The translations under genes and the position numbers were made by a program. From assembly GCA_017619495.1 (NCBI GenBank), contig JAFZSF010000026.1, positions 1 to 41,434 on the forward strand: 41,434 nucleotides of DNA, read 5' to 3'. Every line of letters begins with the position of its first letter. The stretch's first letter is position 1. This DNA comes from Clostridia bacterium (lineage in GTDB: Bacteria; Bacillota; Clostridia; Christensenellales; UBA1242). Below the pieces are notes generated by a model, which was given only the letters and a program-made list of their open reading frames with translations, searched no databases and was not told the DNA's origin. Positions 1 through 41,434 of this stretch are shown in pieces.

Positions 1-1440
1 CATTGTGATTATCAATGGTACATGACAATGGGGCATGGCATTGTGTCAGGCAAAGTTATCTATCGCGATTTATTTGATCATAAAGGCCCCATAACTTATT
101 TGGTGTTTGCGTTCGCCTGTTTGTTCCCGAATCCGCAAATCGCGATTTGGTTAATTGAAATTCTGTGTGTCAGTTGGTTTTTGTTCTTTTGTTACCGCAT
201 CGCGCGTAAGTTTTTGTCGCCGTGGTTGGCGTTAAGTGTGGTTCCATTAATGATGATGGCATTAAGTGCGAATTATGCGCGGGGTATTGAAGGTGCTTGT
301 GTTGAAGAATATTGCTTGCCAATTTTTGCTTATGGTTTGCTGACTTTCCTTGATTTCTTAATCGACCGTAAGCCCGTAAGTTGGCGCCGTAGTTTAACTT
401 TGGGCATCTGTTATGGAATTTTGTTTTGGACCAAATTTACCATGTTGGAGTTCTTTGTGGTACCACTTTTGATTTGGGTCATTGTAAACATAGTCGAACA
501 CAAATTTTTAACCGTGGTGCGTAGTGGCTTAGTTATGTTGGGTGGTTTTGCTTTAGTGGCCTTGCCCATTGTAATCGGCTTTGCGGTGTTAGGGGCGTTG
601 CCAGATTTGTTTGAAATTTATTTCTTGGTGAATATCGGTAAATACGGTGTGGGTAATTTGAATCACGAATATAACGATACTTGGTTCAATTTCGGTTTAT
701 CGCTTCTATTGGGCACAACTTTTGCACTTTTATGGTTTGTTGGGTTAATCGGATTTGCGATTAATTATTGGCGCCAAAAAAGTGGTTGGTTATTATTAAT
801 TGCTGCCTTGTCAAGTTGGTTAATGGTTGGCTTGATTGGGGCGTATTTATTTTATTATTTACCACTATATGCTTACGCCGTATTAGGCGTGGTGTATTTA
901 ATTAAAATCGTGGCATGTATGTTACAAAACGCCAGTGTTATCGTTCAACGCCGTAAATTCAAATTGCTTTGGTTGTCTGTGGTAGCGGTGGCAAGTTTCT
1001 TTGTAGCGTTACCATTGGCAACGAATACTGTGGAGATTAATCAACCGCGTGACCACTACGCGCCGTTAGTAGTAGCAGATATTCTGGCTGAATATAATCA
1101 AACTGCGGAGCAACCAGCGACTTTGTTTTGTTATCGTATGGCGGACGGTGGTTTCTATAACGCAGCAGGGATTGTACCAACCATGAAATATTATGCCCAT
1201 AGTAGTTTTAGTGAAGCAGGGTACCCTGCAATGTTCCAAGCGTTTGACGAAACTATTCGCAATCAGTCATGTGATTTTGTGGTTACTTATCCGTGGGTTT
1301 ACGAAGCGAAACAGGATTTTTTGACGCAGTATTATCATTTATACAAAGAAGGCGATTTACAAGCTAATACAATTCCGTATCGTTATTTTGAGCCCAGTGG
1401 TTACGAGGAATCAAGTTTAGTAATTTTGTTCCGTAATTAA
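1..1440 (+). CDS. Glycosyltransferase family 39-like integral membrane protein (5' end missing)
   Basis: The reading frame is already open at base 1, so this is the 3' part of a gene; the ATG at 22 is internal in appearance. It begins with the motif MGHGIVSGKVIYRDLFDHKG, typical of bacterial GT39/ArnT-PMT-like membrane glycosyltransferases that move sugars from polyprenyl-phosphate carriers outside the membrane. About ten hydrophobic spans follow, and a soluble tail of roughly 130 residues closes the protein. The first catalytic loop Asp expected upstream is outside the window. Codon use is typical of the window (TTG/TTA Leu, CGT/CGC Arg). The substrate cannot be inferred. No terminator is seen before the next promoter. 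Confidence 0.75.
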   Translation, partial: HCDYQWYMTMGHGIVSGKVIYRDLFDHKGPITYLVFAFACLFPNPQIAIWLIEILCVSWFLFFCYRIARKFLSPWLALSVVPLMMMALSANYARGIEGACVEEYCLPIFAYGLLTFLDFLIDRKPVSWRRSLTLGICYGILFWTKFTMLEFFVVPLLIWVIVNIVEHKFLTVVRSGLVMLGGFALVALPIVIGFAVLGALPDLFEIYFLVNIGKYGVGNLNHEYNDTWFNFGLSLLLGTTFALLWFVGLIGFAINYWRQKSGWLLLIAALSSWLMVGLIGAYLFYYLPLYAYAVLGVVYLIKIVACMLQNASVIVQRRKFKLLWLSVVAVASFFVALPLATNTVEINQPRDHYAPLVVADILAEYNQTAEQPATLFCYRMADGGFYNAAGIVPTMKYYAHSSFSEAGYPAMFQAFDETIRNQSCDFVVTYPWVYEAKQDFLTQYYHLYKEGDLQANTIPYRYFEPSGYEESSLVILFRN

Positions 1441-1445
1441 AGATT

Positions 1446-1473
1446 TTGTCAACTTAGACACAAGAGTTATAAT
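1446..1473 (+). promoter_or_regulatory. Promoter of the Nudix gene, predicted leaderless
   Basis: TTGTCA (1446-1451), 16-nt spacer, TATAAT (1468-1473). Only 6 nt separate the -10 box from the ATG at 1480, so transcription should start at or within a base or two of the start codon. No Shine-Dalgarno site is present. Confidence 0.65.
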
Positions 1474-1479
1474 TGAACC

Positions 1480-1953
1480 ATGAAAACCTTACAAACGACA
1501 TTATTGTATTTATTAAAGGCAAATCAAGTTTTATTGGCAATGAAAAAGCGTGGTTTCGGGGTTGGTAAATATAATGGTGTTGGTGGAAAATTAGAAGTTG
1601 GCGAGACAGTGGAACAAGCCATGATACGCGAAACACAGGAAGAAATTGGTGTGACGCCTGTTAATTATCAAAAACACGGAATTTTACAATTTGACATGTA
1701 TATCAAAGGGGAACATGTATTAGAAGATGTGCATGTGTTTACTGCGACTGAATTTAATGGTGAACCTTGCGAAAGTGAAGAAATGCGTCCAACATGGTTT
1801 GCTGTTGATAAATTACCTTTGCATCAAATGTATCAAACAGATAAAATTTGGTTGCCGTTATTACTTGCAAAACGCGGTTCTTTGATGGGCAGCTTTAAGT
1901 TTAGTGATGATTTGGATAGTAAATTAGTGGATTATAAACTAAAAGTTGATTGA
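1480..1953 (+). CDS. Nudix hydrolase, MutT/8-oxo-dGTPase-like
   Basis: A 157-residue protein with a complete Nudix box GX5EX7REUXEEXGU: GGKLEVGETVEQAMIRETQE at about residues 33-52, followed by EIGV. Family members hydrolyse nucleoside diphosphate-X compounds; the MutT/NUDT1-like group sanitises oxidised nucleotides such as 8-oxo-dGTP. The flanking text (GFGVGKYNGVGGKLE) resembles the Gram-positive MutT/NUDT1 type, but substrate specificity cannot be read from sequence alone. It is probably a single-gene unit with its own promoter, between a glycosyltransferase and tRNA-Lys. The start at 1480 is supported by the promoter geometry and by the N-terminal beta strand of the fold. Confidence 0.85.
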   Translation: MKTLQTTLLYLLKANQVLLAMKKRGFGVGKYNGVGGKLEVGETVEQAMIRETQEEIGVTPVNYQKHGILQFDMYIKGEHVLEDVHVFTATEFNGEPCESEEMRPTWFAVDKLPLHQMYQTDKIWLPLLLAKRGSLMGSFKFSDDLDSKLVDYKLKVD

Positions 1954-1971
1954 ATTGGGGTTAAGTGTTAA

Positions 1972-2000
1972 TTGACAGCAAACAAAAAATTTGTTAAGCT
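1972..2000 (+). promoter_or_regulatory. Promoter of tRNA-Lys
   Basis: A perfect -35 TTGACA (1972-1977) with a 17-nt spacer to a weak -10 TAAGCT (1995-2000), which ends 12 nt before the mature tRNA 5' end. Confidence 0.5.
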
Positions 2001-2012
2001 AATTTTAAGTGA

Positions 2013-2088
2013 GGGCCGCTAGCTCAGTTGGTAGAGCAAGAGACTCTTAATCTTTTGGTCCAGGGTTCGAGTCCCTGGCGGCTCACCA
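2013..2088 (+). tRNA. tRNA-Lys (anticodon CTT), CCA encoded
   Basis: A full cloverleaf can be folded by eye. The acceptor stem is GGGCCGC/GCGGCTC with one G-U pair. The D arm is GCTC-AGTTGGTA-GAGC. The anticodon stem is AGAGA/TCTTT with loop CTCTTAA, so the anticodon is CTT (Lys, reads AAG). The T arm is CAGGG-TTCGAGT-CCCTG, followed by discriminator A and an encoded CCA. It is a solitary tRNA gene with its own promoter and terminator. Confidence 0.95.
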
Positions 2089-2114
2089 TATTTTTCGACG
2101 ATGCGGTCGAACCC

Positions 2115-2139
2115 AAAAAACGGTATAAGCCGTTTTTTT
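2115..2139 (+). terminator. Rho-independent terminator after tRNA-Lys
   Basis: A-rich arm AAAAAACGG (2115-2123), short loop, then CCG followed by seven T (2130-2139). The A-tract/T-tract symmetry means it could work in both directions. Confidence 0.7.
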
Positions 2140-2230
2140 GTTGCAACAAAGGTTAATGGTTAAATTAAAACGTGTTTTGGTTATTATAAACAACTTTTCA
2201 AAAACTGAAATCCGTGTTAAGAAATAAATT

Positions 2231-2773
2231 ATGATTTATTTTGTCAGGCACGGTCAAACTGATGATAATCTAAATAAAATTTATACAGGGCAGAAAGATA
2301 TACCATTAAATAAAACGGGCATAGAGCAAGCCAAACAAGTGGCAGAACAATTAAGCGATATAAAATTTGATGTTTGTTTTTGTTCCCCTTTAACAAGAGC
2401 GAAACAAACTTGTAAAGAAATTTTGGCTTTCCAACCACGCACAAAAGTGTTTTATGATGATCGATTAAAAGAAAGAGATTATGGTGAACTCGTAAATCTC
2501 CCCATGGGAAGCATAAAATTTAATCGTTGGAAAATTGGAGAAGATGAACCTTTGGCTGACAGATGGAAGGTCGAAAAGATAATGAGTGTTTACAAAAGAG
2601 TTGCTGAATTTTATGACGAAATACTTTCTAACTATAAAAATAAAAATATATTGATCGTTGCTCATAGTGGCATTGGTAGGGTTGGGAGTGCTTATTTCAA
2701 TGGCATGCCAGCTGATCAGGATTTTTCGTCCATAGAAGTCCCCAATGCTAATGTTGTAATGTTTGATAAGTGA
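2231..2773 (+). CDS. Histidine phosphatase family protein (phosphoglycerate mutase-like)
   Basis: A 180-residue branch-2H phosphatase. The catalytic RHG motif is at residues 6-8 (VRHGQT), and the second catalytic His lies in VAHSG near residue 144. The intervening CSPLTRAKQT and ERDYGEL segments are family hallmarks. Members dephosphorylate small phosphometabolites (CobC, GpmB-like); the substrate is not evident. Codon use differs from the neighbours: six of nine Arg codons are AGA/AGG and many Ile codons are ATA, whereas nearby genes use CGT/CGC and ATT. With its position just after a tRNA gene this suggests recent acquisition. No convincing Shine-Dalgarno site precedes the ATG. Confidence 0.85.
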   Translation: MIYFVRHGQTDDNLNKIYTGQKDIPLNKTGIEQAKQVAEQLSDIKFDVCFCSPLTRAKQTCKEILAFQPRTKVFYDDRLKERDYGELVNLPMGSIKFNRWKIGEDEPLADRWKVEKIMSVYKRVAEFYDEILSNYKNKNILIVAHSGIGRVGSAYFNGMPADQDFSSIEVPNANVVMFDK

Positions 2774-2830
2774 TTGCAATAATTGGACGCATGTGATAAA
2801 ATAATTATGATTGAGCAATAAGTTAAATAC

Positions 2831-2900
2831 TACCACAATATGAGGGTAAACTACTCATATATTGTGGTATATAGTAAAATCAAACCACAACATGTTGTTA
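2831..2900 (+). promoter_or_regulatory. Candidate NrdR operator region (inverted repeat and palindrome)
   Basis: Arms TACCACAATATGAG (2831-2844) and CTCATATATTGTGGTA (2854-2869) form an inverted repeat. A second palindrome, ACAACATGTTGT, lies at 2887-2898. Two 16-mers, 2852-2867 and 2885-2900, match the known NrdR-box consensus acaCwAtATaTwGTgt at 10 and 11 positions by my count, and their start-to-start distance of 33 bp is close to three helical turns. They sit directly upstream of the nrdD promoter. NrdR is the standard bacterial repressor of ribonucleotide reductase genes; its gene is not in this window. Confidence 0.5.
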
Positions 2901-2907
2901 TTTTTGG

Positions 2908-2939
2908 TTGACAATCCTGCTTTTTGTGCTATATATAAT
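2908..2939 (+). promoter_or_regulatory. Promoter of nrdD-nrdG-dut
   Basis: A perfect -35 TTGACA (2908-2913) is followed by an AT-rich -10 region, TATATA at 2932 (18-nt spacer) or TATAAT at 2934 (20-nt spacer). The TTG at 2908 that opens the longest reading frame is therefore part of the promoter, which supports translation from 2980. Confidence 0.65.
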
Positions 2940-2979
2940 TTGTACGGTCGCAAAAAGCGGCATTAAAAGGAAGAAAACC

Positions 2980-5133
2980 ATGCAAATTGTAAAACGAAAT
3001 GGAAAAATTGTTGACTTTGATGCTAATAAAATTAGGACGGCTATTCAAAAGGCCAACCGCGAAGTAGATGAAAAAGGACAAGCGACCGAAGCTGAAATTG
3101 AACAAATTTTGCAATATGTTTTGGGATTAAAGAAAAAGCGTTTACTGGTGGAAGATATTCAAGACATCATTGAAGAGCGATTGATGATGTTCGGTCATTA
3201 TGAATTGGCGAAATGTTATATCGTTTATCGCTATACTCATGAATTAGTGCGTCAAAGCAATACCACAGATAAATCTATTAAAGAGTTGATTGATGGCGAG
3301 AGTGAATATTGGAATACAGAAAACTCTAATAAGAATGCGCGTGTTGTTACCACCCAGCGTGACTATATCGCGGGTATTGCTAGTACGGATATTACGCGTC
3401 GTTTTCTGTTACCACGCCATATTGTGACGGCACATGACGAAGGTATTATCCATTTCCATGATGCAGATTATTTTGCACAAAATGCTTTGCATAATTGCGA
3501 CTTAATTAATTTGGAAGATATGATGAATAACGGCACCAATATTAATGGTGTCATGATTGAACGCCCGCATCGCTTTTTGACTGCCATGACCATCGCAACT
3601 CAATTGATTACGGCGGTTTCTTCCAGTCAATACGGCGGAGCGACCATTACTTTGACGCATTTAGCTCCGTTTGTGCGTGACAGCTACAATCGTCATTTGA
3701 AACGCTACCAAGATCGTGGATTAAGTAAGAAGCAGTGTGAACAATTCGCTGCAGAAGATTTGAAGAAAGAAATTACCGACGGTGTACAACCTTTCCAATA
3801 TCAAATTAATTCTATGACGACCACCAATGGTCAAGCACCATTTTTGTCAGTTTGTATGTATTTGGGTGAAACCAAGGAATATAAAAAAGAATTAGCTATG
3901 ATTATTGAGGAGTTCTTGCGTCAACGCATTCAAGGTATGAAAAACGAAAAGGGTGTTTATATTACGCCAGCTTTCCCAAAACTGTTGTATGTTTTGGAAG
4001 AAAGTAATATGAACCCACAGGGCGAATATTATTACTTAACTAAATTAGCGGCGGAGTGTACTGCTAAGCGTATGGTGCCAGATTACATTTCAGAAAAAAT
4101 CATGAAGCAATTGAAGATCGATGCCAATGGTAACGGACAATGCTATCCGTGCATGGGTTGTCGTTCGTTCTTGACTCCGTATGTGGATAAAAAGGGTAAA
4201 CCGAAGTATTATGGTCGTTTTAATCAGGGGGTGGTTACCATTAACTTAGTTGATGCGGCATTATCGTCAGAAAAGAACATGGACAAATTTTGGAAGTTGA
4301 TGGACGAACGCTTGGAACTTTGCCACGAAGCTTTACAAATTCGTCATGAACGCTTGTCTAAGGCTACCAGTGATGTAGCACCGATTTTGTGGCAACATGG
4401 TGCTTTGGCGCGTTTAAAGAAGGGAGAGAGTATCCATGACTTGTTACACGGTGGCTATTCGACCATTTCGTTGGGGTACGCCGGTTTGTATGAATGTGTG
4501 AAGTATATGACAGGACATAGCCACACTGACAATGGAGAAGGTAAAAAATTCGGTTTGGCGGTCTTGCAACTTTTGAACGATAAATGTAAACAATGGAAAG
4601 CGGCGGAGAATATCGATTATAGCGTTTATGGTACGCCAATTGAAAGCACGACTTATAAATTCGCCAAGAACTTGAAACGCCGTTTTGGTGAAATTAAAGG
4701 CATTACCGATCGTAACTATATTACTAATTCTTATCATGTGCCAGTATTTGAAGAAATTGATGCTTTCTCGAAATTGAAATTAGAAAGTGAATTCCAACGC
4801 CTCAGTCCAGGTGGTGCGATTTCGTACATTGAAGCGCCTAATTTAACTAATAATTTGGACGCAGTGATGGAGGTTATTCGTTTTATCTATGACAACATTA
4901 TGTATGCGGAAATTAACACGAAGTCGGATTATTGCCAACAATGTGGCTATACGGGCGAAATCTTGATTGATAATGATTTGGAATGGTATTGCCCGAATTG
5001 CGGTAACCGTGACCATGCTAAGTTGAATGTAGCACGCCGTACCTGCGGTTATATTGGTACCAACTTTTGGAACAAAGGTCGTACGCAAGAAATTAAAGAA
5101 CGCGTCTTGCACTTGGATAATAAGGACGCCTAA
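2980..5133 (+). CDS. nrdD: Anaerobic ribonucleoside-triphosphate reductase, glycyl-radical subunit
   Basis: A 717-residue class III ribonucleotide reductase reducing NTPs to dNTPs without oxygen. The N-terminal ATP cone (VKRNGKIVDFDANKI, residues 3-90) is the allosteric activity domain. The catalytic barrel contains PCMGCRSFL. The C-terminal zinc site uses C652, C655, C671 and C674. The radical motif RTCGYIG places the glycyl-radical residue at G690. ATG 2980 was chosen because AAAAGGAAG precedes it and the upstream in-frame TTG coincides with the -35 box. The next gene is its activase nrdG, with the stop and start sharing one base (TAATG). Presence of this enzyme implies anaerobic growth. 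Confidence 0.97.
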   Translation: MQIVKRNGKIVDFDANKIRTAIQKANREVDEKGQATEAEIEQILQYVLGLKKKRLLVEDIQDIIEERLMMFGHYELAKCYIVYRYTHELVRQSNTTDKSIKELIDGESEYWNTENSNKNARVVTTQRDYIAGIASTDITRRFLLPRHIVTAHDEGIIHFHDADYFAQNALHNCDLINLEDMMNNGTNINGVMIERPHRFLTAMTIATQLITAVSSSQYGGATITLTHLAPFVRDSYNRHLKRYQDRGLSKKQCEQFAAEDLKKEITDGVQPFQYQINSMTTTNGQAPFLSVCMYLGETKEYKKELAMIIEEFLRQRIQGMKNEKGVYITPAFPKLLYVLEESNMNPQGEYYYLTKLAAECTAKRMVPDYISEKIMKQLKIDANGNGQCYPCMGCRSFLTPYVDKKGKPKYYGRFNQGVVTINLVDAALSSEKNMDKFWKLMDERLELCHEALQIRHERLSKATSDVAPILWQHGALARLKKGESIHDLLHGGYSTISLGYAGLYECVKYMTGHSHTDNGEGKKFGLAVLQLLNDKCKQWKAAENIDYSVYGTPIESTTYKFAKNLKRRFGEIKGITDRNYITNSYHVPVFEEIDAFSKLKLESEFQRLSPGGAISYIEAPNLTNNLDAVMEVIRFIYDNIMYAEINTKSDYCQQCGYTGEILIDNDLEWYCPNCGNRDHAKLNVARRTCGYIGTNFWNKGRTQEIKERVLHLDNKDA

Positions 5134-5630
5134 TGCGCTATAACAAAATTCGTAAAATGGATATTGCAGACGGGCCGGGGGTGCGCGTTTCCATTTTCTT
5201 GCAAGGGTGTACTTTCAAGTGTCCCGGTTGTTTTAACCCCGAAACTCATGATTTTAACGGTGGTAAAGAATTTACGGCGGAAACTTTACAGCAACTTATG
5301 CAATTGTGTGCGGCTGATTATGTAAAAGGATTGTCAATTTTAGGCGGGGAACCGTTGCACCCACAAAACATTGCCGGTACCATCGAAATTGCGAAAACTT
5401 TCAAACAAAAATATCCGCACAAATCGGTTTGGGTCTGGACGGGTTTTTTGTACGAAAATGTTGTAGATAAAACCATCTTTAATTACATTGATGTGTTGGT
5501 TGATGGTCAATTTAAGCAGGAACTATCCAGCCCAATGTTGCAATACCGTGGTTCAAGCAATCAACGCGTCATTGATGTAAAAGCATCGCTGAAAGCCAAA
5601 CAAGTTGTTTTGTGGCAAGCCGATTTATAA
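5133..5630 (+). CDS. nrdG: Anaerobic ribonucleotide reductase activating protein (radical SAM)
   Basis: A 165-residue radical-SAM activase that uses a [4Fe-4S] cluster and S-adenosylmethionine to install the glycyl radical on NrdD. The CX3CX2C cluster motif reads CTFKCPGC, preceded by DGPGVRVSIFLQG, the typical NrdG N-terminus. LSILGGEPLHPQN supplies the SAM-contacting GGE segment. Length is normal for the family. It is translationally coupled to nrdD by a TAATG overlap and followed 13 nt later by dut. Confidence 0.96.
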   Translation: MRYNKIRKMDIADGPGVRVSIFLQGCTFKCPGCFNPETHDFNGGKEFTAETLQQLMQLCAADYVKGLSILGGEPLHPQNIAGTIEIAKTFKQKYPHKSVWVWTGFLYENVVDKTIFNYIDVLVDGQFKQELSSPMLQYRGSSNQRVIDVKASLKAKQVVLWQADL

Positions 5631-5643
5631 ACGGGAGGAATAA

Positions 5644-6120
5644 ATGAAATTAAAAAAAACAGGTAAATTTAATCAAGTGTTTACAACACCGATTAAAATT
5701 AAAAAATTAAATCCGCAGGCTAAGGTACCTACTTATGGTAGTTTGTGTGCGGCGGGTGCGGACTTATATGCTGTACTTGACGAACCAGTCACGCTGGCAC
5801 CGCATGAAACTAAATGTATTCCAACGGGTTTGGCTTTTGAAATTCCTGCTGGTTTGGTTGGTTTAGTTTTTGCGCGCAGTGGATTGGGCTGTAAACAAGA
5901 TCTAGCCCCTGCCAATAAAGTTGCGGTAATTGATGCGGACTACCGTGGCGAACTTTTAGTATTCATGCATAACCATGGTTCACAGATTCGCACTATCCAA
6001 AGTGGTGACCGTATGGCACAATTTGTTTTTGTACCTTATGTTCAAGCGCAGTTTGTTGAAAGTGATACATTAAGCGATACTGCCCGTGGTGCAGGTAGCT
6101 TTGGTCATACTGGTCGTTAA
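5644..6120 (+). CDS. dut: Deoxyuridine 5'-triphosphate nucleotidohydrolase (dUTPase)
   Basis: A 158-residue trimeric dUTPase converting dUTP to dUMP and pyrophosphate, which prevents uracil misincorporation and feeds thymidylate synthesis. All five family motifs are visible: AAGADLYA, ARSGLG, VAVIDADYRGEL, GDRMAQFVF and the C-terminal RGAGSFGHTGR. The last usually reads RGxGGFGSTG, so its P-loop-like arm is slightly altered. It has a good GGGAGGA ribosome site. Its place in the nrdDG operon joins dNTP production with dUTP removal under what is probably the same NrdR control. Confidence 0.95.
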   Translation: MKLKKTGKFNQVFTTPIKIKKLNPQAKVPTYGSLCAAGADLYAVLDEPVTLAPHETKCIPTGLAFEIPAGLVGLVFARSGLGCKQDLAPANKVAVIDADYRGELLVFMHNHGSQIRTIQSGDRMAQFVFVPYVQAQFVESDTLSDTARGAGSFGHTGR

Positions 6121-6138
6121 ATTCTCGTCATGTAAGAC

Positions 6139-6167
6139 TTGCATATAATTGAAATAAAGTATATAAT
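6139..6167 (+). promoter_or_regulatory. Promoter of the infB operon, predicted leaderless
   Basis: TTGCAT (6139-6144), 17-nt spacer, TATAAT (6162-6167). The ATG of infB is at 6175, 7 nt after the -10 box, so the predicted transcription start coincides with the start codon. The ATTTAGTTT-like stretch before ATG has no Shine-Dalgarno match. Confidence 0.7.
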
Positions 6168-6174
6168 TTAGTTT

Positions 6175-8802
6175 ATGGCAGTTTTAGAGACGATTAAAAC
6201 GATTGGCGGTTTGGTACCCGAGATCCAAAATTTAAGGGAGCAATGTCGTCAGGCTTGTAGTAATTTAGAGATCGTTTTGGTCGATCTGCGCCAAAAGGCG
6301 AACGATGATTTGCGTAAACAAGAAGATGAAGTACGCCAAAAAATTAATCAAGAAAAATATGCTGAACTAATTAAACAACGCGAAGCCGAAAAGTTAAGAG
6401 CAGAAAAATCTTTTGATGCTAAGGTTGCTGGTAAAAAGGTGGTACCTAATAATGTAACCACTCAACCGTCCAAGCCCGTTACTATGGTAACTCCGACGGC
6501 ACCAGTCGAACCGCGTAAATACCAAAAATCTAGTTTTGCATTTGGTCGTCCTGGTGAACCAGATACCAGTATGCAACATTTTAAGAAGCCAACTCCGTTT
6601 AACCGTGAGGCGCGCCCGGGTCATGGTCAACACCAATTGTCGCGCAATTTGAATGGTCAGCGTTCAGGAAAGCCGATGCGTACTTGGACCCCTGGACAAG
6701 CTACCGCCAATGGTTATGGCGCCAAGCACCCCATGGGCGGAACTCCGCGTCCCAATTTAGGTGTGGGTGGTGCGCGTACCAATAGTGGCTATTTACCGCG
6801 TCCCACTGAAAAGTTTGTGCCTAAGGCCAACACTTTTGACAATAAGCGTAAAGGCAAAAATCACAGCAACGGGGAAGAACAGCGCAGCACGATGGACCGT
6901 CGCGCACTTTTGCGCCGTGGTATTATTGAAGAACAGGAAATTGAAGAGCGTATGTTGACCCGTGTTTTCCGTACGAAAAAAAGTAAGGAAAACGATACCA
7001 AAGTTAAAGTTGAAAAATCTAATATTGTGGTTATTGATGGTGATGATTTGACCATTAAAACTTTATCCGAAAAAATTGGTAAACCAGTTAACCAAATTAT
7101 TAAACAGTTAATGGTACTGGGTGAAATGTGTACAATTAACAGCGTGATTGATTTTGATACGGCTGCATTAGTTTCTGATGAATTCGGTATTAAATTAGAA
7201 CGCAGTAATAAAAAGACTTCGGAAGAAATTGTAACTGCGATGCACCAACTTGACGAAAAAGACGAAAACTTACAACCGCGCCCACCAGTGGTTACGGTAA
7301 TGGGACATGTTGATCATGGTAAGACTACTTTATTGGATCGTATTCGTCATAGTTCGGTTGCTGCTGGTGAAAGTGGTGGTATTACGCAGCATATCGGTGC
7401 TTATCAAGTTGAAGTTGCTGGTAATCGTAAAATTACCTTTATGGATACCCCGGGGCATGCGGCATTTGATAAAATGCGCGCACGTGGTGCTAAGATTACT
7501 GATATTGCGGTATTAATTGTCGCGGGTGATGATGGTGTAATGCCACAAACCGTGGAGGCAATCCATCATATTCAAAATCAAAACTTGGCCATGATCGTGG
7601 CGGTTACTAAATGCGATAAGCCCGAATTTAATTTGGATCGTGTGCGTACTCAATTGAGTGAACATAATATTATCGGTGAAGAATGGGGTGGTAGTACCAT
7701 GATTATACCCGTTTCGGCGGTTACTGGTGAAGGCGTCGACAAATTATTAGAAATGATTTTATTGTTAGCCGATATTAACAACTACCGCGCTAACTTTGAT
7801 AAAGAAGCCAGTGGTGCAATCATTGAAGCTAAAATGGATCCGACGCGTGGTGCGGTGGTAACCATTTTGGTGCAAAACGGAACACTGAAAATTGGTGATA
7901 CTTTGTTAGCAGGTACCACTAGTGGTAAGGTGCGTGCCATGAAAGATGATCGTGGTCGTGCTATTAAATCGGCTACGCCGGGTATGCCTGTACAAGTGAG
8001 TGGCTTTAATGAAGTACCGACTGCTGGTGCTGATGTTTATGTGGTTGATGAAAAATTAACCAAGCAGGTTGTTACGGAACGCAAAAATAAAGAAAAAATC
8101 CTGAAAGCAGGTATGGGTAAATCTTTGGCTGGTTTTGACCCATTGGCTGCCATGAAAGATACTGACAAGAAACAACTAAACATTATTTTGAAAGCCGATG
8201 TTTCGGGTAGTTTGGAAGCCATTGAACAGACTTTGGCTAACATTCAAAGTGATGAAGTGCATGTGAGTGTAATTTCCAAGGGTGTTGGTACCGTGAACGA
8301 TAACGATTTAGATTTGGCTTCTGTGACCAATGCATTAGTGGTTACTTTCAATGTTAAGACTAACTCAATGATTCAAAAAAATGCTGACCGTTTGAAAGTT
8401 AAAATTTATCCGTTCAATGTAATTTATGAATTATTTGATTTCGTAACCGAACAGATGGTGCGTCTATTTACTCCCCAATTTGAAACCGAACATTATGGTA
8501 AAGTGGAAGTCCGTGCTTTGTTCAAAAGTTCGGCTGCTGGTCAAATTGCTGGTTGCCATGTATTGGACGGTAAGGTTATGCGTAATGCAACGGTAATTTT
8601 ACTGCGCGGTAAAAATGAAGTTGGTAAATATCAAATTGAAAGTTTAAAAATCAAAACCGATGACCAAAAAGAAGTTTTGAAAGGCGCGGATTGCGGTATT
8701 AAATTGAAAGACGCCCCCGAATTAAAGGTTGGTGATGTCTTTGATGTGATTGGTGAAAAACAAATGCCAATTATCTTCAACGGTAAGGAGTACAAATTCT
8801 GA
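6175..8802 (+). CDS. infB: Translation initiation factor IF-2
   Basis: An 875-residue GTPase that delivers fMet-tRNA to the 30S subunit and promotes subunit joining. Residues 1-80 look coiled-coil and charged. Residues 90-240 are a basic, Gly/Pro/Asn-rich linker. An IF2_N-type domain lies near 281-340. The G domain has G1 GHVDHGKTT (377-385), G3 DTPGHA and G5 SAVTGEG. G4 reads TKCD (T478) instead of the usual NKxD. Domains II-IV follow, ending [11 protein letters not shown]. Family-typical partners nusA, ylxR and L7Ae are not upstream; infB heads the operon from its own promoter and is followed by rbfA, nrnA and truB. Confidence 0.97.
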
Positions 8803-8803
8803 G

Positions 8804-9130
8804 ATGAAAAGTATCGCCAAGGAACGCATCAACGCTGATTTGTACCGCGCGTTGTCTACCATTTTAATGACCAAAGTTAACCACCCAGCGTTACGCGGTG
8901 CCACGATTTTGCGTACTGAGTTAAGCGCTGACGGCAGCGTCTGTGACATTTTTGTAACTGACCATTTAAATGAATTCCGTCAGGCGACCGGTTTTTTCCG
9001 TACCGAGGCGGCAAAACTGGTCAATCTACGCCGTATGCCGCGCTTGGTGTTTATTCAAGATAAAGGACAAGCTAATGCTGACCGCGTGAATGAATTATTA
9101 GCACAAATTGCAAGAGGTGATCAAAAATGA
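8804..9130 (+). CDS. rbfA: 30S ribosome-binding factor A
   Basis: A 108-residue single KH-like domain protein that assists late 30S maturation around the 16S 5' end. Recognisable parts are the N-terminal RINADLYRALSTIL helix, TELSADGSVCDIFV and the closing GQANADRVNELLAQI, which corresponds to the family motif ending in D-R-V/I-x-x-L-L. ATG 8804, 1 nt after the infB stop, is preferred over the longer GTG-initiated frame that runs inside infB; AAGGAG at 8785-8790 is at the far end of usable spacing. The stop overlaps the start of nrnA (ATGA). Confidence 0.9.
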   Translation: MKSIAKERINADLYRALSTILMTKVNHPALRGATILRTELSADGSVCDIFVTDHLNEFRQATGFFRTEAAKLVNLRRMPRLVFIQDKGQANADRVNELLAQIARGDQK

Positions 9131-10104
9131 CAAAATTACAAGCAGAAGTTGAAAATATTAAAAAGTTAATTAATCAGTCGCAAAATATTGCCGTAGTGGG
9201 GCATCAGAACCCTGATGGCGACTGTATTGGTTGCTGTGTTGCGATGTCCGAATGGTTGGTTAGTAAGGGTAAAACTATTTCAATTTTTGCCGACGGCGAT
9301 ATTCCGGAAAAGTTTTTTTACATGCCTAAGGCGCGAGAGTTCAACCAACATAGCGCCATTGAACATTTTGATTTGTTAATTGTTTTGGATTTGAGTGATG
9401 TAGATCGTTTGGGGGTGTGGAATAGTTTAACTGCTAAGTCTGACAAAATTATTGTCATTGACCACCATATTAAACCAGCTTTCAATCAAGCGGATATTTT
9501 AATTGATTTGCCACAATACGCCAGTTGCGGTGAAATTATTTATGATTTATTTGAATTGTTAAAAGTCAAAATTACTTTTGAAATTGCTACGGCGTTGTAT
9601 ACTTGTATTACTTGTGATACGGGTTGCTTTTTGTTTTCTAATACAACGGCTAATACCCACCGTGTGGCGGAAGCCTTAATGGCGAAACATAAAATTGATA
9701 TTGAAGCCATTAATTTTAAAAATTTCCGCGCTTATGATCGTCGTAATATCCCTGTGGTAACTTATGTCTTAAAAAATATGAAATTTGAATTTGGTGGTCG
9801 TTTATCAATTTCGGTTTTACCATACAAGTTTGTTAAGAAATGGAATTTGAATTATGAATCGCGTCACGGCTTATTTAAGTATGCTACCGATGCCAATGGT
9901 GTCATATGTAGTATTTTTATTACAGAATTATCCAAGGGCGAATTCAATGTTTCTTTGCGTAGTTTAGGCACAATTGATGTCGCTAAGATTGCACAAAAGT
10001 TAAATGGTGGTGGACACCGCAACGCCAGTGGGGCCACTTATCACGGTTCCTTAAAAGATTTGAAACAAATTCTGGTGTCAGAATTTGCGCAGGTGATTGA
10101 CTAA
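9127..10104 (+). CDS. nrnA: DHH-family phosphoesterase, NrnA-like oligoribonuclease/pAp phosphatase
   Basis: A 325-residue two-domain DHH/DHHA1 protein. Metal ligands are visible in HQNPDGD (residues 26-32), LDLSD, and D112-H113-H114. The DHHA1 nucleotide-binding loop GGGHRNASGA is near 294-303. NrnA enzymes degrade 2-5-mer RNAs from the end and hydrolyse 3'-phosphoadenosine 5'-phosphate to AMP. The gene overlaps rbfA by 4 nt and precedes truB, the usual Bacillota order rbfA-nrnA-truB, which supports the assignment. Confidence 0.9.
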   Translation: MTKLQAEVENIKKLINQSQNIAVVGHQNPDGDCIGCCVAMSEWLVSKGKTISIFADGDIPEKFFYMPKAREFNQHSAIEHFDLLIVLDLSDVDRLGVWNSLTAKSDKIIVIDHHIKPAFNQADILIDLPQYASCGEIIYDLFELLKVKITFEIATALYTCITCDTGCFLFSNTTANTHRVAEALMAKHKIDIEAINFKNFRAYDRRNIPVVTYVLKNMKFEFGGRLSISVLPYKFVKKWNLNYESRHGLFKYATDANGVICSIFITELSKGEFNVSLRSLGTIDVAKIAQKLNGGGHRNASGATYHGSLKDLKQILVSEFAQVID

Positions 10105-10105
10105 A

Positions 10106-10816
10106 TTGGACGGCGTAATTAACCTTTGTAAACCGCGTGGCATGTCGTCTTTTCGTGCTTTATCCATTGTAAAGCGTCGTTTACAATTAAAGAAGGTCGG
10201 ACACCTGGGTACATTGGATCCGGCTGCATGTGGGGTATTGGTATTATTGTGTGGACGCGCAACGAAACTGACCAATCAATTACACGCGTCAACCAAAACC
10301 TATCGTACGCTGTTAATTTGGGGTACGGAAACTGATACTTTGGACAGTGAAGGACAAATTGTCGCTACTAGTACGGTGATTCCCAGTTCTACGGCAATCA
10401 AAGCCGTGTTACCCAGTATGGTGGGCGAAATTCAAATTGGAGTGCCCAAGTTTAGCGCAGTGCACATTCAAGGTAAGCGGGCATATGAATTGGCACGGCA
10501 AGGAGTAGATTTTGTGCTACCGACTAAGACGGTAAAAATTAACCGTTTCACGATGTTAGATGCAACCCAGTGTGTGCGTGATTTAGCCGCGCTTGGTGAA
10601 CCTTTCGTGTTACCAGCCCATGCTAGTTATTTTGAAATTGAATGTCAGACCGGTACTTATATTCGCAGTCTTGCCAAGCTACTGGCTACACGGTTGGGAA
10701 CGGTAGCTACGGCGGCGGTAATTATTCGTACGCGGGTGGGCCAATTTGATTGGACGAATACATGTCGTATTGATAAAGTTAGTTTAGATGATTTAAAACC
10801 GATGGAGGATTTTTAA
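10106..10816 (+). CDS. truB: tRNA pseudouridine(55) synthase
   Basis: About 236 residues; makes pseudouridine 55 in the T loop of tRNAs. The catalytic motif is GHLGTLDPAACGVL, with the nucleophile Asp near residue 38. FSAVHIQGKRAYELARQG and CQTGTYIRSLAKLL match the family. The upstream TTG at 10097 is too close to AGGTGA (10091-10096), while the TTG at 10106 is 9 nt from it and begins the usual DGVINLCKP sequence, so I prefer 10106. The protein is shorter than E. coli TruB, lacking most of the C-terminal PUA part. A ribF gene does not follow. Confidence 0.93.
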   Translation: MDGVINLCKPRGMSSFRALSIVKRRLQLKKVGHLGTLDPAACGVLVLLCGRATKLTNQLHASTKTYRTLLIWGTETDTLDSEGQIVATSTVIPSSTAIKAVLPSMVGEIQIGVPKFSAVHIQGKRAYELARQGVDFVLPTKTVKINRFTMLDATQCVRDLAALGEPFVLPAHASYFEIECQTGTYIRSLAKLLATRLGTVATAAVIIRTRVGQFDWTNTCRIDKVSLDDLKPMEDF

Positions 10817-10817
10817 G

Positions 10818-11627
10818 ATGGTACTTTTTGGACCTGCTGGTAATGACGAAAAATTTTATGCGGAAGGCAATCAATCCAGTGTTGATGCGCCACGCTGGTT
10901 AGCGGGACTAGGGTTAACCGCTTATGAAATTAGTTTTGGGCGTGGAATTCGTATGACGGATAAAACTGCGCAAATTATCGGCGCACAAGCCGCGGCACAT
11001 GGGATTCGTATTTCGGTTCATGCCCCATATTATATTAATTTGGCTAACCGTGCTAATTTGGAAAAGAACTACCATTATATCAAACGCAGTTTAGAATTGT
11101 TGGCGTTAATGGGGGGTGACCGCTTGGTGGTTCATACTGGTTGCCAAATGCAAATGACGCGTGCCGAAGCGTTACAGAATTGTCGCGAAAGTTTGCAAAT
11201 TGTTTTACAGCGTCTTAAAAACGATGGCTTTGAACATTATTGGCTGTGTTTAGAAACCATGGGAAAATATTCTCAAATTGGTAACTTGGACGAAATTTGT
11301 GCCTTGTGTGCTTTGGATCCAGAACATTTGATGCCTACCGTGGATTTGGGGCACATGAATTGCTTAGCACAGGGACAACTGGATTTGGAACGCGTTTTTA
11401 TGCAAATTTGTCCGTTCCCGCAAGTTCATTTCCATATTTCATTTGTTGAATACAATATTAAAGGCGAAATTCGTCATGTGACTTTGGCGGATCAAGAATA
11501 TGGATTTGATTTACGGCGCGTTATGGTACTGTTACATACCCGTCCAGGAAACGATGTTGTAATTTCGGAAAGCGATCGTATTATGGCACAAGACAGTTTA
11601 CGACTGCGGGATTTTTATTTGCAATAA
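10818..11627 (+). CDS. TIM-barrel protein of the endonuclease IV / AP endonuclease 2 family
   Basis: A 269-residue protein. Metal-site segments of the xylose-isomerase-like TIM barrel are visible: ISVHAPYYINLA, LVVHTGCQ, CLETMGK, TVDLGHMN and QVHFHIS. Endonuclease IV (Nfo) cuts DNA at abasic sites using three zinc ions. The N-terminus (FGPAGNDEKFYAEG) differs from classical Nfo (IGSH), so a role other than DNA repair is possible. It lies 1 nt after truB with a GGAGGA site and ends the infB operon. Confidence 0.7.
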   Translation: MVLFGPAGNDEKFYAEGNQSSVDAPRWLAGLGLTAYEISFGRGIRMTDKTAQIIGAQAAAHGIRISVHAPYYINLANRANLEKNYHYIKRSLELLALMGGDRLVVHTGCQMQMTRAEALQNCRESLQIVLQRLKNDGFEHYWLCLETMGKYSQIGNLDEICALCALDPEHLMPTVDLGHMNCLAQGQLDLERVFMQICPFPQVHFHISFVEYNIKGEIRHVTLADQEYGFDLRRVMVLLHTRPGNDVVISESDRIMAQDSLRLRDFYLQ

Positions 11628-11648
11628 AAGCGAGAAGTGTAATATACT
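11619..11648 (+). promoter_or_regulatory. Promoter of the giant surface-protein gene
   Basis: TTGCAA (11619-11624), 18-nt spacer, TATACT (11643-11648), 10 nt before ATG 11659. The -35 box lies in the last codons of the upstream gene. The predicted 5' UTR is only a few bases and carries no Shine-Dalgarno site. Confidence 0.5.
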
Positions 11649-11658
11649 AATCTAAGAA

Positions 11659-14600
11659 ATGGGGGAAACAAAAGATAGTCACTTGCATTTAGGTTTCAGC
11701 ATTGCCCGCATTGTAACTGCGGCTTTGGTGGGAATCTTTTTTGTGGCTGCCATGGCCCAAATTGTTTTTTTTCAACAAATTAAAATTTCTTTTCAAAGCG
11801 GAACTGATGCACAACAATTTGACACGATTACCATGAAGAAGGGAACTAAGGTTGATTTACCAATGCCTTTGAAACCTGGGTCCTACTTTTTAGGTTGGTC
11901 GTTATCGCCTACCGATACAAAGATATTGCCAGATTCAACTAGTTTGATGCGGGATACAACTTTGTATGCCGTTTGGGACGGTGCCGAAAAGTATGCGTCG
12001 TTATCAGTGAATGGCATGGCATTTAGAGAAGTAAATATTTTCGATACCCGCATTGACGGCTTAACAGCTGATGAATTAACCTATGGCAAACGGGATGACC
12101 ACAGTGACAGTTGGCGCGTCTTAGATGATTATGCGTTTGATAATCCAAATCTTAAAGATTACGATGGTATCAAGGCCGATCCTAACAATAACTTTTCGCG
12201 CTTTTTAGGTTGGCGCTATTTGAATGCTTATAATACTTACAACGATTTGCTGTTTACGGCTGACGCTGACGGTAAAGGTGGAATTTGGACTTGGGTTAAA
12301 CGCAATGCTGATAACGAAGAAGAATCCCTTGTAATTGATGATGAACATCGATTCTATCCACCGAATTACCGTACGACTTTTAAGGCCTTGTTGGATTACC
12401 GTATTGCCAATATCAAATTTTTTGATCATAACCTGAATAATGAACGCGATTCAATTACAGTGCAATTAGGCGCGAGCGATGTTACTTTAAAAGATTTTAG
12501 TATATTCAGAGATAATCAAGATGCGCATTTTTCGTACTGGAAACTTAACGAGGGTAGTTTCAAAAATTTATACGCTAATGTCGCTGAGAACCCCGAATTA
12601 GCCAACTTGTTAGCGAACCTAAAAACTCGTTATGCGGCGGGTGAATCATTTGATGCACTTGACCCCTTGTTGTATTACTTTGGTAGAAATTTGATGTCGC
12701 CTGATGGTAAGTCTGATTTACAAGTATCTTTGAAATTTGATGCGGTATACTGGGACGATACGAACGAACAAGAATCACAGCACCAATTCACGATGCAGTC
12801 ATTTACCGACCAATCCAGTGGTACAGAGTATCATGATTTTAAAGGTACCAATTTTGAACATTTAAGTCCGGAAACTCCCGTTGGGTATGATGCCGATAAC
12901 GATTTAATTTGGTTGTATGATGGTAATGAAATTTCGAGTTATGCTTTTTATGATCATAAAGGTGTATACCACGAAATTAATACCGATAAAATTAGTGGAG
13001 CACAAGCCATTCCGTTGGGCTTATCTTTCCCACTATTAGGAGAAGAGATTTACTTTAATAATAAATGGGGAATTAATGTCATGGTTAACTATGCGTCATC
13101 AACCATCGGTATTGATGTAATTTTTAACTATGGTAGCGACTTGTATTTATTACCGAATTACAATTTTTTTAATACAGAAGTTAAATTTACGCTTTATAAC
13201 CGTCACATTGGCGACAATTTTGAAATTTTGACTGGTGAAAAGTACATGAAAGAAAATTACATTTTTACTGGTTGGCGTATGGTCGGTGATAAGAGTAATC
13301 GCTTGTATAGTGCTGGTGAGAATTTTACGATTCCTAATTTTAATGCTAGTCAACAATCGCAAATTGAATTTGTAGCTGATTGGCATTTGCAACGCTTGTT
13401 ATTTAATTTTGATTTTAACGGGGGTGGTTGGGCCACGGAAGCGGGACCCGATTTTACTATGATGAAAGGGGCCTATGGTAACCGTGTTCGCGTGGTGGGA
13501 GAAGAACCAGTTAAATTAGGATACGATTTTGTCGGTTGGACCTTGGAAGATGATAACCAAAAATACTTCCAACCGAATGATGATATTTTGATTAATGAAA
13601 AATTCCAAACTTTACATGCACATTGGCAACCAATGCGCTTGCGGATAACACTTAAATTCAAGCGTGATGCGCAAGGTGGTTGGGGTACATTTGGTACACC
13701 GATTTTTGCTTACACCGGGGACGAAATTGTTTTAACCCCAGCCCAATCGAATGATTTTTATACTTTTAACGATTGGCAAATTACAAGTAATATTTTGACT
13801 GCTGATGTTTTAGCGGCTCTAGAAACTTCCATTAGCATCGATGAACAAGGAAAAATTTTGAATGTTATAATTTATGCTGACCAAGATCCGCGTACAGTAC
13901 CTATTAATTATTTTAACAATCAATCCCGTATCCTTGCGCAAAACGGCGATGATATTACCGATAAGATTGATATCAGTCGTTTGGTAACTGCGCTTCCGCA
14001 GGGTACACTTTTCTATGATTACTATCCGTTCTCTTTAATGCGAACAGAGGGTAGTTATGCTGGTTTGGATACTAATGGTCGTCCGTTCTTACAATGGGTA
14101 TACACTAAAGACGGGCGCAATTTTGTAAAAATTGATGCTGATACGATTGTGCCGACAGTGGGCAAAAACCAAAGTCTTACTATTGAAGGGCAATTAGGTT
14201 CGCCCAAAACTGTGTCGGTCGAATTCTATGATTATTGCGGTAATCCGGTTGATAATCCAGTCGATATTGACCGCTCCTTTAACATTACTGAATTTTTTGA
14301 TTTACCGCATGCGGCCGATAACAGTGTCGGCATTGAGGCTGCCAAGTGTGTCAATGTCGAATCTTATATTGATGGTTGGGGTACCTTTGTTGGTTGGTCA
14401 CCAGAACCAGACCAAAAAGCCGGCAACCCTGCATTAATCTTTGATGTCTTCGATTATGCTAACACCCATAATACGGTTCCAAGATTACGGTTTGACACTC
14501 GTAATGATACTGCCAGTGCTCCGTATTTGATTGATATTGATAACCATCAATATGTTTATTTGGATACGCGCAGTAAAAACCAAGGACTGGTTCCAGACGC

Positions 14601-17600
14601 AGATTATGTTTTGCGCTTGTATGCAATTTATTCTAACAATTATGCTATGGTGACATATGCAACCTTACACGATCACGAAAATGACAATACCGCATTAAAA
14701 TTACCAGTTTACAGTAATCGCGATTATGATCATACCAAAATTGGTGGACGCACCGTGGGGGGCGATTCGTCCGATTTTGTGTCCTACGGTAATACGGTGC
14801 TTGATGATGCGAATTTAAGCATGTGGGGTGGTCGTAGTTTTGTGGGTTGGGTTGCTACTTTGCCGGACGGCGTTAGCGATGAGGTCCGTGCTCAGTTTGA
14901 AAACAAAATTTGGTTTCCAGGTGAAATTTTGCCAGCAATTGATTTTGATATTACTTTTAATCCCATTCGTGTTTATCAAGATAATCAAGTCCGCGAATAT
15001 GTAATTTGTCAGTGTGGCGAAGCAGTGGAAGTTCAGGCTGGTACACACCCCGAGTATTGTGAAACATGTGGTAAAAAACTGTTTAATCGTACCTATCATA
15101 TTTTGGCGTTAAGCGATGCTGATAGCCGTATTAAGTATACTGGTAGTATTGATATCGTGGTTTTGCCGCGCGGCGATTACACTGTTGAACAGGGGGGAAT
15201 TACCATTACTAGTGATCGTGAAGTGCATGTTGTCGTTCCATCGGCAGGTGCCATCACTTTGCAACCACGCGCCATTCAATGTAATACTATCAAAGAATTT
15301 TATGTTGGCGATAATTTGAATATTACGGGTAGTCCGGTGATTGGTCCGCAGTTCGCCGCCTACCATGTTAAGAAAGGTTACCGTGTGATTGACAAAAATG
15401 ATAACTCAACTCCAACTGCAATCCTTGATAGTAGTACCAAGTATGATTTTGCAGCCAGTATGTCCGACGGTTTATTAGTTAGCGCTGATGGCACAACTTT
15501 GTTAGGTGTTCCGTGCCATTCCAGTATTACTACGGCTAAATTAAACCAATTAATTAACTACTCTATTACGCATATCGCTAATTATGCCTTATCCGATATT
15601 AACAATTTAACAACCATTAATTTAACTAAAAATGCTAACCTCACTGTTGATGCTAATGCGCTTTACGGAGTTAATGCACAAAATATTATTTTACCGGCAA
15701 CGAATAATGATAGCGATAATATCATAGTCGATCCACAGGTTTTGTCCGGTTCGTTGCGTAATTTGGAAAAGGTGACTTTTGGTGATGATCACACCGTTAC
15801 CACAGGTTATGCTTTCGTGGATAATAATATGGTTTATTATATTGATAATAATGAAAATGCTAAAAAACATTTGATTTATGTCTTGAAAAATGTTGAATGT
15901 GAAAACTTACGCTATGTTGGTAATTGTTTAACCGTACCACAGACTGTTGCTATCATTGAGCCCCAAGCGTTAAGTGGACTTGATTGGAACCGTGTTAAAG
16001 CAGTGAGAGCGGAAAACACCGCGGTTGATTTGCGTGGATTGGCAAAGGTCATTCCGGATACAATACCTCTGTTTACTGATATTAACAATATTGGTTTCCA
16101 ATCGGGTAATAATTGGTACCAAAACACTAGCATTCAATCTTACTATAAAACCTTCAAATTTGTTTTTAACGGTGAAACTGTGATTAAGTCATATGCATAT
16201 GGTCAAACTTTCCGTGTGTTCAGTGCTCAAAAATACAAAGACGAAGACGGTCGCGAAGCCGTGATGTTTGACAAAGCATGGCATCACTTTGTTGCTTGGC
16301 GATGTAACAATCGCCCGTTAAGTGTAGGTACGGTTTATCGTGTTGGTATTGATAGTGAAATTGTTGGTACGGATAAAAACATTACCGAATTTAATGCTAC
16401 ATCATCTGCTTGTTGGGTACCTTATCCTGTCCAGTTGATTACTTACAACAGCTACCAACCAGAAGGCGGTTTTACTTTTAAAGATCTTGACGATAATGTC
16501 TATGCGCTGTCCGACTTAATCGGTAAGAATTTGAACAATATTTATTTACCGGCGTTAAACCAAAAAATTGTTAGAGGTACTGACGAATATCAATTTATTG
16601 GTTGGTCTAAATCTGCGGGTGCGGCTGATAATTTTAATTTATGGAATTCTGTGGGGGTTGATGACCGTATCCTGCCAAACAAAACCGCCAGGACAACCCT
16701 GAACAGCGGTAATAATAATGATAATGTTTATTACTACTATGCCTTGTATGAGAAAGTAACGCCCAACTTGAAATATACTTTGGAAAACGATGGTACTTAC
16801 AGTGTTAATGGTTTAGAAAATTATAACATTGCCAGTTTGAATATTCCGTTTGCGAAATATAATACGGAAATTAAGAACGGTGTCAAAGATAATAACTATG
16901 GTTACATGACGCCAATTACCAAAATCGGTGATGATGCTTTCGGACAATTGGCACAAACATTAAATAGCTTGGAAATTGGCGGCGCCGTCAGTATGATTGG
17001 TGAGGGCGCATTCAGTGGTGTGCGCGTTGCAACTATCACCTTCCAACACAAAGGGGACAACATTGTCTATAACAAAGGTCAAGGTACACCGCGCTTCTTA
17101 ACCATTGGCGAATTTGCTTTCGCAAACTCCACTTTGGAAACCTTGTTATTGCCACTGTCAACTGAAACTATTGCCACCAGCGCTTTTGAATCTTGCAGTG
17201 CGCTGCATACGGTTAATTTTGCTGGTGATTATAAATCGGCAGCCTTGCAATATCTCGGTGATCAGGTCTTCAAAGGTGATAGTTTAATGACTAATAATAA
17301 GATTGTTAGTTTGTTGGAAGAAGATGTAAGAAAATCAAGGTTCAAATTGGTTGGTAGCGGCATTTTCCAAGATACCGCCGTCAAGAGTACTGATACGGCG
17401 CGTGACCGTATTGTTTGGGGCGATACATTGTTACATATTTACTTCAAAGATAACAGTTCCAGCCAGCATGTTATTATCCCAGAAAAAATTATTGCTGGTT
17501 ATGCCTTCGCTAATCTTGGGGCGTATGATGCAAATGGTAATTTAATTACGATCAAAATTGAATTCACTAATGCTAACCTTCAAGTTAAAACCAACGCTTT

Positions 17601-17802
17601 TGCTTCTTTGCCAAATAGTGTTAATGAAATAATTATGAACCGTGCTGGCATAAGTGCTAACAATGTTGATATTCGGGCTTTTGCCGGCATCTCAAACCAG
17701 CACCCCCGTATTACAGTCCGTGTCTTAAGAAGAGACGATTGGAAAAGAATTGAAGATAATGTAGATAAAACTGTGATTACTTTTACCTCTATGTCAAATT
17801 AA
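11659..17802 (+). CDS. Giant cell-surface protein with InlB B-repeats and BspA-type leucine-rich repeats
   Basis: 2047 residues. One hydrophobic segment (about 13-35) follows a short N-terminus, either a signal peptide (possible AMA-Q cleavage) or an anchor. At least seven [FY]xGW-type modules occur, e.g. FLGW at 77-80, FTGW at 536-539, FVGW at about 624, with TLYAVWDG-like ends; these are the Listeria-Bacteroides (InlB B) repeat signature. Leucine-rich LRR_5 segments are seen at about 1290-1475 and 1751-2020 (IGDDAF, IGEGAFSG, IGEFAFANS). A Cys4 zinc-ribbon-like insert uses C1117, C1119, C1134 and C1137. No LPxTG motif or C-terminal membrane span is seen. Probably an extracellular adhesin or scaffold; its function is unknown. 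It overlaps alr by 14 nt tail to tail. Confidence 0.8.
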   Translation: MGETKDSHLHLGFSIARIVTAALVGIFFVAAMAQIVFFQQIKISFQSGTDAQQFDTITMKKGTKVDLPMPLKPGSYFLGWSLSPTDTKILPDSTSLMRDTTLYAVWDGAEKYASLSVNGMAFREVNIFDTRIDGLTADELTYGKRDDHSDSWRVLDDYAFDNPNLKDYDGIKADPNNNFSRFLGWRYLNAYNTYNDLLFTADADGKGGIWTWVKRNADNEEESLVIDDEHRFYPPNYRTTFKALLDYRIANIKFFDHNLNNERDSITVQLGASDVTLKDFSIFRDNQDAHFSYWKLNEGSFKNLYANVAENPELANLLANLKTRYAAGESFDALDPLLYYFGRNLMSPDGKSDLQVSLKFDAVYWDDTNEQESQHQFTMQSFTDQSSGTEYHDFKGTNFEHLSPETPVGYDADNDLIWLYDGNEISSYAFYDHKGVYHEINTDKISGAQAIPLGLSFPLLGEEIYFNNKWGINVMVNYASSTIGIDVIFNYGSDLYLLPNYNFFNTEVKFTLYNRHIGDNFEILTGEKYMKENYIFTGWRMVGDKSNRLYSAGENFTIPNFNASQQSQIEFVADWHLQRLLFNFDFNGGGWATEAGPDFTMMKGAYGNRVRVVGEEPVKLGYDFVGWTLEDDNQKYFQPNDDILINEKFQTLHAHWQPMRLRITLKFKRDAQGGWGTFGTPIFAYTGDEIVLTPAQSNDFYTFNDWQITSNILTADVLAALETSISIDEQGKILNVIIYADQDPRTVPINYFNNQSRILAQNGDDITDKIDISRLVTALPQGTLFYDYYPFSLMRTEGSYAGLDTNGRPFLQWVYTKDGRNFVKIDADTIVPTVGKNQSLTIEGQLGSPKTVSVEFYDYCGNPVDNPVDIDRSFNITEFFDLPHAADNSVGIEAAKCVNVESYIDGWGTFVGWSPEPDQKAGNPALIFDVFDYANTHNTVPRLRFDTRNDTASAPYLIDIDNHQYVYLDTRSKNQGLVPDADYVLRLYAIYSNNYAMVTYATLHDHENDNTALKLPVYSNRDYDHTKIGGRTVGGDSSDFVSYGNTVLDDANLSMWGGRSFVGWVATLPDGVSDEVRAQFENKIWFPGEILPAIDFDITFNPIRVYQDNQVREYVICQCGEAVEVQAGTHPEYCETCGKKLFNRTYHILALSDADSRIKYTGSIDIVVLPRGDYTVEQGGITITSDREVHVVVPSAGAITLQPRAIQCNTIKEFYVGDNLNITGSPVIGPQFAAYHVKKGYRVIDKNDNSTPTAILDSSTKYDFAASMSDGLLVSADGTTLLGVPCHSSITTAKLNQLINYSITHIANYALSDINNLTTINLTKNANLTVDANALYGVNAQNIILPATNNDSDNIIVDPQVLSGSLRNLEKVTFGDDHTVTTGYAFVDNNMVYYIDNNENAKKHLIYVLKNVECENLRYVGNCLTVPQTVAIIEPQALSGLDWNRVKAVRAENTAVDLRGLAKVIPDTIPLFTDINNIGFQSGNNWYQNTSIQSYYKTFKFVFNGETVIKSYAYGQTFRVFSAQKYKDEDGREAVMFDKAWHHFVAWRCNNRPLSVGTVYRVGIDSEIVGTDKNITEFNATSSACWVPYPVQLITYNSYQPEGGFTFKDLDDNVYALSDLIGKNLNNIYLPALNQKIVRGTDEYQFIGWSKSAGAADNFNLWNSVGVDDRILPNKTARTTLNSGNNNDNVYYYYALYEKVTPNLKYTLENDGTYSVNGLENYNIASLNIPFAKYNTEIKNGVKDNNYGYMTPITKIGDDAFGQLAQTLNSLEIGGAVSMIGEGAFSGVRVATITFQHKGDNIVYNKGQGTPRFLTIGEFAFANSTLETLLLPLSTETIATSAFESCSALHTVNFAGDYKSAALQYLGDQVFKGDSLMTNNKIVSLLEEDVRKSRFKLVGSGIFQDTAVKSTDTARDRIVWGDTLLHIYFKDNSSSQHVIIPEKIIAGYAFANLGAYDANGNLITIKIEFTNANLQVKTNAFASLPNSVNEIIMNRAGISANNVDIRAFAGISNQHPRITVRVLRRDDWKRIEDNVDKTVITFTSMSN

Positions 17803-18820
17803 TTGGTTTTTTACCAAAACCTAGCAGTAAGTCACAAGTCACCATCTTGGCTTGCTTGGCAATATTGAATAGATCCTGCCCGTGATTCGGTGCAATCAAA
17901 GTTACGGTTTGCCCCAGTGGTTTAGTGACTTTACTGACATCAATGAAAAAGTAATCCATGCAAATGCGACCAATTATAGGGCAGCGCTGTTTACCCACTA
18001 AAACTTGAATTGTGTTGCCAAACTGCATAGGTACTCCGTTCGCGTAACCACCGCGTACAATCCCGATGACAGTTATATCGGTTGCGGTAAAAGTACCATG
18101 GTAGCCTACCGTACTACCAGCTTTGATTTTTTTTACCGCAATAATTTGTGAAGTTACGGTTAAGGCTGTTTGTGTTTCTGGAATACCACCGTACAGCGCT
18201 TTGCCGACGCGTATCATATCGAAGTGGGCGGCAGGGTAATTGAGTACGCCACTGCAACCCGCGTGTAGCATCGCTTTTGGAAAATATTTTTGTGCGATAC
18301 ACACAAATTTTTGAAACCGTTCTAGCGCACTTTTGACGGCTGTTGAATGGTCAGCTTCGTATGCTAGGTGTGTGTAAATGCCTTCCACGCGTTCGTGGGC
18401 TAATAATTGCAAGGTTGCGCGCCATTCATACACTGAAGATAAGCCAAAGCGGTTCATACCGGTGTTGACGGCTAAATGGATACGCGGGTGAAGTTTTTTT
18501 TGGTGTAACCACTGGGCTTGCCTAATATTTTCCACTGTAATAATTAAATCGTATTGACATGCGGTTGCTATATCGTCACATATGCCTAATATTAAAATAT
18601 CTTTGTGAATTCCTACCTGGCGTAAGGTTACCCCTTCGGCTACCGTTGCTACGGCTAAACAATCTACTATTGGGTCCAATAATTTTCCAATCCGTACCAA
18701 TCCTAAACCATACGCATTGGCTTTTACTACGGCGCATAGTTTGGTTTTGCCGTGTAAATATTTTTTTATCGTCGCAACATTTTTGGCAATCGTATGTAAA
18801 TTAACTTGAACGGTTAACAT
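17789..18820 (-). CDS. alr: Alanine racemase
   Basis: A 343-residue fold-type III PLP enzyme interconverting L- and D-Ala for peptidoglycan. The PLP lysine is K33 in VVKANAYGLG. AGCSGVLNYPAAHFDMIRVGKALYG and GRICMDYFFIDVS are family motifs. The second catalytic Tyr is in GYHGTF, where most homologues have SYG. I chose the ATG at 18820 because it gives the normal MLTVQVNLHTIAKNV start; the longer frame runs back through rsmD. The C-terminus is slightly short. The codons are A/C-rich (ATA, GTA, ACC) as expected for the lagging strand here. It is divergent from rsmD with only 20 nt between the start codons. Confidence 0.94.
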   Translation of the reverse strand: MLTVQVNLHTIAKNVATIKKYLHGKTKLCAVVKANAYGLGLVRIGKLLDPIVDCLAVATVAEGVTLRQVGIHKDILILGICDDIATACQYDLIITVENIRQAQWLHQKKLHPRIHLAVNTGMNRFGLSSVYEWRATLQLLAHERVEGIYTHLAYEADHSTAVKSALERFQKFVCIAQKYFPKAMLHAGCSGVLNYPAAHFDMIRVGKALYGGIPETQTALTVTSQIIAVKKIKAGSTVGYHGTFTATDITVIGIVRGGYANGVPMQFGNTIQVLVGKQRCPIIGRICMDYFFIDVSKVTKPLGQTVTLIAPNHGQDLFNIAKQAKMVTCDLLLGFGKKPINLT

Positions 18821-18833
18821 GATTTGATATATG
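18806..18833 (+). promoter_or_regulatory. rsmD promoter inside the start of alr, predicted leaderless
   Basis: TTGAAC (18806-18811), 16-nt spacer, TATATG (18828-18833), 7 nt before ATG 18841; an alternative is TATGCT (18830-18835) with an 18-nt spacer and a 5-nt gap. The -35 box lies within the first codons of alr on the other strand, so the two divergent promoters must overlap. Confidence 0.5.
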
Positions 18834-18840
18834 CTTAAAT

Positions 18841-19332
18841 ATGCGAATAATTGCAGGTACCCACCGCGGCAAAAAATTAGTTGAGTATTATACTCCGACG
18901 ACGCGTCCAACTACTGACCGCGTTAAAGAAAATGTTTTTAATTTATTGGCTAATTATGTGGATTTCCACGGGTTGCGTGTTTTGGATTTATTCGCGGGAA
19001 CAGGTGCTTATGGTATCGAATGCTTATCGCGCGGGGCAGCCTTTGTGCACTTTAATGACTTAGACGGTGCCGCCTTGCAAGTAATTAAAAAGAATCTGGG
19101 GCAAACTTGGCATAATTACCGATCAACGCAAAAAGATTTTACGGCTGTTTTGTCCGAAAATTATGACCTAATATTTTTGGATCCGCCATATGATAGTAAT
19201 TTTGGACCATCGGCCATCGATAAAATTAAACATGGTTTGATCGTTTTTGAAACCGACCGCGAATTCACACACACTCAAATAATTGCCGCTCGTCATTACG
19301 GTCGCACTTGGATTTACTTAATACAAAAATAA
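18841..19332 (+). CDS. rsmD: 16S rRNA (guanine(966)-N(2))-methyltransferase
   Basis: A 163-residue Rossmann-fold SAM methyltransferase modifying G966 of 16S rRNA in the 30S subunit. RIIAGTHRGKKL at the N-terminus and PTTDRVKENVFNLL are RsmD-specific. LDLFAGTGAYGIECLSRGA is the SAM motif, and LDPPYD (motif IV) is the amino-methylation site. It is about 20 residues shorter than usual, with a trimmed C-terminus. Its 3' end overlaps the opposing YlbJ-like gene by 15 nt. The expected neighbour coaD is absent. Confidence 0.93.
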   Translation: MRIIAGTHRGKKLVEYYTPTTRPTTDRVKENVFNLLANYVDFHGLRVLDLFAGTGAYGIECLSRGAAFVHFNDLDGAALQVIKKNLGQTWHNYRSTQKDFTAVLSENYDLIFLDPPYDSNFGPSAIDKIKHGLIVFETDREFTHTQIIAARHYGRTWIYLIQK

Positions 19333-20121
19333 AAGGTAAGTCGCCAATAGCCCACATGCTAAAATTCCATGGGATAATTTATAGGCACAATAAAAACGCA
19401 AATTAATGTGGAATTCTTGCATGAAAAGTTGTTGTTGCATGGCGACCGATAATCCGCCAAAAGTCACAAAGAATTGCACCAAAAACGGATTAACCGTAGC
19501 GGCTGTACCGGTAGTCATTTCTAATAAGCCACCGATTAGTACGGGAAAGTGTAGAGTGTGCGTAAAAATATAAAAGAATAGAACCACGCCACTAACATTG
19601 ATAATAGCACGGGTAGCGCTGCTTAAAGCATTACTGAAAGCGGTAAAAAACGGTTGATGTGCATGCCATACGAACGGTGGTTGTCGTAAGGAAACTGGTG
19701 TGGTACTTGATTTCGGCGACCATAGCCATGCATTAAGTATGGCGCTAATGACTGCACAAAGAAAAATGATACACCCCAGCTTAATGTCATGTAAAAATAC
19801 CATGCCAGCCGTGGCAATTACGAACATGGGACTGGGGGTCGCCGTAGCGATTAAAAGCCGTTTGGCAGTTGGTAAATCAATTCGGTGTTGGGTGTATAAA
19901 TCTTGGGTTAAACGGGCTCCGTTAGGATACCCCGAACAATAGGCCAGTATAGCAACCAGCCATGGTCGTGAAACTGATGATAAATTCAAAATCAAGCTAG
20001 TCAAAACGAAAAAAGGGAATAATACTGGCAAGACGGCGGTGCCAATTAAATGTAATCCGTCTTGTCCGACTGCTAAAAAATTCTGCAAGAAACTGGTCAC
20101 TAAATATAAATATGCTTGCAA
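19318..20121 (-). CDS. YlbJ-like integral membrane protein (nucleoside-recognition/Gate fold)
   Basis: 267 residues and about seven hydrophobic segments. VLPVLFPFFVLTSLIL and AYCSGYPNGARLTQDLY match the Gate-domain signature of the sporulation membrane protein YlbJ and spore-maturation SpmA/B relatives (typical GYPxGA). YlbJ proteins usually have about 400 residues, so this is a shortened version. The longest frame opens with TTG at 20121; a GTG at 20100 is an alternative, and neither has a clear ribosome site. The start is therefore uncertain. It is divergent from the nucleoside phosphorylase. A role in sporulation cannot be claimed from one gene. Confidence 0.7.
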   Translation of the reverse strand: MQAYLYLVTSFLQNFLAVGQDGLHLIGTAVLPVLFPFFVLTSLILNLSSVSRPWLVAILAYCSGYPNGARLTQDLYTQHRIDLPTAKRLLIATATPSPMFVIATAGMVFLHDIKLGCIIFLCAVISAILNAWLWSPKSSTTPVSLRQPPFVWHAHQPFFTAFSNALSSATRAIINVSGVVLFFYIFTHTLHFPVLIGGLLEMTTGTAATVNPFLVQFFVTFGGLSVAMQQQLFMQEFHINLRFYCAYKLSHGILACGLLATYLLFLY

Positions 20122-20150
20122 AAAAGGTGGTAGAAAGGTAACCTTCTAAT

Positions 20151-20996
20151 ATGAATGAAAATGAAGTACGTAATATGATGGCCGAGAACGGAGAGGAGCG
20201 AGTTGTGGGGCAAAAACTGTGTCATAACATTCGCCACGAACTTTATCCGATCTTGGAATATGATGACAATCAACAATCAATAACTGTGGTTAAGACGGAT
20301 ATTTACCCCAAACGCGCGATTAAACGCTGTGTAATTACTTATTTTCAAGATGTTGTGGTGAAGTTAGAAACCAGTTATAGAATTTTTGAAGCATTCAAAT
20401 TACGGATTGAAGGTAAACGCCCAGAAGTTTATCAATTGGATACGCCCACTGAATCAATCTATATTTTGTTATGTCCGCTGGGCGCACCGCAAGCTGCCCG
20501 TATGATGGAAATTTTATCTGCCATGGGGGTGGAAAAATTTGTGGTCTGTGGTGGAGCCGGAACTTTGGACGACGCAGTAACGGGCAAAAAAATTTTATTG
20601 GCGTGTGCAGCAGTGCGTGATGAGGGCACTAGTTATCATTATTTACCACCCGCGCGTGAAGTTACAATTAATGATAAAGTCCGCCAAAAGGTTGTTGCAT
20701 GTTTGGAAGCGGAGCAGCAAGACTTTTTAACCATTAAAACTTGGACTACCGATGCTTCTTTCCGTGAAACGCCGGATAAGGTTGAGATGCGTCGCAAGGA
20801 GGGTTGCGCCACCGTTGAAATGGAATGTGCTGCTTATTATGCGGTTGCTGAATTTAAGGGACTGGACTGTGCGGTCTTACTGTATGCGGGTGATGTTGTT
20901 CACGAGGCGGGGTGGGATTATCGCAATTGGCATGCTCGCACTGATATGCGCGAACACTTGTTTGACTTGGCGGTAAAATGTGTTTTGAAATTATAA
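20151..20996 (+). CDS. Nucleoside phosphorylase (uridine phosphorylase-like, NP-I family)
   Basis: 281 residues. VVCGGAGTLDDAVTGKKILL is the NP-I phosphate/ribose-site loop. ACAAVRDEGTSYHYLPPAREV and the late VEMECAAYYAVAEFKGLD (ribose-binding Met-Glu) are typical of uridine/purine nucleoside phosphorylases. The enzyme splits nucleosides with phosphate into ribose-1-phosphate and base, a salvage step. The N-terminal 60 residues are longer than in classical Udp and belong to the family variant found in Clostridia. The base preference cannot be decided from sequence. AAAGG (20134-20138) lies 12 nt upstream of the start. Confidence 0.85.
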   Translation: MNENEVRNMMAENGEERVVGQKLCHNIRHELYPILEYDDNQQSITVVKTDIYPKRAIKRCVITYFQDVVVKLETSYRIFEAFKLRIEGKRPEVYQLDTPTESIYILLCPLGAPQAARMMEILSAMGVEKFVVCGGAGTLDDAVTGKKILLACAAVRDEGTSYHYLPPAREVTINDKVRQKVVACLEAEQQDFLTIKTWTTDASFRETPDKVEMRRKEGCATVEMECAAYYAVAEFKGLDCAVLLYAGDVVHEAGWDYRNWHARTDMREHLFDLAVKCVLKL

Positions 20997-21013
20997 AAAT
21001 TTTGGTATATACT
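20985..21013 (+). promoter_or_regulatory. Promoter of the DUF1828-like gene, predicted leaderless
   Basis: TTGAAA (20985-20990), 17-nt spacer, TATACT (21008-21013), 7 nt before ATG 21021. The -35 box lies in the last codons of the upstream phosphorylase gene. No Shine-Dalgarno site is present. Confidence 0.6.
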
Positions 21014-21020
21014 TAATTAT

Positions 21021-21398
21021 ATGAAATTAGAAGAACAATTAGAAAATTTTTTCCGTGATAAAATCAAGGTTGGCAAAATTAGTCCACAAAAATATCCGAT
21101 CGCTGTGCCAATGTACAAAACCGATTCCGGCTTGTACGAAATTTATTTAATTGTTGCTAACGATGGACATTTTTATTTGAGTGATGAAGGTGCTACCTTG
21201 AAAGAATTGGATCAAATTTTTGAATTATCCGAACCTGATGTAATTAAAAATTTGGTTGCAATTTTGAAACAATACGGTTGTCGTAAAGACGGCAATAATA
21301 TTGTTATTGATTGCACGCCTAAAAATATTCATATTAATTTGTCATATTTAATTCAGGCAATTTCTTTCATGTTAAATATGAAGATATTCTACATCTAA
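21021..21398 (+). CDS. Small DUF1828-like protein
   Basis: A 125-residue soluble protein. The pattern AVPMYKTDSGLYEIYLIVANDGHFYLSDEGATLKEL resembles the DUF1828 core (substrate-like beta sheet with a Y-x-L-[ST]-D-[ED]-G-x-T motif), seen in small proteins often found near phage or toxin genes. No enzymatic residues can be assigned. No toxin partner or phage gene is beside it. It may be co-transcribed with the LRR membrane protein that starts 13 nt after its stop. Confidence 0.6.
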   Translation: MKLEEQLENFFRDKIKVGKISPQKYPIAVPMYKTDSGLYEIYLIVANDGHFYLSDEGATLKELDQIFELSEPDVIKNLVAILKQYGCRKDGNNIVIDCTPKNIHINLSYLIQAISFMLNMKIFYI

Positions 21399-21411
21399 AA
21401 GCAGGCGGACT

Positions 21412-23619
21412 ATGAGTGCGATGTTTGATAATCCGAATAAAACCTACATTAAAAGTAATGCTGGAACTATCATGCATCTTTTGTGGTTTGTTTGTGGCCT
21501 GTTATTATTGTTAGTGACTGGATTATGTGCTTTCGTGGTATTTGGCCGTGATGATACTAGCAATTACCATTTTGATACGGCGGGACAGTTTTATTACCAA
21601 CTTACTGATGATAAGGCTACGCTAGTAGCGTTTACCAATAAAGACGCCGAAAGTTTCACCATACCAGCTACTGTTAATTATGGTGGAAAAGATTATGCCG
21701 TTACTGTTATTGATAATCATGCATTCAGTAACAATAACCATTTAACCGAAGTTATTATTCCGGATAGTGTTACCGAAATTAAGGGCGATAGTGTAAAACA
21801 GACTGGAGCGTTTTCGGGTTGCGTTGCCTTAAAAAAAGTACAATTGGCCAACGGTCTTTCCCGCATTGGTGCCTATGCTTTTAAGAATTGCCTAGCTTTA
21901 ACCACAATTGATTTTCCATCCAGTGTGCAATATGTTGATGCCGGTGCATTTATGGGGTGTTTTAATTTGCAGGCGATTACCTTAAATAGTAATAGTATTT
22001 TAGGAGAGCATTGTTTTGACGATTGTATTAAAGTCGACACTTTGATCTTATCAAATGAAGTTAGCTTAGACAATGATAAACGCCAAGTTTTGGCTGCTTT
22101 GCCTAAATTGTCAAATTTTGTGACCAATGGCAATGCTAACTATACGGTTATGAACAATTGCTTAGTTACTCGTACTAATACTCCTAATGATACTGTGGTG
22201 TTGGGTGGGTATAGGGCACCGGTGCCTGATAATATTAAATGCATAGCTGATTGGGCGTGGGGTAAGCGTGCCGCTGGATTAATTTATGTTCCGTCAACGG
22301 TAACCGATATTGGTGCTAATAGTTTTGATAAAAACGCATTAAAATCAATTTATACTGATGCTGCCGAAAAACCACAAACTTGGTCAATCGCAGTTCCAGT
22401 TTATACTGGTGCACGAGCCATTACTTTTGACGCCAACATTGATGGTGTAGCACCAGTTACCAGTTATGTTTATCAAAACGGTGCCATTGAAATTGAACCG
22501 ACTTATGTAGAATTGTTTCATGATGTAAAAAATGGCAATCCATTTAAACAATGGAATAGGGTTGGTAACACTTATATTGCGCAGTATTACGAAGATGTAG
22601 CGACACCTACCGATCTAGATGAACTAGAAGATGCACTGGATACTGCCGAAGTGTTCAAAAATGACGAAGACAAGCGATTAAAATTTACCCTTGATTTCTG
22701 GGAAGCTTTCAAAACTCTTTACGAACAAGGTAAGTACCTGCGTAGTCAATCTACGCCTAATCAATATTTGGTCCAGGATTTGACCGCACAACTGGTGGCA
22801 GTAAATCAACAAATTAACGATGCAACTGATACGGAAATTTTAGAGAGTACGGACTGGACTGTCGGGTTGAAAAATTTACTTAACGCTATTGACCAATTGG
22901 ATCCAGATGATTTATCTAATCCAGAACAGTATGCTGCGCTAGCAACATCCATTAGTGAAGCGGATATTTTGCTTGAAAATTCAGCTGGGATCAACGCGGA
23001 TACTGCTCAATATAGATGGAAAGAATTGCGCAAACTCTATGAAAAATTACTTGTTGATTGTAGTGAAAATGGTTTATTACAGCGCGAAATTAAAACCTGT
23101 CAGAACTTAAACCGCGCCGATTACAATGCTGATGATTGGCAAAAAATGCAGCAGGCGTTACAAACAGCGGAACAGATCATTGAATATAATTTGACCGATA
23201 ATTTGAGGGTGACCACAATTCGTAAGAATTTGCTTGTTGCGCGTAATAATCTGTGTGAAGTAACTTGGTCGGATGCTGTTACTAAATTGAATGCCTGGGT
23301 TTCGGTTTGTCATGACCTTTCGGAAAAAGATTATGAAAAGAACGGATATGACCGTTTGCGGATTGAACTTTTGACCATTGTAAATAAAAAACTAGATAAT
23401 AACTCCGCAGTTAATGCCGAAATTACAAATTTGCAAAACCGCTATCAAAACTTAGTTCCTGCTAATGATTATAGTGCCTATCAAAATCACAATACTGGTA
23501 TTTTGAACAAAAAGTCCATTCCTTTTTTTATCACAGCGGTACTGTTATTTACTGGGGCAGTGGCGGCCGGTGCTAAGGCGGCATCATTAAAAAAACAGCT
23601 GCGTCAAACCCAAGAATAA
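21412..23619 (+). CDS. LRR (BspA-type) membrane protein with helical stalk and two transmembrane ends
   Basis: 735 residues. There is a membrane segment at about 22-45 (LLWFVCGLLLLLVTGL) and another near 698-720 (SIPFFITAVLLFTGAVAAGA) followed by a basic tail. Between them lie LRR_5 modules at about 85-320 (IDNHAFSNN, IPDSVTEI, IGAYAFKNC, VDAGAFMGC), then an alpha-helical, FIVAR-like region (about 400-690). It is probably a surface-exposed protein anchored at both ends. It is smaller than but related in design to the 2047-residue protein upstream (shared LRR_5 modules), without InlB repeats. The start has only a weak GCAGGCGG ribosome site. Function unknown. Confidence 0.75.
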   Translation: MSAMFDNPNKTYIKSNAGTIMHLLWFVCGLLLLLVTGLCAFVVFGRDDTSNYHFDTAGQFYYQLTDDKATLVAFTNKDAESFTIPATVNYGGKDYAVTVIDNHAFSNNNHLTEVIIPDSVTEIKGDSVKQTGAFSGCVALKKVQLANGLSRIGAYAFKNCLALTTIDFPSSVQYVDAGAFMGCFNLQAITLNSNSILGEHCFDDCIKVDTLILSNEVSLDNDKRQVLAALPKLSNFVTNGNANYTVMNNCLVTRTNTPNDTVVLGGYRAPVPDNIKCIADWAWGKRAAGLIYVPSTVTDIGANSFDKNALKSIYTDAAEKPQTWSIAVPVYTGARAITFDANIDGVAPVTSYVYQNGAIEIEPTYVELFHDVKNGNPFKQWNRVGNTYIAQYYEDVATPTDLDELEDALDTAEVFKNDEDKRLKFTLDFWEAFKTLYEQGKYLRSQSTPNQYLVQDLTAQLVAVNQQINDATDTEILESTDWTVGLKNLLNAIDQLDPDDLSNPEQYAALATSISEADILLENSAGINADTAQYRWKELRKLYEKLLVDCSENGLLQREIKTCQNLNRADYNADDWQKMQQALQTAEQIIEYNLTDNLRVTTIRKNLLVARNNLCEVTWSDAVTKLNAWVSVCHDLSEKDYEKNGYDRLRIELLTIVNKKLDNNSAVNAEITNLQNRYQNLVPANDYSAYQNHNTGILNKKSIPFFITAVLLFTGAVAAGAKAASLKKQLRQTQE

Positions 23620-23622
23620 GTG

Positions 23623-23651
23623 TTGACAGAGACGGGTTAAGTAAGTATAAT
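23623..23651 (+). promoter_or_regulatory. Strong promoter of the S10-spc operon
   Basis: Consensus TTGACA (23623-23628), 17-nt spacer and consensus TATAAT (23646-23651). It is the best promoter in the window, as expected for a ribosomal-protein operon. The predicted start is near 23658, about 95 nt upstream of rpsJ. Confidence 0.85.
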
Positions 23652-23657
23652 ATTAAA

Positions 23658-23752
23658 TCTGCGTTTGGCAAGCCTGTTGCGTGTGATAAAAAAGAAACAC
23701 ACGGCCAAGCATCAGGAAACCCAAACTTGATAAATCAAATAAGGAGAAGAAA
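23658..23752 (+). promoter_or_regulatory. Structured 5' leader of the S10 operon (candidate autoregulatory RNA)
   Basis: Nested complementary segments can be seen: GTTTGG (23663-23668) with CCAAAC (23721-23726), CCTG (23673-23676) with CAGG (23713-23716), and CGTGTG (23680-23685) with CACACG (23698-23703), closing an A-rich 12-nt loop. A competing helix, TTGGC (23665-23669) with GCCAA (23704-23708), excludes the outer one. The ribosome site AAGGAG (23741-23746) follows. In E. coli, L4 represses the S10 operon through its leader; whether L4 or another protein binds here is inference. Confidence 0.45.
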
Positions 23753-24067
23753 ATGGCTGAACAGAAACAAAAAATTCGTGTGCGTTTGTCAGGTTATGAC
23801 TATCAAGCTGTTGATGCAGCGTGTGGTCGTGTGCGTGAAATCGCAGAACGAAATGGTGCAAAAATTGTTGGCCCTGTGCCGATGCCGACCGTTCGTGAAG
23901 TTGTAACGGTTATCCGCAGTCCGCACAAGTACAAAGATAGCCGCGAACAATTCGAATCTCGCACCCACAAGAGGTTGGTTGATATTTACAACCCAAACCA
24001 AAAAGTCGTAGAAGCGTTAACTCGTTTGGAAATGCCTGCCGGTGTTGACATTCAGGTTAAATTGTAA
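23753..24067 (+). CDS. rpsJ: 30S ribosomal protein S10
   Basis: 104 residues, full length. KIRVRLSGYDYQAVDAACGR and the loop region GPVPMPTVREVVTVIRSPHKYK followed by DSREQFESRTHKRLVDI are characteristic of S10 (NusE), a 30S head protein that also acts in antitermination. It is the first gene of the S10-spc superoperon, behind AAGGAG with 6-nt spacing. Confidence 0.98.
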   Translation: MAEQKQKIRVRLSGYDYQAVDAACGRVREIAERNGAKIVGPVPMPTVREVVTVIRSPHKYKDSREQFESRTHKRLVDIYNPNQKVVEALTRLEMPAGVDIQVKL

Positions 24068-24080
24068 GGGGTAGTGCACA

Positions 24081-24728
24081 ATGGAAAAATATTTAATTGG
24101 TAAGAAAATTGGCATGACTCAGTTATTTGATGAAACTGGTAAAGTGATTCCGGTAACTGTTGTTGAAACTACACCAAACTATGTAACCCAAATTAAAACT
24201 GAGAAGTCTGATGGTTACAATGCAATTCAAGTTGGTGCTATTGAACAAAAGAAAAATTTAACTACTAAGCCCGAAGAAGGACACTTCAAAAAAGCCGGTG
24301 TTTCGCCAAAGAAGGTTTTGCGTGAATTTATTACCGCTAATCCGTCCGAATATCAATTGGGTCAAGAAATTAAGTGCGATGTTTTTGCATCGGGTGACTT
24401 GGTTGATGTGACTGCCAATACTCATGGTCATGGATTTACCGGTGCCATTCAACGCTGGAATAATGCGCGTGGTCGTATGTCCCATGGTGGTGGTCCGGTT
24501 CATCGTGCACAAGGTTCTATCGGTGGTCGTACTTTCCCAGGTCGTGTTTGGAAAAATAAACACATGGCTGGTCAGTATGGTAACGAACAAGTTACTGTTA
24601 AGAACTTACAAGTGGTAAAAGTCGATGTTGCAAAAAATTGCTTAATGATTAAAGGTAGCATTCCTGGACCTGCGGGTCGCGTTGTTACCGTGCAACAAGC
24701 AAAAAGCGCAATGAGAGGTAACAAATGA
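24081..24728 (+). CDS. rplC: 50S ribosomal protein L3
   Basis: 215 residues, normal length. It starts IGKKIGMTQLFDETGKVIPV and contains the long loop HGHGFTGAIQRWNNARGRMS and HGGGPVHRAQGSIG that reaches the peptidyl-transferase centre. L3 is an early 50S assembly protein bound to 23S rRNA. An AAGGGG ribosome site precedes it, and its stop overlaps the rplD start by 4 nt (ATGA). Confidence 0.98.
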   Translation: MEKYLIGKKIGMTQLFDETGKVIPVTVVETTPNYVTQIKTEKSDGYNAIQVGAIEQKKNLTTKPEEGHFKKAGVSPKKVLREFITANPSEYQLGQEIKCDVFASGDLVDVTANTHGHGFTGAIQRWNNARGRMSHGGGPVHRAQGSIGGRTFPGRVWKNKHMAGQYGNEQVTVKNLQVVKVDVAKNCLMIKGSIPGPAGRVVTVQQAKSAMRGNK

Positions 24729-25354
24729 AACTTAATGTGATTGATAAAACTGGTAAGACGGTTGAAGAATTAGAAGTTAGCAAAGAAGTTTTCGGCGCTG
24801 AACGCAATGAAGTTTTGATTCACGAAGTAGCTGTGGCTTTAAATAATAATCAACGCCAAGGAACCAAGTCAACTTTGACTATGTCAGAGGTTCGTGGTCA
24901 CAAGAAAAAACCATATCGTCAAAAAGGTACTGGTAATGCGCGTCAGGGTACTACCAAGGGTCCGCAATTTACTGGCGGTGGTATTGTTTTTGCACCAAAA
25001 CCGCGTGATTTCTCGACCAAGATTAACCAAAAGAAAAAAACAGCAGCCTTTGTTTCGGCTATCTCAGCCAAATTGGCCGATAAGGAAATGTTGGTAATTA
25101 AAGATTTAAAATTGAAAGAGGCAAAAACTAAATTGATTGCCAATCTGATTGAAAAATTAAAATTAGAAGGCAAATCCGTTATGTTTGTAAATCCTTATAA
25201 TACTGAACTAATTCGTGCTGTTGCGAATATTCCACACGCTGAGGTTACTACTGGTGAACAATTGTCAGTTATGGATATTGTTAACCATCGTATTTTGGTT
25301 GTGTCAGTGGACGCTGTTAAGACGATTGAAAAACAATATGGAGGTGCTAAATGA
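24725..25354 (+). CDS. rplD: 50S ribosomal protein L4
   Basis: 209 residues. The extended loop EVRGHKKKPYRQKGTGNARQ followed by GTTKGPQFTGGGIVF lines the exit tunnel and is diagnostic for L4/L1e. L4 is a 50S assembly protein and, in enterobacteria, the translational and transcriptional repressor of its own S10 operon, which makes it the first candidate ligand for the leader upstream of rpsJ. Both ends overlap neighbours by 4 nt (ATGA). Confidence 0.98.
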   Translation: MKLNVIDKTGKTVEELEVSKEVFGAERNEVLIHEVAVALNNNQRQGTKSTLTMSEVRGHKKKPYRQKGTGNARQGTTKGPQFTGGGIVFAPKPRDFSTKINQKKKTAAFVSAISAKLADKEMLVIKDLKLKEAKTKLIANLIEKLKLEGKSVMFVNPYNTELIRAVANIPHAEVTTGEQLSVMDIVNHRILVVSVDAVKTIEKQYGGAK

Positions 25355-25641
25355 TCGCTCATGATATTATAATTCGTCCTTTGGTAAGCGAAAAGAGTGT
25401 CGCCTCAATTAAAGCTAAAAGATATGCTTTTGTGGTACACCCTGATGCAGACAAAACTCAAATCAAAAACGCCGTTGAAACATGCTTCGGTGTAAAAGTC
25501 GAAAAAGTGACAACGATTAACTATCAAGGTAAAGTTAAACGCCAAGGCAAATATGAAGGCCGTCAATCGGCATGGAAAAAAGCCTATGTCCAATTAACAA
25601 AGGAAAGCAAACCAATCGAATTCTTCGAGAGTTTGCAATAA
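25351..25641 (+). CDS. rplW: 50S ribosomal protein L23
   Basis: 96 residues, normal length. DIIIRPLVSEKSVASIKAKR and the VEKVTTINYQGKVKRQGKYE segment are typical. L23 sits at the tunnel exit and is the docking site for trigger factor and SRP. It is translationally coupled to rplD through a 4-nt overlap and followed after 12 nt by rplB. Confidence 0.97.
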   Translation: MIAHDIIIRPLVSEKSVASIKAKRYAFVVHPDADKTQIKNAVETCFGVKVEKVTTINYQGKVKRQGKYEGRQSAWKKAYVQLTKESKPIEFFESLQ

Positions 25642-25653
25642 GGAGAGTGAAGA

Positions 25654-26487
25654 ATGGGTATTAAGAGGTTTAATGCAAGAAGTGCAGGTTCGCGTTTTAA
25701 GACCGTTTCGACTTTTGAAGAAATTGATAAAAATGCAAAACCTGAAAAAAGTTTATTGGTTACTAAAAAGAAAACTGGTGGACGTAATGTTTATGGTCGT
25801 ATTACAACCCGTCATATCGGTGGTGGCAACCGTCAGCATTATCGCGTAATTGATTTCAAACGCGACAAGCGTATGGTTCCGGCTGTTGTTGATTCAATTC
25901 AATATGACCCAAACCGTACCGCCAATATTGCTTTGTTGCACTATGTTGATGGTGAAAAGCGTTATATTATTGCGCCATTGGATTTGAAAAAAGGCGATAA
26001 AATTATTGCTGGTGAAAATGTCGAAATCAAGATCGGTAACGCTATGCCGTTGTCCGTGGTCCCAGTAGGTTCAATGGTACACTGTATCGAAATGCAACCG
26101 GGTTCTGGTGCTAAAATCGCTCGTTCGGCGGGTATGTATGCCACCTTGGCTGGTCGCGATAGCGGTTACGCAATTTTGAAAATGCCGTCTGGTGAAACTC
26201 GTCGTGTTCCGGAAACTTGCTATGCCACCATTGGTCGTATTGGTAACTTGGATCATGAATTGGTATCATTGGGTAAAGCGGGACGCAAACGCCATATGGG
26301 TGTTCGTCCGACTGTGCGTGGTGTTGTTATGAATCCGTGTGATCACCCGCATGGTGGTGGTGAAGGTAAATCGCCTGTTGGATTTGCTTCTCCTGTTACT
26401 CCGTGGGGTAAAAAGACTTTGGGTTATAAGACTCGTAAACAAAATAAACCATCGAATCGCTTTATTGTAAGCAGGAGGAAGAAATAA
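25654..26487 (+). CDS. rplB: 50S ribosomal protein L2
   Basis: 277 residues. [40 protein letters not shown] and the C-terminal [20 protein letters not shown] are invariant L2 segments; the last includes the His residue near the peptidyl-transferase centre. L2 is required for subunit association. An AAGGAGAG ribosome site precedes it, and its stop shares one base with the rpsS start (TAATG). Confidence 0.98.
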
Positions 26488-26780
26488 TGAGTAGAAGTAT
26501 TAAAAAAGGACCTTATGTAAATCAAAAATTGGTTCGCCGCATTGAAGAAATGAATGCTGACCAAAGCAAGAAAAAGGTCTTAAAAACTTGGTGCCGTGCC
26601 TGTACAATCTTGCCATCTTTTGTTGGTCACACGATTGCTGTGCATAATGGCCGTAAACATATTCCTGTTTATGTTAAATCTGAAATGGTTGGTCACAAAT
26701 TAGGTGAATTTGCACCAACCCGTACTTTCAAGGCCCATGGTGGTATTAAAGCCATCGCGGCCAAAGGTAAAAAAGGTTAA
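26487..26780 (+). CDS. rpsS: 30S ribosomal protein S19
   Basis: 97 residues. [15 protein letters not shown], then [20 protein letters not shown] and [14 protein letters not shown] identify S19, which sits with S13 in the 30S head and contacts the A-site finger. The order L2-S19-L22 is the universal one. Its few extra C-terminal residues ([13 protein letters not shown]) are basic. Confidence 0.97.
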
Positions 26781-26793
26781 GAGAGGTAACAAA

Positions 26794-27456
26794 ATGAGCA
26801 GAGGAATTAAAGAAAGAAAACAACGCCAAGAAGCTAACCGTGACAAACGCCCTTATGCAATTGCCCGCTATATTCGTATTCCTAATTCTAAGGTGCGCTT
26901 CGTTTTGGATTTGATTCGTGGTAAAAGTTATGAAGATGCAGTTAATATTTTGAAAAACTTAAACAAATCGTCTAGTCCAGTTGTGTTGAAAGTATTGAAC
27001 AGTGCGGCTGCTAATGCGGAAAATAACTTGGCTATGTCGAAAGACAATTTGTATGTTGCTGAATGCTATGCTACTAACGCACCGCAAATGAAACGCATGA
27101 TGCCGCGTGCTCGTGGTCGTGCGGACCGTATTTTGAAGCGTTCATGCCATATTACTATCCGTTTAGATGAATTAAAAGTTGGTCAAAAAGTTGCCAATAA
27201 GCCTGCCGAAAAAACAGCACAGAAGGCAAATGCTGCTAAAACTGCTGTAAAAACTGCACCTAAGGCAACCAGTGCCAAAACCGCAGCCAAGTCTATTCCG
27301 ACTACTAAAGCTGAAAAGCCGATTGCGGACCAACCTAACACGGTAAAACCGTTGGGTACCAAAGCGGTCGCAACTGAAAAGAAAATTACCGCAGCCAAGA
27401 AAACTGCGACTAGCGCGCCAAAGAAGACTACGGCGACAAAAAAGGAGGCTAAATAA
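26794..27456 (+). CDS. rplV: 50S ribosomal protein L22 with a long Ala/Lys/Thr-rich C-terminal tail
   Basis: 220 residues against about 110-115 in most bacteria. The core (1-130) is intact: AIARYIRIPNSKVRFVLDLI, NSAAANAENNLAM and the tunnel-loop segment MKRMMPRARGRADRI. Residues from about 131 to 220 form a low-complexity tail of Ala, Lys, Thr and Pro (AQKANAAKTAVKTAPKA and similar) with no predicted fold. ATG 26794 follows GAGAGGTAAC and gives the standard N-terminus; the longer frame reads into rpsS. It shares TAATG with rpsC. Similar tails occur on S17, L24 and L30 here. Confidence 0.96.
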   Translation: MSRGIKERKQRQEANRDKRPYAIARYIRIPNSKVRFVLDLIRGKSYEDAVNILKNLNKSSSPVVLKVLNSAAANAENNLAMSKDNLYVAECYATNAPQMKRMMPRARGRADRILKRSCHITIRLDELKVGQKVANKPAEKTAQKANAAKTAVKTAPKATSAKTAAKSIPTTKAEKPIADQPNTVKPLGTKAVATEKKITAAKKTATSAPKKTTATKKEAK

Positions 27457-28328
27457 TGGGACAAAAAGTTAATCCTAATGGCTTTCGTACGGGTGTTAAT
27501 AAGGATTGGAATGCTACTTGGGTAGCTCCAAAAAAAGATATTGCCGCCTATATTTTGGAAGACCATAAAATTCGTAAATTTTTAAATGACGAATATGGTT
27601 TGAAAGCTGGTTTGAATAATTGCAGTATTGCTCGTATTGCGATTGAACGCCGTAATTCTGTGGTTACCGTTAATATTTATACTTCACAACCGGGTATGAT
27701 CATCGGTCAAAAGGGTGCCAATATTCAAATTTTGAACCAAAAATTACAAAAGATTGTTGGTACCAAAACATTGGAAGTTAATGTTAAGGAAATCAAGAGC
27801 CCAGATATTAACGCCGATTTGGTCGCTCAATCTGTTGCCAGTCAGTTGGAAGGCCGTAAGGCTTGGCGTCGTACCATGAAAATGGCAATTCAGAAAGCAA
27901 TGAAGAACGGCGTTACTGGTATCAAGATTCAATTGTCAGGCCGTTTGGACGGTGCTGATATCGCTCGTTCAGAACACTATCAACAAGGTGTTTTGCCGTT
28001 GCACACTTTGCGTAGTGATATCGATTATGGTTTTGCGGAAGCTCATACAACCTTTGGCGTGATTGGTGTTAAATGTTGGATTTGTAACGGTGAAGTTAAA
28101 GGCAAGCGTATGCACAGTGGTGAAGTTGCTCGTCCAACTCGTGAACCACGCGCTAACTTTAACCGCGGAGAACGCAAGCCAAGCCATAACAATGGAGGTT
28201 ACAGCGCTCGTCGTTATGAAGGTGGCGAAAAGAAAGATTTGAACCCATCGAAAAATTCTGGTGGTTATTCAAAATCATTCACCCCAAAATTAGCCAAGAA
28301 GGAGGGAACAGAAAATGTTAATGCCTAA
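27456..28328 (+). CDS. rpsC: 30S ribosomal protein S3 with an extended C-terminus
   Basis: 290 residues compared with about 210-230 usually. [20 protein letters not shown] is the standard start. The KH motif [12 protein letters not shown] and the domain [20 protein letters not shown] are normal; S3 forms the mRNA entry helicase site. In the last core strand [11 protein letters not shown]207 and C210 replace the usual Val and aromatic residues. Residues from about 213 on are a polar Gly/Asn/Lys/Arg-rich tail. The 3' end overlaps rplP by 14 nt. Confidence 0.97.
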
Positions 28329-28767
28329 AAGAGTAAAAAGGCGTAAAGTTCAACGCGGTCGTATGCGTGGTAAAGCTACCCGCGGTAATAAATTGACTTA
28401 TGGCGAATTCGGTTTAGTGGCTACTGAACCAGGCTGGATTACTTCTAATCAAATTGAAGCAGCCCGTGTTGCCATGACGCGTTTTACTAAGCGTGGTGGT
28501 AAAGTTTTCATTAACATTTTCCCGCATAAATCTGTAACTAAGAAACCTGCCAACACTCGTATGGGTAGTGGTAAGGGAAATCCAGAATTATGGGTTGCTG
28601 TGGTTAAACCGGGTCGTGTTTTGTACGAAATCCACGGTATCAAAGAAGAAGACGCGCGTGAGGCTTTGCGTTTGGGTATGCATAAATTATCAGTAAAATG
28701 CAAAATTGTTGCTCGTGAACAACAAAATGCCGTTGCGCCCGAAAAAGTGGAGGTAATCAATGGATAA
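28315..28767 (+). CDS. rplP: 50S ribosomal protein L16
   Basis: 150 residues. The start [19 protein letters not shown], then [20 protein letters not shown] and [20 protein letters not shown], are L16 signatures; the protein organises the A-site region of the 50S. The first ATG (28315) gives the common MLMPKR start, so rpsC and rplP overlap by 14 nt; AAGGAGGGA lies at a suitable distance inside rpsC. It overlaps rpmC by 8 nt. Confidence 0.97.
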
Positions 28768-28954
28768 GGCAAAAGTTTATCATGATATGACAGATGCTGA
28801 ATTGAATGCTGCTTATAAATCTAAGAAACAAGAGTTGTTTAACTTGCGTTTCCAACATTCAATTGGTCAATTAAAAAATCCAAAACAATTGGAAGCTGTT
28901 AAAAAAGACATTGCGCGAATTTTGACAGTGCTTAAATTAAGGGAGGCAAAATAA
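28760..28954 (+). CDS. rpmC: 50S ribosomal protein L29
   Basis: 64 residues, normal. The two-helix protein contains [20 protein letters not shown] and [15 protein letters not shown], the standard L29 pattern. It is located at the tunnel exit beside L23. It overlaps rplP by 8 nt and shares TAATG with rpsQ. Confidence 0.96.
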
Positions 28955-29355
28955 TGGCTACAAACGAAAAATCAACCACTGTTAAATCTACGGCGAAGGT
29001 TACCAAAACCCCAATCGCAAAAGAAGCTAAGGCACCGGTCGAAGTTAAAAAGGTTGTAACCAAAGCGCCGAAAGCTAAAACTGTAAAAAAACAGGATACT
29101 GCTCGCATTAACCGTCGTAAAGTTTTGCGTGGTGTAGTTATCTCTAACAAAATGGATAAGACGGGTGTTATTGAAATTACACGCAAAGTTCCACATCCGC
29201 TTTATAAAAAAGTCGTAACAAAAACTACTCGCTTTAAATTTCATGATGAAAAAAACGAATGTTCAATTGGTGATACTATTGAAGTCATGGAAACCAGACC
29301 ATTGTCGAAAGATAAATATTTCCGTCTGGTTCGTATTGTAGAGAAGGTTAAGTAA
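28954..29355 (+). CDS. rpsQ: 30S ribosomal protein S17 with a Lys/Ala/Thr-rich N-terminal extension
   Basis: 133 residues against about 85 usually. The OB-fold core begins near residue 53 ([20 protein letters not shown]) and ends with [19 protein letters not shown]; the key motif [20 protein letters not shown] is intact. Residues 1-50 are low-complexity Lys/Ala/Thr/Val sequence. The ATG at 28954 is fixed by translational coupling with rpmC (TAATG) and a GGGAGG site, so the extension is likely translated. Confidence 0.95.
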
Positions 29356-29368
29356 GGGGGAGGATAAA

Positions 29369-29737
29369 ATGATTCAACAAGAAACTATTTTGACTTGTGC
29401 GGATAATACTGGTGCGAAAACCCTGCACGCATTCCATAATATTGGCGGTTCTTGGCGTCGTTCAACTGGTATCGGTGATACTATCGTTGCTTCTGTGCGC
29501 AGTTGTGATACTGATGGTCAAGTTAAATCTGGCGATGTTGTTAAATGTGTTATTGTTCGTACCGTTGCTCCAACACAACGCCCAGACGGCACAACTATTC
29601 GTTTTGACGATAACGCGGCCGTAATTATTGATAAAGAAGGCAACCCAAAAGGTACTCGTATCTTTGGACCTGTTGCTCGTGAATTGCGTGAAAAAGGTTA
29701 CATGAAGATTGTATCCTTAGCACCGGAGGTATTGTAA
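29369..29737 (+). CDS. rplN: 50S ribosomal protein L14
   Basis: 122 residues, normal. [40 protein letters not shown] and [20 protein letters not shown] are invariant L14 segments; L14 contacts the 30S at bridges B5/B8. Position 16 onwards reads [14 protein letters not shown] where most have GAKxxxCIKVLGGS, a mild divergence. A strong GGGGGAGG site precedes it. Confidence 0.97.
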
Positions 29738-30249
29738 TGGAAAACACAATAAAGAAAGTTAATGTGCGCGTTGGTGATACCGTTTTGGTTTTAGCCGGTA
29801 ACTATAAAGGTAAAAAAGGCAAAATTATCTCGGTCGATCCCGAAAATAACACCTGCAAAGTTGAAGGTGTGAACATTGTTACTAAGCACAAAAAAATGCG
29901 CAAACAAGGTGAAAAGTCTGAATTGAAAAAAATGGAAGGTTCAATCAACATTTCTAATGTGCAAATTATTTGTGGAAAATGTGGTAAGGCAACCCGTGTT
30001 GGTCACAAGATTGAAAATGATGTAAAACATCGCGTTTGCCGAAAATGTGGTAACATCTTGGATAAGAAGTTTGTCAAGGCAAAAGCCAAAGATGCTGAAA
30101 ATCAAGAAGCTGCTGCAACCGCTAAAACAGAAGTCGCTAAGAAACCGTTGCAACGCCGTGAAGTTAAGCATGTAGCCGAATCAACTATTAAAAAGCCGGC
30201 GGCAAAGAAAACCGCATCAGTCGAAGCAACTACCAAGGGAGGAAAATAA
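29737..30249 (+). CDS. rplX: 50S ribosomal protein L24 with a basic C-terminal tail
   Basis: 170 residues against about 100-110. The KOW motif (VRVGDTVLVLAGNYKGKKGK) and GVNIVTKHKKMRK identify L24, an initiator of 50S assembly near the tunnel exit. A zinc-ribbon-like pair, CGKC and CRKC, is present as in many L24 proteins. Residues from about 113 to 170 are an added Lys/Ala/Thr/Glu-rich tail. It shares TAATG with rplN. Confidence 0.96.
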   Translation: MENTIKKVNVRVGDTVLVLAGNYKGKKGKIISVDPENNTCKVEGVNIVTKHKKMRKQGEKSELKKMEGSINISNVQIICGKCGKATRVGHKIENDVKHRVCRKCGNILDKKFVKAKAKDAENQEAAATAKTEVAKKPLQRREVKHVAESTIKKPAAKKTASVEATTKGGK

Positions 30250-30252
30250 TCG

Positions 30253-30852
30253 ATGGCAGAAGTAAAGAAAACTACCAAAGTTGCAACTAAGTCTGCAACC
30301 AAAAAATATTTGAACCGTGTGCATGAAAAGTATGTTACCGAAGTTGTGCCAGCATTGGTAAAAAAATACGGTAATATTAATGCGGTTCCTAAATTGGTGA
30401 AAATTGTTGTTAACACCCGTTTGGGCGATGTTAAAGACAACACCAAATCTTTAACGACTGCTGTCGAAGAATTGGCTTTGATTACTGGTCAAAAACCAAT
30501 GGTTACGACTGCAAAAAAAAGTATTTCAAACTTCAAAATCCGTCAAGGTCAAAAGAATGGTGCCAAGGTTACCTTGCGTAGCAAGATTATGTACGAATTC
30601 TTTGATAAAATTTGTTCAGTAGCGTTACCGCGCGTTCGTGATTTCTCTGGTTTGTCACGCAAGAGTTTTGACCAATTTGGTAATTACACCTTTGGGTTCA
30701 AAGAACAATTGGTTTTCCCAGAAATTTCCTATGAAAAAATTGAAAAGTTGCGTGGTATGGATATTACCATTGTTACTACCGCAGCTAATAAAGAAGACAG
30801 CTTAGAATTATTGGAAGCTTTGGGCTTACCGTTCAAAAAGGAGGTTAAATAA
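30253..30852 (+). CDS. rplE: 50S ribosomal protein L5
   Basis: 199 residues, about 20 more than usual because of a short Lys/Thr/Ala N-terminus. The core includes [24 protein letters not shown] in shortened form, [20 protein letters not shown] and the C-terminal [21 protein letters not shown]5 binds 5S rRNA and forms the central-protuberance bridge. GGGAGG lies upstream, and the start is 3 nt after rplX. Confidence 0.96.
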
Positions 30853-31052
30853 TGGCTAGAGCTGCGTTAAAAGAAAAACAAGCCCGCGGAGGACGCTTGA
30901 ACGGTAAACCGTGTAAAGTTCGTGATTACACCCGTTGCAGTATTTGCGGTCGTCCGCATGCTGTATTGAAAAAATATGGTATCTGCCGTGTTTGTTTCAG
31001 AGAAAAAGTCGCAAACGGTGAAATTCCGGGTTTCAAAAAAGCAAGTTGGTAA
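30852..31052 (+). CDS. rpsN: 30S ribosomal protein S14, zinc type
   Basis: 66 residues. CSIC and CRVC form the zinc-binding Cys4 site, with [19 protein letters not shown] and the end [11 protein letters not shown] typical of type-Z S14 in Bacillota. A short insertion ([10 protein letters not shown]) makes it about five residues longer than B. subtilis RpsNA. It shares TAATG with rplE. Confidence 0.96.
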
Positions 31053-31069
31053 AAGGAGAAAAAGAGAAG

Positions 31070-31477
31070 ATGGCAAATGTAGTTACAACTGATCCAATCG
31101 CCGATATGTTGACTCGCATTCGTAATGCGATTCGCGCTCGTCATGAAAGTGTCGTAGTACCTTATTCAAATATCAAGGCTGAAATTGCCAAGGTTTTGAA
31201 ACAAGAAGGTTACATTGAAGATTGTAAAAAAGTGACTGGCGATGGTAAAAAAATGTTGAAAATTACTTTTAAACTTGAAAATGGAGAACAAAAAGTAATT
31301 CAAGGCTTGCGTCGTATTTCTACACCTGGTTTGCGTGTATACGCGGGTGTCGATGAATTACCTCGTGTATTATCCGGTTTAGGTATCGCTTTGATTTCAA
31401 CATCAAAAGGTATTATGACCGATAAACAAGCCAGAGCAATGAACTTGGGCGGGGAAGTCCTCGCTTGGGTATGGTAA
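31070..31477 (+). CDS. rpsH: 30S ribosomal protein S8
   Basis: 135 residues. [20 protein letters not shown] is the standard start region, and the C-terminal [19 protein letters not shown] followed by GGEVLAWVW is the rRNA-binding signature. S8 binds helix 21 of 16S rRNA and represses the spc operon in E. coli. ATG 31070 is chosen because AAGGAG precedes it and it matches the family start; the longer frame includes only linker sequence. Confidence 0.97.
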
Positions 31478-31487
31478 GGAGGAACAA

Positions 31488-32078
31488 ATGAGTCGAGTTG
31501 GTAAAACGATCATTAAAATTCCCGCAGGTGTGCAAGTCACTTATGCGGACCGCGTAGTTACCGTTACAAAAGGTAACAACACTTTGTCGCGTGAAATTCG
31601 TCAACCTATTGATGTTGAAATTTCTAACGATGAAATTAAAGTTACCCGTGGTAACGATGTAAATTTAAGTCGTTCATTACATGGTTTGTATAACCGTTTG
31701 ATTCAAAACATGATTGTTGGTGTTACCGAAGGTTATTCAAAATATTTAATTTTGAACGGTGTTGGTTATAAAGCGACCTTGAAGGGTGAAGATTTAGTCT
31801 TGAATTTAGGTTTTTCACACCCGATCGAAATTAAATGTGAGCCGGGTATTAAGTTCAAAATTTTAACCCCTGCAGAAATTAATGATTTGAATTTAGGTAA
31901 AGAAGGTATCGGTGCGGTTATTTCCGTCAACGGTATCGATAAAGAAAAAGTCGGCTTGGTGGCAGGTAATATTCGCGACTTGCGTCCAGTTGAACCATAC
32001 CATATGTATGGTATCCGTTATCGTGGCGAACGCGTACGCCGTAAAGAAAGTAAGTCCGGTGCTAAGGGCGCGAAATAA
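31488..32078 (+). CDS. rplF: 50S ribosomal protein L6
   Basis: 196 residues. MSRVGKTIIKIPAGV at the start, LHGLYNRLIQNMIVGVTEGY and the C-terminal IRDLRPVEPYHMYGIRYRGE identify L6, which lies near the sarcin-ricin loop. It is slightly longer than usual at the C-terminus (KESKSGAKGAK). AAGGAGGAA precedes the start. Confidence 0.97.
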   Translation: MSRVGKTIIKIPAGVQVTYADRVVTVTKGNNTLSREIRQPIDVEISNDEIKVTRGNDVNLSRSLHGLYNRLIQNMIVGVTEGYSKYLILNGVGYKATLKGEDLVLNLGFSHPIEIKCEPGIKFKILTPAEINDLNLGKEGIGAVISVNGIDKEKVGLVAGNIRDLRPVEPYHMYGIRYRGERVRRKESKSGAKGAK

Positions 32079-32088
32079 GGAGTAAACA

Positions 32089-32454
32089 ATGATTAAGAAA
32101 GAAAATAAAAATTTAGCAAGAAAACAAAGGGCTAAACGCCAAGATGATATTATCGGAACAGCAGCTTGTCCGCGTTTATGCGTGTATCGTAGTTTGTTGC
32201 ACATTTATGCTCAATTAATTGATGACAATAAAGGCACAACTTTGGTTGCTGTTAACACCAATATGCCGGCAATTAAAACCTTAATTAAAGGGAAAACCAA
32301 ACGCGAAGCCGCTAATATTGTTGGTGAAGAATTGGCAAAAGCCGCTTTGGCTAAAAAAATCAAAGCTTGTGTTTTTGATCGTAATGGTTATGTTTACACT
32401 GGCCGTGTGGCTGCAGTGGCCGAAGGTGCTCGTAAAGGAGGATTAAAATTCTAA
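32089..32454 (+). CDS. rplR: 50S ribosomal protein L18
   Basis: 121 residues. CPRLCVYRSLLHIYAQLIDD and the end FDRNGYVYTGRVAAVAEGAR followed by KGGLKF are typical. L18 binds 5S rRNA with L5. The usual RLxVxRSxxHIYAQ motif is complete. It shares TAATG with rpsE, and AAGGAG precedes it. Confidence 0.97.
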   Translation: MIKKENKNLARKQRAKRQDDIIGTAACPRLCVYRSLLHIYAQLIDDNKGTTLVAVNTNMPAIKTLIKGKTKREAANIVGEELAKAALAKKIKACVFDRNGYVYTGRVAAVAEGARKGGLKF

Positions 32455-33080
32455 TGGAAGAACAAGTAAAAAAAGAAGCCGTTAGTGCTGATACTTTGTT
32501 GGCAACATCAAATAAAGAAATGCGTGCTAATGCGCGTGAAACCAATAAAAAAGCATTGTATTCCAATGCTGCTCCTCGTAAACCGCGTCAGCAAACCGAA
32601 GACGAACAAAATGGCTTGTCCTCAAAATTGATTGGTGTTAACCGTATTACCAAGGTCGTTGCTGGTGGGCGTACTTTGCGTTTCAACGCCGTTGTTGTAA
32701 TGGGTAATAAAAAAGGTATGGTCGCGGTTGGTTCTGGTAAGGCGCGTGAAGTTTCCGAAGCAATCAAGAAAGCTGAAAGTGATGCTAAAAAGAATTTCAA
32801 GAATGTTCCAATTAGCAATGCGACAATTCCGCATCGTATGATTGGTAAGTTCGGTACTACGCGTGTATTGTTATTGCCGGCAAAGGGTGGTTCTGGTATA
32901 ATTGCTGGTGGTGCGGTTAAAGCCGTACTTGAATTAGCTGGTTATGAAGATGTGACCGCAAAGTGTTACGGTTCAACCAATGCTATGAATGTTGTTAAAG
33001 CAACAATGGCAGCGATTACTAAAATGCGTACCCGTGAAGAAGTGGCACGCTTACGCGGTAAAACCGTGGAAGAAATTTAA
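32454..33080 (+). CDS. rpsE: 30S ribosomal protein S5 with an extended N-terminus
   Basis: 208 residues, about 40 more than usual. The core from about residue 57 (KLIGVNRITKVVAGGRTLRF) through KKGMVAVGSGKAREVSEAIK, GGSGIIAGGAVKAVLELAGY and GSTNAMNVVKATM is standard; S5 helps mRNA unwinding and proofreading. Residues 1-55 are charged and Ala/Lys/Asn-rich without the clean Ala/Thr repeats of L30. Its ATG is fixed by TAATG coupling to rplR. Confidence 0.96.
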   Translation: MEEQVKKEAVSADTLLATSNKEMRANARETNKKALYSNAAPRKPRQQTEDEQNGLSSKLIGVNRITKVVAGGRTLRFNAVVVMGNKKGMVAVGSGKAREVSEAIKKAESDAKKNFKNVPISNATIPHRMIGKFGTTRVLLLPAKGGSGIIAGGAVKAVLELAGYEDVTAKCYGSTNAMNVVKATMAAITKMRTREEVARLRGKTVEEI

Positions 33081-33094
33081 GGAGGAAATTAAAC

Positions 33095-33535
33095 ATGGCA
33101 GAAACAAAAACTACAACTAAAGCAACAGCAGCCAAGGCAGCTGCTCCTAAGAAAAGCGCTACTAAGAGCGCAACTGCTGTTAAAACCGCGGCAACCAAAG
33201 CCGTAGCAGTAAAAGCTCCTGCAAAAAACGCGGCAACCAAAGCTGCACCAGTAAAGGCAACTACAACTGCTAAAACTGCTCCTAAGGCGACTGTGAAAGC
33301 ACCTGTAAAGCCAACTGGTAAAACAGCAGAAAAGAAAGTTGCTAAACCAGTTGCAACTGGCAAAATTCGCGTAACTATGGTTCACGGTTTAGCATCTTGT
33401 ACCAAACGCCAGATCCGTACCGCCAAGGCTTTGAAATTGAGCCGTCCGGGCGATACTCGTGAACTGCCGAACTTACCATCAATTATAGGTGCTTGCAAAA
33501 AATTAGAACACTTAGTAAAAGTAGAAAAAATTTAA
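33095..33535 (+). CDS. rpmD: 50S ribosomal protein L30 with an 88-residue Ala/Lys/Thr N-terminal extension
   Basis: 146 residues against about 60. Only residues 89-146 (GKIRVTMVHGLASCTKRQIR, then KALKLSRPGDTRELPNLPSI) are L30. Residues 1-88 are almost wholly Ala, Lys, Thr, Val and Pro, histone H1-like in composition. The ATG at 33095 has a GGAGGAAAT site 7-8 nt upstream; no good alternative start with a ribosome site is seen just before residue 89. It is the largest relative extension in the operon. Confidence 0.94.
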   Translation: MAETKTTTKATAAKAAAPKKSATKSATAVKTAATKAVAVKAPAKNAATKAAPVKATTTAKTAPKATVKAPVKPTGKTAEKKVAKPVATGKIRVTMVHGLASCTKRQIRTAKALKLSRPGDTRELPNLPSIIGACKKLEHLVKVEKI

Positions 33536-33545
33536 GGAGTACATC

Positions 33546-33989
33546 ATGATTATCAATGAATTATCGCCACATCCGTTGGCAAGAACAAAAAAACATCGTA
33601 TCGGTCGTGGTATCGGTAGTGGTATGGGTAAAACCTCAACCCGTGGTCAAAAAGGTGCTGGTCAACGCTCTGGTGCTGGTTTGCGTACGGGATTTGAAGG
33701 TGGACAAATGCCTTTAATGCGCCGTTTACCTAAACGCGGCTTTACCAATATTTTTTCAAAAGAATATGCAATTGTCAATGTTGATGATTTGAACGCGTTC
33801 AAAGCCAATAGCAAAGTTGATGCCGCGATCTTGCTTGAAAAGGGTATAATCTCTAAGGTGGGCGCATATGGTGTCAAAATTTTGGGCGATGGCGAATTGA
33901 AAGTTGCTTTGAAAGTAACCGCCAATGCTTGGACCAAAGAAGCTGAAAAGAAAATTAAAAAAGCTGGTGGGGAAATTAAAAAATGTTAA
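33546..33989 (+). CDS. rplO: 50S ribosomal protein L15
   Basis: 147 residues. RTKKHRIGRGIGSGMGKTST, RGQKGAGQRSGAGLRTGFEG and GGQMPLMRRLPKRGF form the canonical L15 N-terminal extension that reaches into the 50S. It is a late assembly protein. It precedes secY with a 7-nt overlap, the universal L15-SecY order. Confidence 0.97.
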   Translation: MIINELSPHPLARTKKHRIGRGIGSGMGKTSTRGQKGAGQRSGAGLRTGFEGGQMPLMRRLPKRGFTNIFSKEYAIVNVDDLNAFKANSKVDAAILLEKGIISKVGAYGVKILGDGELKVALKVTANAWTKEAEKKIKKAGGEIKKC

Positions 33990-35308
33990 AAACTTTGCGC
34001 GAAGCCTTTGCACAAAAAGATTTGCGTCGTAAAATTTTAATGACGCTAGGGCTAATGATGCTTTATTGCGTGGGGTGTTTTTTACCAATCCCCGGCATTG
34101 ATCCTAGTGTTTTTTCCAGTGCGGTTAATACTGCTGGTTCAAACAGCTTTTTAAGCTTGTTGTCTTCCTTGACGGGTGGTGCTCTATCCAAGGGTGCTTG
34201 GTTTGCGATTGGTGTTTCACCCTATATTACCTCGTCAATCGTGGTGCAATTATTATCGGTTGCTTTACCGAGTTTGCAGCGTTTATCTAAACAGGGGAGC
34301 GAAGGTCGCAAAAAAATTGCCGTTATTACGCGTTATGTAGCGTTAGTTTTGGCAATTATTCAATCAATTGCGATTGTTATTTCCATTAATACTGTCAGCA
34401 GTAAAACTCTGTTATGGAAATCAGCACCGGATTTCTTGGTTCAGGTCTTGGTTGTCATTTCCTTAGTTGCAGGTACCATGTTAACCGTTTGGCTAGGTGA
34501 CAAAATTACCGAAATCGGCGTCGCTAATGGTATGAGTATGTTGGTTTTCGTCGGTATTTTGACTTCTGGTGTTACAGCTTTTACCAATAGTATTGTTAAA
34601 ATTTTCACCGAAGGTATTGATGCGATCGTTACACCGATTGTATTTATCTTACTGTTGGTCTTTATTTTCGCTTTTATCGTAATGTTTGATTTGGCTGAAC
34701 GCCGTATCCCTGTGACCTATGCTAAGCAAGTTAAAGGTAATAAAATGTACGGTGGGCAATCAACTAATATCCCGATTAAGTTAAATGCGACTGGTGTTAT
34801 GCCAATCATCTTTGCTACTGCGTTGGTAAATTTTCCGCAGTTGGTTATGCAAATGTTGTTATCATTCAACAATAAAGGCGTAATTAATGCTTATGATTGG
34901 TATCAAACTTACATGGGAACAGGTACTTGGATTAATATTGTGGTAACTTCTTTGTTGATTCTTGGTTTCTCGTATTTTTATGCCACTTTAATGTTTAATC
35001 CGGAAGAAGTAGCTTTGCAGATTCAACGCAATGGTGGCTTTATTTTGGGTTATCGCCCGGGTAAGCCAACCACAGACTATTTGAAGAAAGTTTCTCGTAG
35101 GATTACTTTCTTTGGGGCAGTGTTCTTAATGTTAGTGGCGATGATTCCGTCATTATTGTTTACTAATATTTCAGCGATTGAGGGCGACTCTTTGACTACC
35201 GCTTTTACTTCAATTGGTATGCTAGTTATTGTGTCGGTTGCCTTGGAATTTGATAAATCAATCCAGAATCAAATGTTAATGAAACAATATAAAGGTTTCT
35301 TGAAATAA
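33983..35308 (+). CDS. secY: Protein translocase subunit SecY
   Basis: 441 residues and ten transmembrane segments. KDLRRKILMTLGLMMLYCVG, the plug region PGIDPSVF, ISPYITSSIVVQLL-like text and the cytosolic loop ERRIPVTYAKQ are conserved. GFILGYRPGKPTTDYL-type sequence lies before TM9. SecY is the protein-conducting channel with SecE and SecG. GGTGGGGA within rplO is its ribosome site. YajC, an accessory Sec component, is encoded about 4 kb downstream. Confidence 0.98.
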   Translation: MLKTLREAFAQKDLRRKILMTLGLMMLYCVGCFLPIPGIDPSVFSSAVNTAGSNSFLSLLSSLTGGALSKGAWFAIGVSPYITSSIVVQLLSVALPSLQRLSKQGSEGRKKIAVITRYVALVLAIIQSIAIVISINTVSSKTLLWKSAPDFLVQVLVVISLVAGTMLTVWLGDKITEIGVANGMSMLVFVGILTSGVTAFTNSIVKIFTEGIDAIVTPIVFILLLVFIFAFIVMFDLAERRIPVTYAKQVKGNKMYGGQSTNIPIKLNATGVMPIIFATALVNFPQLVMQMLLSFNNKGVINAYDWYQTYMGTGTWINIVVTSLLILGFSYFYATLMFNPEEVALQIQRNGGFILGYRPGKPTTDYLKKVSRRITFFGAVFLMLVAMIPSLLFTNISAIEGDSLTTAFTSIGMLVIVSVALEFDKSIQNQMLMKQYKGFLK

Positions 35309-35329
35309 TAAAATTAATAAGGGGGAAAA

Positions 35330-35959
35330 ATGAATCTAATTTTAAATGGTGCCAGTGGTTGCGGTAAAGGTAGCATGGCAGGTTTTTTAGTTCGTGATTT
35401 TGGTTTAGTTCATATCTCGACTGGCGATTTGTTTCGTGAACAAATTGCCAAAAAAACACCATTGGGACAGAAAGTTGAATCATATGTTTCGACTGGTAAG
35501 TGGGTGCCTGATGAAGTTACCATCGAAGTTTTGATGGACCGCATTAAACAACCCGATTGCGCTAAGGGCGTCATTTTGGATGGTTTTCCGCGTACTTTAA
35601 ATCAAGCTCAAGCTTTAGATAAAGTCTTGAAAATTGATTTAGTTATTGCCATTGATGTTACCGATGAAATTGTGCAAACGCGTTTAGGTGGTCGTTATAT
35701 GTGCCGACAATGTGGAACAATCCATGCTGCGCGTTGGGATAAAATTGATAAATGTAAAAAATGCGGTGGCGAATTATATCAGCGTGATGACGATAAAGCC
35801 GAATTTATCCAAAAACGCTTAGAAAATTTCAAAAAAAATAATGGCGAAATTTTGAATTTCTACCGTGCGCAAAATAAGTTATTTGTTGTTCATGACAAAC
35901 TTGAAAACACCCCAGCTGATACCTACGCTTTGGTAAAAGATGTGGTGGCGAAATTATGA
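35330..35959 (+). CDS. adk: Adenylate kinase with zinc-binding lid
   Basis: 209 residues. It catalyses ATP + AMP = 2 ADP. The P-loop is G7-ASGCGKG-S15, where the family normally has GxPGAGKGT; Pro to Ser and Thr to Ser are unusual but keep the GxxxxGK core. STGDLFR and LDGFPRTLNQA (AMP site) are standard. The lid has C125, C128, C142 and C145, a structural zinc site typical of Gram-positive enzymes. A GGGGG-containing ribosome site precedes it. It overlaps map by 4 nt. Confidence 0.97.
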   Translation: MNLILNGASGCGKGSMAGFLVRDFGLVHISTGDLFREQIAKKTPLGQKVESYVSTGKWVPDEVTIEVLMDRIKQPDCAKGVILDGFPRTLNQAQALDKVLKIDLVIAIDVTDEIVQTRLGGRYMCRQCGTIHAARWDKIDKCKKCGGELYQRDDDKAEFIQKRLENFKKNNGEILNFYRAQNKLFVVHDKLENTPADTYALVKDVVAKL

Positions 35960-36732
35960 AACAATTAACTGCTGCACAGATTTCACATATGCGTTACGCG
36001 GGCAAAGTTTTGGCGGATACTTTCAAATTTATCCGTCAAAATTTGCGTGCGGGTATGACTACGCGTGAAGTTGATAAAATGGCCGAGGATTTCATTGTGG
36101 CACATAATTGTTACCCCTGTTTTAAGGGAGTTTATGGTTATGAATATGCATGTAACACCAGTGTAAATGAAGAAATTATCCATGGAGTTCCCACCGATAA
36201 AGTTTTGCACGAGGGTGATATTATTACTGTCGATTGTGGGGCAGGGTTTAACGGTATTTGCACAGACGCATGCCGTACCTTTGCCGTCGGTAAAATTTCG
36301 GACGAAGCGCAAGCGCTAATCAATGTGACGCGTAATTGCTTTTATAAAGCTTTGGACAAAATGAAGCCAGGTGTTGAAGTTGCAATTGTCGGCAGAACTA
36401 TTGAAAACTATATTAAGAGTACTGGTGGTTACAGTATATTGGAAGATTATTGTGGCCATGGTATTGGTAAAAACTTACATGAAGACCCATTAATCCCTAA
36501 CTATATTGTACGCAATTCGCAATTGCAACAGCATGTGCGTAAAAAATTCCAGCCCAATACTGCTGTTTGTGTTGAACCGATGATTTTTGCGGGTAATAGT
36601 AACGCGGTTAAAGTTGCACCGGACGGTTGGACTGTAATTTCGACGCGTGGCGCATTAAGCGCACACTACGAAAACACTATTTTGGTTACTACACAAGGTG
36701 TTGAAGTTTTGACTAATAGTGACGAAAATTAA
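35956..36732 (+). CDS. map: Methionine aminopeptidase, type I
   Basis: 258 residues. It removes the initiator Met from nascent proteins. Metal and active-site segments are HGVPTDK, VDCGAGFNGICTDACRTF, GHGIGKNLHEDP, VEPMIF and the final ALSAHYENTILVT with its Glu ligand. ATGA-coupled to adk, it closes the superoperon: infA, rpmJ, rpsM, rpsK, rpoA and rplQ do not follow. Its stop overlaps that of sepF by 4 nt tail to tail. Confidence 0.97.
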   Translation: MKQLTAAQISHMRYAGKVLADTFKFIRQNLRAGMTTREVDKMAEDFIVAHNCYPCFKGVYGYEYACNTSVNEEIIHGVPTDKVLHEGDIITVDCGAGFNGICTDACRTFAVGKISDEAQALINVTRNCFYKALDKMKPGVEVAIVGRTIENYIKSTGGYSILEDYCGHGIGKNLHEDPLIPNYIVRNSQLQQHVRKKFQPNTAVCVEPMIFAGNSNAVKVAPDGWTVISTRGALSAHYENTILVTTQGVEVLTNSDEN

Positions 36733-37370
36733 CTGTTTTTAATATTAACGCCTTTGGGAGCTAAGATATACTCGGAGCTTGTTTTTTGCATAATCATGCC
36801 GCCGATTGCGTTAACAAACCCACAAATGTAATCCAAAAATCTTTGTGCTTCGGGTAGCGCAAAACGAGCCAGTGAAACAATGCAAGCGTTACCGTTAGCT
36901 AAGTTCGTTAAGATAGTAGAAATTTCGGCCGAAGTTTGTGGTGCAATCACCAATAAATTTTGATTAGCACTGACTTGCCCCAATAGGGCGTTATCAAAAT
37001 TATTGGATAAGTTATTGTGTGTATTAAAAAATTGTTGTGTCGGTTGTGATTCAACCGTGGTAGTTTGGGTGGCAGACTGTACTGGTGTTGGTTGTGCAAC
37101 TTGAATCAAAGACGGGGTAGCGCCATGCGTTAACCCGCTGTCGCCTAAAAGAACGGAAGCCGCTTCCATGCGCTGTTCTTCCAATGTTGGTTGAGCTGAT
37201 GGCATTGTAGTTGTTTCAGCCGCGATTGGATTTGCGACCGGTTCCGCACCATCGCTTGTCTCAAAATTTTCTTCGTCAAGATTTTCTGTGTCAGAATCCA
37301 TTGCCGATTCTGGTTGAACTTTTTTCTTTTCAATGGTAAGACCGTTTTTCAAAATGTGAAATAAACCCAT
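36729..37370 (-). CDS. sepF: Cell division protein SepF
   Basis: 213 residues. The N-terminus MGLFHILKNGLTIEKKK could be the membrane-binding amphipathic helix. Residues 20-125 are a Glu/Thr/Gln/Pro-rich linker. The C-terminal domain (about 125-213) has the SepF pattern: a stretch of variable sequence, then NGNACIVSLARFALPEAQRF and LDYICGFVNAIGGMIMQKTS, ending YILAPKGVNI. SepF tethers FtsZ to the membrane in Gram-positive bacteria and archaea. The gene is not in the usual yggS-sepF-ylmG cluster but stands divergent from gpsA. Confidence 0.85.
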   Translation of the reverse strand: MGLFHILKNGLTIEKKKVQPESAMDSDTENLDEENFETSDGAEPVANPIAAETTTMPSAQPTLEEQRMEAASVLLGDSGLTHGATPSLIQVAQPTPVQSATQTTTVESQPTQQFFNTHNNLSNNFDNALLGQVSANQNLLVIAPQTSAEISTILTNLANGNACIVSLARFALPEAQRFLDYICGFVNAIGGMIMQKTSSEYILAPKGVNIKNS

Positions 37371-37375
37371 AACAT

Positions 37376-37404
37376 ATTATCGCGCAGATTTTAATTGTTT
37401 GCAA
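37376..37404 (-). promoter_or_regulatory. sepF promoter, predicted near-leaderless
   Basis: On the minus strand TTGCAA (37404-37399), 17-nt spacer, GATAAT (37381-37376), 5 nt before the ATG at 37370. No Shine-Dalgarno site is seen. The -35 hexamer is its own reverse complement and overlaps the -35 area of gpsA. Confidence 0.5.
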
Positions 37405-37423
37405 TTAGATTTATTGTTATAAT
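37395..37423 (+). promoter_or_regulatory. gpsA promoter, predicted leaderless
   Basis: TATAAT (37418-37423), with TTGTTT (37395-37400) 17 nt upstream as a weak -35, lies 7 nt before ATG 37431. The in-frame TTG at 37395 and ATG at 37422 are promoter sequence, which decides the start. Confidence 0.6.
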
Positions 37424-37430
37424 GATTATT

Positions 37431-38408
37431 ATGAATCGAATTACTGTTTTAGGTTGTGGGCGTTGGGCGTCATTTCATGCATGGTATCAAATTGAAAAAC
37501 TACATAACGATGTAACTATGTGGGGGCGTGGTGACTCGTATTTTGTTCAATTAAAAGAAACTCGCAAGAATAGTTATCTTACTTTACCGGAAACTTTACG
37601 ATTTAGTACTGATTTACAAGCTAGTATTGATTTTGCCGATACAATTATCGTTGCCATTGCAGCGCAAGGCCTGCAAGAGTTTTCTAAGCAAATTGGTGAA
37701 TATAAACCACAGAATAAAACTTTCGTTTTGTGTATGAAAGGGATTGACCAAAACACTGGCGAAAGATTAAGCGAAATTTTGCGTAAAAACATTGACGATA
37801 GCAATCATATTTGTGTATGGGTGGGACCGGGTCATGTTGAAGAATTGACCGCAGGACACCAAAATATGATGGTAATGGCTGGTGACGATAAAGCTACTGT
37901 TAAAAAACTTATTAACATGTTTACCAGCCCCTTAATTACTATTCTCATGAACGATGATTTATTAGGGGTAGAGGTTGGTGCCGCAGCGAAAAATGTAATG
38001 GGTATTGCTGCTGGTATTTTGGACGGTCTAGGCCAGTCTTCGTTAAAAGGTGCCTTAATGGTGCGTGGCTGTTATGAAGTTTCCTTGTTAATTGAGAAAA
38101 TGGGGGGCAACCGTATGACAGCTTTTGGTATGAGCCATTTGGGCGATTTTGAAGCAACACTATTTAGTAAAAATAGTCATAACCGTCGCTATGGTGAAGA
38201 ATTTATTCAAGATTGTTTATCCGATGATATTGGCACTGCCGAAGGTGTTAGCACTGCAAAGGCTATTCATGTTTTGGCTGATAAATATGGTGTAGTTATG
38301 CCAATAACTAACACTATATATAGTATTTTACATTGCAACGGCAGTAAAAAGCATGTAATCAATGATTTGTTTGAAATGGTCAAACAAAAGGAATTTGATT
38401 ATGAATAA
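37431..38408 (+). CDS. gpsA: NAD(P)H-dependent glycerol-3-phosphate dehydrogenase
   Basis: 325 residues. It reduces dihydroxyacetone phosphate to sn-glycerol-3-phosphate for phospholipid synthesis. The Rossmann start is ITVLGCGRWASFHA (family GxGxWG; here Gly after Trp is Ala). VCVWVGPGHVEELTAG-like text corresponds to the SGPSxAxE segment, with GH replacing the usual SF/SH residues. GVEVGAAAKNVMGIAAGILD contains the catalytic Lys. The C-terminal domain has NRRYGEEF and AEGVSTAKAI. The start at 37431 follows the promoter evidence. Its 3' end overlaps tgt by 8 nt. Confidence 0.92.
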   Translation: MNRITVLGCGRWASFHAWYQIEKLHNDVTMWGRGDSYFVQLKETRKNSYLTLPETLRFSTDLQASIDFADTIIVAIAAQGLQEFSKQIGEYKPQNKTFVLCMKGIDQNTGERLSEILRKNIDDSNHICVWVGPGHVEELTAGHQNMMVMAGDDKATVKKLINMFTSPLITILMNDDLLGVEVGAAAKNVMGIAAGILDGLGQSSLKGALMVRGCYEVSLLIEKMGGNRMTAFGMSHLGDFEATLFSKNSHNRRYGEEFIQDCLSDDIGTAEGVSTAKAIHVLADKYGVVMPITNTIYSILHCNGSKKHVINDLFEMVKQKEFDYE

Positions 38409-39534
38409 CGAATATTTTTCATTTGTAGTTACTGGTAAATCTTCAGAATGTTTTGCACGTACGGGAATTTTTACAACACCGCATGGTAAAATCGAAACAC
38501 CGATTTTTATGCCGGTGGGAACACGCGCTTCAGTAAAGGGTTTGGCGCCAGAGGAAGTTGAAGCCGCTGGTGCACAAATAATTTTAGCGAATACTTACCA
38601 TTGCTTTTTGCGGCCTGGGGCAGATATCGTAGCACAAGCGGGCGATTTACATCAGTTCATGCATTGGCACAAGCCTATTTTGACCGATAGTGGTGGTTTT
38701 CAAGTTTTTTCCTTGGAAAATTTGCGTAAAGTCGATGATGATGGCGTTTCGTTTAAAAGTCATATCGATGGTAAAATTTTTAAATTTACACCAGAAAATA
38801 ACATGGAAGTTCAACATAAACTTGGGGCGGATATAATTATGCAATTGGATATTTGTTCGCCATACGGAGCAACCCGTGAACAAGTTATTGAAGCCGATAT
38901 GCGCACGGTAGATTGGTTGAAAAGGTGTTATTTAGCCCATCAAAACCCTAAACAAGCTCTTTTCCCAATTATTCAAGGTAATTTTTATAAGGATTTACGT
39001 CTGAAAAGTTTGGAAAATGCGCGACCTTATATTAAACATGGAATTGCCATAGGTGGCTTAGCAATTGGCGAACCCTTTGCGGTATTGAAAGAACATTTGC
39101 AAAACTTGGCACCGCATTTGCCAGTTGAAGTTCCACATTATTTAATGGGTGCCGGTACACCTGATTATATTTTTGAAGGCGTTGAAAATGGTATTGATAT
39201 GTTTGACTGTGTGTACCAAACGCGCATGGCGCGTCACGGTATGGCAATAACTGATGACGGTAATATTAATCTGCGCAATCAAAAATATCAAACCGATTTC
39301 ACACCGATTCAGTCCGATTGTCAATGTTATGCCTGTCGTAATTATACTAAGGCTTATATTCGTCATTTAATTACGGTAGGGGAAATGTTTGGTGCGCGTT
39401 TACTATCGTTGCATAATATTCACTGGACTTTGCAGTTGATGGATCGCATTCGTACGGCAATCCGCGAGGATCGTTTTGTTGCTTATAAAAAAGCATTTTA
39501 CGAACGCTTCTATCATGACGATGAACATAAATAA
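38401..39534 (+). CDS. tgt: Queuine/preQ1 tRNA-ribosyltransferase (tRNA-guanine transglycosylase)
   Basis: 377 residues. It exchanges guanine 34 for a queuosine precursor in tRNAs with GUN anticodons. Signatures are TPIFMPVGTRASVKGL, LTDSGGFQVFSL with the catalytic Asp, GGLAIGEP, and the zinc site CQCYACRNYTKAYIRHL. The nucleophile loop reads FDCVYQTRMARHG where most have FDCVxPTRxARxG, a Pro to Gln change. ATG 38401 has AAAGGA about 8 nt upstream, inside gpsA, and gives the normal N-terminus. It is co-transcribed with gpsA. Confidence 0.96.
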   Translation: MNNEYFSFVVTGKSSECFARTGIFTTPHGKIETPIFMPVGTRASVKGLAPEEVEAAGAQIILANTYHCFLRPGADIVAQAGDLHQFMHWHKPILTDSGGFQVFSLENLRKVDDDGVSFKSHIDGKIFKFTPENNMEVQHKLGADIIMQLDICSPYGATREQVIEADMRTVDWLKRCYLAHQNPKQALFPIIQGNFYKDLRLKSLENARPYIKHGIAIGGLAIGEPFAVLKEHLQNLAPHLPVEVPHYLMGAGTPDYIFEGVENGIDMFDCVYQTRMARHGMAITDDGNINLRNQKYQTDFTPIQSDCQCYACRNYTKAYIRHLITVGEMFGARLLSLHNIHWTLQLMDRIRTAIREDRFVAYKKAFYERFYHDDEHK

Positions 39535-39547
39535 GTACAAATTTTGG

Positions 39548-39576
39548 TTGTATTTGCTGGTAAAATAAGCTATAAT
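39548..39576 (+). promoter_or_regulatory. yajC promoter, predicted leaderless
   Basis: TTGTAT (39548-39553), 17-nt spacer, TATAAT (39571-39576), 7 nt before ATG 39584. No Shine-Dalgarno site is present. Confidence 0.65.
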
Positions 39577-39583
39577 ACTTATT

Positions 39584-40024
39584 ATGGTAAGTAATATTGT
39601 TTCTTATATCTTAATTGGTGTCCTATTGTTAGGCATGGTTGTCTTAATGTTAGTGCAAGGACGCCGTCAAAAGAAAGCACAAGAAGATTATATGTCAATG
39701 TTAGATACATTGCGTCCAGGGGTAAAAGTTAAAATGGCATCTGGTTTGTTGGGACGCATTAAAGAAATCCGTGAAGAAGCACCAGGTTTTAAAACTATTA
39801 CTTTGCATATTGGTGAAAAGAATCCTGTTGAGATGACTTTTGTAATTGAGGCGGTACAGGGCATTGTTAACGAAGAGGCAATTAATAAAATTAACGCTGA
39901 AAAAGCAATAGCGAGTGTTGGAGCGGAAAAGGCAACCGAAGACAACAAGTCCGAAGTTAGTGCTACTGATGTGAAACTCGCCAAGGCTGCTTCCAAAAAG
40001 CAAACAGTAAATAAAAACAAGTAA
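39584..40024 (+). CDS. yajC: Preprotein translocase subunit YajC
   Basis: 146 residues. A single N-terminal membrane span (about 3-25, ends VLMLVQGRRQKKAQEDY) is followed by the YajC core LRPGVKVKMASGLLGRIKEI, which fits the family GDxVxTxGGxxGxI motif loosely. The last 45 residues are a charged Ala/Lys/Glu tail. YajC associates with SecDF in the Sec translocon. tgt-yajC adjacency is the classic arrangement, but here each has a separate promoter and secD does not follow. The 3' end overlaps the opposing YkvI-like gene by 62 nt. Confidence 0.88.
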   Translation: MVSNIVSYILIGVLLLGMVVLMLVQGRRQKKAQEDYMSMLDTLRPGVKVKMASGLLGRIKEIREEAPGFKTITLHIGEKNPVEMTFVIEAVQGIVNEEAINKINAEKAIASVGAEKATEDNKSEVSATDVKLAKAASKKQTVNKNK

Positions 40025-40934
40025 ATGCACCAATTAGTGGATAACCATGTTGAATAATGTGGGTAAAGCCGTAAAATGATGCTATGAATGCGATTAAACA
40101 GATACAAGCCGTTGTTACGCACGGCTTGTTTTTTGTTACGGGAAAAATCTTTTGTGTGCATTTTATAATGGCAAATAGTGCGGTGTATTGGCTGGTTAAG
40201 ATTGCTAGTAGTATAATGACTGTGGTAATAGGGGTTGGAACAGCACTGAGCAGTGGCATAGGATCAGTTTCAGTGTGAGTTGTCTTGATGGTGATTAAAA
40301 TTATGGTGAGTAAAAATGTAACAAAAATGGCAGTAATTAGTCCGGCCCAAAGTAGTGTGTTGCGCTTGTGCCGTTTTGCGTTAGCGATAATTAGCTCGGG
40401 AAACATAAAACAGTTTAATCCAGCGTACATGATTGCCCAATAAATTGTTGGCATAGTGTGTTTCCAATTTATGGCTTTTGTATCGATGAAATTAGCTAAT
40501 CGTGGTAGTGTGGTGGATGTGATTAGTATGATAATTGCAGCTACAATTATTGTGTTAAGACGCGTCAGTTTCTGTATGTCTGACAGGGCGAAAATTGCAC
40601 TACAGAGCAGTGAAATAAGGCAAATCCAGTGGTTGGTAATTTGTGTAATTCCAGCTGTCATGGCGGTATATAGTATTAAATATATTATAACAATACCTAT
40701 ATGTAGGGTTTTGCTTATTTTGGGGCTTGATTTATACACGGTTTGTTCTGTTCGGGGGTAAAATAAAAATATTTCCAATGTAATCATACCAAAAATCCCA
40801 ATTCCAACGATTGTTGCCGTTAGTCTAACGGGAATTTGCCAATTGCCAAAAAAAGTGATTATTTCGGCACCCGTGGCAAAACCTGCCCCGATAATTGAAC
40901 CCAAAAACAGCATTGTGCTTTCAAAAATCGCCAT
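39963..40934 (-). CDS. YkvI-like membrane transporter (APC superfamily)
   Basis: 323 residues and about ten hydrophobic segments. The N-terminal FLGSIIGAGFATGAEIITFF is the YkvI/APC first-helix motif (IGAGFASGxE). LNCFMFPELIIANAKRHKRN continues the family pattern. The substrate is unknown. Codons are A/C-rich (CTA, ATA, ACA, ATC), as in other minus-strand genes here, so the gene is probably native. The first ATG (40934) gives the correct distance to the motif but has no ribosome site; TATAAT overlaps the start. The 3' end overlaps yajC by 62 nt. Confidence 0.75.
   Translation of the reverse strand: MAIFESTMLFLGSIIGAGFATGAEIITFFGNWQIPVRLTATIVGIGIFGMITLEIFLFYPRTEQTVYKSSPKISKTLHIGIVIIYLILYTAMTAGITQITNHWICLISLLCSAIFALSDIQKLTRLNTIIVAAIIILITSTTLPRLANFIDTKAINWKHTMPTIYWAIMYAGLNCFMFPELIIANAKRHKRNTLLWAGLITAIFVTFLLTIILITIKTTHTETDPMPLLSAVPTPITTVIILLAILTSQYTALFAIIKCTQKIFPVTKNKPCVTTACICLIAFIASFYGFTHIIQHGYPLIGAFTCFYLLFAFWKQPWRVSHQ
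40104..40134 (+). terminator. Rho-independent terminator for yajC, inside the opposing gene
   Basis: A perfect 9-bp stem, ACAAGCCGT (40104-40112) with ACGGCTTGT (40121-40129), an 8-nt loop and a run of T up to 40134. It lies 80 nt past the yajC stop and inside the coding sequence of the minus-strand YkvI-like gene. Confidence 0.75.
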
Positions 40935-40940
40935 TATAGC

Positions 40941-41434
40941 TTAATTCCAAACTTGAATGTCCTCATAAGGTACATCTTCGGTATGCGGTCTGTATACAAC
41001 GCCATCTAAGAAAGCTGGATTTGTCATTGCTATTACTGAACCATAGAGCGGGAATGGCTCAGTCTTCACAATAAGTAGAACATAAGGATTTTCCTTTGAT
41101 GTATAAACGCTGTCGTCGGGATGGATAAGGTAATTGATCGAATCCTTGTATTCACCCTTAAAATCACTGACTTTACCGATATACTTATCCTGTGTGTATG
41201 CGGACGCATCAATCTCGGTATTATCATTATATGTTACACCATTCCATTCAATAGTGCAACGAAACAAACACCACATATTGCCGCCACCATTTGAAGGATT
41301 TTCAGGATTTTCAGGAACGCTCTGTGTTGCAGGCTCGGTTTGCTGAACAGGCGGAGTAGTCTGCTGCATAGGAGCTTCAGTCTGCAACGCAGGGGCTTCT
41401 GTTGCTCTCTGTGACTCAGTATTAGTATTTGCGA
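40941..41434 (-). CDS. Unrecognised secreted-type protein, 3' part, with foreign codon usage
   Basis: The frame is open at the window edge, so the 5' end is missing. What is seen is a Pro/Gln/Thr/Glu-rich low-complexity stretch of about 45 residues (MQQTTPPVQQTEPATQSVPE and similar), then NPENPSNGGGNMWCLFRCTI, then a compact domain with GVTYNDNTEIDASAYTQDKY and a VWN end. I do not recognise the domain. The layout resembles a linker plus an extracellular domain. Gln is mainly CAG (about 7 of 9), Lys mainly AAG and Arg partly AGA, unlike all other genes in the window. It is transcribed towards the YkvI-like gene, with a 6-nt gap. Confidence 0.6.
   Translation of the reverse strand, partial: ANTNTESQRATEAPALQTEAPMQQTTPPVQQTEPATQSVPENPENPSNGGGNMWCLFRCTIEWNGVTYNDNTEIDASAYTQDKYIGKVSDFKGEYKDSINYLIHPDDSVYTSKENPYVLLIVKTEPFPLYGSVIAMTNPAFLDGVVYRPHTEDVPYEDIQVWN

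Follow-up and report, generated by a model that had tools for sequence, protein, structure and literature searches.

The outer 500 nt of a Clostridia metagenome contig come from Ruminococcus flavefaciens-type DNA, very probably through a misjoin during assembly

The last 500 bases of contig C35 come from Ruminococcus flavefaciens or a close relative, another gut bacterium. Their attachment to this contig is, with little doubt, a chimera of metagenome assembly, which would make the foreign gene an ordinary artefact. The window, that is, the whole stretch of DNA analysed (41,434 nt), is the entire contig; the draft genome to which it belongs comprises 37 contigs totalling 836,835 bases, with a completeness of 90.46% and a contamination of 1.54%. 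A minus-strand ORF (41432..40941) is open at the contig end and is followed by a 6-nt gap (40935–40940) and by the ATG of a ykvI-like gene at 40934, in agreement with the coordinates of the original prediction. That prediction left the choice between a recent insertion and a misjoined contig end; the second is now the better supported, and the first is disfavoured. The features concerned are as follows:

40935..41434, minus strand: foreign 500 nt, R. flavefaciens-type DNA by blastn, very probably wrongly joined to the contig end
40941..41432, minus strand: ORF of 163 codons, truncated at the contig end; it corresponds to the C-terminal portion of a Ruminococcus protein of 327–328 aa
40914..40934, minus strand: 21-nt junction word, which recurs unchanged in the 3' flank of this gene in locus L019 (Ruminococcus-type) and forms the first seven ykvI codons here
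39963..40934, minus strand: native ykvI-like gene; its true upstream neighbour lies on contig C17
39584..40024, plus strand: native yajC (PF02699, E 3.6e-12), the conserved neighbour that anchors ykvI to the lineage

A pattern scan of an 84,980-species genome collection, which detects close relatives only, returned five loci, all titled Ruminococcus, whose products are related to the last 119 residues of the terminal ORF. Amino acid identity was 95–97% in three of them, the R. flavefaciens XPD3002 contig and two uncultured Ruminococcus, and 58 and 56% in R. flavefaciens 007c and a Ruminococcus sp. A sixth relative, L019, with 97% identity, came from a scan of viral contigs; its record carries no host name, and we call it Ruminococcus-type because its gene cluster equals that of XPD3002. 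At the DNA level, blastn aligned the window from position 41426 inwards with L019 (94.5% over 513 nt, 41426 to 40914, minus strand), with XPD3002 (L015; 94.0% over 503 nt) and with L014 (93.8% over 487 nt), while the outermost 8 nt of the window matched none of these three. Locus L016, whose contig starts inside the gene, was 93.5% identical to the window segment over 444 nt, and L017 was 71.4% identical over 479 aligned columns; L018 gave no DNA match to the segment by blastn. In the relatives set, which has 98 genomes besides this one and includes nine from the same genus, the last 119 residues had no match at E ≤ 0.001, and the three matches at E 0.03–0.09 are at chance level for such a set. 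Phage and plasmid records contained no match to the terminal ORF at E 1e-5. The two sides of the join thus differ in source, the outer side being Ruminococcus-type and the native side being present in all nine same-genus genomes.

On that native side, the ykvI-like gene was found in 9/9 same-genus genomes (33–54% identical), in each case beside yajC. The name YkvI stems from the original prediction; the gene has no Pfam match and, in NCBIfam, just a sub-threshold match to TIGR00145 (16.4 bits against a cut-off of 303.8). Directly upstream of ykvI and on the same strand, all nine genomes carry a 121-aa TPR-like gene, named from a weak PF22459 match below the cut-off (scanned in L022). The junction of the window, sought in these related genomes as had been proposed with the original prediction, was absent, since the TPR-like gene is what precedes ykvI in all nine. 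The next gene, on the other strand, encodes an SPFH/zinc-ribbon protein in all seven same-genus genomes whose contig extends further.

Contig C17 of the same assembly carries the true continuation of the ykvI side at its end, where the TPR-like and SPFH/zinc-ribbon genes occur in the conserved order. The TPR-like gene is cut there, codon 110 of 121 ending at base 2 of C17, and is 75% identical to that of a relative. The SPFH gene (413–1426) is 93% identical, and after it come three more genes, the same ones as in L022, L024 and L027. In the relatives, 17–29 nt (22 nt in five of nine) separate the codon at which C17 is cut from the ykvI start, and by this spacing the gap between the end of C17 and the ykvI gene of C35 would be about 21 nt. 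No Ruminococcus sequence was seen at the C17 end, which stops about 21 nt short of the ykvI site. The original prediction could locate no −35 element for ykvI, and this now has an explanation, because the true upstream DNA sits on or beside the end of C17. Given that the ykvI start of the relatives overlaps the TPR-like gene or lies just behind it, at the short distance from the cut codon noted above, ykvI probably has no promoter of its own in these genomes. A promoter scan of the C17 end gave one site, against 1.8 expected in shuffles.

The position of the join can be read from L019, which agrees with the window past the stop codon of the terminal ORF and over the next 27 bases, to 40914, with 100% identity over at least the last 88 nt (41001–40914). 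Beyond 40914, L019 enters its own strong hairpin (z −3.8), which by eye is also present in XPD3002 slightly further on, and the window enters ykvI. The original prediction had the break in the 6-nt gap; homology places it past the gap, at 40914, inside the start of ykvI. The word 40934–40914 matches the ykvI starts of L021, L022, L027 and L028 at 16–18 of 21 positions; for the remaining five same-genus genomes the figure is 12–14 of 21, although in three of these five the ykvI start is a projection from the protein alignment and not an ATG. Across these loci, 0.003% of positions match the word at 16 or more bases. Its inner 15-mer is found once in this genome; within the viral collection, the full 21-mer turns up in a single record, the contig of L019. 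The word thus appears to read well both as a native ykvI start and as a Ruminococcus 3' flank, and we infer its presence at the native ykvI start as well, its length on that side being judged from the relatives. A simple base-composition model, with a Ruminococcus partner assumed to have 3.5 Mb and 45% GC, gives about two chance 21-nt words per pair of genomes of these sizes, so the junction word needs no special cause.

Most likely, the misjoin arose in the assembly graph. The assembler would have walked from ykvI into the word of about 21 nt (40934–40914) that also lies just behind a gene of a co-occurring R. flavefaciens-like strain, would have followed the Ruminococcus branch to its end, 500 nt further on. 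The TPR-like gene and then the SPFH/zinc-ribbon gene, which truly continue the native path, would have been left as the end of C17. When 11 kb of the L019 locus served as query in two DNA searches against this genome, this contig end alone was recovered. The assembly has 74 contig ends, six of which (of C1, C3 and C9; GC 0.0) were taken as masked and left out; among the 68 readable ends, the window's own was alone in matching the six Ruminococcus-type loci. Since six loci make a small reference set, further chimeras may be present among the contig ends. Exact dovetails between contig ends point to no single overlap length or k (141, 28, 28, 19, 16 and 15 nt). Those between the left ends of C2 and C31 (141 nt), and between C18 right and C34 left and C13 left and C31 right (28 nt each), are likely to be joins or repeats that the assembler left. 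At positions 1–19, the window overlaps the left end of C32 in an exact dovetail of 19 nt, which may mark the true neighbour or just a repeat.

In L014, L015 and L019, the full-length Ruminococcus protein has 327–328 residues and is encoded directly after a sigma factor of 194–196 aa, of the ECF type, which carries PF08281 and PF04542 (Pfam, scanned in L014). The cut ORF itself has no Pfam match, and the full-length protein matched no Pfam family (two copies, L014 and L015) and no NCBIfam family (one copy, L014). Gene order, together with a hydrophobic stretch read by eye, suggests that it is a membrane-anchored, anti-sigma-like protein. About 2.4 kb upstream of this pair, a second sigma-factor-like gene (201 aa) is followed by one for a 440-aa protein (L019 2518–4438, L015 2517–4437), in which a hydrophobic stretch and a low-complexity linker were read by eye; the arrangement is therefore repeated in these two loci. 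Also near the first pair are relaxase-like and serine-recombinase-like ORFs, named by eye, at 8922–10199 and 11861–13429 in L015 and at 8884–10044 and 11876–13516 in L019. Given these neighbours, the pair may travel with a mobile element.

It is this possibly mobile neighbourhood, seen in L019 and L015, that lends some plausibility to a recent horizontal transfer, in which a Ruminococcus fragment entered the genome of this strain between the TPR-like gene and ykvI and the contig happens to end inside the insert. The foreign part is flanked by ykvI on one side and by the contig end on the far side, and the insert could begin in the approximately 21 nt by which C17 falls short of the ykvI site. 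If the insertion were real, foreign DNA would be expected beyond C17 as well, and the C17 end has no Ruminococcus sequence, although the same short gap means that this absence alone is not decisive. Further observations speak against transfer. The window leaves the Ruminococcus locus between the stop codon and the hairpin, where no element border is seen, and the word at the junction suits a ykvI start. By DNA, nothing else of the L019 locus was detected in the genome, and the relaxase-like protein was not found in it by a protein search run without a positive control. All nine same-genus loci lack the junction, and a shared junction would be expected unless the transfer were confined to the species or strain. 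We therefore consider such an insertion very unlikely. A variant, in which this genome of about 1 Mb very recently acquired a fragment of the sigma-factor-linked gene of R. flavefaciens through recombination at a 21-bp stretch identical by chance, is given an equally low probability.

The original prediction of a break was based on codon usage, and its counts of CAG and AAG in the terminal gene are exact and unlikely to be due to chance. Compared with 33 own ORFs of at least 150 codons, mechanically chosen, the terminal ORF uses CAG for 7 of 9 Gln (94 of 457 in own ORFs; Fisher p 0.0005), AAG for 5 of 6 Lys (240 of 841; Fisher p 0.009) and AGA for 2 of 3 Arg (28 of 525; Fisher p 0.009). The break is real, as homology establishes, but its description as a sharp composition break was overstated: the GC of the outer 500 nt, 0.422, is ordinary among the 68 readable contig ends, which spread from 0.28 to 0.51, and native genes reach similar codon scores. 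Using a likelihood ratio of Ruminococcus against own codon usage, scored per codon, the terminal ORF reached 0.141 and the adjoining native ykvI gene 0.114; pieces of 163 codons from own genes (n=337) reached up to 0.189, and the lowest of 344 Ruminococcus pieces scored 0.002. Composition was consequently rejected as proof of foreign origin, because the native ykvI gene is nearly as Ruminococcus-like as the foreign ORF, and codon usage alone is insufficient to settle where the terminal ORF comes from. Besides ykvI, one gene among the 33 own ORFs also scores on the Ruminococcus side, a histidine-phosphatase gene (PF00300; 2231–2773, plus strand; 0.071 per codon). Such scores of native pieces are what would allow the terminal ORF to be a divergent gene that is native to this lineage and merely unusual in its codon usage, a reading that we find scarcely credible given the 93.8–94.5% nucleotide identity to Ruminococcus-type loci, the lack of any match at E ≤ 0.001 in 98 relatives and the presence of another gene at this place in 9/9 same-genus genomes.

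With an assembly chimera as the preferred explanation, the finding has no biological importance. The last 500 bases of the contig should not be assigned to this organism, nor should the terminal ORF be taken for a transferred gene. C35 and C17 are likely neighbours, the ykvI end of C35 adjoining base 1 of C17. A false join of this kind can be recognized without reads, through the displaced native neighbour at another contig end.

Set beside the pairs of sigma factor and anti-sigma-like genes in L014, L015 and L019, the cut ORF corresponds to the C-terminal part of the second gene, with 93.8–94.5% DNA identity. Unlike those loci, the window holds just 163 codons, and the sigma factor gene and the N-terminal part are missing. 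As for the join, de Bruijn assembly of metagenomes is described as linking genomes through shared k-mers, giving a mixed contig (Brief Bioinform 2019, PMC7299287). Like the chimeric contigs considered in that account, the one proposed here would have its join on a shared word, of 21 nt. What is said there of such contigs mainly concerns closely related species, together with sequencing errors, whereas the two sources joined here are unrelated and would share a short word, as by chance.
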